Origin: Alphaproteobacteria bacterium | GTDB taxonomy: Bacteria > Pseudomonadota > Alphaproteobacteria > Micropepsales > Micropepsaceae | Direction: 5' to 3' | DNA: 64,000 nt | Assembly: GCA_025350465.1 (NCBI GenBank) | Contig: JANXXU010000008.1 | Location: 62,001 to 126,000, forward strand | Shown here: piece by piece, positions 1 through 64,000 of the stretch | Numbering within the stretch: the first letter of the stretch is position 1 | Layout: each line of letters begins with the position of its first letter | Made by a program: the position numbers and the translations under genes | The notes under the pieces: generated by a model | Told to the model about the DNA's origin: nothing | What the model saw: the letters and a program-made list of their open reading frames with translations, nothing else | Databases searched by the model: none

Positions 1-738
1 CTGACGGCGGCGATGAAATCGGCGCTGACACGCGACGTGATGCATATCGTCGTGGTCGGCGACATCGATGCGAAGGCCTTGGGCGCTGCCCTTGACGCGC
101 TCTTTGCCACTCTCCCCGCGAAGGGGCCGGCGCTCGTGGGTCCGCCGGAAATGGCGCCGCCCGCGTTGAAAATCATCGCCAAGGATAATCCGCAAACGAC
201 CGCCATGTTCGGCTTGCCCGGCGTGGCGCGCGCCGATCCGGATTTCATGGCGGTCTACGTGATGAACTATATCCTCGGCGGCGGCAGCTTTTCCTCGCGC
301 CTCATGGATGAAGTTCGCGAGAAGCGCGGTCTTGTCTACGGCATTTCGACCGGCGTCGATCCCTTCTTCATCGGCGGCGGCGACATCACCGGTTCGTTCG
401 CCACCAAGAACGAGACCGCGGGACAGGCACTCGATTTGACTCGCGCCGAGTTCCGGAAATTGGCCGCGAAAGGCATCACGGCCCCCGAGCTCGCCGATGC
501 GAAAACTTACCTCACCGGTTCCTTTGCGCTGCGCTTCGACACCAACGGCAAGATTGCGAGCCAATTCCTCGTCTTTGCCATGCAAGGCAAGAGCCCCGGC
601 TATGTCGACCAGCGCAATAAGGACGTGGAGGCGGTCACCCTCGCCGACGTCAACCGTGTGGCGAAGCGCTTGCTCGATCCCGATCGCCTGGTTGTGGTCA
701 TGGTCGGCAAGCCCGAAGGCGTGAAACCGGCTCCCTGA
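1..738 (+). CDS. M16 family zinc peptidase, C-terminal part (cut by window edge)
   Basis: The frame is open from base 1, so the start and the expected zinc-binding HxxEH half lie outside the window. What is visible is the C-terminal lobe of a pitrilysin/processing-peptidase-like protein: a stretch rich in GGGSFSSRL followed by DEVREKRGLVYG, a typical substrate-clamping motif of M16 C-terminal domains. The visible part is about 245 residues and ends in a short GVKPAP tail. M16 proteins of this kind are usually periplasmic and often paired in tandem, but the partner would be upstream and cannot be seen. The 97 bases to pgi hold no gene. The family call is firm; the substrate is unknown. Confidence 0.85.
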   Translation: MTAAMKSALTRDVMHIVVVGDIDAKALGAALDALFATLPAKGPALVGPPEMAPPALKIIAKDNPQTTAMFGLPGVARADPDFMAVYVMNYILGGGSFSSRLMDEVREKRGLVYGISTGVDPFFIGGGDITGSFATKNETAGQALDLTRAEFRKLAAKGITAPELADAKTYLTGSFALRFDTNGKIASQFLVFAMQGKSPGYVDQRNKDVEAVTLADVNRVAKRLLDPDRLVVVMVGKPEGVKPAP

Positions 739-835
739 AGGATAAGGCGCCGGTTCCCGCCGATTCGGGTGGTCGTTAGAGTCCGCGGCGCGGATTTGTT
801 AGGTTGAGCCCGGCTCTAGAATCGCGTGCTCTCCG

Positions 836-2152
836 ATGACTCTTTTCACCCAAGATCTATCCCTCTGCACCGGTGCCGGCGCAGCCAACAAGGCGCTCGC
901 CGAGGCCTACGAAAAACGCGTCCACGAAACGCACAGGGCGCTCGATTGGATCACGACCGCCGCAAACGACAAATCTTTGACGGCGCTGAAGATGTCCTTC
1001 ACCGACGAGAGCGACATCGACGCCGCGCGCGAGGTCGCGCGGCACCTGGCGAACAATACCAGCGATCTCCTCGTGCTTGGCGTCGGCGGCTCGAGCTTGG
1101 GGGCGCAAGCGCTGGCGCAAATCGCCTATTGGGGTACGCCGGCTTATGCGCCGCGCGAAGGTATGCCGCGCGTCCGCTTCCTCGACAACCTCGACGGCGG
1201 GACGTTTGCGAGCTTGATGGCATCGTGCGATCTGCGCACGACGCGCTTCCTTTGCGTCTCGAAATCGGGCTCGACAGCCGAGACCATGATGCAAACCATG
1301 GCCGCCATCGACGCCATCGAAAACGCCGGCGGCGGCAAGTATCTCAAGTTTCACTTCGCCGGTATCACGGAGTTGAAGGGCAATCCGTTGCGCGCCGTCC
1401 TTGAGCACATTGGCGCGCCGATCTTGACCCACGACGCGAATTTGGGTGGCCGCTTTTCGGTGTTCAGTACGGTGGGTCTCTTGCCCGCCATGGTCATGGG
1501 GCTCGATCCGGTTGCGATCAGGGCGGGCGCGAAGCAAACCTTCGACCTCGAAGTCAATCGCAAGGAACACCATACTTTGCCGCTGGCGGCGCAAGGCGCG
1601 GCGCTCAGTGTTGCGGCGAGCGACGCAGGTCTCTCCCAAACGGTCCTCTGGCCTTACAGCGATCGCTTGGAACGTTTGGCGCAATGGTGGCGCCAACTCT
1701 GGGCCGAGAGCTTGGGCAAGAAGGGCCGCGGCACGACGCCGATCGCGGCGCAGGGTCCGGTCGATCAGCACAGCCAACTGCAGCTTTATCTCGAAGGCCC
1801 GGCCGACAAGCTCTTCACCTTCATCGACACGCCGTACGAAACGCAGGACGCGCGCATTGCCCCGAAATGGGCGCGTGAGCATGGCCTCGATCTTTACGCC
1901 GGTCACACCATGGGCGAAGTCGCGCGCGCCGAGTTGCAGGCGAGCGTCAAGACACTGGCAAATCACGCCCGTCCGGTTCGCACGCTGCGCCTCGTCGCCG
2001 ACCTTGATGAGCGGGCCGTCGGCAGCCTGCTGATGCATTTCACCCTCGAGACGCTGATCGCGGCCAAGCTCTGGAACGTCGATCCATTCGGCCAGCCGGC
2101 GGTCGAGGAGGGCAAGCGGCTGACGCGCGAGTATCTCGGCGGCATCGCATGA
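836..2152 (+). CDS. pgi: Glucose-6-phosphate isomerase
   Basis: Interconverts glucose 6-phosphate and fructose 6-phosphate in the cytoplasm. The 438-residue protein has the two SIS-type sugar-phosphate regions: [12 protein letters not shown] near residue 82 and [10 protein letters not shown] near residue 141. The C-terminal half has the active-site stretch [10 protein letters not shown] followed by [16 protein letters not shown]. It is shorter than the roughly 550-residue enterobacterial enzyme and matches the shorter bacterial form. The ATG at 836 is used because the recognisable protein begins there. The stop overlaps the mutL start by 4 bases (ATGA), so the two genes are probably translationally coupled, although their functions are unrelated. 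Confidence 0.95.
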
Positions 2153-3981
2153 ACATCCGGCGTCTCGCCGAGGGGACGATCAACCGTATCGCCGCCGGCG
2201 AAGTGGTCGAGCGCCCGGCCTCTGCCGTCAAGGAACTCGTCGAGAACGCGATCGACGCCGGCGCGCGCTCGATCGATGTTTCGATCGCCGCCGGCGGCAT
2301 GAACTACATCCGCATTGCCGACGACGGTTGCGGCATGAGCGCCGCCGAACTCGCGCTCGCTGTCGAGCGCCATGCGACGTCCAAGCTGCCGCGCGACGAT
2401 CAGGGCGGCGATGATTTGACCGCCATCGCGACTCTGGGCTTTAGGGGCGAAGCCCTGCCTTCGATCGGCGCGATCGCCAAGCTCGAGATCACATCGCGGA
2501 CGAAGGGCGCGCACGATGCGTTCGCCATAACCGTCGACGGCGGCGTCGCCGGCGCGGTTCGCCCCGCCGCATTCGAAGGGCAGGGCGCCTCCGGCACCAT
2601 CGTCGAGGTGCGCGATCTTTTCTACGCGACGCCGGCGCGCCTCAAGTTCCTCAAAAGCGAACGGTCTGAGACCGCGGCCGTCATCGACATCGTCAAGCGC
2701 TTGGCGTTGGCCCGCGCCGATGTCGCCTTTCGGCTGCAGACGGAAGAGCGCGTGGTGCTGCGCGCCAACGCCGAGGTTGGCGATCTCTTTGACGGCCGAT
2801 TGCGACGCCTGGCCGCGATCCTCGGCGCCGACTTCGCGGAGAACGCGCTCGCCGTCGATGCGGCGCGCGGCGACATCCGCCTCACCGGCTATGCGGGCCT
2901 GCCCACTTTCAATCGCGGCACGGCGGCAAACCAGTTCCTCTTCGTCAATGGCAGGCCCGTGCGCGACAAGCTGCTCTTGGGCGCGGTGCGCGGCGCCTAT
3001 GCCGACGTGCTCGCCCGCGATCGCCATCCCGTCGTCGCGCTGTTTCTCGATTTGCCTTCACACGAAGTCGACGTCAACGTCCATCCGGCCAAGACGGAAG
3101 TGCGCTTTCGCGACGCAGGCCTGGTGCGCGGCCTCATCGTCGGCGCGCTCAAGGCGGCGATCGGTCACGGCGGCAATCGCGCCGCGACGACCATAGCCGG
3201 CGACGCATTGGCCGCATTGCGCCCTCAATCCGGATCGACGTTGAACTACGCCTTTGTCGAGCGTGCCTCGCCGCAGGCCTTTGCCGAAGCGGCGGCGGCG
3301 CTCTATAGGCCGATGCCGCCGGTTCAGCCGTCCTTCGTGAACGGCCCGCCGCTAGCGCGCCCGCTCGACTATGCCAACGGCGCGGCCAATGCGCTCGACG
3401 GCTTTCCGCTCGGCGTCGCCCGCGGTCAGCTGCATCAGACCTACATCGTCGCCCAGACCGCGGACGGCATCGTCATCGTCGATCAGCACGCGGCGCACGA
3501 GCGCCTCATGCTTGAGCGCATGAAGGCTGCACTGGCGAGTCAAGGCATCGAGCGGCAAATGCTGCTGGTGCCCGAAATCGTCGACCTCGACGGACCGTCG
3601 GTCGATCGCCTCGTCGCACGCGCCGATGCGTTGGCCGAGCTTGGCCTGATGGTCGAGCCGTTCGGCAGCGACGCGATCCTCGTGCGCGAAGTACCGGCGC
3701 TCCTCAAGGGCGGCGACATCAAAGGCCTGATGCGCGATCTCGCCGACGAAATCGCCGAATACGGCGACGCGCTGTCGTTGAAGGAACGCCTCGACGAGAT
3801 CTGCTCGACCATGGCCTGTCATTCGGCGGTGCGCGCCGGCCGCAGCCTGACGATCGAAGAGATGAACGCGCTCCTGCGCGAGATGGAAGCAACCCCGCTC
3901 TCCGGCCAATGCAACCACGGCCGCCCGACCTACGTCGAACTCAAATTAGCCGACGTCGAAAAACTCTTCGGCCGGCGCTGA
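2149..3981 (+). CDS. mutL: DNA mismatch repair protein MutL (endonuclease type)
   Basis: Couples MutS mismatch recognition to strand removal. The N-terminal GHKL ATPase motifs are visible: [11 protein letters not shown] near residue 27, DDGCGM near 62 and [10 protein letters not shown] near 98. The C-terminal domain carries [12 protein letters not shown] from about residue 445, which fits the metal-binding DQHA(X)2E(X)4E endonuclease motif. It also has STMACHSAV and QCNHGRP (Cys near 588), the other metal-site motifs. This predicts a nicking MutL of the type used where MutH/Dam strand discrimination is absent. Length (610 residues) is normal. It overlaps pgi by 4 bases. No mutS or mutH is in the window. 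Confidence 0.97.
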
Positions 3982-4038
3982 AACGGGATCGCCTCTTTCC
4001 CTCCCACGGCGAATTCCCACCCTTTGCTGACATCGCGC

Positions 4039-4130
4039 CTAATGACCATCATGCGGACCAATCCGGACGTTCTCACCGCTGATCGCGAATTCACATTGTT
4101 GGCCCAAAGCGGACATTCCCGGCGTTGAGC
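4039..4130. repeat. Degenerate dispersed-repeat relic, rhizobial type (tentative)
   Basis: Reading the minus strand gives MSALGQQCEFAISGEN, which resembles the short spurious peptides (MSALGQKQ-like) encoded by a dispersed repeat that is very abundant in Bradyrhizobium-type genomes. The copy here is short and degraded, and sits between mutL and the next convergent gene. No repeat boundaries or target duplications are visible. The call rests on memory of that repeat family, so confidence is low. Confidence 0.3.
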
Positions 4131-4451
4131 TCAGGCCTTCGGCACTAGGTCGGCGATGATGTCGGGCACGGGAAACCCGAGGTTCGGCGAGCCGAACCAA
4201 GTCAAGCGACCTTCCTTCGCTTCTGCCGAAGTGTAGAGGTCGGTGCCTATGGATTGGAGCGCAAGCAATAGTGCCTGCATGCTGTCTTCTCCCATGGCGT
4301 GGCAAAGCTTACCGCTGCCGACGCCAACGATCTGATATTCACATCGGTAAGGGCCGCCGTCGGGCAGAGGTCGCCTTATTCCAACGGTAACTTCGCGAGT
4401 TGTTTCTCCAACCAGTTTCAAGCTGCGCGTCGCAATGAAATCGTCGGTCAT
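4131..4451 (-). CDS. Small conserved protein, DUF6968-like
   Basis: A 106-residue soluble protein without a signal peptide or membrane segment. Its layout is FIATRSLKLVG, then VTVGIRRPLPDGGPYRCEYQIVG, then AMGEDSMQALLLALQSIGTDLY and a C-terminal LGFPVPDI. This resembles the uncharacterised DUF6968 group, where a beta-rich start is followed by a helix with a Gln-Ala-Leu core. No catalytic residues stand out. It converges on mutL and is divergent from the small gene at 4678. The 226 bases upstream hold no other gene. Function unknown. Confidence 0.6.
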   Translation of the reverse strand: MTDDFIATRSLKLVGETTREVTVGIRRPLPDGGPYRCEYQIVGVGSGKLCHAMGEDSMQALLLALQSIGTDLYTSAEAKEGRLTWFGSPNLGFPVPDIIADLVPKA

Positions 4452-4677
4452 TTAAAAAACCCCGGAGGCCTGGTGTGCTCGCCCATTCTGCTCATTGCCT
4501 TCGAGCTTGGCGCCTGTCCGCTTTCGCCGATCAGCGCGCGAAATCGGTTGTCGGATTATATGGCTCAGCCGCCCAAAATCGGTCAGTTTCCCGTTACATT
4601 GCGTATTGGCTGCAAACCAGTTCTTGCCGCTTACGTTTTGAGGTCTAGGCTTCGCCTCTAGGCAATGGATGGAAGTT

Positions 4678-4971
4678 ATGAGCGACGCCGTCGGCCCTGG
4701 CGATCTGGTGCTATGCGTCAATGTCGCCCCCAATCATGCCACTGGAAGGCCGGTGCCCCTGGTAGCCGGGGAGACCTACCGTATCATCGCGGTCATGGAA
4801 TTCGCCTGCCCATGCGGACGTTCCGATGCTCTGCTGGATGTAGGAGTTGATTTCGCGTGGTGTCAAACGCGCTTCCGACTCCTGCCCAAGCCCAAGGCCG
4901 AGACCAAGACCAAGACCAAGACCAAGACGCGCTGCGTTTCGGCACCTAAAGAGAAGGAGACGGTTCGGTGA
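4678..4971 (+). CDS. Small hypothetical protein with Lys-Thr repeat tail
   Basis: Encodes about 97 residues from MSDAVGPGD; an in-frame ATG three codons upstream (4669) is also possible. The body reads GDLVLCVNVAP, then LVAGETYRI, then FACPCGRSDALLDVG and RFRLLPKPK. This pattern of a short beta-barrel-like protein with a Cys pair recalls small proteins found in prophages and genomic islands. The tail contains four perfect tandem ACCAAG units (4903-4926) coding for a Thr-Lys run, which could change length by slippage. Codon use is less G+C-biased than in the housekeeping genes nearby. Function unknown. Confidence 0.5.
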   Translation: MSDAVGPGDLVLCVNVAPNHATGRPVPLVAGETYRIIAVMEFACPCGRSDALLDVGVDFAWCQTRFRLLPKPKAETKTKTKTKTRCVSAPKEKETVR

Positions 4972-5188
4972 ACCGCCGGCTATAGATTCTGCCGTGTGCC
5001 GACTTCGCGAGATTCGGCTATCCGAGTGGAGTGACTGCTTTCGACGAATTCCGGTCATTGGGGATTTGGGGGCGGGCGCCCGTGAGGCGCCGTCGATCCA
5101 TACAACGACTCGCGCCGTTGCGGCGTCGACCAATAACTGTTCTCTTGTAGCGATGCTTTTGACCGTGCCGCTGTTGGGGTAAATCTCC

Positions 5189-5728
5189 GTGCTAAAGCTT
5201 CTCAACACGCTCGTCTTCCTCCTTCTCTTTTCCGGAGCCGCCCAAGCGCAGGACGGATTCGAAGGAGTCGTGTGCGGATCCAATATCCCCAATGCGCTCA
5301 TCGGCAAGCAGATGTCGAATGAACCCGTTGCCGCGATCGAGGGCCTGCATAAGTTGCTCGGACTCAAGGATCTGGGCGGGGATGAAATCTCGGATCGATT
5401 GAATACGATATCGTGGCTGATATGCGGGAGCGAATATATGTTTCTCGTGGACAACCGTTCCATCGTTCGCGACGTGCTGCCGGTTCCGCCTCACTCCAAA
5501 AGCGCTCCGGAATTCAGCGGGCGTTGCCGGATCGACGGCAAGGAACTGCCCGGAATCATCGTCGCCGTTCTGGATGGGAAAGCAGGAGTGCCAGTCGGTA
5601 AGGATACATTTCTCACCGCAGTGGGGGCGTGGAAGATCGACGAAAAACTTTCAAGGTTTGTCAAAACCGCGACCGAGGGCCTTCGTTGCCCGCGAAGCGG
5701 CATCATTACGGCGGACGGCGGAGATTGA
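5189..5728 (+). CDS. Exported protein of unknown function
   Basis: A GTG start gives a clear signal peptide, MLKLLNTLVFLLLFSGAAQAQ, with likely cleavage after AQA. The mature part of about 158 residues has Cys in VVCGSN, WLICGSE, GRCRIDG and GLRCPRSG. Those four cysteines could form two disulfides in the periplasm. No family was recognised. It stands alone: the region upstream (4972-5188) carries no gene, and the next gene is convergent on the other strand. The start choice is supported by the signal peptide beginning right at the GTG. Confidence 0.65.
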   Translation: MLKLLNTLVFLLLFSGAAQAQDGFEGVVCGSNIPNALIGKQMSNEPVAAIEGLHKLLGLKDLGGDEISDRLNTISWLICGSEYMFLVDNRSIVRDVLPVPPHSKSAPEFSGRCRIDGKELPGIIVAVLDGKAGVPVGKDTFLTAVGAWKIDEKLSRFVKTATEGLRCPRSGIITADGGD

Positions 5729-5797
5729 AGGAGGATTAGCGCTTTAGGGCCAACGGCGGCCGAGGCGCAGCGCGCTTCCACTGAGAGCGCCGTTTCC

Positions 5798-6580
5798 TCA
5801 CCGCGGCGCCATGCGAATGCCGCCGTCGAGGCGCAGGCACTGGCCGTTGAAATAGGTATTGCGGGTCAGCTCCAGCACGAGGCTCGCGAACTCTTCCGGT
5901 TTGCCCAGGCGTTTCGGGAACGGCACCGAAGCGGCTAGTCCCTCCAGCACCTTGGGTGTTGCACCGAGCATGAGCGGCGTCGCAAATATTCCCGGCATGA
6001 TCGAATTGACCCGGATCCCGAGGTCCATCAAGTCCCGCGCCATCGGCAGGACGAGACCGTTCACCCCGGCCTTCGCCGATCCGTAGATCACCTGTCCAAT
6101 CTGCGCGTCCTGCGCCGCGACCGATGCGGTCAGCGTGATGACGCCGCGCTCGCCGTCTTCGAGCGCCGGCGTGGCTGCCATCCCGAGAGCCGAGAGCGAC
6201 GCCAGTCGGTAGCTCGCCACCAGAATGCCGTTTACGCCGTAAGCGTAGTCTTCGGTGGACGTCCTTTTGTAGGCGTGCGTTTCCTTGTCGAACGACAGCG
6301 TCTTGCCGCGACGCGCCGTCATCGCGCAATGGACGAGAACGCGCTCCTGGCCGTGCGCCCCGCGTGCACGCTCAAAGCCGGCGACGACACTCTCCTCGCT
6401 CGTGATGTCGACCTTGCAGAATACGCCGCCGATCTCGGCCGCAACGGCCTCGCCTCCGGCCACGTTGACGTCGAAAATCGCGACGCGCGCACCTGCCGCC
6501 GCAAGCGCCTGCGCACTCGCCTTGCCGAGACCGGAGGCGCCGCCCGTCACGACGGCGGCTGTGGTGTTGTCGATCTTCAT
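5798..6580 (-). CDS. Short-chain dehydrogenase, 3-hydroxyacyl-CoA dehydrogenase type-2-like
   Basis: A 260-residue classical SDR. It starts MKIDNTTAAVVTGGASGLG, where TGGASGLG (residues 12-19) is the NAD-binding glycine motif and FDVN follows beta-strand 2, suggesting NAD rather than NADP. The catalytic YxxxK is in VIYGSAKAGVNG, with the Ser in TLTASVAAQ. The C-terminal NTYFNGQCLRLDGG is typical. The organisation resembles HSD10-type enzymes that oxidise 3-hydroxyacyl-CoA or hydroxysteroids. The start at 6580 is chosen because the recognisable fold begins there; the longer open frame upstream runs into a palindromic repeat and is unlikely to be translated. The exact substrate is inferred only from family resemblance. 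Confidence 0.85.
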   Translation of the reverse strand: MKIDNTTAAVVTGGASGLGKASAQALAAAGARVAIFDVNVAGGEAVAAEIGGVFCKVDITSEESVVAGFERARGAHGQERVLVHCAMTARRGKTLSFDKETHAYKRTSTEDYAYGVNGILVASYRLASLSALGMAATPALEDGERGVITLTASVAAQDAQIGQVIYGSAKAGVNGLVLPMARDLMDLGIRVNSIMPGIFATPLMLGATPKVLEGLAASVPFPKRLGKPEEFASLVLELTRNTYFNGQCLRLDGGIRMAPR

Positions 6581-6709
6581 CGTGGCTTTCCCTCGCAAGC
6601 AAGTGTGCGCGTCATATTTCTGACGATCGGATTCCAGCCTATCGGCTGGCCGCAACGAAAGCCAAGCCCGGGGAAGGAGCCAAGCACGCGACACTCCAAA
6701 AATAGTGCA

Positions 6710-6895
6710 CCCCTCGCCCTTCCATTTTTCTGGAAGGGAGAGGGGCCGGGGGTGAGGGAAGGCCGACATGCCGTACACGGACGGACGCAGTCTGCATGAA
6801 TGTTTGTTCGTGCGTGAATTTACTGATGGTGCCCCGCGCGGAGACCTTCCCTCACCCCGGACCCCTCTCCCTTCCAAATGCGGAAGGGCGAGGGG
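6710..6895. repeat. Pair of inverted REP-like palindromic elements
   Basis: Two copies of one palindromic element lie in opposite orientation. Copy one is at 6710-6762: CCCCTCGCCCTTCC, a short loop, TGGAAGGGAGAGGGG, then CCGGGGGTGAGGGAAGG. Copy two is at 6845-6895 and is its reverse complement with small differences. Each copy forms a hairpin by itself, and the pair can form a larger cruciform around about 80 bases. This matches the common CCCTCACCCCGG-CCCTCTCCC family of dispersed repeats in Proteobacteria. It lies between an SDR gene and the 3-prime end of a GNAT gene, both on the minus strand, so it may act as a terminator or mRNA stabiliser. Confidence 0.85.
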
Positions 6896-6911
6896 ACTTG
6901 TGGTCGACCTC

Positions 6912-7709
6912 TCACGCCCCGAACTGCATTTCCGCCAGCGAAATGTGCAGCTGCTCCGACGCCCGCGCGAACCCTGCGCGCACGTAGATGCGCTCCGGCC
7001 CTTCGTCGCCGGGCGTCAGCCACGCGAGCGTTGCGCCGCGCGCAAACGCTTCCCGCGCGATGCGCCCCGTGAGCGCGCCGGCGATCCCGCGCCTGCGATA
7101 GGCGGCGCGCACGCCGATGCCGGCAACCTCACAGACGCCTTCGTGCGGCACCGTCGCCATGCCGGCGCCGGCGACCTCGCCGCTCGCCGTGTCGCGCGCA
7201 AGCACCATCACGCCGCCGGCCGCGACCATGCGAATGGCGGGATCGGGATGGGGCGTGTTTTGGCCGTAGGCTTCCGCCAGGGCGACGGAGGCCGCAATGA
7301 TTTCCAGGTCGGACCGCGTGCGTTCGAGCGCGAAGCCCTTAGCCATCGGTAGATCGCGCGCCTGAGCCGGCGCACAGATCAGAATCGGATACCGCTTCTC
7401 GATCGCAAAGCCTTGCGCGGTCAGCGCCGCCTCGACGCGCGGCGCCGCCTCGCAGATATATTCGAGCCGTGGTTTGCGCCGGCGCCGCGCGAACGTCGCG
7501 ATCAACGCCGCGATGTCGCTCGCTTGCGGCGTGGCATCGTCGTCGGGGATCGCATAGTTCAGAAACGGATTGTCGCTCTCGCCATCGAAGCCCGCGACGA
7601 ACGGGCCGCAGCGTTCGTGATCGATCCGGCGCTGCGCATGCGCCCGCAAATAAGCTTGGATGCGTTTGTTCAAGTCATGCACGTCATGTTGAGTCGCAGA
7701 CAAAGACAT
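6912..7709 (-). CDS. GNAT family N-acetyltransferase
   Basis: 265 residues with a C-terminal GNAT domain. The acetyl-CoA-binding segment is visible as VAGIGVRAAYRRRGIAGALTG (the R/Q-x-x-G-x-G/A type loop), preceded by GAGMATVPHEGVCEV and followed by GATLAWLTPGDEG and YVRAGFARA. The N-terminal half is a degenerate GNAT-like domain of the sort seen in two-domain GNAT proteins. The acceptor substrate cannot be deduced. It is a single gene; 211 bases separate it from the hydrolase upstream. Start at 7709 gives MSLSATQHDV. Confidence 0.85.
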   Translation of the reverse strand: MSLSATQHDVHDLNKRIQAYLRAHAQRRIDHERCGPFVAGFDGESDNPFLNYAIPDDDATPQASDIAALIATFARRRRKPRLEYICEAAPRVEAALTAQGFAIEKRYPILICAPAQARDLPMAKGFALERTRSDLEIIAASVALAEAYGQNTPHPDPAIRMVAAGGVMVLARDTASGEVAGAGMATVPHEGVCEVAGIGVRAAYRRRGIAGALTGRIAREAFARGATLAWLTPGDEGPERIYVRAGFARASEQLHISLAEMQFGA

Positions 7710-7920
7710 GTGTCCTCGCTCGCGCGAATGTTTCGCGCGTTGGTTGATGCGAATGGGTGCTTCAGTCTTGCGAGGAAAGAACGGACAGCCGCCGAGGGCC
7801 TAAGGGCGCGCAATTCCCCGCACCGCGATTGCGGTGAGTTTGCATGGGGAAATCATGGCGCCTCCATCGCACGCCAACAGGGCGCGCGTTGGCGATGACT
7901 ACGTCAAGTTATAGCGATCG

Positions 7921-8856
7921 TCAATTGTGCGGATGCACGGGCGTCGGCAGCACCGGCGGCGGGAGCCGGCCGGTGAGCACATCGATCTCGTTGCGGATTT
8001 TTGTCCATGCATCCGAGGTCGGATCGATCAGCTCGAAGTGGCCCGCGCCTTGTATCGTCAATTCGCGCACATGGTCGCCGGCGCTCGCCGCCGCCATGGC
8101 GTAGTCCAAACCGAATTTCGGCGGCACGATCGGATCGAGCGCGCCCGATACCGTAACTTGCGGAATACCGATCGGCAGCAGCGCGGCAGGAGATGTGTCG
8201 GCGTAGACGTCGGCCTCGCCGCGCACCTTCGCGCTGACCAGCGCATCGATCGTCTCCGGTCCGCCGCACGCCTCCGGTCCGTCGGCGCGATAGGCTTTGA
8301 GATCGGCGATTCCTGCAAGACTGACGACGCCCTGAATCGGGAGCGGCTCGGATGACAAAAGCGGGCTCGCTTTCGAAAGTTTGGACCGCGCCGCCGCCCA
8401 CAACGCCAAATGCCCGCCGGCCGAATGCCCGACCGCGACCAGCTTCGAGAGATCGAGTTTGTGCGCCGGCGCCAAGGTTCTCAGCTTGTCGAGCGCGGCA
8501 GCCACATCCTGAAACGTGCCCGGATAACCGCCGCCCGCCTCGCCGATGCGCCGGTAGTCGATGCTCCACACCGCGTAATCGTGCGCCTTCAGATCATCGG
8601 CGATATAGGCCATGAGCTCGGTTCCGGGCAGCTCCGCCAACCAACACCCGCCGTGAATCAGCACGACCGTCTGAAATGGTCCGCGCCCGCTCGGCAGCCA
8701 CAGCTCGCCAAACTGATGCGGCGCAGCGCCGTAGTGAATGATCTCCGTCGCCTTCGCCCGCGGCCGCGCAAGCAAATCGCTAAACGAAATCGGCGCCGCC
8801 GCTGCGTTCGACGCAAGTGCGACAAACGCGATCAACGCCAGCAACGGCCGCATCAT
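7921..8856 (-). CDS. Exported alpha/beta hydrolase (esterase/lipase-like)
   Basis: Starts MMRPLLALIAFVALASNAAA, a signal peptide, so the enzyme is likely periplasmic. The mature domain has an oxyanion HGG (about residues 69-71) and the nucleophile elbow GHSAGGHLALW (Ser about 145). It also has the late PIVPP and GAGHFELIDP regions that supply acid and His. This is the HSL/BD-FAE-like carboxylesterase pattern. The ATG at 8856 overlaps the stop of the preceding dienelactone-hydrolase-like gene as ATGA, so the two are an operon with coupled translation. An ATG one codon later is equally usable. Substrate unknown; small esters are likely. Confidence 0.85.
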   Translation of the reverse strand: MMRPLLALIAFVALASNAAAAPISFSDLLARPRAKATEIIHYGAAPHQFGELWLPSGRGPFQTVVLIHGGCWLAELPGTELMAYIADDLKAHDYAVWSIDYRRIGEAGGGYPGTFQDVAAALDKLRTLAPAHKLDLSKLVAVGHSAGGHLALWAAARSKLSKASPLLSSEPLPIQGVVSLAGIADLKAYRADGPEACGGPETIDALVSAKVRGEADVYADTSPAALLPIGIPQVTVSGALDPIVPPKFGLDYAMAAASAGDHVRELTIQGAGHFELIDPTSDAWTKIRNEIDVLTGRLPPPVLPTPVHPHN

Positions 8857-9518
8857 CCGACATTCTCGCGGAAGAATTTGATCGTTCTCGACCACGCAAG
8901 CTCATGCGCCGCTTTGTCGAACGTCGCCCGCTCGTCGCACGAGAAACCATGATCGGCGTCGTAGACGTAGACGGGCACGTTTGGCTGCGCTTTTTTGATT
9001 TGTTCAACGCTTGAGAGCGGAATATGCGCGTCCTTTTCGCCGAAATGCATAATGACGGGGCACTTCGGTTTTTCACTCGCCATTGCGGCAATTTGCCCGC
9101 CGTAATAAGCGACGGCAGCGTCGAACGTGAGCCGCGTCGCGCCGAGCCACGCGACCGTTCCGCCGAAGCAGAAACCGACCACGCCGATCTTACCGACGCC
9201 GGCGACGGTTGCACGTGCCGCCTCCGTATCAAGCAATCCCTTTTCGATGTTGAGCTTAGGGATGAACGCCATGGCCTTGGCCCGATCCTCGGGGCCATAG
9301 CCGACATCGAAGTCGCGCTCATAGCGATCGAACAACGCCGGCGCGATCGCCAGATACCCTTCGCGCGCAAAGCGCTCGGTCACGTCGCGGATATGATGAT
9401 TGACGCCAAAAATCTCCTGGATGACGACGATGGCGCCCTTTGCCTTACCTTGCGGCGCCGCCCGCCACGCTTTGAATTTGTGTCCGTCGGACGCAGTCAG
9501 CTCAACCCATTCGGCCAT
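8853..9518 (-). CDS. Dienelactone hydrolase family protein
   Basis: 221-residue cytoplasmic alpha/beta hydrolase. The family features are QEIFGVN (Glu about 35), the Cys nucleophile in GFCFGG (Cys about 117), MHFGEKDAHI and the DADHGF His region, giving the Cys-His-Asp triad of carboxymethylenebutenolidases. True dienelactone hydrolases open lactones in chlorocatechol pathways, but most genomic homologues act on unknown esters. No chlorocatechol genes are nearby. It is upstream of, and overlaps by 4 bases, the exported esterase gene. The P450 gene lies 58 bases further upstream on the same strand. Confidence 0.9.
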   Translation of the reverse strand: MAEWVELTASDGHKFKAWRAAPQGKAKGAIVVIQEIFGVNHHIRDVTERFAREGYLAIAPALFDRYERDFDVGYGPEDRAKAMAFIPKLNIEKGLLDTEAARATVAGVGKIGVVGFCFGGTVAWLGATRLTFDAAVAYYGGQIAAMASEKPKCPVIMHFGEKDAHIPLSSVEQIKKAQPNVPVYVYDADHGFSCDERATFDKAAHELAWSRTIKFFRENVG

Positions 9519-9576
9519 GTGTCAGACTCCGATGTTCTGGAAACTGGTGCTGATGGAAAACGCGAATTGCGAAAGA

Positions 9577-10824
9577 TCAAGCAGGGATCCTGACGCGCAA
9601 TTCCTCATATCCCTTCACGAAGCTCGAATAGATGCGCTTGGGCTCGCCCATCACTTCGATTGCCGGGAAGCGCTTCATGATCTCTTCCCAGATCACGCGC
9701 AGCTGCAACTCGGCCAAGCGGTTGCCGACGCAGCGATGGATGCCGAAGCCGAAGGAAAGGTGCTGGCGCACGCGCGGTCGCTCGATCCAGAAATCGTTGG
9801 GCCGTTCGATGACTTCTTCGTCGCGGTTGCCCGAGACGTACCACATCACGACCTTTTCGCCCTTTTTGATCGTCTTGCCGTGGAGTTCCACGTCGCGCGT
9901 CGCATTGCGCCGCATGTGGGCGAGCGGTGTCTGCCAGCGGATCGTCTCGCACACCATGTTCGGGATCAGCTCGAGATCCTGGCGCAGGCGTTTGTATTGG
10001 TCTGGGAATTTATTGAGCGCATAGACGCTGCCCGAGATCGAATTGCGCGTCGTGTCGTTGCCGCCGACGATCAGCAGGATCAAGTTGCCGAGATACTCCA
10101 TGCGATCCATGTTGCGCGTCGACTCCCCGTGCGCCAGCATCGAGATCAGATCGCCGCGCGGCGGTGCGTTGACGCGGTCGTTCCACAGATGCGTGAAATA
10201 CTCGACGCATTCGATCAGCTCGGCGCGGCGCGCTTCCTCCGAAACGAAAAGCGGCGAGTTCTTGGCCGCCGTCGCAACGTCCGACCAGCGCGTCAACTTG
10301 CGCCGGTCCTCCCACGGGAAATCGAACAGCGTCGCCAGCGTCATCGTCGTCAGCTCGATCGACACCTTGTCGACCCAATCGAACTCCTCGCCGATCGGCA
10401 GGTCGTCGAGGATCTTGCCCGCCCGCTCGCGGATGATCGGCTCGAGCGCCTCGAGGTTCGGCCCGGCGACGATCGGGCTCACCACCTTGCGCTGCGCGTC
10501 GTGCTTGGGCGGGTCCATCGCGATGAACATCGGCAGCCGGAAATCTTCCTTCGGATCGGCGATCGTGATGTTGGGCTGCGAGGAATAGGCCTCGTGGTTC
10601 GTGTCGACCGCCATGATGTCGTTGTATTTGGTCACCGACCAATAAGGTCCGAACTCGTGCTCCTCGCAATAGTGCACGGGATCTTCGTGGCGCAGCCGCT
10701 CGAAATAGGGCCACATCGTGTCGTTCTGAAAGAGCACCGGGTCCGCGACGTTGATCTTGTCGAGCGGCAAAGAATAGGCGTGCTCGCGCGCGCTCTGGCG
10801 CTCGGCGGTTGCGACATTGCCCAT
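9577..10824 (-). CDS. Cytochrome P450, CYP153-like (terminal alkane/fatty acid hydroxylase)
   Basis: 415-residue soluble P450. It has the I-helix VGGNDTTRNS, the ExxR motif ETIRWQTPLAHMRR and the heme-thiolate loop FGFGIHRCVGNRL (Cys about 365). The words LPMFIAMDPPKHD, LIVGGNDTTRNS and WQTPLAHMRRNA are characteristic of the CYP153 family, which hydroxylates the terminal carbon of alkanes or fatty acids using a separate ferredoxin and reductase. Neither redox partner is in the window. The start is ATG at 10824 (MGNVATAERQ), where homology begins; the longer frame reaches into the divergent promoter region. It is divergent from the alkylsulfatase-like gene, sharing 170 bases. Confidence 0.9.
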   Translation of the reverse strand: MGNVATAERQSAREHAYSLPLDKINVADPVLFQNDTMWPYFERLRHEDPVHYCEEHEFGPYWSVTKYNDIMAVDTNHEAYSSQPNITIADPKEDFRLPMFIAMDPPKHDAQRKVVSPIVAGPNLEALEPIIRERAGKILDDLPIGEEFDWVDKVSIELTTMTLATLFDFPWEDRRKLTRWSDVATAAKNSPLFVSEEARRAELIECVEYFTHLWNDRVNAPPRGDLISMLAHGESTRNMDRMEYLGNLILLIVGGNDTTRNSISGSVYALNKFPDQYKRLRQDLELIPNMVCETIRWQTPLAHMRRNATRDVELHGKTIKKGEKVVMWYVSGNRDEEVIERPNDFWIERPRVRQHLSFGFGIHRCVGNRLAELQLRVIWEEIMKRFPAIEVMGEPKRIYSSFVKGYEELRVRIPA

Positions 10825-10994
10825 GGAATCCTCCAGGCGGTGGATGACGAAATAGCGGATTAGCGCCAGCAGATCACGCTCGCCGCGCCGCGGCAAGCGA
10901 CAGGCTGGCGCGCTGGCGTCAGCTTGGCGCACCATCTAACATTTGAGCGCCATTGGCGGCCAACGCCGGGGAAGAAAAAACGAAGGGGAAACAA

Positions 10995-13016
10995 ATGGGA
11001 TCGTTCTTGCGCGGGCTGGGTATCGGCGTTGTTGCCACGGCACTCATTCTTGGCGGGCTCGGTTACGCGCTGCGCGGCGTGCTGCCGCTGCTGCTCGGCG
11101 CGCCGACGCCCGACATTCCCCATGACGTGGTCGCCGCCGCCGCGACCTCGACCAAAGACATGCGCCAAGCGATCCTCAAGGAACTGCCCTTCGCCAACAA
11201 CCAGGATTTCGATTTCGCCTCGCGCGGCTTCATCGCCACGCGCCAGGATCCCATCATCAAAGGCGCCAGCGGCAACGTCGTCTACGATCTCTCGGCTTAC
11301 GATTTCTTGAAAGGCGAGGCGCCCGAAAGCGTGAACCCGAGCCTCTGGCGCCAAGCGCGCCTCGTCACGCGCAGCGGCCTCTATAAGGTCACCGATCGCA
11401 TCTATCAGGTGCGCGGCTTCGACGTCTCGAACGTGACTTTCATCGTGACCGACCACGGTTACATTGCGGTCGATCCGCTCGTCAGCATGGAGACCGCGAA
11501 GGCGGCTTACGACCTCCTCAAGGAGCATGTCGGCGACAAGCCGATCGTCGCCGTCGTTTATTCGCACAGCCACATCGATCATTTCGGCGGCGTCGCCGGC
11601 ATCGTCAGCGCCGCCGATGCGACAGCGGGCAAAGTGAAGATCATCGCGCCGTCGGGCTTCTTGGAGCACGCAGTCGCCGAGAACATCATCGCCGGCACCG
11701 CCATGAGCCGCCGCGCGCGCTATCAATTCGGCGTCACCTTGGAGCGCGGGCCCGAAGGCGAGGTCACATCCGGTCTGGGTCCGGCGATCTCGCGCGGCAC
11801 GATCTCGCTCATTCCGCCGACCGATCTCATCGTCAAGACCGGCCAGGAGATGACGATCGACGGCGTGACGCTGTCGTTCCAATTGACGCCGGGCACCGAA
11901 GCGCCGTCGGAGATGAATTTCTATCTACCGCAGTTTCGCACCGTCTTCATGGCCGAAAATGCCAACGCCACGATGCACAACATTTTGACGCCGCGCGGCG
12001 CCCTTGTGCGCGATGCCAAGGCATGGGCCGATTATCTAACGCAATCGATCCGCCTCTTCGGGCCGAAAAGCGATGTGATGTTCACGGCGCACGGCATCCC
12101 GCGCTTCGGCACGGCGGCCATCACCGACTTCCTCACCAAGCACCGCGACGCCTATAAATATCTGCACGATCAATCGGTGCGCCTGATGAACGGCGGTCTG
12201 ACCGGAGCGGAGATCGCCGAGGTCATCCGCCTGCCGGATGTGCTGGCGCACGAATGGTACAATCGCGGCTACTACGGCACGATGAGTCACAACTCCAAAG
12301 CCGTCTATCAACGCTATATGGGTTGGTACGACGGCAATCCCGCGTCGCTCAATCCGCTTCCGCCTGTGGCCGCCGCGAAAAAATATGTCGAGGCGATAGG
12401 CGGCGCCGCCGCGGTCATCGCTAAGGCGCAAGAGGCGGCCAAGGCCGGCGAGTACCGCTGGGCCGCGATGTTGCTGAACCATGTTGTCTTCGCCGATGCG
12501 CAAAACACCAAGGCGCGCGAAGCGCTCGCCGACGTCTACACCCAGCTCGGCTATCAGGCCGAGGCCGGCACCTGGCGCAACATCTATCTGACCGGCGCGC
12601 AGGAACTGCGCCATGGCGTGGCAAAGCTGCCGCCGACCAGCATCAGCCTCGATCTCATTCGCGCGACGCCGACCTCGATGCTGCTCGACTACGCCGCCGT
12701 GCGCCTCAACCCCGATCGCGCCAAGGGCAAGCACATCGTCCTCAACATCGTGCTGACTGACGTGAACGAGAAGCACCTGGTCACGATCGAAAACGAAGTG
12801 CTGATCCACGAACAGGACATGACCGACGACAAGGCCGACGCGACGGTCACCATGGCGCGCGCCGACATGCTGCAGACGCTGCTCGCCGGCGTGCCGGTCG
12901 CCCTGAAAACCACGACCGGCGCCATCAAGGTGGAGGGGAAGGGCGGCGCCTATGCCGACCTCGTCGGCCTCATCGACCCCGTCGACGCCAACTTCCCAAT
13001 TGTCACGCCGGAGTAG
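10995..13016 (+). CDS. Alkyl sulfatase-like metallo-beta-lactamase-fold hydrolase
   Basis: A 673-residue protein of the SdsA1/alkylsulfatase class. An N-terminal hydrophobic stretch near residues 5-35 is a signal or anchor sequence. The MBL core has YSHSHIDHFGG (about residues 188-198), which supplies the two-zinc ligands. A middle dimerisation region and a C-terminal SCP2-like lipid-binding domain (NIVLTDV, then VTMARADMLQTLLAG) complete the architecture. Such enzymes release sulfate from primary or secondary alkyl sulfates. The ATG at 10995 is preferred over one 14 codons upstream because AAGGGGAA lies just before it. The gene diverges from the CYP153-like P450, suggesting joint use of alkyl-chain substrates, which is inference. 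Confidence 0.88.
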   Translation: MGSFLRGLGIGVVATALILGGLGYALRGVLPLLLGAPTPDIPHDVVAAAATSTKDMRQAILKELPFANNQDFDFASRGFIATRQDPIIKGASGNVVYDLSAYDFLKGEAPESVNPSLWRQARLVTRSGLYKVTDRIYQVRGFDVSNVTFIVTDHGYIAVDPLVSMETAKAAYDLLKEHVGDKPIVAVVYSHSHIDHFGGVAGIVSAADATAGKVKIIAPSGFLEHAVAENIIAGTAMSRRARYQFGVTLERGPEGEVTSGLGPAISRGTISLIPPTDLIVKTGQEMTIDGVTLSFQLTPGTEAPSEMNFYLPQFRTVFMAENANATMHNILTPRGALVRDAKAWADYLTQSIRLFGPKSDVMFTAHGIPRFGTAAITDFLTKHRDAYKYLHDQSVRLMNGGLTGAEIAEVIRLPDVLAHEWYNRGYYGTMSHNSKAVYQRYMGWYDGNPASLNPLPPVAAAKKYVEAIGGAAAVIAKAQEAAKAGEYRWAAMLLNHVVFADAQNTKAREALADVYTQLGYQAEAGTWRNIYLTGAQELRHGVAKLPPTSISLDLIRATPTSMLLDYAAVRLNPDRAKGKHIVLNIVLTDVNEKHLVTIENEVLIHEQDMTDDKADATVTMARADMLQTLLAGVPVALKTTTGAIKVEGKGGAYADLVGLIDPVDANFPIVTPE

Positions 13017-13319
13017 ATGACCAGGCGAGCGCTGATCGCCGTCGCAAGCGAGATCAAGACCGAGCAGGGAAGGCTCGTCGCCAACGCGACGGCTCAACAA
13101 ATGGTTCTGCTGGGCTCGGCGTCCGTTGCGCCGAGATCCACGCACTCGTGAACCGCAGCAACATTGCGAAACGAATGTCAGTCCGGCGATTGCGCCGATG
13201 TCCGCCATTCTCCGTCGACGGATGAACGGCGAATGAATCGCGCGTTCACCGGCCATCCGAAGCCCGCACCACATCTCTGACGGACGGTTGAGGGCAACCA
13301 ACCAACACTGGAGATGAAC

Positions 13320-13832
13320 ATGCGTAACCTGATGACCACCGCCGCAATGATCTTGACCTTGGGTGTGGCGACGCCCGCTTTGGCCGACGGTTCACACAAC
13401 CACGGTTTCGGCAACGGTCAATCCTATGGACAGCCGCTTGACGGCGCCGACGGTTCACAGAGCCACGGTTTCGACAACGGTCAATCCCACGGCCAGGCCT
13501 ATGACGGCCAGAACCGCAATGACCGCGGCAATGGACCGGTGATCGGCAACAACGAAAACAGCAATTTCGGGGCGAACGCACCGCGTCGTGACCTCGGCGA
13601 TGGGGAACGCATGTGGGGTCCGTGGCAAGGAGAGCGCTTGGGCGCCCATGACACGCTGCCCCGTTGGCAACTCGTCCGGCGCTTGGAAGCGCAGGGATAC
13701 CACAACGTCAGCAATCTGACTCCGGGCCGCTTCGGAAGCGGCTGGCGCGCCTTCGCCTTCTATCGCCATAGCCCCGTTGTCGTACGCTTGGATCCCTTCA
13801 CCGGCCGCGTCCTTGCTGCGCACTACGCCTGA
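13320..13832 (+). CDS. Small exported protein with internal Gly-His-Asn repeat
   Basis: Begins MRNLMTTAAMILTLGVATPALADG, a signal peptide with likely cleavage after ALA. Two near-identical 23-residue-spaced repeats follow: GSHNHGFGNGQSYGQ and GSQSHGFDNGQSHGQ. The C-terminal half reads RWQLVRRLEAQGYHNV, then WRAFAFYRHSPVVVRLDPFTGRVL, similar to PepSY-like periplasmic domains. The start is decided by GGAG at 13310-13313: it directly abuts the upstream ATG (13314) but is 6 bases from the ATG at 13320. About 300 bases upstream contain no gene. A strong hairpin terminator follows. Function unknown. Confidence 0.7.
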   Translation: MRNLMTTAAMILTLGVATPALADGSHNHGFGNGQSYGQPLDGADGSQSHGFDNGQSHGQAYDGQNRNDRGNGPVIGNNENSNFGANAPRRDLGDGERMWGPWQGERLGAHDTLPRWQLVRRLEAQGYHNVSNLTPGRFGSGWRAFAFYRHSPVVVRLDPFTGRVLAAHYA

Positions 13833-13853
13833 AGACTGCACGATGAATACGAG

Positions 13854-13884
13854 ACGGGCCGCACGATGCGGCCCGTTGTTTATT
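13854..13884 (+). terminator. Rho-independent terminator after the repeat-containing exported protein
   Basis: A perfect 10-bp stem ACGGGCCGCA / TGCGGCCCGT with a 3-base loop (13854-13876) is followed by TGTTTATTT. It sits 21 bases after the stop at 13832 and reads naturally as an intrinsic terminator. Confidence 0.85.
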
Positions 13885-13955
13885 TGCACCCTCAGGGCCT
13901 CCGTTTGCGGCGGGCGCGAGGGCTGGTCTAGGCTCGCGCCAACGGGAGAACGCAC

Positions 13956-14810
13956 ATGACAAGCTGGCGCATCGGCGATGTGACTGTGACCAAAATCGTG
14001 GAGCTCGAAGCCACCGGTGGTACGCGCTTCATTCTGCCCTACGCCACACGCGACGCCGCATTGCAAATCCCGTGGCTGGCGCCGCATTTCATGGACGAAG
14101 ACGGCCGGCTCAAGATGAGCATCCATGCGCTTGTGATCGAGGCGCCGGGCCGTCGCATGATCGTCGACACCTGCCTCGGCAACGACAAGCAGGGCCGCGC
14201 CGTACCGGGTTGGAACAATCTCCAAGGCCCGTTCTTGCGCGACCTCGCCGCAGCGGGTTTCGCGCGCGAGTCGATCGACACGGTCATGTGCACGCATCTT
14301 CACGTCGATCACGTCGGCTGGAACACGATGCGCGTCGGCGACAAGTGGGTACCCACGTTCCCCAACGCGCGCTATTTGATGGGCCGCGCCGAGTTCGACT
14401 ATTGGCGCGATCAGCGCGAGAACGACGAATTGGTCGAAGTGTTCTCGGATTCCGTGCGCCCCGTCTTCGACGCCGGCCTCGTCGACTTGGTTGAGACCGA
14501 TCACCGCATCTCGCCCGAAGTGAGTTTCGTGCCCACGCTCGGCCACACGCCAGGTCACGTGAGCGTCAAGATCTCATCGAAGGGCGAGGAGGCGCTGATC
14601 ACCGGTGATTTCATCCATCATCCCTGCCAGATGGCCCATCCCGAATGGGCGGCAAGCGTCGACTACGATCAAAGCGCGTCGACGAAGACGCGGCACGAGA
14701 TGTTTGCCAAGCTCGCGGGTCAACCGACGCTCGTCATCGGCACGCACTTCGCGGGGCCGACCGCCGGGCGTGTTGTGCGCGACGGCGATGCTTACTGCCT
14801 CGTGGTATAG
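13956..14810 (+). CDS. MBL-fold metallohydrolase (lactonase/organophosphate-hydrolase-like)
   Basis: 284-residue metallo-beta-lactamase-fold enzyme with the canonical di-zinc motif THLHVDHVGWN (His 114, His 116, Asp 118, His 119). A second His follows in FVPTLGHTPGHVSV, then the Asp in LITGDFIHHP, and a late THFAGPTAGR. This arrangement matches the group containing AHL lactonases and methyl parathion hydrolase relatives, most members of which are uncharacterised. No signal peptide is visible, so it should be cytoplasmic. It has its own start 80 bases after the terminator of the upstream gene. Quorum-quenching activity is possible but not implied by any neighbour. Confidence 0.85.
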   Translation: MTSWRIGDVTVTKIVELEATGGTRFILPYATRDAALQIPWLAPHFMDEDGRLKMSIHALVIEAPGRRMIVDTCLGNDKQGRAVPGWNNLQGPFLRDLAAAGFARESIDTVMCTHLHVDHVGWNTMRVGDKWVPTFPNARYLMGRAEFDYWRDQRENDELVEVFSDSVRPVFDAGLVDLVETDHRISPEVSFVPTLGHTPGHVSVKISSKGEEALITGDFIHHPCQMAHPEWAASVDYDQSASTKTRHEMFAKLAGQPTLVIGTHFAGPTAGRVVRDGDAYCLVV

Positions 14811-14813
14811 GGC

Positions 14814-15431
14814 CTAAGCCGCGGCGCTCGGACGCGCCGACACGCGCGCGTGCCATGCCCGTAGCGCGCCACATTCCGGTGGTATGTCCAAACCGATGAA
14901 ATGAGAAAAATCCAAGCCACAGAGCAGCACGATGTCGGCCATGGAAAAGGATGAGCCGGCGAGGAATGCGCGCCCGTCGCTAAGCTCGCCGTCGAGCCAT
15001 CGCATGTTGTTCGCCACGATCTTCTTGTTGTGTTCGCCGTAATCCTTGAATTGGTTCGGATTGACCACCGCCGTGCGCGGGTCGGCGTTGATCCAGACCT
15101 GGCTCATCGGATTCCACAACCGGAATTCGGCGCGCCGGATCCACATTTCGACGAGGGCTTGTTCGATCGCGCTTTCACCGAAGAGCGCGGGCTTTGGCTG
15201 CAGGGCCTCGAAATAGCGGCAGATCGCCAGCGACTCGGCGATGTATGTTCCGTCGTCGAGCTCGAGCACGGGAAGCTGGCCCAGTGAATTTTTCTTCAAG
15301 AACTCGGGTGCCTTGTGTTCGCGTTTCATGATCGAGACGCGAACCTGCGGCACTTCGATGCCTTTCTCGGCGAGAAAGATGCGCACCTTTCGCGGATTAG
15401 GCGCCGGATTGTTTTCGCCGTAAAGTTTCAA
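14814..15431 (-). CDS. Glutathione S-transferase family protein (TTG start)
   Basis: Homology begins at LKLYGENNPAPNPRKVRIFLAEKGI, encoded from a TTG at 15431 with GAGGCGA upstream. Reading to the first upstream ATG would add 54 unconserved residues and overlap the divergent kynureninase gene, so TTG is chosen (about 205 residues). The thioredoxin-like N-domain includes LGQLPVLELDDGTYIAES, whose Pro and Glu-Ser bind the glutathione gamma-glutamyl group. A helical C-domain follows with SFSMADIVLL. It converges on the MBL-fold gene with 3 bases between stops. The substrate is unknown. Confidence 0.85.
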   Translation of the reverse strand: MKLYGENNPAPNPRKVRIFLAEKGIEVPQVRVSIMKREHKAPEFLKKNSLGQLPVLELDDGTYIAESLAICRYFEALQPKPALFGESAIEQALVEMWIRRAEFRLWNPMSQVWINADPRTAVVNPNQFKDYGEHNKKIVANNMRWLDGELSDGRAFLAGSSFSMADIVLLCGLDFSHFIGLDIPPECGALRAWHARVSARPSAAA

Positions 15432-15538
15432 GGATCGGCTCGCCTCTCTCGACGAATTGCTCCGATGACAGTGGCGAGGTTTCACCCCTTTCGCAAGCGC
15501 TTGGAGCAAGCGCCGGGATTCGCGTAAGGTCGCAACGC

Positions 15539-16771
15539 ATGACGCCGACCCGCGACGACTGCCGCAAGCTTGACGCAAATGATCCGATCGCACATCTGCG
15601 CGACCGTTTCGTATTGCCGCAAGGTGTCATCTACCTTGACGGCAACTCGTTGGGCGCGGCATCCAAAGCCGTCATTCAACGCGCGCGTCAAACAGTGGAG
15701 AACGATTGGGCGCAAGGCCTGATACGGTCCTGGAACGACGCCGGCTGGTACGACGCGCCGCGCCGTGTCGGCGCCAAGATCGCGCGGCTGATTGGTGCCG
15801 CCTCCGACGAAGTCGTTGTCACCGATTCCACATCCGTCGATCTCTTCAAGATTCTCGTCGGTGCTCTGAAAATGCGCGCCAACCGCACGACGATCCTCGG
15901 CGAAGCCGACGATTTCCCGACCGACGCCTACATCGCGCAAGGTGTCACCGAATTCACCGGCACCCGGTTCAAGCGTGTCCCGGCGGACGATCTGATTGGC
16001 ACGATCGACGAGGACGTCGCAATCGTCTCTCTGACGCATGTGAACTACAGAACAGGCCTGATCCATGACATGGCCCGCATCGCTGCCGCGGCTCATGCGA
16101 AGGGCGCGTTGATTGTCTGGGATTTGTCGCACAGCACTGGCGCGCTGGAGATAGCCGTGAATCTCGCGCAAGCCGACTTCGCCGTCGGCTGCGGCTACAA
16201 ATATCTGAACGGCGGCCCCGGGGCGCCGGCTTATGTCTTTGTCGCGAAGCACCATCAGGCGGCGATCCAAAACCCCCTGACGGGGTGGTTTGGACACGCT
16301 GCGCCTTTCGATTTTGCGCCTGACTTTGCGCCCGCCGACGGTATCGGCAGAATGCTGACCGGTACGCCGCCGATGCTTTCGTTGGCGGCCTTGGACGCAG
16401 CGCTCGATATTTTTGCCGACGTCGAGATGAAGGCGGTGAGGGCAAAGAGCATCAGCCTGACGGAGCTCTTTGTGGCGCTCGCCGACGAACATCTGACGGC
16501 TCATGGCTTCACCTTGGCGAGCCCTCGTGAGGCCGCACTTCGAGGATCGCAGGTGTCGCTTGCACATTCTCAGGGCTACGCGATCATGCAGGCGCTGATT
16601 GCGCGCGGCGTTATCGGCGATTTCCGCGCGCCCGATATCGTGCGCTTCGGCTTGGTCCCGCTCTACGTCCGCCACGTCGACGTCTTCGACGCCGTGCGGG
16701 CAATCGGCGAAGTCATGGCCGAGCGCGCTTGGGACACGGCGGAATTCCTGGCGCGCAAGCCCGTGACTTGA
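15539..16771 (+). CDS. kynU: Kynureninase
   Basis: PLP enzyme that cleaves L-kynurenine (or 3-hydroxykynurenine) to anthranilate (or 3-hydroxyanthranilate) and alanine in tryptophan breakdown. The 410-residue protein shows the kynureninase signatures YLDGNSLG near residue 28, TDSTSVDLFK, WDLSHSTGA and the Schiff-base lysine in GCGYKYLNGGPGAP (Lys 221). The C-terminal FRAPDIVRFGLVPLY is also typical. Length is normal. No tryptophan dioxygenase or formamidase is in the window, so the rest of the pathway must be elsewhere. The gene is divergent from the GST gene. Confidence 0.95.
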   Translation: MTPTRDDCRKLDANDPIAHLRDRFVLPQGVIYLDGNSLGAASKAVIQRARQTVENDWAQGLIRSWNDAGWYDAPRRVGAKIARLIGAASDEVVVTDSTSVDLFKILVGALKMRANRTTILGEADDFPTDAYIAQGVTEFTGTRFKRVPADDLIGTIDEDVAIVSLTHVNYRTGLIHDMARIAAAAHAKGALIVWDLSHSTGALEIAVNLAQADFAVGCGYKYLNGGPGAPAYVFVAKHHQAAIQNPLTGWFGHAAPFDFAPDFAPADGIGRMLTGTPPMLSLAALDAALDIFADVEMKAVRAKSISLTELFVALADEHLTAHGFTLASPREAALRGSQVSLAHSQGYAIMQALIARGVIGDFRAPDIVRFGLVPLYVRHVDVFDAVRAIGEVMAERAWDTAEFLARKPVT

Positions 16772-16873
16772 CGCTCTTGCACTCAAGTCCCCAAGGCAGG
16801 CGATTTCCGCCCCTTGCCATTGGAACCGATAGGTCGATAATTCGATCCTGCGGGGGCAGGATGGAGATCTTCC

Positions 16874-17233
16874 ATGAAAGTCAGGGATGTGATGCATCCA
16901 GGCGGAGCGTTGGTCGCCCCGGAAACCCCATTGTCGCAGCTTGCCGCCATGATGCGCGACGAAGGCGTCGTCCCGGTCGGCGAATGTGATCGCTTGGTCG
17001 GTATCGTGACGGAGCGTGAGATTGCCGCTTGCGCGACCGGCGATGTCGCCAAGCTCACGGCGCGCGACGTCATGTCGAAACCGATCGTCTATTGCTATCC
17101 GGAAGAAGAGATTGACGACGCGCTGCGCATCATGAACAAACACCATGTACGCCGCCTGCCTGTCGTCAGCCATCAGAAGCGTATGGTCGGCGTTCTTTCG
17201 CTCGTCGACATCGCGGGCAAGACGCGCCACTGA
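16874..17233 (+). CDS. Tandem CBS-domain protein
   Basis: A stand-alone pair of CBS motifs in 119 residues: KVRDVMHPGGALVAPETPL with GIVTEREIA in the first, and ARDVMSKPIVYCYPEEEIDDAL with RRLPVVSHQKRMVGVLSLVDIA in the second. Such pairs bind adenine nucleotides and act as regulatory or redox-sensing modules. There is no effector domain, so its partner is unknown. A hairpin terminator lies between this gene and the convergent His-rich gene. Confidence 0.88.
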   Translation: MKVRDVMHPGGALVAPETPLSQLAAMMRDEGVVPVGECDRLVGIVTEREIAACATGDVAKLTARDVMSKPIVYCYPEEEIDDALRIMNKHHVRRLPVVSHQKRMVGVLSLVDIAGKTRH

Positions 17234-17308
17234 CTATCGGCGATTGTTCGTTCTAGTCGCGATTGCTCACGCTGGATCTCCTTTCGCGCTCGCCGCGATG
17301 ATCACAGC

Positions 17309-17345
17309 AGGGCCGCCGCTGTTCGCGAGCGGCCCTACCGGTTTT
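17309..17345. terminator. Bidirectional hairpin terminator
   Basis: An 8-bp perfect stem AGGGCCGC (17309-17316) / GCGGCCCT (17329-17336), followed by ACCGGTTTT. It lies between the convergent CBS gene and His-Asp-rich gene and can serve both. Confidence 0.7.
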
Positions 17346-17350
17346 AAGAT

Positions 17351-17731
17351 TTAGTGATGGTCGTGATCATGGTCATGATCGTGGTCATGGTCGTGATCGT
17401 GATCGTGGTCATGATCGTGGTCGTGGTCGTGGTCGTGATCGCGGTGGTCCCGATCGTGGTCGTGATCGCGGTGGTCCCGATCATGGTCGTGATCGTGGCG
17501 ATGTTCCTCCCACCAGTCGCGATCATGATGGCGATCGCGCCAGCGATCGTCCCAGTCGAAGCCGCAACGCAGGCGATCGTCCCAATCGCACCAGTGATGA
17601 CGGCAATAATTACAATGCCGGTGGACCCACCAATCATCGTCCCAGCCGCGCGCTTGGGCGGGGGCGATCGATAGCAACAAGCCCAACCCGAACAGCGCTG
17701 CGACGATTCTTGCAAACATGGATGCCTTCAT
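17351..17731 (-). CDS. Exported His-Asp-rich low-complexity protein
   Basis: 126 residues from MKASMFARIVAALFGLGLLLSIAPAQA, a signal peptide. A Trp/Cys/His/Asp-rich segment (WWVHRHCNYCRHHWCDWDD) comes next, then a C-terminal tail that is almost pure alternating His-Asp with scattered Arg. At least 25 His occur in the last half, so the protein probably chelates divalent metals in the periplasm. The start at 17731 is fixed by the signal peptide; the longer frame upstream is not convincing. The coding DNA is a short-period tandem array of ATGGTC/GTGATC-like hexamers. No metal transporter lies nearby. The role in metal buffering is inferred from composition only. Confidence 0.7.
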   Translation of the reverse strand: MKASMFARIVAALFGLGLLLSIAPAQARGWDDDWWVHRHCNYCRHHWCDWDDRLRCGFDWDDRWRDRHHDRDWWEEHRHDHDHDRDHRDHDHDRDHRDHDHDHDHDHDHDHDHDHDHDHDHDHDHH

Positions 17732-18014
17732 GAATCGTTCCTCTGATTGGTATGCGGAAAATTTGGCGACACACATGTGCGCCGCCCGGCTCGCGCGACT
17801 TAAGGGGGTTGCTCGACGAAACGCGCGATCGGCGAGCGGGACGATTGTAGCAACGAAGAGCACCGCCCGCGACGGCCGAGCCGCCACCGCGTGATCACTT
17901 CACAAAGCGTTCGCGCAAGCTTGTTCCGCGGTCGCCGTTCATCCGCCGTTCATCGGCGGCGTGAATAGCCGACCAAGAACGCGGATGGAACCGCAACCGC
18001 GGTGCAAGGACGGC

Positions 18015-18302
18015 CTAGAGCGCTGAAATCGCCGTTTGGCAGGGCGATGGGTCCGGATGCACTTTCTTCAGCGCATCGATGACACGCTGCTTGTCTTCCG
18101 GCTTTAGGTCGAGTTCGCCGGCGAGCGATTTGATGAGGGCGTTCGCTTGATCCTGCGTCATCGTGCTTTGGCCAACGGCGGTATCAATGATCTTGCAGGC
18201 GCCCGCATAAGCGCCGGCTGCGCCGCCGAGGCCGCCGCCGATTACAAAGCCGATCACCGCGCCGACAAGAAATGTGAATAGAAATGCAAAAAAGCGTCCC
18301 AT
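18015..18302 (-). CDS. Small glycine-zipper membrane or exported protein
   Basis: 95 residues. The N-terminus MGRFFAFLFTFLVGAVIGFVIG continues into GGGLGGAAGAYAGAC, a glycine-zipper transmembrane helix or signal segment. The C-terminal 55 residues are hydrophilic and helical, with QSTMTQDQANALIKSLAGEL and DKQRVIDALKKV, and contain two Cys (one right after the membrane segment, one near the end). No known family was recognised. Single gene; 17732-18014 upstream of its neighbour contains nothing recognisable. Confidence 0.55.
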   Translation of the reverse strand: MGRFFAFLFTFLVGAVIGFVIGGGLGGAAGAYAGACKIIDTAVGQSTMTQDQANALIKSLAGELDLKPEDKQRVIDALKKVHPDPSPCQTAISAL

Positions 18303-18519
18303 GAATCCTCCTACGCAGCCTCCGGCTGCAATGTCGTTGAAGCGCGCGGACGCTGCCCTTGGCCGCAGTTGAGGTCAAGCGCAGCGGATTTGTCATCGAA
18401 CAGTCGTACGCCGGCAGGCTTAGGTGAGTTGCAGTGCAACAATCGCCCGTTGGGCGAACACGCACGTCCGAGCGCTAGTCGGTGGGCTGCGGCTCTCGGC
18501 GTTTGGCGCCCTTTTGACG

Positions 18520-18945
18520 TCAAGGTTTCGTGTCGCCCATTTCACCGGCCACTTCGCAGAACGCTTTGCGCGCGGTTGACGAGCTGACTTTGCATTGGTC
18601 CATCGCATTGCGCTCTGCGATCGCCTTATCCGGATCGATCGACCAGCCGAAGCCCGGCGTCGAGGGTTTGGGATCGAGCGCGACGACCACCCATTCATGC
18701 CGGAAGGTGCGAACGATTTTGCAAAGCGCAACGGTCTTTTTCGGCGCACCGGTAAAGGCGAGGCACTTCTTGATGGCTTCTGCCTCCGCCACCGCAGACG
18801 TGTCGTAGTTCTGTACAACGCCGACGGCGATGCCTCTGGTCTCGGCGCTGGCGGGGTTGCCGCCAATGGCGATCGCACCATGGGCGCCGGCGGGCGATGT
18901 CGCGGCAAGCAGGATGACGGGTGCCAGAATTGAGATCTTCAGCAT
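18520..18945 (-). CDS. DUF4189-type exported protein
   Basis: Signal peptide MLKISILAPVILLAATSPAGA, then a domain with HGAIAIGG, AVAEAEAIKKCLAFTG, KTVALCKIVRTF and AIAERNAMDQCKVSS. The repeated A-x-x-x-A-M/L-x-x-C pattern and the opening GAIA are the DUF4189 signature. Family members are small secreted proteins of unknown function in Alphaproteobacteria and others. The 141-residue length is typical. Three cysteines remain in the mature form besides CEVAG. No operon partner. Confidence 0.75.
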   Translation of the reverse strand: MLKISILAPVILLAATSPAGAHGAIAIGGNPASAETRGIAVGVVQNYDTSAVAEAEAIKKCLAFTGAPKKTVALCKIVRTFRHEWVVVALDPKPSTPGFGWSIDPDKAIAERNAMDQCKVSSSTARKAFCEVAGEMGDTKP

Positions 18946-19207
18946 TTTACCCCCTCAAATCGGTTCGCGCTTCGATCTCCCATGATAATGGGGCGAAGCG
19001 CCAATAGACAGAGTATCCGTTTTCTGCGCCTACGAACGGCCTCAATTTGGACATCGTTCGTTAAGCCCCAGTTCAGGTGGAATGTCGCCTGCTGCGGATC
19101 TGGACGGGTGCGACCCGCTTCTATACGCAGTTCCGCCGATGCAGGAGCCAACGGCCCGCCGCCCGCGTTGTGAATGTCTAGGGTAAGCCCATAGGAGAAG
19201 CCTTGTG

Positions 19208-19570
19208 ATGCGTTTGATCTTGATTGCCCTCGGTGCCCTGTTTTGCGCAAGTCTGTTGATGCTCGCCCCGCCGCTGGCGCTGAGCGCGCCCGCGCCCGCA
19301 CCCGCACCCGCGCCGAACCCGAGCGGCATGCACATCACCCAATCGTGGTCGAAGACTTTGTGCTGCAAGAAGGACGACAAGGCTTTCTGGTCGACCGATC
19401 GCCAGTGCCGGTTGGCGCAAGGCACGGAGACCAAGGAAAAGGCCTGTCAGGACGCCGACGCCAAGGTCAAAGCCTGCTGCAAGAAAGACGCGAAGACCTG
19501 GTGGTCGAACCGCCGCGATTGCCGGCGCACGGGCGTGGTCGTCGTCGATTCGCTCTGCAAGAAGACCTAG
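19208..19570 (+). CDS. Exported cysteine-rich protein with duplicated motif
   Basis: About 120 residues. The signal peptide is MRLILIALGALFCASLLMLAPPLALS, followed by a short Ala-Pro linker. The mature part is two copies of one Cys-rich unit: KTLCCKKDDKAFWSTDRQC and KACCKKDAKTWWSNRRDC, each ending in another Cys further on. The paired CCKK and the Trp-Ser-x-x-x-x-C spacing suggest a disulfide-stapled repeat. GGAG about 10 bases upstream supports the ATG at 19208; a GTG directly before it is an alternative. The stop overlaps the first base of a palindromic repeat. Function unknown. Confidence 0.65.
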   Translation: MRLILIALGALFCASLLMLAPPLALSAPAPAPAPAPNPSGMHITQSWSKTLCCKKDDKAFWSTDRQCRLAQGTETKEKACQDADAKVKACCKKDAKTWWSNRRDCRRTGVVVVDSLCKKT

Positions 19571-19618
19571 AGCGTGATCTCGAAAAGTGGAAACCGGTTT
19601 TCGGAAAAGATCACGCTC
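19570..19618. repeat. Dispersed palindromic repeat (rhizobial GAGCGTGATC type)
   Basis: Arms GAGCGTGATC (19570-19579) and GATCACGCTC (19609-19618) are perfect inverse complements. Between them lie CGAAAAG, a central palindrome AAACCGGTTT and CGGAAAA. The sequence matches my recollection of a very common intergenic palindrome in Bradyrhizobium and related genomes. It lies exactly between two convergent genes, so it may also stop transcription from both sides. Confidence 0.8.
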
Positions 19619-19623
19619 GAACC

Positions 19624-20385
19624 TTAAATCGTCTTGATCTGGCGCTGCAGATTGGCGGCGCCGGCCGCGATCAATCCCGCGTCCGAAGCGACGGTAACGA
19701 GATCGAAGCCTTTGGCGAACATCGCGTTGGCATAGTCGAGCGAGACGCAATAGATCCCGGCCGCCAGTCCGTGCGCCTTGGCCGTCGCCAGCACCTTGTC
19801 AATGGCGGCGACGACGATGGGATCGGTTTGATCCATCCGCGCCTCGCGGCCCAGTGACAGTCCGAGATCTGACGGCCCGACATAGAGCATGTCGAGACCC
19901 TTGACCGCTGCGATCTCATCGACGTTCTTCAAACCGTCGGCCGTTTCGATTTGCGCGATCGCGAGCACCGTCTCGTTCGATTTCGCCAGATAATCGCCGC
20001 CGGCATAGAGCACCGCGCGGTTGGGCCCGACGCTGCGATAGCCGAGCGGCGCGTAGCGGCAGGCGCCGACGAAGCGCTCGCACTCGGCGCGCGAATTGAT
20101 CGTGGGGCAGATGACGCCATAAGCACCGGCGTCGAGCGCGCGCATCACTTCGCCGGGATCGTTCCACTGCACGCGCACCAGCGGCACGCTCGCCGTCGTC
20201 GAGACGGCGGTCAGCATCGCGCACATCGATGCGTAGTCGCCTTGCCCGTGCTGCAGATCGATCGTCACGCTGTCGAAACCCTGATGCGCAATGATCTCGG
20301 TCGAATAGGCGGCCGGCACGGCGAGCCAAACATTGGTCGCCCGTTTGCCGCCGATCCACAGCGTGCGGAGTTTATTTTCGCGCAT
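19624..20385 (-). CDS. HpcH/HpaI aldolase family protein
   Basis: 253-residue class II pyruvate aldolase relative. Starts MRENKLRTLWIGGKRATNVWL; signatures are GFDSVTIDLQHGQ near residue 38, VPLVRVQWNDP, GAYGVICPTINSRAECE, AQIETADGLKNVDEI (metal-binding Glu) and DMLYVGPSDLGLSLG. HpaI enzymes cleave 4-hydroxy-2-oxo acids such as 4-hydroxy-2-oxoheptanedioate to pyruvate plus aldehyde. No other aromatic meta-cleavage genes are adjacent, so the substrate is open. The start at 20385 is set by homology. It is divergent from the methyltransferase gene. Confidence 0.9.
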   Translation of the reverse strand: MRENKLRTLWIGGKRATNVWLAVPAAYSTEIIAHQGFDSVTIDLQHGQGDYASMCAMLTAVSTTASVPLVRVQWNDPGEVMRALDAGAYGVICPTINSRAECERFVGACRYAPLGYRSVGPNRAVLYAGGDYLAKSNETVLAIAQIETADGLKNVDEIAAVKGLDMLYVGPSDLGLSLGREARMDQTDPIVVAAIDKVLATAKAHGLAAGIYCVSLDYANAMFAKGFDLVTVASDAGLIAAGAANLQRQIKTI

Positions 20386-20445
20386 TGCGCTCGTCCTTGA
20401 TCCCTGCCTACGGTTCAGGCGGAAGCATACAATGGGACGCATCAC

Positions 20446-21234
20446 ATGACGCAACTCGTCTTCGACGAAGCCGCCGCCAAGGCCGTGGAGGCGATGTACC
20501 TCACACCCGACGTCGTCGCGCAGCGCGCGCGGGTACTCGAGATGCTGACGCCGAAACCCGGCGAACACATTCTCGACATCGGCGTTGGTCCGGGTCTTCT
20601 CGCTTACGACCTGGCGCGGCTCGTCGGCGACAAAGGGCGCGTCGTCGGCCTCGACAATGCAGCGGCGATGGTGGCCTTAGCGCGCACGCGGCTCGCCCAA
20701 CTCAAGCAGGCCGAATGCGTCGAAGGGCAGGCGACCGAACTCGCCTATCCCGATGCAAGCTTCGATGCCGTGGTCTCGACGCAGGTTTATGAATATGTCG
20801 CCGACATGCCGCGTGCGCTGAGTGAACTGTATCGCGTGCTCAAGCTCGGCGGGCGCGCACTGATCCTCGACACGGATTGGCGCAGCATCGTTTGGCATTC
20901 GAGCGACAACGCGCGCATGGATCGCGTGCTCGCCGTTTGGGACGATCATCTGGCCAATCCGCATTTGCCCGCAACGCTCGGTCCGCTGATGCAGCGCGCC
21001 GGTTTCGCAATTCGCCGGGTCGAGATCGTGCCGATGCTCTCCGCCCACTATCAGCCCGTGAGTTACGCGGCCGGCATCATGCGCGCGATTCACGGTTTCA
21101 CGCGGACGAATGCTGCGCGCCACGGCTTGGAGACGCAAGAAGTGCAAGCCTGGTTCGACGATCAGCAGCAGCTCATTGCGCAGGGCGCGTTCTTCTTCAG
21201 CGTGAATCGCTATGTATTCGTGGGCACGAAGTAA
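20446..21234 (+). CDS. Class I SAM-dependent methyltransferase (UbiE/ArsM-like)
   Basis: 262 residues. SAM motif I is ILDIGVGPGLLAYDLA near residue 44, with acidic VVGLDNAAAM next and the post-I/II region AYPDASFDAVVSTQVYEYV. The rest is a C-terminal lid. The layout resembles UbiE and small-molecule methyltransferases; no Cys pattern for arsenite binding is evident. The substrate is unknown. The 292 bases to the helicase gene have no coding feature. Confidence 0.82.
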   Translation: MTQLVFDEAAAKAVEAMYLTPDVVAQRARVLEMLTPKPGEHILDIGVGPGLLAYDLARLVGDKGRVVGLDNAAAMVALARTRLAQLKQAECVEGQATELAYPDASFDAVVSTQVYEYVADMPRALSELYRVLKLGGRALILDTDWRSIVWHSSDNARMDRVLAVWDDHLANPHLPATLGPLMQRAGFAIRRVEIVPMLSAHYQPVSYAAGIMRAIHGFTRTNAARHGLETQEVQAWFDDQQQLIAQGAFFFSVNRYVFVGTK

Positions 21235-21526
21235 GTCCGCCTACGGACGTTCATATCTCGTTAGGACAAAATGCCTTGACTTCGCCTTGTTCCATAGGCA
21301 CATAAGCCCCAGTGACAGCGCCTTGGCGCGTCGCGAACGCTCCCGCCGCGTGAACGGCACGAGATCCAAAGCGGTCTCAATCGTCCCTCCGAGCGTCTAA
21401 ATCACCGGAATTGCCCAGGTACACGCGGGGCGGTCCAAAAGGCCCGCGATTTTTCGCGTGCGTGCGGCGCCATAAGAGCGATTCGCGCGTTCCGCGCCGA
21501 TTCAGAGGTTATAGAAAGAAACCTAA

Positions 21527-23239
21527 GTGACTCAGTTTACTGATCTTGGCCTCGAGCCGCGTCTTCTCAAGGCGCTGGCGCAAGAAGGCTACGAAACGCC
21601 GACGCCGATCCAATCGCAGGGCATCCCGCACATCTTGGCGGGCAGGGATTTGCTCGGCATCGCGCAAACCGGCACCGGCAAAACCGCGGCCTTCGCGCTG
21701 CCGATCCTGCAGCGCCTTGCGGCCGACAAACGTCTGGCGCAACCAAAGACGGCGCGCGCGCTGATCTTGTCGCCGACGCGCGAGCTTGCGTCTCAAATTG
21801 CCGACAGCTTCCGCGCCTATGGCCGCTACATGAATTTGAGCGTCACCACGATCTTCGGCGGCGTCGGCGAACAGCCGCAGGTTCAGACCATGAAGCGCGG
21901 CATCGACATCCTCGTCGCCACGCCGGGCCGCTTGCTCGATCACGTCCGTCAGCGGAACGCGACGTTGGGCCAAACGGAAATCTTCGTCCTCGACGAAGCC
22001 GACCGCATGCTCGACATGGGCTTCATCAACGACATCCGCAAGCTTGTCGCGACGTTGCCGGGCCAGCGCCAGAACTTGTTCTTCTCGGCAACGATGCCGT
22101 CGGAGATTGCCTCATTGGCCGCGCACATGTTGCGCGATCCGATGAAAGTATCGGTGACCCCGCAAGCGACGACGGTCGAAAAGGTCGACCAGCGCGTCAT
22201 CCTCGTCGACACCGTCGACAAGCGTGCGCTGCTCGCCGAAATCTTGCGCGGCGAAAAGGACATCGGCCGCACGCTCGTCTTTACGCGCACCAAGCACGGT
22301 GCCGATAAGGTCGTGCGCCATCTCGAAGGCGCCGGCATCGCCGCCGCCGCCATTCACGGCAACAAGAGCCAGAGCCAGCGTGTCAGCGCTCTGAACGCGT
22401 TTCGCGCCGGCCGCGCCCGCGTCCTTATCGCAACCGACATCGCCGCGCGCGGCATCGACGTCGACGGCATCACGCACGTCATAAACTTCGACTTGCCGCA
22501 CGTGCCGGAGAGCTACGTCCACCGCATCGGCCGCACGGCGCGCGCCGGCGCTGCGGGCATCGCGATCTCGTTCTGCGACCGCGAGGAGCGTCCGCTGCTT
22601 CGCGATATCGAAAAGCTGACGCGCCAGACGATCGCCTCGACCGACCGCCGCGGCCATCATTCGCGCCCGGTGAACACGACCGCCGGCGCCGGTGCGCCCG
22701 CGCCGCAAGCCACGTCGTGGACGCCGCCGATCGGTGTGGTCTCCGATGTGGTGGAACAAGGTGCGCCGCGAGGCGACCGTCAGCCGCGCCACAATCGCGA
22801 CCGCAACGATCGCCGTCCGCGTCATTCCCACGCTGGTGATCCCCGTGGTGGGCGCAACGGCCATGCGAATGGCGAAGCGCACGCGCGCAGCGACAAGCCG
22901 GCCGCGGCGAGCGAGCGTCCACGTCATGAACATCGCGGTCAACGCAATGGCAACGGTGAAGCGCACGTGAGGAACGAGGGTCACGCCAAGCCCGCGACCG
23001 TCGCCGGCGAGCATCCGCGCGGCGGCCAGCATCGCCATGCGCAGAAGCCGAAGGCGCATCACGATGCCCGTGCCAACCAACCCAACGCAGCGACGTCAGG
23101 CAAGCCGCATCGCAAGGGCCCGCCGCCGTCGCATAAGGCTGGTGGTGGTGGCAAACCCCACGCGGCGCGCCAGCATCAAGACGGGACCCAGAAGATGCCG
23201 AACTTTCTGACGCGCCCGTCGCGCCCGTCCCAGCACTGA
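21527..23239 (+). CDS. DEAD-box ATP-dependent RNA helicase (RhlE/CsdA-like)
   Basis: 570 residues from a GTG start with AGAAAGAA upstream. Motifs in order: Q motif [12 protein letters not shown] (about 22-33), Walker A AQTGTGKT (46-53), [22 protein letters not shown] (about 155), SAT, and [15 protein letters not shown] with [10 protein letters not shown] in domain 2. After about residue 375 comes a long, disordered, basic tail rich in His, Arg, Gly and Asn, typical of RNA-chaperoning RhlE-type helicases. These assist ribosome assembly and RNA decay, often in the cold. A 292-base leader without genes precedes it and could be a regulatory 5-prime UTR. Confidence 0.93.
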
Positions 23240-23246
23240 CGATCTG

Positions 23247-23840
23247 TCAAACCGCAGCGAGCCCAACGCTCGCTGCGGCCCCCAACACGAAGACTTTCGT
23301 GTCGCCATAGACGCGCTCGTCGAGAAGCGCGAAGCCTTGCGGCGCGATGAAGTTCTCGTCCTCCGCCATCTCGGCGACAACGAGCGCCTTTGCTGCCAAC
23401 CAGGCGCCGTTGCGCGCGCTGGTGAGGGCACGCCCCGCCAAGTCCTTGCGATAAGGCGGGTCGAGCAGCAAGAGATCGAACGGCCCGCCGGCGTTCGGCG
23501 GCAGGGGCCCGAGATCCGTCGCGTCGCGACGCCAAATCTTCGTCACGCCGGTCGCCTGCATTGCTTCGACATTGCGCCGGATCAGTCCCCGGCTTTCGGC
23601 GTGATCGTCGACGAACAGCACGTACTTCGCGCCGCGCGACAACGCCTCGAGCCCGAGCGCGCCGGTGCCCGAGAACAGATCGAGCACGCGCGCGCCTTCA
23701 AGGCGAAAGCCCGTGCCGAAATCGTTGTGGGCAAGAATATTGAAGATCGCTTCTCGCACGCGGTCCGAGGTCGGACGCACGTGTTCGTCCGCCGGCGTGG
23801 ATAAAATGAGACCGCGAGATTTACCGCCCACGATGCGCAT
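23247..23840 (-). CDS. rsmD: 16S rRNA (guanine(966)-N(2))-methyltransferase RsmD
   Basis: 197 residues, starting MRIVGGKSRGLIL, a typical RsmD opening. SAM motif VLDLFSGTGALGLEAL is at about 52-67, and the base-flipping catalytic motif DPPY at 127-130. It methylates G966 of 16S rRNA during 30S assembly. Its start lies 3 bases after the stop of the upstream pseudouridine synthase gene, so the two RNA-modification genes form an operon. Its 3-prime end overlaps a hairpin and lies 7 bases from the convergent helicase stop. Confidence 0.93.
   Translation of the reverse strand: MRIVGGKSRGLILSTPADEHVRPTSDRVREAIFNILAHNDFGTGFRLEGARVLDLFSGTGALGLEALSRGAKYVLFVDDHAESRGLIRRNVEAMQATGVTKIWRRDATDLGPLPPNAGGPFDLLLLDPPYRKDLAGRALTSARNGAWLAAKALVVAEMAEDENFIAPQGFALLDERVYGDTKVFVLGAAASVGLAAV
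23252..23278. terminator. Inverted repeat between convergent helicase and rsmD stops
   Basis: An 11-bp perfect stem CCGCAGCGAGC / GCTCGCTGCGG with a 5-base loop begins 13 bases after the helicase stop and lies within the last codons of rsmD. There is no T-run on either side, so it may be a transcription barrier rather than a classic intrinsic terminator. Confidence 0.5.
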
Positions 23841-23843
23841 GGC

Positions 23844-24719
23844 TTACGATCCCCGCCGCCGCTGTGGCTTCGTCTGAGGCGCAGGAGCAGGCCGGTCGGG
23901 CCGAGGCCGTCGCGCCTCTTCACGGCGCGCTTGTTCCTTTTCAGCCGGTGTTGGCGCAGGCTCCAGGTCGCCGCCGTCTTTCTTGAAGCCCAATTGCTCG
24001 CGCATCACTTTGGCAGGAATTTCGTCGACCTCGCCCTCGTTCAACTGGCCCAAATGAAACGGCCCGAACGACACCCGGATCAAACGGTTCACTTTGACGC
24101 CCAGATGCTCCATGGCGCGGCGCACCTCGCGGTTCTTGCCTTCTTTGAGCGCCAGCGTCGCCCAGCTGTTGCCGCCCTTCGACCGGTCGAGCTTGGCCTC
24201 GATGCCGCTGTAGCGCACGCCGTCGATCTCGACGCCCTTGGCCAAGCGGTCGAGATCTTCTTGCGTCAGCTTGCCGAAAGCGCGCACCCGATAGCGTCGC
24301 AGCCAGCCATGCGCCGGCAGCTCCAACCGCCGTGCCAACTCGCCGTCATTCGTCAGAAGCAACAAGCCTTCTGAATTGTAGTCGAGCCGTCCGATCGAGA
24401 TCACGCGAGGCAATCCCGCCGGCAAATTTTCGAAGACGGTCGCCCGGCCTTTCTCATCCTTATGCGTCGTCACGAGCCCCTTGGGCTTGTGATAACGCCA
24501 CAGCCGTGCCCGCTCCGGCTGGCCGACGATCTTGCCGTCGACCGCGATCTTGGCGCCTGGCGGTACCTTGAAGGCGGGCGTCGTGAGCACTGTGCCGTTC
24601 ACCGCCACACGCCCCGCCTCGATCATCTTTTCCGCGTCGCGCCGTGAGGCGACCCCCGCCCTCGCCAAGACCTTGGCGATCCGCTCGCCCTCCGCGCTAT
24701 GCTGTGCCGGTTCGCTCAT
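23844..24719 (-). CDS. rRNA pseudouridine synthase, RsuA/RluB family
   Basis: 291 residues. An N-terminal S4 RNA-binding domain (ERIAKVLARAGVASRRDAEKMI, then GRVAVNG) precedes a catalytic domain with GRLDYNSEGLLLLTNDG. That Asp (about residue 110) is the pseudouridine synthase nucleophile. EGKNREVRRAMEHLGV completes the RluB/E/F signature. The C-terminal tail is basic and proline-rich (RPRPDRPAPAPQTK). It probably modifies 23S rRNA near U2605 like RluB, but RsuA-like specificity cannot be excluded. Upstream of rsmD in one operon, divergent from the monooxygenase-like/tadA pair. Confidence 0.9.
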   Translation of the reverse strand: MSEPAQHSAEGERIAKVLARAGVASRRDAEKMIEAGRVAVNGTVLTTPAFKVPPGAKIAVDGKIVGQPERARLWRYHKPKGLVTTHKDEKGRATVFENLPAGLPRVISIGRLDYNSEGLLLLTNDGELARRLELPAHGWLRRYRVRAFGKLTQEDLDRLAKGVEIDGVRYSGIEAKLDRSKGGNSWATLALKEGKNREVRRAMEHLGVKVNRLIRVSFGPFHLGQLNEGEVDEIPAKVMREQLGFKKDGGDLEPAPTPAEKEQARREEARRPRPDRPAPAPQTKPQRRRGS

Positions 24720-24760
24720 GCGCGCGTTCTAGCAGACCGCGCGCCTTGGAGGCAGGACTC

Positions 24761-25078
24761 ATGTTCATCGCCGTTTATCGCTGGAAAGTGAAGCAGGGCA
24801 TGGAAGATCAGTTTCGCGAGGCCAGGCGCCGTGGCACGGTCGCAATCCGCCGCCAGCACGGCAGCTTCGGCTCCAGGCTCCACCGCACGCTTGACGGCGA
24901 TTTCGTCGGCTACGCGCAATGGCCGAGCGAGAAGCTCTGGCGCAGCGTCTACGATGCCCATTTCCCGCACGGCGACAAGGAAGCCGCGACCATGTTCCGC
25001 GCCGCAATCGAAGTAAGCCACGGGCCTGAGCTGCTGATGGAGGTCACCGACGATCTCTTGGATCTTGTGCGCGCATGA
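24761..25078 (+). CDS. Antibiotic-biosynthesis-monooxygenase-like (ABM) dimeric alpha-beta barrel protein
   Basis: 105 residues starting MFIAVYRWKVKQGMEDQF after a good GGAGG ribosome site. The opening beta strand, the helix with EQFR-like residues, and FVGYAQWPSEKLWRSVYDAH match the ABM fold of small heme-free monooxygenases and unknown stress proteins. No catalytic function can be assigned. Its stop overlaps the tadA start by 4 bases (ATGA), so it is the first gene of a two-gene unit divergent from the pseudouridine synthase gene. Confidence 0.7.
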   Translation: MFIAVYRWKVKQGMEDQFREARRRGTVAIRRQHGSFGSRLHRTLDGDFVGYAQWPSEKLWRSVYDAHFPHGDKEAATMFRAAIEVSHGPELLMEVTDDLLDLVRA

Positions 25079-25539
25079 CGTCCGAAGACGCACGCTGGAT
25101 GTCGCTCGCCCTCGCCGAGGCGGAGGCGGCCGGCGCGCGCGGCGAGGTGCCGGTCGGCGCGGTGCTTGTGGGCCCGCTTCCGGGCGAGATGCTGGGCTCG
25201 GCCGGCAATATGATTATCGAAAAGCATGACCCCACCGCGCACGCCGAAATGCTGCTCATCGGTGCAACCGCTTCGCGCCTCGGCAACGAGCGCCTGATCG
25301 GCACGACGCTTTACGTCACATTGGAGCCTTGCGCCATGTGCGTCGGCGCCATATCGCTCGCACGCACCAAGCGCCTGGTCTACGCCGCGCCCGATCCGAA
25401 GGGCGGCGCGGTCGCGCACGGCCCCAAATTCTTCGAGCAACCAACCTGCCATCACCGCCCCGAAGTTACGCATCTGGGCGGCGAGGCCGAGGCGAAATCG
25501 GCGGAACTGCTGCGCACCTTTTTCCGGGCGCGGCGCTGA
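25075..25539 (+). CDS. tadA: tRNA-specific adenosine deaminase / nucleoside deaminase
   Basis: 154-residue zinc deaminase. The zinc site is HAE (His 56, Glu 58 as proton shuttle) plus PCAMC (Cys 86 and Cys 89). EVPVGAVLVG and TLYVTLEPCAMCVGAI are typical of TadA, which makes inosine at position 34 of tRNA-Arg(ACG). It sits next to other RNA-modification genes (rluB-like, rsmD). Translationally coupled to the ABM gene by an ATGA overlap. The region around residues 33-45 differs somewhat from classical TadA, so a related nucleoside deaminase is possible. Confidence 0.85.
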   Translation: MTSEDARWMSLALAEAEAAGARGEVPVGAVLVGPLPGEMLGSAGNMIIEKHDPTAHAEMLLIGATASRLGNERLIGTTLYVTLEPCAMCVGAISLARTKRLVYAAPDPKGGAVAHGPKFFEQPTCHHRPEVTHLGGEAEAKSAELLRTFFRARR

Positions 25540-25554
25540 CCACTTTCCGTTTTT

Positions 25555-25620
25555 GTCATTCCCGCGAAGGCGGGCATCCAGAGCAAGGGAAACCTGGATT
25601 CCCGCCTTCGCGGGAATGAC
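25555..25620. repeat. Perfect palindromic repeat (GTCATTCCCGCG type)
   Basis: Arm GTCATTCCCGCGAAGGCGGG at 25555-25574 is the exact inverse complement of the arm at 25601-25620; additional ATCCAG/CTGGAT pairing extends the stem. This is a well-known type of dispersed palindrome in proteobacterial genomes. It lies 15 bases after the tadA stop (25539), where it can terminate or stabilise the mRNA. A degraded relative occurs at 60691-60740. Confidence 0.88.
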
Positions 25621-25714
25621 AACATGAGTTGGGCAGTCCGTGCGCCCTAGGCGCCTCATCGGCCAGGCGCTACAGTCCGCCCCATCGCAATTGAGAGATC
25701 AGGGAGAACGTCCG

Positions 25715-26956
25715 ATGAATTTCGATTACACGCCGCGGATGAAGCAGTGGATCGCCAAGGTCAGCGATTTCATGGATCGCCACATTTATCCGGCGGAGGA
25801 AGTCTACAACAGACAAATGAGCGAAGCGCGCGCCAAGGGCAACCCCTGGATCGTCGTGCCGGTCGTGGAAGAGTTGAAGGCGAAGGCGAAAGCGCAGGGC
25901 CTGTGGAATCTGTTCCTGAACGAAAGCGAACACGGTGCCGGCCTTACCAATCTCGAATACGCGCCGTTGGCGGAGATGATGGGCCGCGTCGGCTTTGCCT
26001 CGGAAGCATTCAATTGCTCTGCGCCCGACACCGGCAACATGGAAGTGCTGGAGCGCTACGGCAGCGACGCTCACAAAGCGAAATGGCTGAAGCCGCTGCT
26101 TGCCGGCGAAATTCGCTCGGCCTTCATCATGACCGAACCCGAGGTCGCCTCGTCCGACGCCTCCAACATCCGCACCCGCATCGAACGTCAGGGCGATCAC
26201 TACGTCGTCAACGGTCGCAAATGGTGGTCGTCGGGCATGGGCGATCCGCGCTGCAAGATCATGATCGTGATGGGTAAGACCGATCCGAACTCGGACAAAT
26301 ATCGCCAGCAATCGCAGATCCTCGTCGAAACCAACACGCCGGGCGTCAAGATTGTGCGCATGCTTCCCGTCTTCGGTTTCGACGATGCGCCGCACGGCCA
26401 CGCCGAAGTCCTCTTCGAGAACGTGAAGGTGCCGGCGGAAAATCTGTTGCTCGGCGAAGGTCGCGGCTTCGAAATCGCACAAGGCCGCCTCGGGCCGGGC
26501 CGCATCCATCACTGCATGCGCTCGATCGGCGCGGCCGAACGCGCTCTTGAATCGATGTGCAAGCGGCTGATGACGCGCGAAGCCTTCGGCAAGCGCATCT
26601 CGGAGCATTCGGTGTGGGAACAGCGCGTCGCCGAGGCGCGCACCAACATCGAGATGTGCCGACTGCTGACGCTGAAGGCGGCCGACATGATGGACAAGGT
26701 CGGCAACAAGGTCGCGCGGACCGAAATTGCCATGATCAAGGTGGCCGCGCCGCGCATGGCGCTGAAGGTCATCGACGACGCGATCCAAGCCTGGGGCGGT
26801 GCCGGTGTGACGACGGATTCGGGCCTCGCGCGTCTCTATGCCGGCCAGCGCACGCTGCGTTTGGCCGACGGTCCGGACGAAGTCCACAACCGCACGATTG
26901 CGCGCCTCGAATTCGGCAAGCACTCGAACCAGATGCGCATGGAAGCGGCGCAGTAG
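25715..26956 (+). CDS. Acyl-CoA dehydrogenase
   Basis: 413-residue FAD flavoprotein of beta-oxidation. Visible blocks: [12 protein letters not shown], the ACAD substrate/FAD block [17 protein letters not shown], the middle beta domain with [17 protein letters not shown], and the C-domain [13 protein letters not shown] and [32 protein letters not shown]. The motif order and the late [14 protein letters not shown] match the ACAD10/11-like group. Start at 25715 is preceded by AGGGAGAA. A perfect 24-bp palindrome follows. ACAD10/11-type dehydrogenases are linked to APH-like kinases, and two such kinase genes lie only about 3 kb downstream (29600-31745). Confidence 0.93.
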
Positions 26957-26982
26957 AGACCGCCATAAATCATTGAATGATC

Positions 26983-27006
26983 AGCGAGCCCCGATCGGGG
27001 CTCGCT
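26983..27006 (+). terminator. 24-bp perfect palindrome, terminator-like
   Basis: AGCGAGCCCCGATCGGGGCT plus the closing CGCT is a perfect palindrome 27 bases after the acyl-CoA dehydrogenase stop. It can form a 10-11 bp stem. Only a short T-poor tail (TCAT) follows, so termination strength is uncertain. Confidence 0.65.
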
Positions 27007-27036
27007 TCATGAACAACGTACCAAGGAAAACATTCC

Positions 27037-27687
27037 ATGAAGCTTTATAACGCCAATCTTTCGCCTTACGCGTCGCGCGTGCGCTTGCAGCTCTACGCCA
27101 AAGGGCTCAGCGCCGAATTCGTGCCGCCGCCCGGTGGCGGCATCCACACGCCCGAATTCGCCAAGATCAATCCGTTGGAGCGCATTCCGGCGCTCGACGA
27201 CGGTGGGTTCATTGTGCCCGAATCCGGCGCGATCGTTGAATACATCGAGGACACGCATCCGACGCCGGCTTTGCGCCCGGCCGATGCGAAGGAGCGCGCC
27301 CGCATGCGCGTGCTCTATGATATCGCCGATCATTATATCTTGGGCGCGTTGCTGAAGTTGTTCAATCAAGCCAACCCGGCGACGCGTGACGCGAAAATCG
27401 TCGACGGGGCGCTCACGGATCTGGCGAAGTCGCTCAAGGGCCTCGAGCACTACATCTCCGGCGGCAAATACGCGCTGGGCTCCACGCTGACGCTCGCCGA
27501 TTGCGCGCTCGTTCCGGCGCTCTTCTTCGTCAGCGCGCTTGGACCGCTGTTCGGCCAAAGCGATTTGATGGGCGCGACGCCCAAGGTCAAAGCCTATTTC
27601 GCGGCCGTGCAATCGGACGCAAACGTCGCGAAGATTCTCAAGGAGTTGGGCGAAGCGCTCGCCGAGCGGGTGAAATCCGGGCGCTAG
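27037..27687 (+). CDS. Glutathione S-transferase family protein
   Basis: 216 residues, starting MKLYNANLSPYASRVRLQLYAKGL, where Ser/Tyr in the N-terminal strand-helix turn is the probable catalytic region. NPLERIPALDDGGFIVPESGAIVEYIED contains the cis-Pro and the Glu-Ser glutathione-binding pair. The C-domain includes TLTLADCALVPALFF. Resembles zeta/maleylacetoacetate-isomerase-like or beta-class enzymes but lacks a clear class marker. It follows the acyl-CoA dehydrogenase gene after a palindrome and is convergent with the remnant at 27700. Confidence 0.87.
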   Translation: MKLYNANLSPYASRVRLQLYAKGLSAEFVPPPGGGIHTPEFAKINPLERIPALDDGGFIVPESGAIVEYIEDTHPTPALRPADAKERARMRVLYDIADHYILGALLKLFNQANPATRDAKIVDGALTDLAKSLKGLEHYISGGKYALGSTLTLADCALVPALFFVSALGPLFGQSDLMGATPKVKAYFAAVQSDANVAKILKELGEALAERVKSGR

Positions 27688-27699
27688 CCGGCGCGCGGC

Positions 27700-27865
27700 T
27701 TATCCACCCAGCGCGGCTTGCGCCTTCTCGGGTTTGTCGACGGCAAACACGCAGCGCAAGCCGCCTGATCCTTCGCCGGCGACATAGAATGCTTCGATGT
27801 TGATGCGGGCCTTGGCGAGCGGCACGTCTTGCCGCGCCCGCCAAATGATTTTCCGAAGAATGGTG
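27700..27865 (-). pseudogene. C-terminal remnant of an ACT-domain protein
   Basis: Directly after the histidine kinase stop, one minus-strand frame is open to a TAA at 27700-27702. It reads DVPLAKARINIEAFYVAGEG, then GGLRCVFAVDKPEKAQAALGG. This is the second half of a small ACT domain (the A-x-INIEA strand, the V-D-x-P-E-K-A helix). The frame has no ATG, GTG or TTG start and is blocked upstream by a TGA inside the kinase gene, so the first half is missing. It looks like a gene end left behind by a rearrangement. Alternatively it could be expressed by reinitiation at a non-standard codon. Confidence 0.55.
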
Positions 27866-29443
27866 TCACGCCGCGCGAGTTGCCGCGGTGTTCGGATCGG
27901 TCAAGATCGTTGCCGTCACTTCTGTGCCGCGGCCTTCCTCGCTCTCGATCCGAAGATCCCCACCGTGGAGCCGCGTCAGCGACTTGACGAGCGCGAGCCC
28001 CAAACCGGAGCCGCCATGGAGGCGCGAAGCATCGCTCGACGCTTGCTCGAACGGTTGTGCCAGGCGCGGTAGGATGTGCGCCGCGATCCCGACGCCCGTG
28101 TCGCGCACGACAATGTGGACAAAACGGCCGCTCTTCCTCACGTCGACGTCGATGGTCCCGCCCTTGTTGGTGAACTTCACGGCATTCGACAGCAAGTTGA
28201 GCAGAATCTGCTTGACCGCGCGGAGGTCGGCGCGCAATCGCAAATCCTCCGGCTCGATCGACGTGGCGAGCGTTATGCCCTTCTCTTCCGCGCGCTTCTC
28301 GATCAGGCGAACGCAACTCGTGACGGCTTCGCCGGCCAGGAAATCTTCCAAGTGCAACTCGAACTTGCCGGCCTCGATCTTCGACATGTCCAGCAAATCA
28401 TTGATCAGGTCGAGCAGCATCGTGCCGGACTCGTTGATCAGGCTCGCGTATTCCTGATAGCGCTGGCTGCCTATCGGTCCGAACATCTCGCGCGACAGGA
28501 TATCGGAGAATCCGATGATGGCGTTGAGCGGCGTTCTGAGCTCGTGGCTCATATTGGCGAGGAAGCGCGATTTCGTCTGGCTCGCCGCCTCCGCCCGCTC
28601 GCGCGCCCGCGTCAACTCTTCTTCCACACGCTTGCGATCGGTGATGTCGCGCGACACTGAAATGGCGCCGTCGAACGCACCGGTTTCCGGATTCTTGAAG
28701 AAGCGCAAATGCGTCTCAAGCCACACATCGTGACCGTCGCGGTGTACGACGCGGTAGGTATAGTTCGCCGTGCCGGTCGTGCGCCGCGCTTGCGCGAGCG
28801 TTTCCTTGATTTGCTCGAGGTCGTCGGGGTGGGCGCCCTCGAACGGCCCGTTGCCCATCATCTCGCTCGGCTCGAAGCCTAGGATGCGCATGACCGCGGG
28901 CGATATGAACGAGAGCCGGCCGTCGGCCGAATGGCGGGCGATGATGTCGGAAGCCTCTTCGGCCATGAAACGGTAAGCGCCTTCGCTTTCTTTCAACGCA
29001 TTCTCGGCGCTGACTTTGGCGGTGACGTCTTGGACAACTCCGATAACGGCGAGGATCTTGCCGTCCGGCGCGCGTTCGACGTCGCCGTACGTATCGTAGA
29101 GGTGTATTTCGCCGTTGGGTTTGTATCCGCGCGTGCGATAATAAAATGGAGTGCCTTGCGTCATTGCTGCGGTCACAGCGGCCGCAACCGCGGGGCGATC
29201 GTCTGGATGCATTCGGTCCATCAGCCAGCGCGGCGACGGTTTGACGTCTTTCGGATCGATCTCGAGCAGCGTGAAGAAACCGGGCGACCACGTCGGATAT
29301 TTCGCCGTGGCCTCTTGGCGCCAATAGCCGATGCGCGCCGTTCTTTCCGCGAGGGCAAAGTGCGCCTCGAGCTGCTTCAGGCGCGTTTCCGCGCTTTGGC
29401 TCGAAGGAGCGCACGAATCCGCTTCGCTCTTGCCGTCAGTCAT
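27866..29443 (-). CDS. PAS-domain sensor histidine kinase (orphan)
   Basis: 525 residues from MTDGKSEADS. Two PAS domains occupy about residues 30-145 and 155-275, each ending in a PAC-like segment (VIGVVQDVTAK; AISVSRDITDRK). A HisKA domain follows with FLANMSHELRTPLNAIIGF (His 300), then HATPase boxes LLNLLSNAVKF, DTGVGI and GGSGLGLALVKSL. No transmembrane segments are visible, so it senses an internal signal. There is no receiver domain and no response regulator gene in the window, so it is an orphan. The start is set at 29443, before the first PAS domain. About 156 bases upstream are non-coding. Confidence 0.92.
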   Translation of the reverse strand: MTDGKSEADSCAPSSQSAETRLKQLEAHFALAERTARIGYWRQEATAKYPTWSPGFFTLLEIDPKDVKPSPRWLMDRMHPDDRPAVAAAVTAAMTQGTPFYYRTRGYKPNGEIHLYDTYGDVERAPDGKILAVIGVVQDVTAKVSAENALKESEGAYRFMAEEASDIIARHSADGRLSFISPAVMRILGFEPSEMMGNGPFEGAHPDDLEQIKETLAQARRTTGTANYTYRVVHRDGHDVWLETHLRFFKNPETGAFDGAISVSRDITDRKRVEEELTRARERAEAASQTKSRFLANMSHELRTPLNAIIGFSDILSREMFGPIGSQRYQEYASLINESGTMLLDLINDLLDMSKIEAGKFELHLEDFLAGEAVTSCVRLIEKRAEEKGITLATSIEPEDLRLRADLRAVKQILLNLLSNAVKFTNKGGTIDVDVRKSGRFVHIVVRDTGVGIAAHILPRLAQPFEQASSDASRLHGGSGLGLALVKSLTRLHGGDLRIESEEGRGTEVTATILTDPNTAATRAA

Positions 29444-29599
29444 TGTCCCAACGCCGCACAGCCTTGCGCGGGGAGACAAGCCCTGACCCCGCCGATCGAT
29501 CAACTATGGCGTGCAGCGCGTAAATATCGGCTGAAGTGGCAGCATGCGCGCACGTTTAACAGCGCGTTAAGTTCGTCCGATAACGGGCGAAACAAGCGT

Positions 29600-30643
29600 T
29601 CAAAGTCGCGAGTTCGCGAGCCGCCACGCGTGCTCGGCAAGGAATCGGCAATAATTCCCCAGCTGGGCCGCCGTCTCCGAACTGGCGTTGCCGTCGAGCC
29701 CGCGCTTGTAGACCCCCTGCGAGATCGAAGCTAAGCGAAATACCGAAAAGCTCACGTAGAACGACCAGTCGTCGATTGCACCGCGCCCAACGCGCTCGCA
29801 ATACCGGCTGACGTAATCGCGTTCGGTCGGAATGCCCGTTGCCTTGAAGTCGATGCCGACGAGCCCGCCTTGGCGCGGGTTCATCACGTGATAGCCCATA
29901 CAGTTGTAGGCGAGGTCGGCAAGTGGATGACCGATCGTCGCCAACTCCCAGTCGAGTACCGCAATCATCCGCGGCTCGCTCGGATGAAAGATCGAATTTT
30001 CAAGCCGATAGTCGCCATGCGCGATCGTGACCGAGTCGTCGGCAGGGATGTGGCGCGGCATCCATTCGATCAACTTTTCCATCTCGGCGATGTCGTCGGT
30101 TTGCGCCGCTCGATACTGCATGATCCAGCGCGCGATTTGCCGTTCGAAATAATTGCCGGGCTTGCCGAAATCGCCGAGGCCTGTTTTGGCGAGGTCGACT
30201 TTGTGCAGGCGCGCCAGCACGTCGTTCATGCCGTCGTAGATCGCCGCCCGTTCGCTCGCGCTCAGACCCGGCAGCTGTGGGTCGCGGAAAATACGTCCGT
30301 CAAGAAACTCCATCACGTAGAATGAGGTGCCGATGATGCTCTCGTCCTCGCACAGCACGTACATCTTCGGCACGGGAACCTCGGTCGCCGCGAGGGCCTT
30401 CATGACGCGGAATTCGCGGTCCACCTGATGCGCGCTCTTGAGAAGGACGCCCGGCGGCTTCTTGCGCAGCACGTAGTGCTTACCACCAGCACTGAGCAGG
30501 AATGTTGGATTCGACTGGCCGCCCGCGAACTGCTTGACGTCGAGTGGTCCGGCGAAGCCCTCGACATGCCGCGTGAGATAGCGCTCAAGGTTCGCTTCGT
30601 CGAAACGATGCGCGGCGCGCACTTGGGTCGGCTCGCCGCTCAT
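29600..30643 (-). CDS. Phosphotransferase family (APH-like) protein, downstream copy
   Basis: 347 residues. Starts MSGEPTQVRAAHRFDEANLE; kinase-fold motifs are FAGGQSNPTFLL, YVLRKKPPG (ATP-binding Lys), the catalytic loop IAHGDYRLENSI and VLDWELATIGHPLADLAY (metal-binding Asp). This is the APH subgroup associated with acyl-CoA dehydrogenases (ACAD10/11 N-domains; LvaA in Pseudomonas phosphorylates 4-hydroxyacyl-CoA). It starts 4 bases after the stop of a close paralogue at 30648-31745, so the two arose by tandem duplication and are co-transcribed. It is not an aminoglycoside resistance gene by context. Confidence 0.87.
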   Translation of the reverse strand: MSGEPTQVRAAHRFDEANLERYLTRHVEGFAGPLDVKQFAGGQSNPTFLLSAGGKHYVLRKKPPGVLLKSAHQVDREFRVMKALAATEVPVPKMYVLCEDESIIGTSFYVMEFLDGRIFRDPQLPGLSASERAAIYDGMNDVLARLHKVDLAKTGLGDFGKPGNYFERQIARWIMQYRAAQTDDIAEMEKLIEWMPRHIPADDSVTIAHGDYRLENSIFHPSEPRMIAVLDWELATIGHPLADLAYNCMGYHVMNPRQGGLVGIDFKATGIPTERDYVSRYCERVGRGAIDDWSFYVSFSVFRLASISQGVYKRGLDGNASSETAAQLGNYCRFLAEHAWRLANSRL

Positions 30644-30647
30644 CGCC

Positions 30648-31745
30648 TTAGTCCTTGGCGCCTGCGCGCTTGGCGTATTCCCACCCAAGCTCGGCGAGCG
30701 GGCGAACCGAGGCGGCGGTCTGTGCGGCATGGGAACTCGCCGCCGTGCCATCGCGCACGCGCCCCATGATGCCTTGCAGGATCCCTGCGATGCGGAAGAA
30801 ATTATAGGCGAAATAGAAATCGAGATTGTCGATTCCCGTTCGCCCCGTTCGCTTGCAATACATCGCGATGTATTCGCTCTCGCTCGGAATGCCGAGCGCT
30901 TTGAGATCGGCGCCGGAGAGCGATCCGGTTCCCCCGCCTGTCCCGCCCGTCGGCATGCGCCATTGCATGATGTGGTAGGTGAAGTCGGCGAGCGGATCGC
31001 CGATGGTCGAAATTTCCCAATCGAGCACGGCAAGCACGCGCGGCTCGCTCGGGTGCAGGACCATATTGTCGAGCCGGTAGTCGCCATGGACGATCGAGTT
31101 GCGCTCTCCTGGAGGAATGTGCGCCGGCAGCCATTCCATGAGCTTGTTCATCGCCGGCACGGATTCCGTTTCCGAGGCGACATACTGTTTGCCCCAGCGC
31201 GAAATCTGTCGCGCGAAATAATTGCCCGGCTTGCCGAAGTCTTCGAGGCCGAGCTTCAAATGGTCGGTCTGATGCAGCTTCGCCAGCGTCTCGTTCATCG
31301 CCTCGTAGATGGCGAAGCGCTGCTTGGGCTCGAGGCCCGGAAGCATCGGCTCCCAAATCACGCGGCCTTCGACGCATTCCATGACATAGAACATCGTGCC
31401 GGCGATGCTCTCGTCGGTGCACAGCACATAAGGCTTCGGCACGGGGAAGCCGGTCGGATGGAGCGCGCTGATGATGCGGTACTCGCGATCGACGGCGTGC
31501 GCGGAAGGCAGCAACTTGCCGGGCGGCTTACGGCGCAAAACATATTTCGCCTTGGGCGTGATCAGCTGATAGGTCGGATTCGACTGTCCGCCCTTGAACT
31601 GGCGGATGGTCAGCGGCCCTTGGAAGCCGGAAACGTGCTCGCTCAAATAGCGCTCAAGCTTCGCCACATCGAGCATGTGCTGCGGCATCACGTCTTTGGT
31701 GCCGCTGAATTGTTCCTGCCGCGACGGTTGAGCGGGTTGAGACAT
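30648..31745 (-). CDS. Phosphotransferase family (APH-like) protein, upstream copy
   Basis: 365 residues starting MSQPAQPSRQEQFSG, with about 20 more N-terminal residues than its neighbour. It shares the same blocks: FKGGQSNPTYQL, YVLRRKPPGKLLPSAHAVDREY, IVHGDYRLDNMVL, VLDWEISTIGDPLADFTY. All expected kinase residues are intact. The preserved words and order, together with the 4-base spacing, indicate a tandem pair that has since diverged; two non-identical copies suggest either two substrates or a heterodimer. Upstream, purD ends 68 bases away on the same strand. Confidence 0.87.
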   Translation of the reverse strand: MSQPAQPSRQEQFSGTKDVMPQHMLDVAKLERYLSEHVSGFQGPLTIRQFKGGQSNPTYQLITPKAKYVLRRKPPGKLLPSAHAVDREYRIISALHPTGFPVPKPYVLCTDESIAGTMFYVMECVEGRVIWEPMLPGLEPKQRFAIYEAMNETLAKLHQTDHLKLGLEDFGKPGNYFARQISRWGKQYVASETESVPAMNKLMEWLPAHIPPGERNSIVHGDYRLDNMVLHPSEPRVLAVLDWEISTIGDPLADFTYHIMQWRMPTGGTGGGTGSLSGADLKALGIPSESEYIAMYCKRTGRTGIDNLDFYFAYNFFRIAGILQGIMGRVRDGTAASSHAAQTAASVRPLAELGWEYAKRAGAKD

Positions 31746-31813
31746 GGGTCCTGGGCTTTCGCGCTTGTTGTTGCCGCCGATTGTTAGCCGAAAGGGCGGG
31801 CGAGGGAAGGAGC

Positions 31814-33097
31814 TTATGTTTTCCGGTCTTGGACAAGAGCCCGCCAACCGATGTCGCGTCGGCAAAATCCGCCCGGCCAGTCGATCAAATCGACAGCGCG
31901 GTAGGCCCGAGCCTGGGCTTCGGCGACCGTCCTGCCAGTCGCCGTAATATTGAGTACGCGCCCGCCGTTCGCAATCAGGGCGCCATCGCTACGTCGCCCG
32001 GTTCCAGCGTGAAAGATCTCGATGCCGTCGAGCTTCGCCGCCGCATCCAACCCGCGGATCTCGGTGCCCTTCTGCGGAGCCTCGGGATAACCCTTCGCGG
32101 CCATCACCACGCTCAGCGCCACGTGGTCATGCCAGCGCACATCGACAGTCTTCAGCGCGCCATCCGCGACCGCAAGAAGCAGCGGCACGATGTCCGACTT
32201 GAGCCGCGTCATGAGAACCTGGCACTCCGGATCGCCAAAGCGCGCATTGTATTCGATGAGCTTGGGTCCATCCATCGTTAGCATCAGCCCGGCGAACAGC
32301 ACGCCTTTGTAGGGCCGTCCGCGTTGCGCCATGGCGCGTATGGTCGGACGAACGATGCGCTCAAGCATGTCGCGCTCAAGCTCCGGCGTCAACGCGCGCG
32401 CCGGACTATAAGCTCCCATGCCGCCGGTGTTGGGACCGGTGTCGCCGTCGCCGACGCGTTTGTGATCCTGCGCGCTTGTCAGCGGCAGGATCGTCTCGCC
32501 GTCGCTCAAGACGAAATAGCTGACCTCTTCGCCTTCGAGGAATTCTTCGATCACCACCTCGCGGCCGGCTGATCCGAACGAGCCAGCGAACATCGCATCG
32601 ATCGCCGCCGACGCTTCAGCGCGCGTCGAGGCGATGATCACCCCCTTGCCCAGTGCCAGACCGTCGGCTTTGACGACGATCGGCAATGGATGATCGGCAG
32701 CGTAATCTTTCGCGCTCTCGGCATCGCCAAAGCGGCGATAGCGTGCGGTCGGAATGTCCTCGGCGGCACACAAATCCTTGGTGAAGCCTTTCGACCATTC
32801 AAGTTCGGCCGCCGCCTTGCTCGGCCCGAAAGCCTTGATGCCCTCGGCCTCGAGCCGGTCCGCCAAGCCCCCGGCGATCGGATCGTCGGGGCCGATGACG
32901 ACGAAGTCGATCTTCTTCTCGCGGGCGAAGGCGACGATGCGGTCGAAATCCATGGCGCCGATCGCCACGCACTCGGCGACCTGCGCGATCCCGGCATTGC
33001 CGGGCGCGCAATAAAGCTTGTTCGTCAAAGGCGAGGCCGCAATGGCCCAGCACAGGGCATGTTCGCGCCCGCCGCCGCCGATAACGAGGATGTTCAT
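31814..33097 (-). CDS. purD: Phosphoribosylamine-glycine ligase
   Basis: ATP-grasp enzyme of the second step of purine synthesis: phosphoribosylamine plus glycine plus ATP gives GAR. The 427-residue protein begins [20 protein letters not shown] and has [28 protein letters not shown] (ATP-binding Lys), [40 protein letters not shown] and [12 protein letters not shown]. Start at 33097 (MNILV) is preferred over an ATG four codons upstream because conservation begins there. Divergent from xseA with 65 bases between starts. Confidence 0.97.
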
Positions 33098-33162
33098 GCG
33101 CCGCGGCACTCCCCAGAGAATGGCTGACTTTCCCGTGGGCGGCCTTGTAACATGCGTATTCC

Positions 33163-34611
33163 ATGAGCGAAACGGATTCGACCCCTTTGCTTTCGGGCAC
33201 CGACCCGCGTGCCGCCAACGCGCTCGAATATAGCGTCAGCGAGATCTCCACGGCCGTAAAGCGGATGGTGGAGGAGGGTTTCGCCTATGTGCGCGTGCGC
33301 GGTGAGTTGTCAGGCGTCAAGCGCCACTCGAGCGGCCACATCTACCTCGATCTGAAGGACGAAGGCGCGAGCCTCGCCGGCGTCATCTGGAGCCGCACCG
33401 CCCGCATGTTGCGCGTACAGCCTGAGAACGGGCTTGAGGTGGTGGCGACCGGCCGCCTCACGACCTATCCCGGGCAATCGAAATATCAAATCATCATCGA
33501 TCAGCTTCAACTGGCGGGCCTCGGCGCGCTGATGCAGCTCTTGGAGCAGCGTCGCAAAGCCCTCGCCGCCGAAGGTCTGTTCGACGACGCTCATAAGAAG
33601 CCGTTGCCGTATCTGCCGGAAGTCGTCGGTGTCGTTACCTCACCGACGGGCGCCGTGATCCGCGACATTCTGCATCGTCTGAGCGATCGCTTTCCGCGCC
33701 ACGTCTTGGTCTGGCCCGTCGCCGTTCAGGGCGAGAAATCCGCCGCCGAAGTTGCCGCCGCCATTGCCGGCTTCAACAATCTGCCGCTCGACGGCGCGAT
33801 TCGCCGCCCCGACGTCATCATTGTCGCGCGCGGCGGTGGCTCGATCGAAGATCTCTGGTCGTTCAATGAAGAGAATGTGGTACGCGCTGTCTTCGCCAGC
33901 ACCATCCCGGTTATTTCCGCCGTCGGCCATGAGACCGACACGACGCTGATCGATCACGTCGCCGACCGTCGCGCACCGACGCCGAGCGCGGCTGCCGAAA
34001 TGGCGGTGCCGGTGCGCGCCGATCTCATGCGCCATGTGCAACGCGACGGCGATCGCCTCGAGGGCGCCCGCATCCGCTTGTTCACGCAAGCCCGCCAGCG
34101 CTTCACAGATTTGGTCCGTGCGCTGCCGCGGCGCGAGGCGATCCTGGCCATCCCGCGCCAGCGTTTCGATATGGCCGCCGGCAAGTTGGCGAGCGCTCTT
34201 CTCATCATGGTTCAGCGCCAGCACACACGTTACGAGCGCGCCTCGGCGGGTCTGACGGTCGCACCGCTTCTGCAAGCGGCAAAGCGCCACGGCGAGCGGG
34301 TCCGCGAAATTACCGAACGTCTGGTCCGCGCTGCCAAGCGGCGCGTCGTCGATCTCACGTTGGAAATGAACGCGTCGGCGAAACTTCTTGAAACGCTGAG
34401 TTACAAGACGACCTTGTCGCGGGGCTACGCCTTCGTCGCCGGCACCAAGGATCGGCTTATCCGCCGCGCCGCCGATATTGCCGAGGGCGAGCGTTTGACG
34501 CTGACCTTCACCGACGGCACTGCCGAGGTCACGGCGGACGAGAAATCAACCGCCGAGGAGAGGAAATCCCGCAAAAGGCCTAAACCGGCGGGGCAGGCTG
34601 ATCTCTTCTAA
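33163..34611 (+). CDS. xseA: Exodeoxyribonuclease VII large subunit
   Basis: 482 residues. The N-terminal OB-fold ([19 protein letters not shown], then [22 protein letters not shown]) binds single-stranded DNA. The central nuclease domain has [60 protein letters not shown], and a long helical C-terminal region. The tail [13 protein letters not shown] is typical of alphaproteobacterial XseA. Together with the small subunit XseB (not in window) it degrades single-stranded DNA. Divergent from purD and followed 66 bases later by the DUF2093 gene, an order also seen in related genomes. Confidence 0.96.
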
Positions 34612-34677
34612 CGGGCGTGTCGAACGTCTATCTTCGTGTTTGATTTGCCGTGGGGCTGGCAACAAGGAACCGCTCGA

Positions 34678-34899
34678 ATGAATATGATGGAACGAGGTGC
34701 TCACGGGCTGGCCGTGGTGCGCTATCTCGACGGCGAATACCAGGTGATCACACCCGGCGCTTTCGTGATCTGCGCGATCACCGGCAAGCATATCCCCATC
34801 GACGAGCTTCGCTATTGGAACGTCGACCAGCAGGAGGCTTACGTCGACGCAACGGCGGCGCATAAGCGCTTCACCGAATTGATGAACGCCAAGAGCTAG
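34678..34899 (+). CDS. DUF2093 family protein
   Basis: A 74-residue protein from the ATG at 34678 (MNMMERGAHGLAVVRYLDGEY) preceded by AAGGAA. The core VITPGAFVICAITGKHIPIDELRYWNVDQQEAY is the DUF2093 motif; the family is short and found in Alphaproteobacteria. No catalytic site is known. It is 6 bases before the M23 peptidase gene, so both are likely transcribed with xseA. Function unknown; the position beside cell-envelope genes is suggestive only. Confidence 0.85.
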   Translation: MNMMERGAHGLAVVRYLDGEYQVITPGAFVICAITGKHIPIDELRYWNVDQQEAYVDATAAHKRFTELMNAKS

Positions 34900-34905
34900 A
34901 ACGCA

Positions 34906-35739
34906 ATGCTAGGGTTGGGACGGCGCGACGTTCTTCTGGGCGGGATGAGCCTGGCGGTGCTTGTCGCATCGGGCGCCATCGCACGCGCGGAAGCCGAGCT
35001 ACGCGGTCAATTCGTCCAAGGCACCTTGATCCGCGGGCGTACCGCGCCTGGCGCCAAAGTATCGATCGATGGCAAGGCGCTGACCCTCACGTCGACGGGC
35101 GATTTCGCGTTTGGCTTCGCCTACGACCGCACGGCACAGGCGACCTTGCGGGTCACCGTGCCCGGCGGCGAGACCGAAACCAAAACCTTCGACATCGCCA
35201 AGCGCGAATACCAAATTCAGCGCATCAACGGCTTGCCCGGCGACATGGTCGAGCCGCCGGCATCGGTGATGAAGCGCATCGAGCATGACAATCAACTGAT
35301 CGGCGCCGCCCGTGCGCTCGACACGGACGAAGATTGGTTTGCCGGCGAGTTCGCCTGGCCGGTCAAAGGTCCGCTCACCGGTTTCTACGGCAGCCAGCGC
35401 ATCCTAAATGGCGTGCCGAAGCGTCCCCATTTTGGCGTCGATATCGCCGCCGGCGAAGGCGCGCCGATCCACGCGCCGCTGAACGCGATCGTGTCGATGG
35501 CAGAGAAGGATATGTACTTCACTGGCGGCACCGTGATCCTCGACCACGGACACGGCATCTCGACCTGTTATCTGCACATGTCGCGCCTCGACGTGAAGGT
35601 CGGCGACCGCTTGGCAAAGGGCGATCCTGTCGGCGCCATCGGTCACACCGGCCGTGCCACCGGTCCGCATCTCTGCTGGCGCCTCAATTGGTTTCAAGAG
35701 CGCCTCGACGCCGCCCTCGTCGTCCCGCCGATGGCGTGA
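34906..35739 (+). CDS. M23 family peptidoglycan DD-metallopeptidase
   Basis: 277 residues with an N-terminal MLGLGRRDVLLGGMSLAVLV. The Arg pair before the hydrophobic segment could be a Tat signal, otherwise a Sec signal. The LytM/M23 domain spans about 150-275. The zinc ligands are in PHFGVDIA (His 175, Asp 179) and GPHLCW (His 255), with His 224 in CYLHMS as the catalytic partner. All are present, so an active endopeptidase is expected rather than an EnvC-like activator. Its stop overlaps the next start as TGATG. Confidence 0.93.
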   Translation: MLGLGRRDVLLGGMSLAVLVASGAIARAEAELRGQFVQGTLIRGRTAPGAKVSIDGKALTLTSTGDFAFGFAYDRTAQATLRVTVPGGETETKTFDIAKREYQIQRINGLPGDMVEPPASVMKRIEHDNQLIGAARALDTDEDWFAGEFAWPVKGPLTGFYGSQRILNGVPKRPHFGVDIAAGEGAPIHAPLNAIVSMAEKDMYFTGGTVILDHGHGISTCYLHMSRLDVKVGDRLAKGDPVGAIGHTGRATGPHLCWRLNWFQERLDAALVVPPMA

Positions 35740-36359
35740 TGGTGACCACGGCCCAACTATCGGCGATTGTTCTTGCGGCTATAGCCTTTCTGCTGTGTCC
35801 CACCACGGTTGCGTTATCGGAGCCTTCGCATAACGAAGAGTCCGCCGGTGAAGTTCGTCAGATTCTGGGCGAACCCCCGATTGAGCAAATCGTGCGAGCG
35901 GGTGGATTTGGTGTCATTCGTCTGCTGATTGGCGAAAACATCTACACGCGGCAAGCAATTGGCATTCGCATCGATTTCCGCGATGGCATTGGGCATCTCG
36001 TGGTCAAGCGCGAGCGCCCACTTTCGACCGGCGTCGTCGATGTTGCTGGCAGTCGAGAAGTATTAGACGGAGAGCTGATACCGCTGTTACGAGAGATTGA
36101 GAGGATCAATTTTTGGAAGTTGCCGATCGAAGAAGATCTGATGGCGCAGTGGCGCGAAAAACATTCAAGTCCGCCGCCCGTCGCGAGCAAGTACGACCCG
36201 GGAGAGCCAATCTCCATTGTTTGCATGGACGGTTCAACATTTGAGCTGGACGTCGCCATGGGTGAAAAGTATCGCGCAGTGTACCGCCATTGCGGCGGGC
36301 AAGACATTGAGCCGGTCGTCGCTCGAATCCATCGTCTCGCTGACCAAATCCTAAAATAG
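35739..36359 (+). CDS. Exported protein of unknown function
   Basis: 206 residues starting MVTTAQLSAIVLAAIAFLLC at the ATG that shares one base with the M23 stop. The signal peptide probably ends near VALSEP. The mature part has no recognised domain: IEQIVRAGGFGVIRLLIGEN, HLVVKRERPL, LIPLLREIERINFWKLP and PISIVCMDGSTFELDV. The last region pairs with a Cys in YRHCGGQ, so one disulfide is possible. Base composition is lower in G+C than the surrounding genes (many AAT, TTT, ATT codons), hinting at more recent acquisition or relaxed selection. Confidence 0.65.
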   Translation: MVTTAQLSAIVLAAIAFLLCPTTVALSEPSHNEESAGEVRQILGEPPIEQIVRAGGFGVIRLLIGENIYTRQAIGIRIDFRDGIGHLVVKRERPLSTGVVDVAGSREVLDGELIPLLREIERINFWKLPIEEDLMAQWREKHSSPPPVASKYDPGEPISIVCMDGSTFELDVAMGEKYRAVYRHCGGQDIEPVVARIHRLADQILK

Positions 36360-36362
36360 TCG

Positions 36363-37301
36363 CTACTTTGGCCAGCGACTGTGCAGCCAGAGCCAGTTCC
36401 ACGGCTCCTCGCGGATGCGCGCTTCGAGCGTCTGGTTGAGCTTCAGCGTCAAATCAAAGACGTCTTTGACGTGATTGCCTGTCGGCTTCGGCTCGAAGAT
36501 GTCGGTGACAGCGACGCGGTAGTGCGAGCGCGGCAGACGCGTGCACCAGCCGAAGATGATCGGCGCGCCGTGCCGCAGCGATAGATGCGCGGCGGCCGGT
36601 GCGGTCATCGCCTCGCGACCGAAGAACGGCACGGCGATGCCGTCGTTCAGCTTCTGGTCGATCAGCATCGCCAAGAGATTGCCGTCTTTTAGCGTCTTCA
36701 AAATCATGCGCGCGCCGTCCGCGCCCTTCGCCGCGACGATCGGCAAGCGCGATTGCCGCCGCGCCGAGATCCACGCATCGACATAAGGATTATTCGGTGC
36801 GCGATAGACCAGCGTGCCTTTCACGCCGTAATCGGCCAGCACGCCCGGCATCGTTTCCCAATTGCCGCAATGACCGGAGACGAAGATGCCGCCCTTGCCT
36901 TTGGCGACAACCTCTTCGGCGCGATGGATATCGACGACGTCGATACGCGCGCCCGCGCGCAACGCCCAAATTTTGTCGAGGTGCGCATACTCCGCGAACG
37001 TGCGGCCGAGATTGTCCCACATTTGCGCGATCGCCCGCTCGCGCGCCGCCTCGTCGAGTTCCGGCAACGATCGCGCCATATTGCGCCGCGCGCGCCGCGT
37101 GACCGGCAGCCCCGGTCCGAACGTCCGCGCGATCCAGCCGCCGAAATTCGAAGCGCGCTCGAGGCCTAAGAGCCAGAAGAGGCCCATGATCGCACGAAAG
37201 AGCGCGTACTCGACCACGTAGAGCGCGCGTAGCGCTGCGCCGGGGCGTCTTGCTTCACGCCTCAGCGCGGCGCCTTTGTCTAACGGTTCTGCTTGAGGCA
37301 T
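36363..37301 (-). CDS. Lipid A biosynthesis acyltransferase (LpxL/HtrB-like)
   Basis: 312 residues. Transfers a secondary acyl chain to Kdo2-lipid A at the inner membrane. One N-terminal hydrophobic segment (ALFRAIMGLFWLLGL) anchors it, and the catalytic H-x4-E motif is in VSGHCGNWE (His 144). Downstream blocks NNPYVDAWISARRQSRLPIVA and LIDQKLNDGIAVPFFGREAMT are family typical. It is the last gene of the lipid A operon and overlaps lpxK by 22 bases. Whether it is lauroyl-, myristoyl- or long-chain-specific cannot be read from sequence. Confidence 0.93.
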   Translation of the reverse strand: MPQAEPLDKGAALRREARRPGAALRALYVVEYALFRAIMGLFWLLGLERASNFGGWIARTFGPGLPVTRRARRNMARSLPELDEAARERAIAQMWDNLGRTFAEYAHLDKIWALRAGARIDVVDIHRAEEVVAKGKGGIFVSGHCGNWETMPGVLADYGVKGTLVYRAPNNPYVDAWISARRQSRLPIVAAKGADGARMILKTLKDGNLLAMLIDQKLNDGIAVPFFGREAMTAPAAAHLSLRHGAPIIFGWCTRLPRSHYRVAVTDIFEPKPTGNHVKDVFDLTLKLNQTLEARIREEPWNWLWLHSRWPK

Positions 37302-38263
37302 TTAGTGATGAGTTCGTCGACGGCGGGGGCGCTAGCCCTATCGAACTCGACGCGCACGCGCAATGCGCGAACTTTGTTGCGAAATGCGGGGCTAAGCCGG
37401 ATCCAATCTTTCTCGGTCGTCACCGGGACCGCGCCCGCCGACGCCGCGCCGTTTAACAACTCGATGAGCTCATCGTCTTTATACGGATGATGATCGGGGT
37501 AGGGTCGCGCCATTGCCAGCGTCGCGCCCAGATTGACGAGCGTCGCGAAGAATTTGTCCGGCATGCCGATACCGGCAAAGGCGGCGACGCGCTGGTTGCG
37601 AACGAGTGCCGCGTCCTCTTCGACCGGCATGAGCTTGGCGCGGAACACGGGCAAGGCGACCGGCAACTCGATCTCGCCGTCGCCCATCAAGATGACGGCC
37701 TGGGCGCGCGCCAGCCCGTCTTCGACGCGCTCGCGCAAGGGACCGGCCGGAATGACTTCGCCGTTGCCGAAGCCGCGTTCCGCATCGACGACGACGAATG
37801 ATAGGTCTTTCGCCAGCGTCGGATTCTGAAAGCCGTCGTCCATGACCACGGCTTGAACGCGCTTGCTGGCGAGGAGGCGCGCGCCCGCCGGCCGGTCCGG
37901 CGAGCACACCGTCACCGCGTGGGCCGCCAGCAGTAGTGGCTCGTCGCCGACGTCCTGCGCGAGGTCGAGCGACGGGTCGACGGTCATCGGTCCTTTGATC
38001 TGTGCGCCGTAGCCGCGCGTCAGAAAGCCCGGTTTGAAGCCCAGCGCCTCGATGCGTTGCGCAATCGCGATGGCGACCGGGGTCTTACCCGTCCCGCCGA
38101 CGGTCAGATTGCCGATGCAGATCACCGGCACGTTCGCTTTGATCGGTACGGTGACCGCGTGACGCACGCGCCCGGCGGCGGCATAGATCCAACCCAAGGG
38201 CGACAAGATCTGGGCTTCCGCGTCGCGCGGGCGATACCAAAATTCAGGGGCGCGCATCGACAC
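37280..38263 (-). CDS. lpxK: Tetraacyldisaccharide 4-prime-kinase
   Basis: 327 residues; phosphorylates the 4-prime position of the lipid A disaccharide precursor at the inner face of the inner membrane. The P-loop GNLTVGGTGKTP is at residues 51-62, followed by FLTRGYGAQ and VVMDDGFQNPTLAKDL, the second kinase motif. Starts MSMRAPEFWYRP. The 5-prime end overlaps waaA by 20 bases and the 3-prime end overlaps the acyltransferase by 22, showing strong coupling across the operon. Confidence 0.96.
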   Translation of the reverse strand: MSMRAPEFWYRPRDAEAQILSPLGWIYAAAGRVRHAVTVPIKANVPVICIGNLTVGGTGKTPVAIAIAQRIEALGFKPGFLTRGYGAQIKGPMTVDPSLDLAQDVGDEPLLLAAHAVTVCSPDRPAGARLLASKRVQAVVMDDGFQNPTLAKDLSFVVVDAERGFGNGEVIPAGPLRERVEDGLARAQAVILMGDGEIELPVALPVFRAKLMPVEEDAALVRNQRVAAFAGIGMPDKFFATLVNLGATLAMARPYPDHHPYKDDELIELLNGAASAGAVPVTTEKDWIRLSPAFRNKVRALRVRVEFDRASAPAVDELITKCLKQNR

Positions 38264-39545
38264 GAAGGCTCAGCAAATAAGGTTCAAGCGCATCCATGGT
38301 GCAGATCAGGGGTTCGCGCCGGCCCGCCGCGCGCATGGCCGCCGCGCCCCGCGCCGCCATCGCCTCGGGGTTGCTCAAAAGCGCGACAAGGCGCACGCCG
38401 AGCTCGCGATGAGAGGACAGGATTTCCGCGCCGCCCGCGTTGATCAGCATGCGGAAGATATCTTTGAAATTGCCGACATGCGGCCCCGACAGCACGGGAA
38501 CGCCGATCCGCGCCGGCTCGAGCGGATTTTGCCCGCCGTGCGGCACGAAGCTGCCGCCCATCACCGCGATCGGCGACAAACGATAGAACACGCCGAGTTC
38601 GCCAAGCGTATCGGCGATGTAGATCTCGGTCTCGACGGCCGGCAGTTCGCCCTTGGAGCGGCGTTTCACCCGGAAGTCGAGCCCGAGTTTTTCGGCGATG
38701 TCGGCGCCGCGTTGCGGATGGCGCGGTACGATCACTGTCAAGAGCCGCCGCAGACTTTGCGACACTTCGCGATGAACTTGTGCGGCGATCTCTTCTTCGC
38801 CGGGATGGCTGCTGGCGAGCAGCCAGATCGGGCGGTCCATCGTCTCGAGGCGCAAATCGCCGAGGACGCCGGCGTCATGCGGCAATGGATCGCCGACAAG
38901 CTTCAAATTGCCGGGCACCAAGACGCGCGATGCGCCGAGGCGCTTCAACTTTTGCGCGACGCCTTCGTCTTGCGCGAGGCAGAGATCGAATGTTCCGATC
39001 AACTCGCGCGCTGCGCCGCTCGCGCGCCGCCAGCCGCGAAACGAGCGGTCCGACATGCGCGCGTTGACCAGGATCATCGGCACACGCCGCGCGTGCGTCG
39101 CGCTCAGCATATTCGGCCACAATTCGGACTCGACCCAGAGCGCCAGGTCCGGGCGCCAATGGTCGAGAAAGGCCTTGACCGCGCTCGGCGTATCCACGGG
39201 TACGAATTGGTGGAAGGCAAACGGCGGCAAGCGCTCGCTCATCACCCGGCCCGATGTCACCGTTCCGGTAGTGACGAGGACATGGATGTCGCTCCGTACA
39301 CGGCCGATCTCACGGATCAGCGGCAGCACGGAGAGCGACTCGCCGACGCTCGCCGCATGCACCCAGATCACCGAGCCTCTCGGCCGCACGCGGCCGGGGC
39401 GGCCCAGGCGTTCCGGCATCCGGTCGGGATCTTCCTTGCCGTTGGCCAGGCGCCGGCGCAGCAATCGCGTCGCCAGCGGCTCCGCAAAGCCGGTAAGTGC
39501 GCGATACGCTGAGAGCAGCGCCGATGATCGTTGTTCGGCCATCAC
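38244..39545 (-). CDS. waaA: 3-deoxy-D-manno-octulosonic acid (Kdo) transferase
   Basis: 433-residue GT30 glycosyltransferase that attaches Kdo to lipid IVA. The N-terminal domain has VIWVHAASVGES with the catalytic Glu (about 69). Later come LWVESELWPNML, ILVNARMSDRSFRGW and the C-terminal CMP-binding GELGVFYRLSPIAVMGGSFVPHGGQNPLEPA. An N-terminal membrane-association stretch is weak. Overlaps the DUF374 gene by 4 bases upstream and lpxK by 20 bases downstream. Whether it adds one or more Kdo residues is not readable. Confidence 0.95.
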   Translation of the reverse strand: MMAEQRSSALLSAYRALTGFAEPLATRLLRRRLANGKEDPDRMPERLGRPGRVRPRGSVIWVHAASVGESLSVLPLIREIGRVRSDIHVLVTTGTVTSGRVMSERLPPFAFHQFVPVDTPSAVKAFLDHWRPDLALWVESELWPNMLSATHARRVPMILVNARMSDRSFRGWRRASGAARELIGTFDLCLAQDEGVAQKLKRLGASRVLVPGNLKLVGDPLPHDAGVLGDLRLETMDRPIWLLASSHPGEEEIAAQVHREVSQSLRRLLTVIVPRHPQRGADIAEKLGLDFRVKRRSKGELPAVETEIYIADTLGELGVFYRLSPIAVMGGSFVPHGGQNPLEPARIGVPVLSGPHVGNFKDIFRMLINAGGAEILSSHRELGVRLVALLSNPEAMAARGAAAMRAAGRREPLICTMDALEPYLLSLRVDARP

Positions 39546-40300
39546 GTTGCGGCGGCCTCCGCTCGGGCGACGCGCGCCACCGGGGCCGGTTCGACTTTGT
39601 CGACGCCCATCGCTTCGTCGGCGGTATTGGCCACGGCGTTCAGAGCGGCTTCGACCTTCAGGCGCGCAATCTCCAATTCGGCGGGCCCCGCGTCACGCGC
39701 AACGGTGACCGGCTCGCCCCAAACGATCACTCCACGCGTAAAAGGTAAGGGAATGATAAATTTATCCCATGAGCCCAAGACCCAGCGCCGCTTGGCTCCG
39801 AAGGCACACGGAATGATCGGCACGCCTGAAGCGCGCGCGACCGTCACGATGCCGTCGCTCGCCCGCATCCGTGGGCCCCGCGGCCCATCCGGTGTGATGC
39901 CGACATATTCGCCCGCTTTGAGCGCCTTCAGCATCGCGCGCAGAGCGGGCAAGCCCCCTTTGTCCTTTTCCGAACCGGCCTTGGCAGCCGAGCCGCGCAC
40001 AGTGCCGTGGCCGAAATAGGCGATGGCATTGGCGATCAACTCTCCGTCCCGGTGCATGGAAATCAGCATGTGAATCTTGGCGCTTTGAGGCCACAGCGCC
40101 GGCAAGACAAGCATTCGCCCATGCCAGAACGACATGATGAAGGGTTCCCGTTTGGCCCAATACGCCTCAGGAATTGAGCGATTTCGAACCTCCCAACGCC
40201 CGGTTGCCCAAACGAGGCGTATGTACTGGGCGATCGTCCAACAGCCCAGACCGCGCAGCCACTGCGCCCGCCTGAGCCTTCGCCATGTGTCCTTGAGCAT
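39542..40300 (-). CDS. DUF374 lysophospholipid acyltransferase-like protein
   Basis: 252 residues with FIMSFWHGRMLVLPALW (His 60), HRDGELIANAIAYFGHGTVRGSA and GITPDGPRGPRMRA, the three conserved blocks of DUF374. The family belongs to the acyltransferase superfamily and is regularly found beside waaA in Alphaproteobacteria, where it probably adds or handles an acyl group on lipid A or a phospholipid. The exact reaction is unsettled. It starts 9 bases after msbA ends and its stop overlaps waaA. Confidence 0.88.
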   Translation of the reverse strand: MLKDTWRRLRRAQWLRGLGCWTIAQYIRLVWATGRWEVRNRSIPEAYWAKREPFIMSFWHGRMLVLPALWPQSAKIHMLISMHRDGELIANAIAYFGHGTVRGSAAKAGSEKDKGGLPALRAMLKALKAGEYVGITPDGPRGPRMRASDGIVTVARASGVPIIPCAFGAKRRWVLGSWDKFIIPLPFTRGVIVWGEPVTVARDAGPAELEIARLKVEAALNAVANTADEAMGVDKVEPAPVARVARAEAAAT

Positions 40301-40309
40301 CGCCCGGAC

Positions 40310-42112
40310 CTATTCGGCGACGGCGGCTTGTGGCTCCGCCTCGTCCACGAATTGGGTGCGATAGAGCCGCGCGTAAAGCCCGCCGCGTGCCAGAAGCTCG
40401 CCGTGCGTGCCCTGTTCGACGACGCGCCCGTGATCGAGCACGACGATGCGGTCGGCGCCGGCAACCGTCGACAGGCGGTGCGCGATGACCAGCGTCGTGC
40501 GGTCTTTCATCAAGAGCGCAAGCGCCGCTTGGACCGCGCGCTCGCTTTCGGTGTCGAGCGAGGATGTTGCTTCGTCGAGGAGCAGAATGGGCGCATCCCT
40601 CAACATCGCGCGCGCGATCGCGATACGCTGGCGTTGACCGCCGGAGAGCCGCACGCCGGCCTCGCCGGTGACCGTGTCGTAACCGTGGGGCAGGCGCATG
40701 ATGAAGTCGTGGGCGGCGGCAGCGCGGGCCGCGCCTTCGATTTCCATTTGCGAGGCGCCGGGCCTTCCGCAACCGATATTCGCGCTGATCGTGTCGTCGA
40801 ACAGAAACGGTTCTTGCGTGACCAGCGCCGTTTGCTCGCGCAAGCTCGCCATCGTCACGCCGCGCAGATCCTGTCCGTCGATCTCGATAGCGCCGCTCGT
40901 CACGTCGTAGAAGCGCAGGATGAGGTTGAGAGCCGTGCTCTTGCCGGCACCCGACGGGCCGACCAGCGCGACCATCTTGCCCGGCGGCACGTCGAACGTT
41001 ACGCCGCGCAATGCCGCATTGCTGTCGGCCGCATACTCGAACGTCACGTCGGCGAAACGGATAGCACCGCGCGGCGGCGTCGGCGCCAACACCAGCGGCC
41101 GCGCATCGATCGCATCGTTGACCGCGGTCTGCGCGTCGAGCAGTTCGAACGAGCGCGCCGCCGCGGCCGAACCTTCGCTCATCGCCGTATAAAAGTTAGA
41201 GAGATTCCGGATCGACTGATAGGAAAACATCATCGCGGCCAGGAACGAGGTGAAATTGTTCACCCCCATCGTACCGTGCATGCCCTGATAGGCGGCGTAG
41301 AAGACGACGGCGGCAACGCCGACGCCGGCCAGCGCTTCTGCCGACGGCGTTGCGGCGGCGCGTGCCTGCGCACCCTTCATCAGATGCTTCATGCGCTCGG
41401 CGAGGATTTGTCCGGCGCGGGCGATGGCCCGATCTTCCATGCGATACGCTTTGACGACACGCCGCCCGTCGAGAATCTCCGAAAGATGAATGGCGAGGTC
41501 GCCGGTCGACACCATGGATTTCGTCGCTGCCTTCGATGACTTGTTGCCGAGATTGAGGGTATACAAGGCGACCGCGGGCAAGGCCGCCGTGATGACCAGC
41601 GCCAGGCCCCAGTCTTCATAGAACATCACGACACCGAGTGCGACGAGGGTCAGCGCATCGCGTACCGCGCCCTGCATGCCCTTCGTAACGCTTTCGCGCA
41701 CGAGCCCTGCGTCGTTGAGAAATCGCGCCGCAAGTTGTCCCGAATGCATCGCGTTCAGTTGACTGAGATCGTAGCGCGTCACTTTCGCGAACATTGCCGC
41801 CTGCAGATCGGTAACGACGCCTTGACCGACCCGTGCCAGCGATACATTGCTGCCGTAGGAGACGCCGGCCTTGACGACCATGACGCCGAGCAACGCCAAA
41901 GGCAGGATGAAGAGCATCGTCGGGTCTTTGACGATAAATAGGCTCTTGATCGCCGGGTCGAGCAAATAGGCTAGCAAGCCCTGAAGCGCGGCCTCCGCGA
42001 TCATCAGGACCGCCGCCAACCCGATCAGTACGCGATAGGGCAACGCAAATTCGCGCGCGAGCCGCAGATACGGCCCGACCAAAATCTTGCGTTGGGGCTT
42101 TGGTCCGCTCAA
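40310..42112 (-). CDS. msbA: Lipid A/lipid flippase, MsbA-type ABC transporter
   Basis: 600-residue half-transporter. The N-terminal membrane domain (about residues 20-330) shows at least five hydrophobic helices, for example VLIGLAAVLMIAEAALQGLLA and VGVAAVVFYAAYQG. The C-terminal ATPase has Walker A GPSGAGKST (about 382), Q-loop TQEPFLFDD, signature VRLSGGQRQR, Walker B ILLLDEATSSLD and the H-loop VIAHRLST. Being the first gene of the DUF374-waaA-lpxK-lpxL run supports lipid A-core export from the inner leaflet. Drug or other lipid export cannot be excluded. 97 bases separate it from the PHA depolymerase gene. Confidence 0.92.
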   Translation of the reverse strand: MSGPKPQRKILVGPYLRLAREFALPYRVLIGLAAVLMIAEAALQGLLAYLLDPAIKSLFIVKDPTMLFILPLALLGVMVVKAGVSYGSNVSLARVGQGVVTDLQAAMFAKVTRYDLSQLNAMHSGQLAARFLNDAGLVRESVTKGMQGAVRDALTLVALGVVMFYEDWGLALVITAALPAVALYTLNLGNKSSKAATKSMVSTGDLAIHLSEILDGRRVVKAYRMEDRAIARAGQILAERMKHLMKGAQARAAATPSAEALAGVGVAAVVFYAAYQGMHGTMGVNNFTSFLAAMMFSYQSIRNLSNFYTAMSEGSAAAARSFELLDAQTAVNDAIDARPLVLAPTPPRGAIRFADVTFEYAADSNAALRGVTFDVPPGKMVALVGPSGAGKSTALNLILRFYDVTSGAIEIDGQDLRGVTMASLREQTALVTQEPFLFDDTISANIGCGRPGASQMEIEGAARAAAAHDFIMRLPHGYDTVTGEAGVRLSGGQRQRIAIARAMLRDAPILLLDEATSSLDTESERAVQAALALLMKDRTTLVIAHRLSTVAGADRIVVLDHGRVVEQGTHGELLARGGLYARLYRTQFVDEAEPQAAVAE

Positions 42113-42209
42113 AATAAGGAATTCTCGCCGCTTCGCGCGAAAACTATCATGGAATCCGTGGGTTAACTACCCGACCCGAGGCCGATGGTTACCCTGCGAA
42201 TTCGGGCAG

Positions 42210-43052
42210 CTAATCCGCAGGCTCGTCCAAGAATTCACGGATCACCGGCGTAATCTGCTTGAGGCGCGAGACGATGAACAAATGCCCGCCGCCTTCCACG
42301 ATGTGCAGCTTTGCGTTCGGCATGAAGTATTGCAGTACTCGCCCATTGATCAGCGGCACGATGCGGTCCTTGTCGCCCATCATGACGAGGGTCGGGCAAT
42401 TCAAGAACGGCAGGAACGGCAGGCTCGACCAGCCCATCATCGCGAACAGTTGGTAGAAATAACCGCGCACCGTCGGCGCCGAGATGTTGACGGCGTGGGA
42501 ATGCGACGCGCCCGGATCCTCGCTGTAGAGCCGTTCGAAATTCTTCTTCAGAAATTCGGGATCGGTATAGCGCCGCGGCGTCGTCATGGCCGCGAGCGCG
42601 TCGATGTTGCCCGGCACCATCGTCATGCCCGACGTGGTCGCGGCCAGGATCAGCTTGTTGACGCGGCCCTGGTGTTGGATAGCGAATTGCTGTGCCGCGC
42701 CGCCGCCCCACGACACGCCGATCACGTCGACCTTGTCGTAGCCCAAACGCTTGATGATCGTATTTGCGGTATAAGCGATCCACCACGGCCGGTAGGGGAT
42801 GATGGGCGAGGGCGATTGCCCGACGCCCGGCATATCGAACGTGACGATGTCGCGATCGGGCAGCGCGTGCGCGAGCGGTGCGATCAGCTCCAGATTGGCG
42901 CCGATGCCGTTGAAGAACAGGATCGCCCGTTTGTCGCCGTCGCCGCGCCACACCGCCGTGCGCAGCTTTTGCCGGCCGACGGTTTGAAACGAAATCTCCG
43001 GCTCGCGATGCGCGGGCTTGTTATCCGGTTTCTTCCCGCGGCGTTCAGCCAT
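42210..43052 (-). CDS. phaZ: Poly(3-hydroxyalkanoate) depolymerase-like alpha/beta hydrolase
   Basis: 280 residues. The nucleophile elbow is GVSWGGGAAQQFA (Ser 114), with NGIGANLELIAPLAHAL upstream and GDKDRIVPL plus EGGGHLF supplying acid and His. The sequence closely follows the intracellular mcl-PHA depolymerase PhaZ of pseudomonads. It lacks a signal peptide, as expected for intracellular granules. The ATG at 43052 overlaps the phaC end by 8 bases; an ATG two codons earlier is possible. Synthase and depolymerase in one transcript would make both ends of the storage cycle co-expressed. Confidence 0.85.
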   Translation of the reverse strand: MAERRGKKPDNKPAHREPEISFQTVGRQKLRTAVWRGDGDKRAILFFNGIGANLELIAPLAHALPDRDIVTFDMPGVGQSPSPIIPYRPWWIAYTANTIIKRLGYDKVDVIGVSWGGGAAQQFAIQHQGRVNKLILAATTSGMTMVPGNIDALAAMTTPRRYTDPEFLKKNFERLYSEDPGASHSHAVNISAPTVRGYFYQLFAMMGWSSLPFLPFLNCPTLVMMGDKDRIVPLINGRVLQYFMPNAKLHIVEGGGHLFIVSRLKQITPVIREFLDEPAD

Positions 43053-44727
43053 GCACATACGTGCCCGGCGCTGGACCCAAAGGCTTGTATTTTGCCGCGC
43101 CGAGCTTCTTCGGCGCAGGCTTTTGTTCGCCGGAGCGGGCGTGCAGCCACTCCGCCCACAGATCCCACCACGAGCCTTTTGTCTCATCTGCCCCTTGCAC
43201 CCATTCCTCGGGCGTCGGCGGCAGCGCCTTGTTCGTGAAATAGCGCGATTTCGGATTGCCGGGCGGATTGATCAGCGACTGGATGTGACCGCTCGACGAC
43301 AGGATGAAGTCGATGTTCTTCGAGCCCAAGAGCTGCGTCGTGCGATAGACCGCGCGCCATGGCGTGATGTGATCGGTGACGCCGGCCACGATGAAGGTGT
43401 CGTGCATGACCTTCGACAGGTCGAGCTTGTGGCCCAGGAAATCGACGGTGCCTGGATGTGACATCGGTTGCTTTTCGTACATGTCGAGATAGTCGGAGTG
43501 GAGTTGCGCCGGCAGGTTCGTCGAATCGTTGTTCCAAAAGAGAATATCGAACGGCGGCGGGTCCTCGCCCAAGAGATAATTGTTGATCACATAGTTCCAG
43601 ATCAGGTCGTTCGGCCTCAGCCAGGCGAATGTGCGCGATAGATCTTGCCCCGTCAGTACGCCGCGCTTGCGCGACCGCTCGCGGGCAAATTGGATGGTGC
43701 GCGGGCTGACGAAGGCGCCGATATCGGAATCGTCCGTCCGCGGATCGAGGACGCAGACCTGAAATGTCACCGAGTTGATGCGCTTGTCCTTGCGCGAAGC
43801 GAGCAGCGATAACATCGTCGCCAACGTGATGCCGCCCGAACAGGCACCGGAGACGTTGAGCGATTTCTGTTTGGTGATTTTCAGAACCGCCTCGCTCGCC
43901 TTGACGATCTCCTCGACGTAGTTCGCTAGTCCCCAATCGGCCTGCTGCTTGCCCGGATTGCGCCATGAGATGGCGAAGAGCTGAATGCCCTTCGACAGCA
44001 TGAAGCGGAACAGGCTTTTTTCCGGCGTCAAATCCGAGGCGTAGTATTTGTTGATCTGTGGCGGCACGACGAGTAGCGGCTTTTCATAGACCGTCGCGGT
44101 CGTCGGCTTGAACTGAAGCAGTTCGAGCATATCCGTTCGGTAGACGACTTCTCCTTCGGTTGTCGCCAAATTCTTGCCGACCTTGAACGGCCGCTTGTCG
44201 ACTTGCGCCGGCATGCCGCCGTTCGTCGTCCAATCGCTGTAGAGATTGCGCAGGCCCCTTACGATCGATTGCCCACGCGTGTCGTAAGCTTTCTTCAGCG
44301 CGAGCGGGTTGCCGATCAAGCTATTGGTCGGTGCGACGGCATCCGTCAGAATATCGAGCACGAACGCCGCGCGCGTGCGGTCCGTCGGCGAAAACTCGAC
44401 GTCGTCGACCCAATTCATCACGTTTTTCTTGAGCGCGAGGAACGACTGCATGCCGCGCCGGTAAATTGCGCTCTCCGCCCAGAATTTGTCCGCGAAGCGT
44501 TTGTCCTTCGGGTCGGGCGTGTACTTGGATTGTCCGCGCAAAATATTGACGAGGTCGGCGCCATAGGCACCCGCGTGCTTGGTGAGCAACAGCGGCTGGC
44601 GCACGGCCTCGACCGCGACCAGGCCGAGAGCGCGCAACAACTCCTCGCGGTTCACGCCGACGATCGGATTGAGCGCGACCGTCGATTGTGCCGCCTGTTC
44701 GCTCAAGCCCTCTTTGGCTTGCGTCAT
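43045..44727 (-). CDS. phaC: Poly(3-hydroxyalkanoate) synthase, class I
   Basis: 560 residues; polymerises 3-hydroxyacyl-CoA into PHA granules. The lipase-box-like motif is SGACSGGIT with Cys 296 as nucleophile; the Asp is in VAGVTDHITPW and the His in SSSGHIQSLINPP. The N-terminal granule-targeting domain precedes these. Length and the absence of a PhaE/PhaR partner indicate class I, although several blocks (WRNPGKQQADWGL, NPPGNPKSRY) resemble class II enzymes of pseudomonads, as does the adjacent PhaZ. So mcl or broad monomers are possible. No phaA/phaB or phasin gene is nearby. Confidence 0.95.
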   Translation of the reverse strand: MTQAKEGLSEQAAQSTVALNPIVGVNREELLRALGLVAVEAVRQPLLLTKHAGAYGADLVNILRGQSKYTPDPKDKRFADKFWAESAIYRRGMQSFLALKKNVMNWVDDVEFSPTDRTRAAFVLDILTDAVAPTNSLIGNPLALKKAYDTRGQSIVRGLRNLYSDWTTNGGMPAQVDKRPFKVGKNLATTEGEVVYRTDMLELLQFKPTTATVYEKPLLVVPPQINKYYASDLTPEKSLFRFMLSKGIQLFAISWRNPGKQQADWGLANYVEEIVKASEAVLKITKQKSLNVSGACSGGITLATMLSLLASRKDKRINSVTFQVCVLDPRTDDSDIGAFVSPRTIQFARERSRKRGVLTGQDLSRTFAWLRPNDLIWNYVINNYLLGEDPPPFDILFWNNDSTNLPAQLHSDYLDMYEKQPMSHPGTVDFLGHKLDLSKVMHDTFIVAGVTDHITPWRAVYRTTQLLGSKNIDFILSSSGHIQSLINPPGNPKSRYFTNKALPPTPEEWVQGADETKGSWWDLWAEWLHARSGEQKPAPKKLGAAKYKPLGPAPGTYVHG

Positions 44728-44829
44728 GCGTTTTCTCCCCGCCCTCCGGTGCTGTCAGCGCACCTATATTGGTTGTTGCCCGATCATAGGGTCAGACGCC
44801 AAGCGCTTGTCCAGCCTGCCACAGCATGG

Positions 44830-45105
44830 TTAGCGCTTGGTTTTCGCCTTCGCCTTGCTTGTTTTCGCCGTTCTGCGCGGCCTTGCCGTTGCGTCGGGGT
44901 CGAGGAGGCGGTGCAGATGCACCACAAAATAGCGCATCAGCGCGTTGTCGACGGTCGCCTGGGAGGCCGCTCGCCAGGCCGCATGAGCGGTCTTGTAGTT
45001 CGGATAAATGCCGACGACGTGCACCTTGGAGAGATCGCGAAACTCGGTGCCCTTGAGATCGACAAGTTCGCCGCCGAAGACGAGATGCAGCAGTTGCTTA
45101 GCCAT
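44830..45105 (-). CDS. DUF4170 family protein
   Basis: 91 residues from MAKQLLHLVFGGELVDLKG. Conserved words are FRDLSKVHVVGIYPNYKTAHAAWRAASQATVDNALMRYFVVHLHRLLDP, the DUF4170 signature. The Lys/Thr/Ala-rich tail (TSKAKAKTKR) is basic. The family is found in Alphaproteobacteria, typically right next to cysQ and the lipid A genes, as here. Function unknown. The gene starts 28 bases after cysQ ends. The start at 45105 is set by family length. Confidence 0.87.
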   Translation of the reverse strand: MAKQLLHLVFGGELVDLKGTEFRDLSKVHVVGIYPNYKTAHAAWRAASQATVDNALMRYFVVHLHRLLDPDATARPRRTAKTSKAKAKTKR

Positions 45106-45133
45106 GGTTCGTCCGTCGGTGCTAGCGATGGTC

Positions 45134-45931
45134 TTAAGGCAGTTTGATGTTTCGCGTCCGCTCGAGAATGGCGTCGTGCATCGCCGGGCCGGCACAGATT
45201 ACGCTGCGCAAGTGGGGCACCGGCTGATTGTAGAAAAGCTCGGCGCCGGTGTGGCTGGTCACGCGGCCGCCGGCTTCGCGCACGATCAGATCGCCGGCGA
45301 CAATGTCCCATTCGTGCTTCGACGACAGCGACATCATGCTGTCGAACTGCGCTGAGGCGACGAGCGCCATGCGATAGGCGATCGAGGAGCGGTTTGCGAC
45401 CGTCATTGCTGGCCATGATTTCGGCCACGCCGGATGCCCGATCACATCCTTTGCGACGAGCATGCGCGATCCCTCGAGCTCGGCGGTCGTGCTGACCGCG
45501 ATCGGTTTGCCGTTCAAGGTGGCGCCCATGCCGAGCGCGGCGGCGAACATCTCGTCCGTGATCGGGTTGAAGATGGCGGCCGCCACGGGCCGCCCGTTGT
45601 CGCTCACCGCGGCGCAGATCGTGAACTCCGGTTTGTCCTTGATGAACGCGAGCGTGCCGTCGATCGGGTCGATGACGAGGACTCGTGCCTTGGTCAATCG
45701 ATCCGGGTCGTCGGCCGATTCTTCCGACAGCCAGCCATAGCCGGGCCGCGCGCCGAGCAGCAGTTCGTGCAGCCGCACGTTCACCGCCAAGTCGGTTTCG
45801 GTGACCGGATTGCCTTTCGATTTTTCCCAGGTCTTGGGCTTCGTGCCGAATGCGGCTTTGGCGATGGCACCCGCGTCGCGCACGGCGTGCACGAGCAAGT
45901 CTCGATCGGCAACGTTCTCAGCTGCCGGCAA
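45134..45931 (-). CDS. cysQ: 3-prime(2-prime),5-prime-bisphosphate nucleotidase / inositol-phosphatase family
   Basis: 265-residue Mg-dependent lithium-sensitive phosphatase. Metal-binding motif: LSEES (Glu 70) and VIDPIDGTLAFI (Asp 88, Asp 91). The second signature is WDIVAGDLIVREAGG near residue 205. CysQ removes the 3-prime phosphate from PAP(S) in sulfur assimilation; the inositol monophosphatase branch is the alternative. Its start overlaps the end of pmbA by 14 bases. The pmbA-cysQ-DUF4170 order is conserved in several alphaproteobacteria. Confidence 0.9.
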   Translation of the reverse strand: MPAAENVADRDLLVHAVRDAGAIAKAAFGTKPKTWEKSKGNPVTETDLAVNVRLHELLLGARPGYGWLSEESADDPDRLTKARVLVIDPIDGTLAFIKDKPEFTICAAVSDNGRPVAAAIFNPITDEMFAAALGMGATLNGKPIAVSTTAELEGSRMLVAKDVIGHPAWPKSWPAMTVANRSSIAYRMALVASAQFDSMMSLSSKHEWDIVAGDLIVREAGGRVTSHTGAELFYNQPVPHLRSVICAGPAMHDAILERTRNIKLP

Positions 45932-47267
45932 TCGTCATCCCCTCGACCAGCGTCGTCGGCGCGTTGGTGCCATATTTGAATTTGAGATTGTTCGCCGGTG
46001 TCAGCCGCATGAACATGTCCTTGAGATTGCCGGCGATCGTAACTTCGCTGACCGGATAGGTGATCTTGCCGTCCTCGATCCAGAACCCGGCCGCGCCGCG
46101 GCTATAGTCGCCTGTGATGCCGTTGACCCCCATGCCGATCAGCTCGGTCACATAAAATCCTTCGCGAATACCGCTGAGCAATTCGTCCGCCGTTTGCGAT
46201 CCCGGCGTCAGGTAGAGATTGCTGACCGAAGGCGAGGGCGGCCCGCCTGTTCCGCGCGCCGCGTGACCGGTCGTCGTGAGCCCGAGCTGTCGTGCGGAGG
46301 CAGAATCGAGCAGCCACGTCTTCAGTACGCCGTCCTCGATCAGGTCCCATTTGTGGTTGGCGACGCCCTCGCCGTCGAACGGCTTGGAGCGCATGCCGCG
46401 CTTCATGTGCGGGTCGTCGACGATTTTGATGCCGCGCGCGAACACTTGGGCTCCCATCTTGTCCTTGAGGAAGCTTGTCCCGCGCGCGATCGACGAGCCC
46501 GAGATCGCACCGGCGAAATGTCCGACCAGACTATTGGCGACCTGCGGGTCGAAGACGACAGGCACGCTCTGGCTCTTGACCTTGCGCGGGTTGAGCCGGC
46601 GCAGCGTGCGTGCCGCCGCGCTCTTGCCGACCGCAACCGGGTCGTCGAGGTCGCTCAGATAATGCGCGGAGGTGAAGTCATAGTCGCGCTCCATATGCGT
46701 GCCTTCGCCCGCGAGAACGCTCGCCGAGATCGACGTACTGGTCGAGGCATAGCCGCCGGCGAATCCTTCGCTGGTGACGAGCGCGACGGCGCCTTTGCCC
46801 CAGCCCGCGCTTGCCCCCTCGCTGTTGTTGATACCCGGCACCGCGAGCGCGGCGGCCTCGCACGTGCGCGCAAATTCGACCAAACGCTCCGATGACGGCT
46901 CATTCGCGTCCGTCAAATCGAGTTCCGGCCAAGACTTGGCGAGGAGTTCGCGCGGCGCGAGCCCGCAATATTTGTCTTCCGGCGTCGTCTTCGCCATCGC
47001 CACGGCGCGCTCGGCGAGCGCATCGAGCGCGCGCGGCGACAGATCGGTCGAGGCGACCGCCGCTTGATGCTTTCCGATGAAGACCCGCAGACCCAGATCG
47101 TGCGATTCGGCGCGCTCGATGTCTTCAAGCTTGCCTAAACGATAGGAGACGCTCATCGACGCGGAATTGAAGACGACCGCGTCGGCCGCTTCGGCACCAA
47201 GCCGCTTGGCCTTGCCGATCAGGTCTTCGAGCAGGTTCAAATGGTGAGAGCTTGAATTGGCGGACAT
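45918..47267 (-). CDS. pmbA: TldD/PmbA (TldE) family protein
   Basis: 449 residues, starting MSANSSSHHLNLLEDL. Typical blocks are LGLRVFIGKHQAAVAS, VVFDPQVANSLVGHFAGAISGSSIARGTSFL, DDPHMKRGMRSKPFDGEG and TGHAARGTGGPPSPSVSNLYL. PmbA is the non-metal-binding partner of the TldD/TldE protease, which matures peptides such as microcin B17 and degrades CcdA in E. coli. The HExxxH metal motif of TldD is absent, as expected for PmbA. TldD must be elsewhere. It is the first gene in the long minus-strand run to 36363. Confidence 0.94.
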   Translation of the reverse strand: MSANSSSHHLNLLEDLIGKAKRLGAEAADAVVFNSASMSVSYRLGKLEDIERAESHDLGLRVFIGKHQAAVASTDLSPRALDALAERAVAMAKTTPEDKYCGLAPRELLAKSWPELDLTDANEPSSERLVEFARTCEAAALAVPGINNSEGASAGWGKGAVALVTSEGFAGGYASTSTSISASVLAGEGTHMERDYDFTSAHYLSDLDDPVAVGKSAAARTLRRLNPRKVKSQSVPVVFDPQVANSLVGHFAGAISGSSIARGTSFLKDKMGAQVFARGIKIVDDPHMKRGMRSKPFDGEGVANHKWDLIEDGVLKTWLLDSASARQLGLTTTGHAARGTGGPPSPSVSNLYLTPGSQTADELLSGIREGFYVTELIGMGVNGITGDYSRGAAGFWIEDGKITYPVSEVTIAGNLKDMFMRLTPANNLKFKYGTNAPTTLVEGMTIAGS

Positions 47268-47396
47268 GGACACGCTTTCTGGCGGGGTCGGGGGAATGAA
47301 GCGGGCTGGAGACAAGCCGTCAAGCGGCCCGTGGTCGCGAGGGAATTAGGCACTCTCCGGCAAATAAGCCAGCCCGCGAGAACCGATGCGTTGCGT

Positions 47397-47810
47397 CTAG
47401 ACCGTCGTCACGGCGTAGTAGATCGATCCGACTGCGGCGATCAGCAACGCAAGCCAGGTCAAGTTTGTGCCGATAAAGCGCCCCGCCGATCGGCCGGTCG
47501 TGCCGTAGAGCCCCACGGCATGAAGAATGCGGCCCACCGTCAAGAGCCCGCCGACCGCGTGAAGCATCCACATCGGTGCGCCTAGTTGGACGAGGAGATA
47601 GAGCAGGATCAGCACGATCGGTACGTATTCGGCCGCATTGCCATGCGCACGCTGCACCTGGATCATCGCGTCTTTGCCGCCGTCGCCGATGTCGGTGCGC
47701 GTCAATACGCGCTGGCGCACGACCATGATCGTGAGAAACAAGAGGATGAGGCCGTTGACCGCCGCATAGAGCGCAAACGTGTTGAGCGGCGGCAAATTCA
47801 GCAGATCCAT
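47397..47810 (-). CDS. MAPEG family membrane protein (first copy)
   Basis: About 137 residues with four hydrophobic helices. The family motif is IQVQRAHGNAAEYVPIVLILLYLLV (the R-x-H-x-N-x-x-E pattern), with WMLHAVGGLLTVGRILHAVG in helix 3. MAPEG proteins bind glutathione and include microsomal GSTs; bacterial members are mostly uncharacterised. The start at 47810 (MDLLNLPPL) leads directly into the first helix. A second, diverged MAPEG gene is at 53745. Single gene; nothing recognisable in 47841-48069. Confidence 0.83.
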   Translation of the reverse strand: MDLLNLPPLNTFALYAAVNGLILLFLTIMVVRQRVLTRTDIGDGGKDAMIQVQRAHGNAAEYVPIVLILLYLLVQLGAPMWMLHAVGGLLTVGRILHAVGLYGTTGRSAGRFIGTNLTWLALLIAAVGSIYYAVTTV

Positions 47811-48069
47811 CGGTCCCCTCCAGCACGGCCTATTGGGCAAGAAGACCGTGCGTGGTCACTTGCCGTCAAGCTAGGCCACGTTGCCAATCGCGATTCTGCT
47901 TGCCTTGGCCGCCGTCGTTGCCGATATCCTTTCGCCAGCGCGTTGGCTGGCGCTATCGGGATTGTTACGGGCGCTCTTCGCACTTTTCGTTTTTCGGCGG
48001 GTTATCTGCAAAAATCAGCAACGATCCGGTCCAACCAGAATTCTGTAGATTACTTGTACAAGCAGCCGA

Positions 48070-49611
48070 TCATTTCCAGATCGGCTTACCCGACCCGGGC
48101 AGGCCGAGGCGCGACCACTTTTCGGTCACCACCTCGATCACCGCCTTGTCCATTTGGATGAGGCGGCCCCATTCGCGCTTCGTCTCGGGGTGCAGTTTGT
48201 TGGTCGCGTCGAGCCCGATTTTGCCGCCGAGTCCGGACTCGGGCGACGCGAAGTCCAAATAATCGATCGGTGTGTTTTCGATAAGCGTGACGTCGCGCAC
48301 CGGATCCATGCGGGTCGAGATCGCCCACATCACGTCTTTCCAATTGCGCGCGTCGATGTCCTCGTCCACGACGATCAGCCACTTCGTGTACATGAACTGG
48401 CGCAAATAAGACCAGGCGCCCATCATCACCCGCTTGGCGTGGCCGGGATAAGCCTTGCGCATGCGAATGACGGCGATGCGATAGGAGCAGCCTTCCGGCG
48501 GCAGCCAGAAATCGAGGATCTCGGGAAACTGCTGTTGCAACAGCGGAATGAACACCTCGTTGAGCGCCTCGCCGAGCACGCTCGGTTCGTCGGGCGGGCG
48601 TCCCGTAAACGTCGACAGATAGATCGGCTCGCGCCGCATGGTGATCGCGGTAACGTTGAACACCGGAAATTGCTCGACCGAATTGTAATAGCCGGTGTGA
48701 TCGCCGTAGGGACCCTCGTCGCGATAGTCCTCGAGCGAGACGAGGCCCTCGATCACGATCTCCGCTTCCGCCGGCACTCTCAGCGGCACGGTCTTGCAAT
48801 CGACAAGCTCGACGCGTTGTCCGCGCAGCAAGCCGGCGAATTGATATTCGCTGAGCGTATCCGGCACCGGCGTCACCGCGGCCAATATCGTTCCCGGGTC
48901 GGCGCCCAGTACGCAGGCCGCGGGCAGAGGCTCGCGCTTTTCCTTTTTCCAGCGCGCATGATGCTGCGCGCCGCCGCGATGCTTGAGCCAGCGCATCAGC
49001 GTTTGGTTCCGCCCCGTCACCTGCATCCGATAGATGCCGAGATTGTAGTTGTCCTCGCGCCCCTCGCCCGGACCTTTGGTCACGACAAGCGGCCAGGTGA
49101 TCAAAGGCGCCGGTTCGCCGGGCCAGCAAGTTTGAATCGGCAGTGCATTCAAGTCGATGTCGGCGCCTTGCAGCACGATCTCTTGGGCCGGCGCCGCGCC
49201 ACCGAACATCCCGCCGACGGTCTTCGGCTTCATCGCCATCACCGTGCGCGCGAGCGGCCAAAGTTCGAACGCTTCGCCGAACGAACGTGGTGGCTCAGGC
49301 TGGCGCAAGAAAGCGAGCGTCTCGCCGACCTCGCGCAAGCTCATGGCGTCGCGCCGTTCTTTGCCGTCCATCGTCACCGCCATCGCGACGCGCTTGACCG
49401 TGCCGAAAAGATTGACAAGCACAGGGATGGGCGAGGGCTTGCCGTCCGCCCGGATCGGCTTTTCGAAAATGACCGCGGGCCCGCCCTCGGCGAGCAGGCG
49501 CGTTTGAATCTCCGTCATCTCGAGCACGGTCGAGACAGGCTCGCTCACGCGCACGAGCTCGCGCTCGGCTTCGAGCTTCTGGATGAAATCGCGCAACGAT
49601 TTATAGGGCAT
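48070..49611 (-). CDS. ubiD: UbiD family decarboxylase
   Basis: 513 residues; prenylated-FMN-dependent decarboxylase, probably 3-polyprenyl-4-hydroxybenzoate decarboxylase of ubiquinone synthesis. Starts [16 protein letters not shown]. Key blocks: [19 protein letters not shown] (FMN and metal site), ASSEEE-equivalent [29 protein letters not shown] (catalytic Glu and metal ligands) and [20 protein letters not shown] near the C-terminus. Other UbiD members act on different aromatic acids. UbiX, which makes prFMN, is not visible, but ubiA lies about 5 kb away on the same strand, which favours the ubiquinone role. Confidence 0.92.
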
Positions 49612-49678
49612 GCCGCCAAACTAGCGGCTCGCGCCCGGCCCGTCACCGGTGGCGATGTCGCGACCGGTAACCAAACCG

Positions 49679-50770
49679 TCAGGGCATGGCGCCGATATAA
49701 ACCGAGCTCGGCCTGAGCAACCGCCCACGCCGGAGCTGCTCTTCGATATGCGCCGTCCATCCGGCGATCCGTGCGACAGCAAAGGTCGGCGTGAAAGCGG
49801 CGCGCGGTATGTCGAGCGCATCGAGCAGCAACGCCGTGTAGAACTCGACGTTAGTGTCGAGCGGCCGGTCGGGTTTGCGCTTGGCGAGGGCAGCGCGAGC
49901 AGCGGCTTCGACCTCAAGCGCGAAGGCGAGCCGCCGATTGGACGGATTGAAGCGCTCGAGCGCGGCCTTCAGAACATCGGCACGCGGATCGCGCACGCGA
50001 TAAACGCGATGACCAAATCCCATCAGCCTGTCGCCGCGATCGAGCTCTGCCTCGATCCACGCGCCGATGCGTTCGCGCGTGCCGATGGCATCGAGCATGT
50101 CGAGCACCGGCTCCGGCGCGCCGCCGTGCAGCGGTCCCGTCAGCGCGCAGTAAGCGGCGGTGACGCCGGCAAAAAGGTCGGCGTGGGTTGAGGCGACGAC
50201 CCGCGCCGCAAAGGTCGACGCGTTCAAGCCGTGATCGATCGCCGTGACAAGATAGGCGTCCATCGCCGCGGCTTCTTTGTCGGTGGGCGCGTTGTGGCCC
50301 CGCATCATCTGCAAATAGTCGGCCGCGTGGCCGAGCGATGGATTGGGCGCGACGGGCGCAAGCTTGCGCTCCTTGCGCACAAGCGCGGCGGCAATGACGG
50401 CGGCTGCGGCGGTTGCCAAAACACGCGGCGCGATCCCATCCCGAGGGTGCAAAGCGGCGAGTGCCGCGCGGAACGCGGCAATAGAGTCCATGCCATCTGT
50501 CCCGGCGAGCAGTCGCTTGATGTCGGCGAAGACGGCGACTCGTGCATCCGCCAAAGCGCGGCGCACTTCTTCAGCGCTGATCGGTTTGCCGGACGCCGCC
50601 GACCACAGCAGCGCGGTCGCATGCTCGTAGCCGCCTTCATGGACGAGTTCGCCTACATGCCGGCCGGCGATGATCAGCTCGCCGCGCTCGCCATCGACAT
50701 GGCTCAAGGTCGTTTCGGCGGCCGGGACATTGTCGAGACCGATGGCGGGCTTGGGCGCATGGATCGTCAT
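49679..50770 (-). CDS. Citrate synthase homologue with catalytic Asp replaced by Glu
   Basis: 363 residues starting MTIHAPKPAIGLDNVPAAE, preceded by a strong GGAGGT. The citrate synthase fold is intact: HVDGERGELIIAG, TGPLHGGAPEPV (His 215), MGFGHRVYRVRDPR (His 254). At the third catalytic position, where citrate synthases have Asp in N-V-D, this protein has Glu (NVEFYTALL, Glu 309). The change is conservative and occurs in some short citrate synthase-like proteins. It may make citrate, 2-methylcitrate or another product. It is divergent from an HTH-fused homologue, with 71 bases and a palindromic site array between, so the fusion probably controls it. Confidence 0.88.
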   Translation of the reverse strand: MTIHAPKPAIGLDNVPAAETTLSHVDGERGELIIAGRHVGELVHEGGYEHATALLWSAASGKPISAEEVRRALADARVAVFADIKRLLAGTDGMDSIAAFRAALAALHPRDGIAPRVLATAAAAVIAAALVRKERKLAPVAPNPSLGHAADYLQMMRGHNAPTDKEAAAMDAYLVTAIDHGLNASTFAARVVASTHADLFAGVTAAYCALTGPLHGGAPEPVLDMLDAIGTRERIGAWIEAELDRGDRLMGFGHRVYRVRDPRADVLKAALERFNPSNRRLAFALEVEAAARAALAKRKPDRPLDTNVEFYTALLLDALDIPRAAFTPTFAVARIAGWTAHIEEQLRRGRLLRPSSVYIGAMP

Positions 50771-50809
50771 GGGGGACCTCCGTGTTCCCCAAAATTTGGC
50801 TATCCTTGT

Positions 50810-50843
50810 AATATTGATCAATATTGATTAGGCTCATCAATAT
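50810..50843. promoter_or_regulatory. Palindromic operator array in the divergent citrate synthase intergenic region
   Basis: A perfect 16-bp palindrome AATATTGATCAATATT occupies 50810-50825. A third half-site ATATTGAT (50821-50828) and a fourth inverted half-site ATCAATAT (50836-50843) follow, the last overlapping the ATG of the HTH-fused gene at 50842. The A+T-rich run is conspicuous in this G+C-rich DNA. Four half-sites between two divergent genes, one encoding a protein with a DNA-binding domain, suggests autoregulation and control of both genes. Binding itself is inferred. Confidence 0.75.
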
Positions 50844-52074
50844 GAAGAAAAACGCCAACCCGTTGTTCCTGTCGGCCAAGGAGGCGGCGGCCGAACTATC
50901 GATCTCGCTGCCCACGCTCTACGCCTATGTCAGCCGCGGCTTCGTTCGCTCGGAAGCCGGACCCGAGGCGCGCACGCGCCGCTACCGCGCCGACGACGTA
51001 CGCATGCTGAAGGGCCGTCGCGCTCCACCCGGCGATGCCGACGCGGTCAACGAAAAGGCGCTCGATTGGGGCGGTCCCGTCCTTGAGTCCGCGATCACCG
51101 CGATCGACGATATGGGCCCGATCTATCGCGGCGTTCCCGCCGTTGCGCTTGCCGAGAACGCCTCGTTTGAAAGCGTCGCGACGCTTCTATGGGATACGGA
51201 CGGCGACCCGTTTGCGGCGCCCGCGCCGGTCGTCGGCAAGGACATCGCCGACGTCATGCGCACGATGCAGAACGCGCCCGCGGTCGATCGCGCCATCGTG
51301 ATGCTGGCGATGGCAAACAGCACCGATGCGGCAGCCTTCAACCGCAGCAAAGAGGGCCGCCTCGCCACCGCTGCGCGCATCGTGCGTTTGACGACGGCCG
51401 CCATCACCGGAGCACCGGTGTCGGCCGCGCCTATCCATCGCCAGGTCGTGGACGCTTGGCTGCCCGCGCTCACCGGAGCAAAGAAGGAAGCCGCCGCCGA
51501 TCTTCTGCGCCGCGCGCTCGTTTTGCTCGGCGATCATGAGCTCAACGCCTCGACCTTCACGGTTCGCGTCGCGGCTTCGACCGGTGTGAATCTCTACGAC
51601 GCCGTCATTGCCGGCTTATGTGCGGTAAAGGGGCCGCGCCACGGCGGCGTCGGCATCAGCACGGCGCGTCTCGTCGAAGCGTTCGCGGAACGCGATCCGG
51701 CTGCGGTGGTGCGCGAGCGGTTGGAAATGGGCGAACGCCTGCCTGGGTTCGGGCACCAACTTTACCGTCTCGGCGGCGATCCGCGTTCGAAATCGCTCCT
51801 CGGCGCCCTGAAAACAGCGCCCGCGCGCCTCGTCAAAGACGCACCTGGCGCGGTCGAGGAAGCCACCGGCCAGTTGCCCAACATCGACTACGCACTCGCC
51901 GTCATGTGCCGTACGCTGGGCCTGCCTGCCGGCTCCGAGCTGACGATGTTCGCGCTTGGCCGCACGTCGGGCTGGATTGCGCAGGCGATCGAACAATACG
52001 AACAAGGCGGCCTCATTCGCCCGCGTGCGCGCTACGTCGGCCCGGCCGCTCGGACGCCTCCCGAAACACGATAG
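50842..52074 (+). CDS. Citrate synthase fused to an N-terminal MerR-like helix-turn-helix
   Basis: 410 residues from MKKNANPLFL. Residues about 8-55 form a winged HTH of the MerR/excisionase type: LSAKEAAAELSISLPTLYAY, then RRYRADDVRML, where the RRY and DV residues are hallmarks. The rest is a citrate synthase domain with all three catalytic residues: GPRHGGVG (His 267), GFGHQLYRLGGDPR (His 305) and LPNIDYALAV (Asp 349). Note GHQLY where most have GHRVY. The start codon overlaps an operator half-site. Likely a metabolite-sensing transcription factor, perhaps still enzymatic. The 3-prime end overlaps the convergent methyltransferase gene by 43 bases. Confidence 0.88.
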   Translation: MKKNANPLFLSAKEAAAELSISLPTLYAYVSRGFVRSEAGPEARTRRYRADDVRMLKGRRAPPGDADAVNEKALDWGGPVLESAITAIDDMGPIYRGVPAVALAENASFESVATLLWDTDGDPFAAPAPVVGKDIADVMRTMQNAPAVDRAIVMLAMANSTDAAAFNRSKEGRLATAARIVRLTTAAITGAPVSAAPIHRQVVDAWLPALTGAKKEAAADLLRRALVLLGDHELNASTFTVRVAASTGVNLYDAVIAGLCAVKGPRHGGVGISTARLVEAFAERDPAAVVRERLEMGERLPGFGHQLYRLGGDPRSKSLLGALKTAPARLVKDAPGAVEEATGQLPNIDYALAVMCRTLGLPAGSELTMFALGRTSGWIAQAIEQYEQGGLIRPRARYVGPAARTPPETR

Positions 52075-52700
52075 ACGGTCGTTCGCCTGATCTCGCGATC
52101 CTCGAGTTCGCGCGTCGTCTGCACTTCGTAAGTCTGCAGCGGCTCGAGATCGTTCTTCGGCAAGTAGTTTCGCCCGGGATCGCCGATCAGAACGAGCGCA
52201 CCGCGTCGGGCGAGTGTCGAGAGCCATTCGAAAACGCGCGCCGACATCTCGCGCTCATAGCAGACGTCGCCGGCGAGCACGACCTCCCAGCCGCCATCGC
52301 CTCCGACGAGGTCCTGCTTGACGCATTCGATCGAGACATCGTTCGCTTCGGCGTTGAGCGCCATCGCCGCGATCGCATAGTCGTCGATCTCGACGCCGGT
52401 GACGCTCGCTGCGCCGGTTTTCATCGCAGCTACGGAGACAATCCCGGAGCCCGCGGCGAAGTCGAGCACGGTCTTGCCCCGCACGACCTCCCGATTATCG
52501 AGAATGTAGCGCGCCAGCGCTTGACCGCCCGCCCAGGCAAAAGCCCAGAACGGCGGCGGCACGCCGTGCGCTGCGAGCTGCTCTTCGGTCGATTTCCAAA
52601 TGGGGACGATCTCGGTCGCGAGATGAAGCCGGATCTCCGGCGTGAGCGGGGGCTGAATCAGCGCCGTATTTGCGCGGACAAAAGCGGTGCGATCCGTCAA
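52032..52700 (-). CDS. Lysine methyltransferase, ETF-beta type (METTL20/ETFBKMT-like)
   Basis: 222 residues. Features of the bacterial ETFB lysine methyltransferase are PPFWAFAWAGGQALARYILDN, the SAM motif VLDFAAGSGIVSVAAMKTGA near residue 97, VTGVEIDDYAIAAM, and DVCYEREMSARVFEW (the D-x-x-Y post-motif typical of Methyltransf_16). The substrate would be electron-transfer flavoprotein beta, tuning electron flow from acyl-CoA dehydrogenases. No etfAB genes are in view, so this is by family resemblance. It starts at the 4-base overlap with the desaturase gene and ends inside the convergent HTH-citrate synthase gene. Confidence 0.82.
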   Translation of the reverse strand: MTDRTAFVRANTALIQPPLTPEIRLHLATEIVPIWKSTEEQLAAHGVPPPFWAFAWAGGQALARYILDNREVVRGKTVLDFAAGSGIVSVAAMKTGAASVTGVEIDDYAIAAMALNAEANDVSIECVKQDLVGGDGGWEVVLAGDVCYEREMSARVFEWLSTLARRGALVLIGDPGRNYLPKNDLEPLQTYEVQTTRELEDREIRRTTVYRVSGGVRAAGPT

Positions 52701-53734
52701 CCTTGCGCCGCAGTCAGCATATCGACGCGCGGCATCTCGTTGAACGCCAGGCCGGCGCCGTGATTGTTGGCGGGCTCAGGGGCCGAATCCTCGCCCGCGT
52801 CCATCGCCGCCGCCGACTTGGACGTCGCCATGCGCAAAACGGCCCAATAGTCGGGCTGCAATTCCATCTTTGGACCGTAGCCGTGCGCAATCAAAAGCGC
52901 ATGCAGCTTCGGCAGATTGTAGCAGGGCACATACATCAAAAGATGATGCTCGACATGATAGTTGACCCAATAGGGCGCGAGCACCGCGCGCATGAACCAG
53001 CCCGCTTTCGTCGTGCGCGCATTGCGGAACGGATCGTCGTTGTCCGGCACGACCGCATGCTCCGCGATATTGCGCACGCGCGTGATCATCGGAAACCAGG
53101 TGAAGAACGGCAGCACCCACAGGGCGAGATAAAGATAGCCGTAGCCGGTCGCGATCAATCCGCCGAGCAAGAGCCCGTTCATCAGCAGCGGTCCGCCCAA
53201 CCGCTTGACGAAATTGCGCGCCCGATCCTTGAGCGCCATCCCAGGCTTGCCGAATGCCGCACGCAGCTGCGCCATGCGCTGCTTGAACGTGGTTTGCCCG
53301 GTGAGGTCGCGGATCACTTTGCGCTCGAGGCTTTGCGGCGTAATCGGGAAGGGCGCCGACAGCGCCAGGTCCGGATCGTTCTTCTGCTGCGTCCAGCGGT
53401 GATGCTGAAGATGATATGTGCGATAGGGATACATGTCCGTGACGACCGGCCAAGCGCAAAACACTTGGCCAAGGACGTCGTTCAGGCGCTTGTTGTCGGT
53501 GAGTATCCCGTGCGCGGCGTCGTGCATCAGAATGGCAAGACCCAACTGGCGCGCGCCGATGACGACGATTGCGATCGCCCAGGTTAGGGGATTGGGCGCG
53601 ACGGCGAACAGTGCCATCGCCACAAAGATCACAGCCCACGCATGCACGACGCACAACACGCCTTTGAGGTCGGAACGTGCGCGAACCTGCGCCAGTTCAT
53701 CGGCCGTCAAGAGGCTGGTGGCGGAAAGTGTCAT
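52697..53734 (-). CDS. Membrane fatty acid desaturase
   Basis: 345 residues from MTLSATSLLTADEL. Three His boxes are intact: HDAAHG (71-76), HLQHHRWTQ (108-116) and a late HVEHHLLM, with several membrane helices between. Histidines bind a di-iron centre that introduces a double bond or hydroxylates a lipid-linked chain. The closest pattern is the delta-type acyl-lipid/CoA desaturases with DMYPYRTYHLQHH; carotenoid-type activity is possible. The C-terminal 40 residues are polar and unconserved. Located in a run ubiA-MAPEG-desaturase-methyltransferase on the minus strand. Confidence 0.88.
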   Translation of the reverse strand: MTLSATSLLTADELAQVRARSDLKGVLCVVHAWAVIFVAMALFAVAPNPLTWAIAIVVIGARQLGLAILMHDAAHGILTDNKRLNDVLGQVFCAWPVVTDMYPYRTYHLQHHRWTQQKNDPDLALSAPFPITPQSLERKVIRDLTGQTTFKQRMAQLRAAFGKPGMALKDRARNFVKRLGGPLLMNGLLLGGLIATGYGYLYLALWVLPFFTWFPMITRVRNIAEHAVVPDNDDPFRNARTTKAGWFMRAVLAPYWVNYHVEHHLLMYVPCYNLPKLHALLIAHGYGPKMELQPDYWAVLRMATSKSAAAMDAGEDSAPEPANNHGAGLAFNEMPRVDMLTAAQG

Positions 53735-53744
53735 CGATCGAATT

Positions 53745-54197
53745 CTACCACGGCATCGGCAATCCTGCATGCCTTGCCACTATTCCGGCGAGCGCAATCA
53801 TCGAGGCGAGCTGCACGCCGTAGGCCAGAAACCGTAGCGTTACCGCCACCGCCGATCCCGACGCGATGTGGATCAAAGATTGCGCCACGCGCGCATAGAG
53901 AATGAGGCTGGGCAGAAGCTGAAAGGCGAGGTCCGGAACCTGGAGATAGCTGCCGCTCAGAACCACGGCGCCGAAGATCGGCAAATTCTCGATCGCGTTC
54001 AGATGGGCGCGATTGAGTCGCCAATAGGTGTCGCCGCCGTGTTGCATGCCCGGCGTAAAGCTGTTCGCTTTCGCCCGTCCGGCGAAAACCAAACTCGACC
54101 GCCATAGACCTACGGCGAGGACCAGCGTCATCGCCCACAAGGCAAAGAGCATGAGCGCGGCAATCGGCGGCACGATCGGCAAGGCGGCGGCGTCCAT
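53745..54197 (-). CDS. MAPEG family membrane protein (second copy)
   Basis: 150 residues from MDAAALPIVPPIA with four hydrophobic helices. The family motif is RLNRAHLNAIENLPIFGAVV (R-x-H-x-N-x-x-E). It differs strongly from the MAPEG protein at 47397-47810, so these are not a recent duplicate. Bacterial MAPEG proteins may have glutathione-linked or unknown roles. It lies 10 bases upstream of the desaturase start and 57 bases after ubiA, so the three genes are likely one operon. Confidence 0.85.
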   Translation of the reverse strand: MDAAALPIVPPIAALMLFALWAMTLVLAVGLWRSSLVFAGRAKANSFTPGMQHGGDTYWRLNRAHLNAIENLPIFGAVVLSGSYLQVPDLAFQLLPSLILYARVAQSLIHIASGSAVAVTLRFLAYGVQLASMIALAGIVARHAGLPMPW

Positions 54198-54254
54198 GGA
54201 TTGTCCTTTGTTTTGTCGCAGGCCCACCTTGCGATGCTGAGGTGGGTCTGCGCG

Positions 54255-55184
54255 CTAGAAAAGATTGCCGAGCAGGATAGCGACAAACATCAGTCCGCCC
54301 AACTCGCGATTTGACTTGAAAACGGCCAAGCAATTCGCCGGATCGTTGATCTTGAGACGCGCAATCTGCCAGCCAAAGTGTCCCGCAACGAAGATCAGGC
54401 CGGCCAACAAACCGAATCCGGCGCCGGCCCACAGACCGCCGAACGCCCACGCGGTCAGCGCGCTTTGATAGAACATGACGAGCCAGATCTTCGTCTGCTC
54501 GCCGAACATCCGCGCCGTCGAGCGCACGCCGATCAGCGCGTCGTCCTCTTTGTCTTGATGCGCATAGATCGTGTCGTAACCGAGCGTCCACAGAATGCTG
54601 CCGACATAGATCAGAACCGGTGGCCAGCTCAGGCTGCCCGTCACCGCCGACCAGCCGAGGAGTGCGCCCCAATTGAACGTGAGTCCGAGCCATGCCTGGG
54701 GCCAATTCGTGATCCGCTTCATAAAGGGATAGAGCGCGATCGGGATGAGCGAGGCCGCCCCAAGCCAGATCGAGAATGAGTTGAGCCGCAGAAGAACCAG
54801 CAATCCGATCGCCAATTGTGCAGCCAAAAAGATCCAAGCATCGCGCACGCTGACCTGGCCGGACGGAATCGGCCGTCCCGCGGTGCGCGCGACTTTCGCG
54901 TCGATGTCGCGATCGACGATGTCGTTGTAGGTGCAACCGGCGCCGCGCATCACCGCCGCGCCGACGGCGAACAGGAACAAGAGCCACGGATCGGGATAAG
55001 GATGGCCCGCATGCGGGGCGGCGAGGGCGATGCTCCACCAGCTGGGCAACATCAGCAGCCAGATGCCGATCGGGCGGTCCGCTCGCGCCAACCTGAGATA
55101 AGGGCGCGCCATCGGCGGCGCATAGCGATCGACCCAAGTTGTCGGGGCGGCGTCGGCCGGACGCAAATCGTCGCTCGCGCTCAT
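54255..55184 (-). CDS. ubiA: 4-hydroxybenzoate polyprenyltransferase
   Basis: 309 residues from MSASDDLRPADAA. An integral membrane enzyme with about nine helices that attaches the polyprenyl chain to 4-hydroxybenzoate in ubiquinone synthesis. The first Asp-rich motif is GAGCTYNDIVDRDIDAKV (N-D-x-x-D-x-x-x-D) and the second is YAHQDKEDDALIGVRST. Start at 55184 matches the family; the longer frame extends across the divergent rsmE promoter. It is divergent from rsmE-gshA with 46 bases between starts, an arrangement typical of Rhizobiales-type genomes. Confidence 0.95.
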   Translation of the reverse strand: MSASDDLRPADAAPTTWVDRYAPPMARPYLRLARADRPIGIWLLMLPSWWSIALAAPHAGHPYPDPWLLFLFAVGAAVMRGAGCTYNDIVDRDIDAKVARTAGRPIPSGQVSVRDAWIFLAAQLAIGLLVLLRLNSFSIWLGAASLIPIALYPFMKRITNWPQAWLGLTFNWGALLGWSAVTGSLSWPPVLIYVGSILWTLGYDTIYAHQDKEDDALIGVRSTARMFGEQTKIWLVMFYQSALTAWAFGGLWAGAGFGLLAGLIFVAGHFGWQIARLKINDPANCLAVFKSNRELGGLMFVAILLGNLF

Positions 55185-55230
55185 GACCAGATGTGTAGAG
55201 TGCCTCGATGCGATCACTCAAGAGCCCGTC

Positions 55231-55986
55231 ATGTCGCAAGACCTAACCGCGCCCGGCGGCCTGACGCGGCTTTTCGTCGAGGCACCGCTCGCCGGCGGCG
55301 AGCTCGTGCTGAATGAGGATCAGAGCCATTATCTCGCGCACGTCTTGCGCGCGCGGCCGGGCGACACGGTGCGCCTTTTCAACGGCAAAGACGGCGAGTG
55401 GCGCGCGACCATCGCGGCGATCGGCAAACGCGCGGCGACGCTGACGCTCGCTGCCCGGACCCTACCGCAAACGGGCGTCCCTGACATTTGGCTTTGCCTC
55501 GCGCCGATCAAACGCACGCCGCTCGACTACGTCACCCAGAAGGCAACGGAACTCGGCGTATCGCGCATCCAACCGATCATGACGCGCCGCACAATTGTCG
55601 CTCGCGTTAATCTCGATCGCATGCGCGCGAATGCCGTCGAAGCGGCTGAACAATGCGGCCGCCTCACCATTCCCGAGATCGGCGAGCCCGCGTCGTTCGA
55701 TAAATTCTTGAGCGAGTGGCATGGCGACCGCCAATTAATCTTTTGCGACGAAGCGGGCGAAGCGCCGCCGGCCGCCGAGGCATTGCGCGGGCGTTCGCAC
55801 GGACCTTGGGCGATCGTCATCGGCCCTGAGGGTGGCTTCGATCCGGCTGAGCGCTCGCGGCTGCGTCAGCTGCCGTTCGTCGTTCCCGTGTCGCTCGGTC
55901 CGCGCATCATGCGCGCCGACACCGCCGCACTCGCGGCGTTGGCGATTTGGCAGTCGACCCTGGGCGATTGGAATTTCGCGTCCTAA
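55231..55986 (+). CDS. rsmE: 16S rRNA (uracil(1498)-N(3))-methyltransferase RsmE
   Basis: 251 residues; SPOUT-class methyltransferase acting on U1498 of 16S rRNA. Blocks: [28 protein letters not shown] (PUA-like RNA-binding start), [28 protein letters not shown], and the knotted C-terminal [16 protein letters not shown] and [16 protein letters not shown]. Start at 55231 ([10 protein letters not shown]) is chosen by homology; a longer frame from 55183 would start in the divergent promoter. Followed 61 bases later by gshA. Confidence 0.95.
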
Positions 55987-56047
55987 CCACCTTGCGCGGC
56001 AACATGGGGCAGTCCTACATGATCTCCATTGCTATTCAGAGGTGCCT

Positions 56048-57409
56048 ATGTCCATTCCGCAAGCTGGCGGCGGTCCGATCAAGTCGAAGGCCGATCTGGT
56101 CGAGTATCTCGCGGCCGGTTCGAAGCCGAAGAGCGAATGGCGCATCGGCACCGAGCACGAGAAATTTGGTTACAATCTAAAGACCCTTGCACCGCTGCCG
56201 TATGAGGGCCCGGCGGGCATCCGCGCCATGCTTGAGGGCATGAAGCGCTTCGGCTGGGAGGGCGTCTACGAGGGCGACCACATCATCGGTTTGAAGCAGG
56301 CCGGCGGCGCGATCAGCCTGGAGCCCGGCGGCCAGTTCGAACTTTCCGGCGCCCCGTTGCGCAGCGTTCACGAGACCTGCAACGAGGTGAACACGCATCT
56401 CGATCAGGTGCGCGAAGTGGCGACTGAGATCGGCGCGGGTTTTCTCGGCATGGGCTTTCATCCGACAGCGAAGCTTGCCGACGTCCCAATCATGCCGAAG
56501 GGCCGCTACGACATCATGCGCCGCTACATGCCCAAGGTCGGCAGCATGGGTCTCGAGATGATGTTTCGCACCTGTACCATTCAGGTAAATCTCGATTTCG
56601 AGTCCGAAGCCGACATGGTCAAGAAGTTTCGCGTCGGCTTGGCGCTTCAGCCCATCGCGACGGCGATGTTCGCCGCCTCGCCGTTTCGCGAGGGCAAGCC
56701 CATCGGCTTCGAGTCCTATCGCGCGCATGTTTGGACCGACGTCGACAACGATCGCTCGGGCATGCTGCCGTTTGTCTTCGAGAGCGGCTTCGGTTTCGAG
56801 CAATATGTCGACTACGCGCTCGACGTGCCGATGTATTTCATCTATCGCGATGGCCGCTATCACGACGTGGCCGGCAAATCGTTCCGAGACTTCCTCGCGC
56901 ATAAACTTCCCGGCTTTGAGAAAGTCGACCCCACGCTCGCCGATTGGGCCGACCATTTGACGACGATCTTCCCCGAAGTGCGGCTCAAGAAGTTCTTGGA
57001 GATGCGTGGTGCGGATGGCGGCCTATGGCGCCGCCTCTGCGCACTGCCGGCGCTGTGGGTCGGCATCTATTACGACCAAAGCGCGCTCGATGCTGCGTGG
57101 GACATGGTCAAGGATTGGACGGTGCAGGAGCGTTCCGCATTGCGCGAAGCGGTACCCAAGCTCGGACTCCGCACCTCGTTCCGCAACACAAGTGTTCGGC
57201 AGCTGGCGCAGCAGATGCTGAAGATCTCCGCCGCCGGGTTGCAGACGCGCGCCGCTCACGATTCGATGGGCGGCAACGAAGCCGGCTTCATCGAGCCGCT
57301 GCAGCAGATCGTGGCGAGCGGCAAATCGCGCGCCGAAGAATTGCTCGATAGATACAATGGCGCCTGGCAACGCGACGTCACCCACATCTTTGCCGAGTAT
57401 TCCTACTGA
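56048..57409 (+). CDS. gshA: Glutamate-cysteine ligase, plant-type
   Basis: 453 residues; catalyses the first step of glutathione synthesis. It belongs to the plant/alphaproteobacterial class: [74 protein letters not shown] and DALWEQ-like [27 protein letters not shown]. Plant enzymes carry a regulatory disulfide; that cannot be judged here. The ATG at 56048 is used because a 72-residue N-terminal extension from an earlier ATG would overlap rsmE. Its product is used by the two GSTs and possibly the MAPEG proteins in this window. Confidence 0.95.
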
Positions 57410-57538
57410 ACTCGCGCCGGACGATCATAGTTAAGCGCGGGCAACCAGCCTAACCACGCCTCGCTTTAGGCCGTGACGCGGACGGGTCGTTTGCGGAATA
57501 ATCGCGGCGCCCGCATTTGCGGGTCGGCCTCCACTGAC

Positions 57539-58657
57539 ATGAGCGAAGCCAAAGACCTTGTCGTTACCGAGCAGCCGGTTGAGGACATCCCTCCGCCGCC
57601 GAGCCGCCCAGCGCCACGGCCACCGGAGCCCGATCTTGCCGAGCGTGTGATGCTCTTTGTGGAGCTGCGCCCATGGCTCACTGCGACAATCATCTTTGTA
57701 GGACTTACGATCGTTCACATCGTGCTTTTGAACATCGCCGGCGCGGCAGACGGTCTCTATGTTGGTGACAAATTCCTCTTTCTGGCCGGCACGACGCCCG
57801 TCGAGATCGTGCTGCTCGCTTTCCTTTCTTACAGCGTCGTGCTGCCGACGCTGATCGGTCACGCATGCATCACGGCCTACGACAGCCTGCGGCCGTCGCT
57901 GATGCTCGACGACAGAGGTTACGGTGAGACCCGCGCCGGCATCGTTGATTCCTTCCTCTGGTGGCGCTTTTGGAGCGGGTTGGGGTGTGCGGCGATACTT
58001 ACGCCACCCTTCGGAGATGTCCTGCGTCACCAGATTCACGAAGAAGGAGCGGCCGCCGCTCTGCTGGCGATCTGGATGTATGTCCGGATATCGATCACCT
58101 TCGGGTTGTTGGGCGCGACCACTTACTATGTCGTCGCTTTGGATCGCCGTTTCCGCGCCGTGACGGCAGAACATTTGCGCATCGATCTTTTCGACTTTGC
58201 GCCGCTGCGGCCGATCTCGCGTTATGCGCGACAGGTTGCGCTCTATTTGGCGATATTTTTGGCATTGGTGGGACCCGCTGTAGTGCAGCCGGAGGCGATG
58301 GCGCAAAGCGTCGCGATGCTTGCCCTCGGCATCACCTTGAGCGCGTTTGCCGTGATCGGCGTTATGTCGGGCGCACGCAATTCGATCCGAGTGGCGAAGA
58401 AGACTGCGATCACAGAACTTTCCGCCTATGCACGCGAACTGTGGCGGCGCGCCTATGCCGGGCAGCACATCGTCGAAGCGGTCGCCGTTCCGGCGCTTGG
58501 GGCCATGATCGTGGTGCGCAACGAGATCCGGCGGGTGGGCGAATGGCCCGGCGGTTGGAGCGTCTTCGCGCGCTTCACGGTTCTCGCCATTCTAGCGTTG
58601 CTGTCGTGGTTTGGCGGACAGATCGTCGCGCGCCTTCTCGACTTGCTCGCCAGCTGA
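57539..58657 (+). CDS. Multi-pass membrane protein of unknown function
   Basis: 372 residues from MSEAKDLVVTEQPVEDI. After a proline-rich cytoplasmic N-terminus come about seven hydrophobic segments, for example TATIIFVGLTIVHIVLLNIAG, TTPVEIVLLAFLSYSVVLPTLI, LLAIWMYVRISITFGLLGATT and FTVLAILALLSWFGGQIV. Between them is the soluble LIRIDLF-like loop AEHLRIDLFDFAPLRPISRYAR. No family was recognised and no catalytic motif stands out. It is convergent with the CVNH-repeat gene (3 bases between stops). 129 bases upstream separate it from gshA; co-transcription with gshA is possible. Confidence 0.7.
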   Translation: MSEAKDLVVTEQPVEDIPPPPSRPAPRPPEPDLAERVMLFVELRPWLTATIIFVGLTIVHIVLLNIAGAADGLYVGDKFLFLAGTTPVEIVLLAFLSYSVVLPTLIGHACITAYDSLRPSLMLDDRGYGETRAGIVDSFLWWRFWSGLGCAAILTPPFGDVLRHQIHEEGAAAALLAIWMYVRISITFGLLGATTYYVVALDRRFRAVTAEHLRIDLFDFAPLRPISRYARQVALYLAIFLALVGPAVVQPEAMAQSVAMLALGITLSAFAVIGVMSGARNSIRVAKKTAITELSAYARELWRRAYAGQHIVEAVAVPALGAMIVVRNEIRRVGEWPGGWSVFARFTVLAILALLSWFGGQIVARLLDLLAS

Positions 58658-58660
58658 TCT

Positions 58661-59635
58661 TCACTTTTGACCGGCGCCGGGCCCGCCATCGTCCGGCGCG
58701 CCTTGGTGCTCGCCGGCCGCTGCGGCACCATGCTGATCGCGTCGGCACACCAGTTCGCCATCGTCGTTCGCAACGTCGTCGCCGTCATGGCAAGGGCGCA
58801 TGTCGAGTGCCGCCTTGTCCCAAGCGCTGCGACCGTCGCGGCACTCGCCACGCAGGAAGCGTCCGTCGAACGTCAGGTTGCGACATGTCTGGCTGTAGCT
58901 GCCTTCCGGCGGCGCGCGACCTTGTTGGGGGCGGGCGCAAACAAGCTCACCGTCTTTGTTGCCGATCTCCTGATCGCGAGCGCAGCTGCGTGTGTCGAGG
59001 CTCGTATCTTGCCACGCGCCATGCTTGTCGCGGCACTCGCCGCTCAAATAGCGCCCGTCGAAGTCGAGATTGCGGCACGATTGCTGATAGCTGCCCGCCG
59101 GCAGGGGTTGATCCGACGCAGATGGCCGCGGCTCCTCCTCCGGCACCACCGGCTCTGGCGCAGGCGATGGCGAGTCCTTGTCGTGCGGTCCAGCCCGTCG
59201 CGGCTTGTCGCAGGTGAGATGGCCGGCCGCGTTCATCAGCCCGCCCGGGCAAGCGGTGAGCGGGATTTGCGACGCGATCCGCCCGCCGCGCAGCGACCGG
59301 CAATCCGCACCGAAAACGCCCGGCGCCGCGAGATGTGGATTGCGGCAGCTCTCGCTCCAACTCCCGTCGGGCACATCGCGCCGGCGCAGGCAGATGAGCT
59401 CGCCGTTGTCGTTCGAGATGTCGCCGACGCAGGTCGAATAGCTTTCGAGCCGCGCCCACACCCGTCGACCTTGCCGCCGCTCGCAATGCGCTCGCAACAC
59501 GCCGCCGCTCGCGCGCACGCCGTTACAGCTGTCGCGATAGGATCCGGCCGGCGGCGCTGCGGCTAGAGCCGAGCCAAACCCCATCACCAACGCGAACGCG
59601 AAGACCGACCCGCCAAACCAACGACTCACACGCAT
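58661..59635 (-). CDS. Exported protein with four CVNH (cyanovirin-N homology) modules
   Basis: 324 residues. Signal peptide MRVSRWFGGSVFAFALVMGF, cleavage near ALA-AAP. Four modules of about 52 residues, each with the G-S-Y/W-x-x-S/T-C opening and the N/D-G-E-L-x-C close, lie at about residues 30-83, 90-142, 179-233 and 244-297, with a Pro/Glu-rich linker (about 148-178) splitting them 2+2. CVNH domains bind high-mannose glycans in cyanobacteria and some bacteria; function here is unknown. The even number suggests two complete CVNH units, each made from two halves. No secretion partner is evident. Confidence 0.85.
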   Translation of the reverse strand: MRVSRWFGGSVFAFALVMGFGSALAAAPPAGSYRDSCNGVRASGGVLRAHCERRQGRRVWARLESYSTCVGDISNDNGELICLRRRDVPDGSWSESCRNPHLAAPGVFGADCRSLRGGRIASQIPLTACPGGLMNAAGHLTCDKPRRAGPHDKDSPSPAPEPVVPEEEPRPSASDQPLPAGSYQQSCRNLDFDGRYLSGECRDKHGAWQDTSLDTRSCARDQEIGNKDGELVCARPQQGRAPPEGSYSQTCRNLTFDGRFLRGECRDGRSAWDKAALDMRPCHDGDDVANDDGELVCRRDQHGAAAAGEHQGAPDDGGPGAGQK

Positions 59636-59657
59636 GGAAACTCCCGTTGAAATTCGC

Positions 59658-60683
59658 TCATCTCAGTGCTTGCCCGACCGCGCCCTGAAACCAGGCGACG
59701 CCGCCTTCGTGCCGCGGCGAAAGCGCACCTTGCTCATAGATGCCGGCCGCGATGTTCGTCTGCACGCGCTCGCAGATCCATTTGTCTTCCGCCGTTACCT
59801 CGCGTGACATCGCGAAGATGCGCTCCTGTTCGCTTGCCGACGCCGCGATCTCGGGCCGCAAATAATAGTCGTAGATCAGTCGCGTCGCGCCCAATCCCAT
59901 CGGCATCATCCGCTCGATCATCAAGCCGTGGCCATAGATATTGACCCCGAGATTGGGCCACAGGAACGCCCACAGCCCGTCATAGACGGTGTTGGCGCTG
60001 GCGTCGCGGAGTGGCGCCGCGTGAAAGCAGACATGCCCCTCGACGCTGACTTCGTATTTCGCAGAGTCGATCTCGGTGTCGAGCCCGCGATGCACGACCG
60101 GAATGTGATAACCCTCAAGATAATTTTCCGCATAGAGCTTCCAGTTGCAGGCGATGTCGTGGGTCTTGCGCGTTGTGTGTACAAGCGCCGAAAGATCGCG
60201 CGCGCCCATCCGCGCCTCGAGCGGCTGGGCCCACTCGACGAGCGGCGCCGCGGCCTCGTTCATATTCACGAAGAGGAAGCCGCGCCACGCTTCCACGCGC
60301 ACCGGAAACAAGCTGAAGTTGCGGGGATCGAAGCCGTCCGCCGCGCCGAAATCGCGCGCGCTGCGCAAACGCCCGTCGAGCGCGTAAGACCAGCCGTGAT
60401 ATTTGCACGTCAGCATCGCGCCGCAATTCCCGCGCTCGCCGTCGAACAGCGGTCCTGCGCGATGCCGGCAGACATTGTGAAAGGCCTTTACGCCGTCGCT
60501 CGCCTTGACCGCGATCACCGGATAGCCCGCGATCGTCGCGGCGATGACGTCGCCCGTTTCGCGAAGCTCGCTCTCGTGCCCGATGAATTGCCAGGACCGG
60601 CCGAAGACGAGCTTGCGCTCGTCGTCGTAAGTTTCGGGATTGCGATAAACCTCGGCCGGCGCGGTCAGATGCAGCTTGCTCAT
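59658..60683 (-). CDS. Rieske non-heme iron oxygenase, alpha subunit
   Basis: About 341 residues from MSKLHLTAPAEVYRNPETY. The Rieske [2Fe-2S] ligands are VCRHRAGPLF (Cys 72, His 74) and TCKYHGWSY (Cys 93, His 96). The catalytic iron site is NYLEGYHIPVVHRGL (two His). It is shorter than three-component ring-hydroxylating dioxygenases and closer to CntA/stachydrine-demethylase-like monooxygenases. No reductase, ferredoxin or small subunit gene is next to it, so electron partners are elsewhere. Alternative start two codons upstream at 60689. Substrate unknown. Confidence 0.9.
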   Translation of the reverse strand: MSKLHLTAPAEVYRNPETYDDERKLVFGRSWQFIGHESELRETGDVIAATIAGYPVIAVKASDGVKAFHNVCRHRAGPLFDGERGNCGAMLTCKYHGWSYALDGRLRSARDFGAADGFDPRNFSLFPVRVEAWRGFLFVNMNEAAAPLVEWAQPLEARMGARDLSALVHTTRKTHDIACNWKLYAENYLEGYHIPVVHRGLDTEIDSAKYEVSVEGHVCFHAAPLRDASANTVYDGLWAFLWPNLGVNIYGHGLMIERMMPMGLGATRLIYDYYLRPEIAASASEQERIFAMSREVTAEDKWICERVQTNIAAGIYEQGALSPRHEGGVAWFQGAVGQALR

Positions 60684-60690
60684 CACCAAT

Positions 60691-60740
60691 TGTCATTCCC
60701 GCGTCGGCTGGAATCCAGTTCTTTTTCTTTTCCTGGATGC
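60691..60740. repeat. Degraded copy of the GTCATTCCCGCG palindrome
   Basis: GTCATTCCCGCG is followed by CTGGAATCCAG and CCTGGATGCCCG, a truncated and partly rearranged relative of the intact palindrome at 25555-25620. It lies between the Rieske gene and the frameshifted gene at 60871, marking a spot with repeat-driven rearrangement. Confidence 0.6.
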
Positions 60741-60870
60741 CCGTCGGAGTTGACCCTCAAGCAAGGCGAAGCCGCAACCAAGGGGCGGGCACGACAAAGT
60801 GGCGGGAAGGGAAAGTCTTGGATTTGCCGCACTCCCTTGCTACGCGATTGGTTCCAACGGGGGGAATCGC

Positions 60871-61364
60871 ATGAGCAGACAATCGGGCGGCGGCTTTGCG
60901 GGCTTTGCCTTTGGCGTCTTCGTCGGCGCGGCGGGGGTTTATTTCGGCCCCGGCCTCTATCAGAAATATGTCCTGCACGCGCCCGAGACCGTGCGCGTCG
61001 AGGTCGCCGGCGATCACACACCCGGTGTGTGGCGCCGCCTCGCGCGCTTCGACATCGAGTTCAGCCGCAAGCGCGCCGACGGCAAGGATTGGGATTGGCC
61101 CTTCACCGATCCCGAACTTCAGCTCTGCATTCGCGAAGGCTCGGAGTATCGCCGTTGCTTAGGCCCGAAAGACCCGGAACTCGCCGCGTGCCAGGAAAAA
61201 TTCCAATGCACGACGGCGCCCATCAAAGTGCCCGACGTGCCCTTCACGGTCGAACTCAACGAATGGGACGATTACAATCCCAAGATCCGATCGGAACCGT
61301 CGATTGCGACATCGGCCAAACCTGCAAATTCCCCCTCGGCGTCGTGACGGCGCGCGCACCGTAG
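60871..61364 (+). pseudogene. Small membrane-anchored C2-like protein with a frameshift near its C-terminus
   Basis: From MSRQSGGGFAGFAFGVFVG (glycine-rich membrane anchor) a domain follows with RVEVAGDHTPGVW, LQLCIREGSEYRRC, and VPFTVELNEWDDYNP, a C2/beta-sandwich style pattern. In the reading frame as it stands, the protein changes after NPK to a low-complexity SATSAKPANSPSAS and stops at 61347. One base off, near 61281, the frame continues as DPIGTVDCDIGQTCKFPLG and stops at 61364. That tail fits the C2-like pattern better (D-x-I-G, two Cys). So a single-base deletion or sequencing error in the CCCAAGAT run is likely. The break adjoins the RHS fragment. Confidence 0.6.
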
Positions 61365-62278
61365 ACTTTTGGCACGTGGGTCGGATGTCGGACGCCAGAC
61401 TCAACGGCACCACGCAGGCGACGTTCGCGTACGATGCCTATGAACGTCGCATCGTGAAGACGAATTCCATCACCGGGGCCGTCACGCATTACATCTACGA
61501 CGCCAACGGCCAGCTGATGGCCGAGATGGATGGCTCGACCGGCAATCCGATCCGAGAGTATATCTGGTTGGGCTCATTGCCCATCGGCTACATTGATCGC
61601 TTAGGCACGAGCGGCGCCTCGCGCCTCTTCTTCATCCACGCGGATCATCTCGGCCGGCCGCAGAAGATCACGGACTCGACACGCGCGGTTGTGTGGGACG
61701 GCGTCTTCGCGCCGTTCGGCGAAATCAACTCGATCACCGGCAGCATCGTCAATGTGCTGATGTTTCCGGGCCAAATCTACGATCCCGAAACCGGGCTGAC
61801 CCAGAATTGGTATCGTGACTATGACTCCAACATCGGCAGATACCTGGAGGCTGATCCTATCGGGCTCGATGGGGGAATCAATACCTATGCATATGTTGGC
61901 GGAAACCCGCTATCAAAAACGGACCGAGAAGGGCTGCGAGTGGGCATAGGATTTCCTCCAGTCATTGGCCCGCCGGCGCCGCCCGTCGGCTTCCCGGATC
62001 CGAACGCACCGAACACACAGCCTATTTTTGGGGCATTACCTCCACTAGCGCCGAGGCATCAGGATCGAGAAAAGTATACAAACGCATGTCGACCGTTTGA
62101 CGACTGCTATAAGGAATGGGATAAAAATAGAAATTGGTGCGACAATGCATATCCGCCCAGCGGCAATTTTCGCCTAATGCATTTGAACGTAGCATGCCAC
62201 CAATGGGCTCAAGATGAACTCGAGGGATGTAAGCGAGGCGATCCGTCTCAGCCCTTTAGGCCGATGCCATGGAAATGA
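61365..62278 (+). CDS. Orphan RHS fragment: RHS-associated core with C-terminal toxin-like tail
   Basis: Only the last part of an RHS protein is present. RHS-like homology begins immediately after the upstream stop (FWHVGRMSDARLNGTTQATF), with ATG at 61385 as the first start; there is no signal or VgrG/PAAR domain. The core contains FIHADHLGRPQKITDS, GVFAPFGE, DPETGLTQNWYRDYDSNIGRYLEADPIGL and NTYAYVGGNPLSKTD, the DPIG autocleavage region. After about residue 205 comes a Pro-rich linker and an unfamiliar Cys-rich tail: TNACRPFDDCYKEW, NWCDNAYPPS and VACHQWAQDELEGCKRG. The tail's DNA has markedly lower G+C (26 of 60 bases at 62101-62160). Probably a displaced toxin tip. Confidence 0.85.
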
Positions 62279-62703
62279 TCGGCGCGCGCAGCAGCCCCTT
62301 TTACCGGGAATATATGGATCACTATGCTCACGAACGTCTCGAAGACGCCCTCAAGGCGCTGGAGTGTGCCCTCACGTCCGCGTCAATTGATACCGAAGGC
62401 GGCCGTTTGGAATTCGGCGCCCTAACCATCCAAAAGGGGACGCTCTTACATCGATTGTCGCGGCACTCGGAAGCAGCCGCGGCATTTGATCAAGCAGCGG
62501 GCATGGTCGACCAACTCACATTTTCAGCTCACATGGCGACTTTCTATGCTCGTTTCGGAAACGATCCAATTCAGGCCGTGGCGCATGCAGGGCGAGTCCT
62601 CGAAATTCTTGAAGCGAAACGGCAAAATGAATCGCTTGATGATGGCGATCAATATTATTTCCGCGCTGCGCTCGAGATAAAGCAGAAGGCCGGACACCGT
62701 TAG
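62269..62703 (+). CDS. Candidate immunity protein for the RHS tail, TPR-like
   Basis: 144 residues from MEMIGARSSPFYREYMDHYA; an ATG two codons later (62275) gives the classic ATGA overlap with the RHS stop. The protein is helical with TPR-like spacing: ERLEDALKALECALTSA, LTIQKGTLLHRLSRHSEAAAAFDQAAGMV, and DDGDQYYFRAALEIKQKAG. There is no signal peptide, so it is cytoplasmic. Small, cytoplasmic, overlapping and directly downstream of an RHS toxin tail is the standard position of an immunity gene. No toxin-binding homologue is recognised, so the role is inferred from position. Codon use is lower in G+C than its neighbours, like the tail. Confidence 0.65.
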   Translation: MEMIGARSSPFYREYMDHYAHERLEDALKALECALTSASIDTEGGRLEFGALTIQKGTLLHRLSRHSEAAAAFDQAAGMVDQLTFSAHMATFYARFGNDPIQAVAHAGRVLEILEAKRQNESLDDGDQYYFRAALEIKQKAGHR

Positions 62704-63022
62704 AACAGGCGAGCGCATTTCCGTCGAACGACAGTGTGAGGTGCAGTGGTTGACCGCCACCTCCTACATGCGCCCAGCGGGCAAATATTCTTCGAGACTT
62801 GACGAGGGCGGCATCGGCCCCTTGTTGGAGTCAACAATCATTGCGACGTATTTTGACGGCAGCAATAGCACGACATTGCATTAGCGGACTGAGAGTCCTG
62901 AACAGTCCCCCAACCGCGCGTCCGTTCCGACTAGCCCATATTTGAGCGGTCTTTTGCGATCGCCTAATCTCGGTGGCGGGCCTCTCTGGAGCCGCGAAAT
63001 ATCAAACGGGGAAGGCCCACTC
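62704..63022 (+). other. Gap of 319 bases; open frame without clear start, otherwise nothing recognised
   Basis: One frame stays open from about 62701 to a TAG at 62882-62884 and reads QWLTATSYMRPAGKY, then LESTIIATYFDGSNSTTL. No good ribosome site or ATG precedes it except one late in the frame (38 codons). It may be an eroded end of a further toxin or immunity gene, or chance. The rest of the gap contains the promoter region of the P-loop gene; GGGGAAGG precedes its start. Confidence 0.3.
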
Positions 63023-63616
63023 ATGAACGACACCGCAATTGAGGGAGACGATTATCAACCTCATCTCGTCGAGCAGAAGCGCAATCAGTTCGTCATGGTC
63101 TCGGGCTGCTCCGGCTCGGGGAAGTCGACGCTGCTCGCCGAGTTGGCACGCCGCGGCTTTCAAACATACGCCGAGCCCGGCCGCCAGATCGTCAAAGAAC
63201 AGCTGCATGTCGGTGGCGATGCGTTACCGTGGTTGAACCCGGCGAAATTCGTCGACTTCGTGATTTCCCGGGCGATGCATCAAATGGTGACGGCGGCGCG
63301 CAGCGATCGTGTTGCCTTCTTCGACCGCGGCATCGTCGACGCAGTGGCGGCACTGGAGCGCGTGAGCCTCCCGGCGCCGCCGCATCTCAAGAACGTGATC
63401 GAGAAGTATCGCTACAACGCCAAGGTCTTCCTCTCCCCGCCGTGGCCCGAGATCTTTCGCAACGACGCCGAGCGCCGTCACTCCTTCGACGAGGCCGTAG
63501 GCGAATTCAATGATCTTGAACGTGCGTACGCCCGGCGGGGTTACGAGTGCGTTCTTCTGCCCAAGGTCGACGTTAGCGCCCGCGCTGAGTTCGTCCTGAA
63601 CCTGCTGGCTTGCTGA
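63023..63616 (+). CDS. P-loop ATPase/kinase-like protein (AAA_28-type)
   Basis: 197 residues from MNDTAIEGDDYQPHLVEQKR with GGGGAAGG before the ATG. Walker A is SGCSGSGKSTLL (about 28-39); RRGFQTYAEPGRQIV resembles the NMN-kinase/AAA_28 predicted ATPase group. AFFDRGIVDAVAAL carries a Walker B-like Asp, and VFLSPPWPEIFRNDAERRHS is the lid region. Such proteins are small nucleotide-binding enzymes of unknown substrate. It is separate from the RHS pair and its G+C content returns to the local level. Confidence 0.75.
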   Translation: MNDTAIEGDDYQPHLVEQKRNQFVMVSGCSGSGKSTLLAELARRGFQTYAEPGRQIVKEQLHVGGDALPWLNPAKFVDFVISRAMHQMVTAARSDRVAFFDRGIVDAVAALERVSLPAPPHLKNVIEKYRYNAKVFLSPPWPEIFRNDAERRHSFDEAVGEFNDLERAYARRGYECVLLPKVDVSARAEFVLNLLAC

Positions 63617-63727
63617 CGTCGGCCCATTTGGCCGATAAACAGCTCCCGCCATCATTCGCAGAATCGACTAGGGAGAGCCAAGGCACCTCGCGTTTTTTTG
63701 GAGCAGTCGTTTTGCAGAGTGCACGGA

Positions 63728-64000
63728 ATGAACAAGGCCTATTTCCACGTCCGGCAGAGCGTCATCGACGAAACCTATCTCACCAAGCTCGCCAAGGCAG
63801 GTGTGGGCGGCGGCGTGAAGCGGCTCGAGAAGCGTCTTGGCAAGGTGTTGGCCCGGCCTGAATCCTATTGGGAATCCGCCGTCGTCGAGTGGCACAGCGT
63901 CTTCGATGAAGCGCCGTTGAGAGCTATCGCGACGAACATCTCGGTCGCCGTGCGCCGCATCGGCCGGCCCGACGACCTGAACATTGCGTTGCATATTTCA
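63728..64000 (+). CDS. Hypothetical protein (cut by window end)
   Basis: An open frame from the ATG at 63728 runs to the last base without a stop (91 codons visible). It reads MNKAYFHVRQSVIDETYLTK, GGGVKRLEKRLGKVLARPESYWESAVVEW, DEAPLRAIATNISVAVRR and NIALHIS. No family was recognised. An adjacent GCACGGA could serve as a weak ribosome site. The lack of a stop and good codon use support a real gene. Confidence 0.55.
   Translation, partial: MNKAYFHVRQSVIDETYLTKLAKAGVGGGVKRLEKRLGKVLARPESYWESAVVEWHSVFDEAPLRAIATNISVAVRRIGRPDDLNIALHIS

Follow-up and report, generated by a model that had tools for sequence, protein, structure and literature searches.

A citrate synthase fused to a winged helix-turn-helix domain as a predicted one-component regulator with a conserved candidate operator

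A 64,000-nucleotide stretch of alphaproteobacterial DNA (the window) was analyzed around a gene that encodes a winged helix-turn-helix (HTH) domain ahead of a citrate synthase (CS) domain. The protein, referred to as HTH-CS, is, very probably, a citrate synthase-derived transcription regulator. Its role as a local, autoregulating one-component regulator at a candidate operator in positions 50818 to 50840 is put forward with good confidence, and the reading judged most likely from sequence comparison is that it acts strictly locally, regulates itself, and uses the CS pocket as its sensor. A conserved predicted operator is present at its own and the neighboring promoter, as is characteristic of one-component regulators. 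Coordinates of the genes, domains, and sites are provided in Table 1.

Table 1. Features of the HTH-CS/CitA locus, in positions of the window
Feature	Position	Strand	Description
CitA-type citrate synthase, divergent partner	49679..50770	-	363 aa; ATG 50770, stop 49679; NCBIfam NF009005; Glu at catalytic Asp position (NVEFY)
GGAGG ribosome-binding site of CitA	50777..50781	-	Direct reading of sequence
Predicted CitA promoter	50793..50821	-	-35 TTGATC 50821-50816, 17-bp spacer, -10 CAAATT 50798-50793
Predicted HTH-CS promoter	50806..50834	+	-35 TTGTAA 50806-50811, 17-bp spacer, -10 TAGGCT 50829-50834
Candidate operator TCAATATTGATTAGGCTCATCAA	50818..50840		Half-sites TCAA 50818-50821, TTGAT 50824-50828, ATCAA 50836-50840
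HTH-CS gene	50842..52074	+	410 aa; ATG 50842, stop 52074; winged HTH + CS domain; proposed one-component regulator
Winged HTH domain, residues 9-59	50866..51018	+	Pfam matches, family conservation, AlphaFold2 model
Flexible linker, residues 63-79	51028..51078	+	pLDDT below 50
Citrate synthase domain, residues 80-404	51079..52053	+	His232, His267, His305, Arg315, Asp349, Arg374, Arg393 all present

The fusion protein and its divergent partner

Pfam Citrate_synt (PF00285) matched residues 77-395 of HTH-CS (E = 4e-61), and HTH_17 and MerR_1 matched residues 9-54 and 11-57, respectively, with E about 1e-4 and, for the full-length window protein, scores slightly below the curated Pfam cut-offs. The HTH is nonetheless taken to be real because HTH_17 matched 46 of 47 HTH-CS family members (best match, 3e-11); MerR_1 matched 43 of the 47 at E ≤ 0.01. 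The AlphaFold2 model (whole-protein mean pLDDT, 92) contains a confident winged HTH and a CS fold, and the closest solved folds found with Foldseek were citrate and 2-methylcitrate synthases. Sequence and model agree on the fusion of a DNA-binding domain and a domain of ligand-binding type in one chain. Residues T25, Y27, S31, and R32 of the HTH are invariant, the HTH is among the most conserved parts of the protein, and the helix at residues 23-31, with the family-conserved stretch TLYAYVSRG, is likely the recognition helix.

The divergent gene scored 406.6 bits against the NCBIfam citrate synthase NF009005 (cut-off, 332), which places its product in that family. The best PDB match was 2c6x, Citrate synthase 1, which likewise has NVEFY. 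In the alignment, each of the 49 CitA proteins linked to HTH-CS has Glu in place of the catalytic Asp and thus lacks the Asp general to citrate synthases; as the 2c6x chain shares the Glu, this residue may be the norm in the CitA subfamily. Another contig of the same genome encodes a third, separate citrate synthase. A UbiD-like decarboxylase gene (named by inspection; 48070-49611) lies after CitA on the same strand at a short gap, and cotranscription of the two is possible.

A preliminary description of this DNA had proposed an HTH ahead of a CS domain at 50842, His 267, His 305, and Asp 349 as its catalytic residues, and a citrate synthase homologue as the adjoining divergent gene, all of which hold. 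To be corrected are the CitA start, placed at 50770 with 71 bp (50771-50841) between the two genes, the catalytic Asp of CitA, which is a Glu, and the relation of the two proteins, which are no recent duplicates.

HTH-CS and CitA are 28% identical, and in a maximum-likelihood tree, the HTH-CS domains form one clade (support 100/100) apart from CitA (95/97), PrpC, and GltA. Two citrate synthase genes side by side could be the outcome of a recent local duplication in which one copy gained an HTH, with no functional link between them. The separate, well-supported clades and the low identity rule this out, the two genes are paired repeatedly across Pseudomonadota and also in records of Acidobacteriota and Chloroflexota, and the duplication is given a negligible probability.

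In an active-site alignment of 101 HTH-CS proteins, the 49 CitA proteins, PrpC, and GltA, His232, His267, Arg315, Asp349, Arg374, and Arg393 were kept in 101/101 HTH-CS and His305 in 98/101. PrpC and GltA have their catalytic His/His/Asp at the positions of His267, His305, and Asp349. Residue roles were assigned after pig and Escherichia coli citrate synthase. Because all oxaloacetate-binding and catalytic residues are retained, the oxaloacetate/citrate pocket is complete and is consistent with a sensor or an enzyme, and enzyme activity may persist since the catalytic Asp and His are kept more strictly than a pure sensor would need. HTH-CS might then be a trigger enzyme, that is, a working (methyl)citrate synthase as well as a regulator, in which turnover or open/closed motion of the CS domain would report the supply of oxaloacetate and acyl-CoA to the promoter. 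The near-complete retention of these residues, the intact fold, and the Asp that CitA has replaced by Glu speak for such a dual role, while the His305 -> Asn exchange in two paralogues, the presence of another citrate synthase and CitA in the same genome, and the Pro found in 64/101 proteins in place of the basic residue after FGHxxY (position 309) speak against it, and it is offered tentatively. Loss of CoA binding through this Pro was considered and dropped, since PrpC has Thr at the position.

In L015 and L018, the loci of these two paralogues, HTH-CS is present as a second copy next to a beta-lactamase-like gene, with the degenerate operator TCAATCTTAAATCAACGTGTTAAC; the paralogues are possibly subfunctionalised.

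A conserved site upstream of HTH-CS genes

HTH-CS genes were present in 19 of 61 relatives searched. A contig scan returned at least 594 candidate relatives. The best 80 were retained, and they represent Alpha-, Beta-, and Gammaproteobacteria and Deinococcota, with further members in metagenome assemblies labelled Acidobacteria, Chloroflexi, Gemmatimonadetes, and others. In an even sample of 299 Pseudomonadota genomes, 41 (14%) carried HTH-CS, with 42 genes in total. Both the HTH and the CS domain were covered in 42/42 of these genes, and CitA was the divergent gene at 29/42 loci. Among the first 101 loci, the automatic call was CitA in 53, including one (L078) in which PrpB and PrpC had been read as a single frame.

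The consensus upstream of HTH-CS, TCAAtcTTGAT-N6/7-ATCAA, is 22-23 bp long and near-invariant, often with the start codon directly 3' of it. The pattern TCAA..TTGA.{8,9}TCAA was found upstream of 131/142 HTH-CS genes (110/119 after removal of near-copies), compared with a chance expectation of 0.007 per shuffle (first-order Markov) and 0/404 control windows inside genes. Half-site positions approach 2 bits of information, and flanking promoter positions also carry information, whereas the spacer is low; mere shared descent of the region as a whole does not explain a pattern confined in this way with the spacer left free. A few HTH-CS genes have no recognizable site upstream (e.g., L070, L115, L136, and L163), and among these L115, L136, and L163 form an HTH-CS subgroup adjoining a cation-efflux-like gene.

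In each of the 19 relatives with HTH-CS, a perfect site abuts the gene. Among the 42 relatives without HTH-CS, 7 contain the site, with 10 scattered copies in total, which is chance level, as a reversed control pattern gave 9 over all 61. A stricter 23-bp site was counted 36 times over some 218 Mb from 37 genomes with HTH-CS, and 35 of these occurrences abut HTH-CS. The lone exception (L160 and L164, G328:C3) lies ~2.9 kb upstream of HTH-CS at the head of an apparent SDR-MFS-VOC-HTH-CS operon (names by inspection), divergent from a D-2-hydroxyacid dehydrogenase-like gene; here, HTH-CS comes last, and its recognition helix is altered (TVYAYASRG). The genome of the window contains one perfect site. 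A wide regulon is ruled out, the site being near-unique per genome.

Two further loci differ in layout. At L023 (G009:C401), HTH-CS and CitA are separated by a serine hydrolase/beta-lactamase-like gene that resembles the neighbor in L015 and L018, with an operator copy at each end. At L162 (G079), which has a 16-bp-spaced operator, HTH-CS is divergent from a tripartite tricarboxylate transporter binding protein-like gene (by inspection), another citrate-type link.

The operator stays constant while the divergent partner varies. In Lysobacteraceae and Rhodanobacteraceae (Xanthomonadales; L067, L078, L096, L097, L099, L112, L114, and L116), the divergent gene is PrpB, and a tested representative scored above the NCBIfam cut-off for methylisocitrate lyase. 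Several of the loci have PrpC-like genes nearby, and the one tested passed the 2-methylcitrate synthase cut-off. Records from Burkholderiales, Azospirillum, Pseudomonas, and Ewingella have a divergent family III CoA-transferase-like protein (two tested, below any NCBIfam cut-off), and those from Deinococcota have a divergent HMGL-type synthase, also below cut-offs. HTH-CS is taken as the natural owner of the site because it alone is constant among the loci.

The preliminary description had proposed that the fused protein controls its divergent relative and had made this depend on conservation of the HTH and of the pairing. Both are conserved, and the regulatory half of the proposal is strongly supported by the pairing and the operator-like site; the target, however, is not always a citrate synthase relative, since PrpB, CoA-transferase-like, and HMGL-type genes occur with the same operator. 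The direct setting of transcription by substrate or product, which the description also proposed, would act through the fully conserved pocket and is a prediction.

The HTH could instead be vestigial, with HTH-CS a plain citrate synthase isozyme and the site belonging to another regulator. HTH-CS goes under no other database names than citrate synthase family protein and the like, and the window protein scores just short of the curated Pfam HTH cut-off, which would fit such an isozyme. The site, however, accompanies HTH-CS whatever the partner, genome, or phylum and falls to chance-level matches where HTH-CS is missing, and the HTH is too well conserved for a relic, so that a vestigial domain is very improbable. 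Given the comparisons above, HTH-CS almost certainly binds DNA at the candidate operator and is very likely to control the divergent gene.

Promoters, predicted mode of action, and ligand

A generic promoter scanner found no promoter; the hexamers in the window are weak, and the promoters in Table 1, including their start sites, were inferred from sequence. In HTH-CS loci, a TAnnAT -10 is conserved on the plus strand between the second and third half-sites. Outside the half-sites, the CitA, CoA-transferase, and PrpB groups all keep an A at -25 and a T at -21. Read on the minus strand, these two bases fit the xAxxxT of a -10, with a TTGA[TC]C -35 at a distance of 17 bp. The predicted CitA -35 overlaps the first half-site of the operator. 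In the window and the nearest relatives, the HTH-CS start codon falls at about +1 of the predicted promoter, which would give a leaderless mRNA. The predicted spacers, 17 bp on both strands, would differ from the 19-20 bp of MerR-type promoters.

In the proposed mechanism, HTH-CS would bind the 23-bp operator through its winged HTH and, when bound, would cover its own -10 and the citA -35, shutting both promoters, and a ligand filling the CS pocket would alter or relieve its hold on the operator. Repression of both promoters is most likely because the operator overlaps these two elements, and repression is rather more probable than activation. HTH-CS could alternatively activate the divergent gene, in a class II or MerR-like manner, while repressing itself. 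The operator lies on and just upstream of the predicted CitA -35, where class II activators bind, and covers the predicted HTH-CS -10, as activation of this kind would have it, although half-site one overlaps the -35 hexamer itself and the predicted 17-bp spacers are short of the 19 bp of MerR promoters; activation is considered unlikely, if by no means far-fetched.

The ligand is suggested, with modest confidence, to be an oxaloacetate-derived acid (citrate or 2-methylcitrate) or oxaloacetate plus acyl-CoA. The PrpC product 2-methylcitrate is a reported PrpR coactivator in Salmonella enterica and Corynebacterium glutamicum (PMC9765439), and this, together with the prp linkage in Xanthomonadales, points to a citrate-type acid. 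In the genome of the window, no MmgE/PrpD match was found, PrpB homologues were found only below the cut-off, and methylmalonyl-CoA mutase homologues are present. For these reasons, a complete methylcitrate cycle is unlikely here, CitA was rejected as the methylcitrate synthase of this organism, the output gene is taken to be the minor citrate synthase CitA, and citrate or oxaloacetate plus acyl-CoA is a likelier ligand than 2-methylcitrate. The ligand argument draws on neighbor genes only, and these vary among lineages. More broadly, there is about an even chance that HTH-CS represents a widespread, undescribed transcription factor family that senses central metabolism via an active or near-active citrate synthase, in which the CS domain, by closing on oxaloacetate with acyl-CoA or on citrate or 2-methylcitrate, would gate binding to one dedicated operator per genome, and to which different lineages would have wired different acyl-CoA/oxaloacetate genes.

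Comparison with known systems

MocR/PdxR, BzdR, PutA, and BirA are enzyme-derived one-component regulators that resemble HTH-CS in joining a DNA-binding domain to an enzyme fold as effector and in being often autoregulated and divergent from their target; they differ in that the effector fold of HTH-CS is citrate synthase, and we know of no described regulator with that effector fold. MerR and excisionase proteins (MerR_1, HTH_17) share the N-terminal winged HTH, but HTH-CS has a CS domain instead of the usual MerR effector region and a different predicted promoter spacer. The type II citrate synthases and PrpC (3o8j, 3hwk) share the fold and active-site residues, at about 26% identity, whereas HTH-CS has an extra N-terminal HTH and linker and falls in a separate clade. 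In Bacillus subtilis, the minor citrate synthase CitA is likewise divergent from its regulator, CitR, which, unlike HTH-CS, belongs to the LysR family. PrpR proteins control prp genes, as is predicted for HTH-CS where it adjoins prpBC in Xanthomonadales, and to our knowledge are unrelated to HTH-CS and have no CS domain. The PrpR regulators of the methylcitrate cycle comprise a Fis type, a GntR type, and the Mycobacterium tuberculosis PrpR (PMC9765439, PMC6765138). In an earlier survey, as far as it is cited by PMC9765439, Fis-type PrpR was assigned to all Xanthomonadales analyzed, whereas the Lysobacteraceae and Rhodanobacteraceae loci described here have HTH-CS at prpBC.

A gene that many genomes have annotated as a metabolic enzyme thus becomes a predicted regulator with a predicted DNA target in about one in seven of the Pseudomonadota genomes sampled, and a defined operator sequence makes DNA binding and ligand directly testable. 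If the CS pocket is the sensor, nature would already have supplied, in HTH-CS, a biosensor for acids of the citrate type or for acyl-CoA status, and HTH-CS would be a clear case of a central-metabolism enzyme recruited as a transcription factor. A search of the open-access literature, which covers few subscription journals, returned no account of an HTH-citrate synthase regulator family and no trace of the name PrpQ, and a prior description is possible. One-component regulators that sense through an enzyme fold are known as a kind, and the citrate synthase version with its dedicated predicted operator appears to be new.
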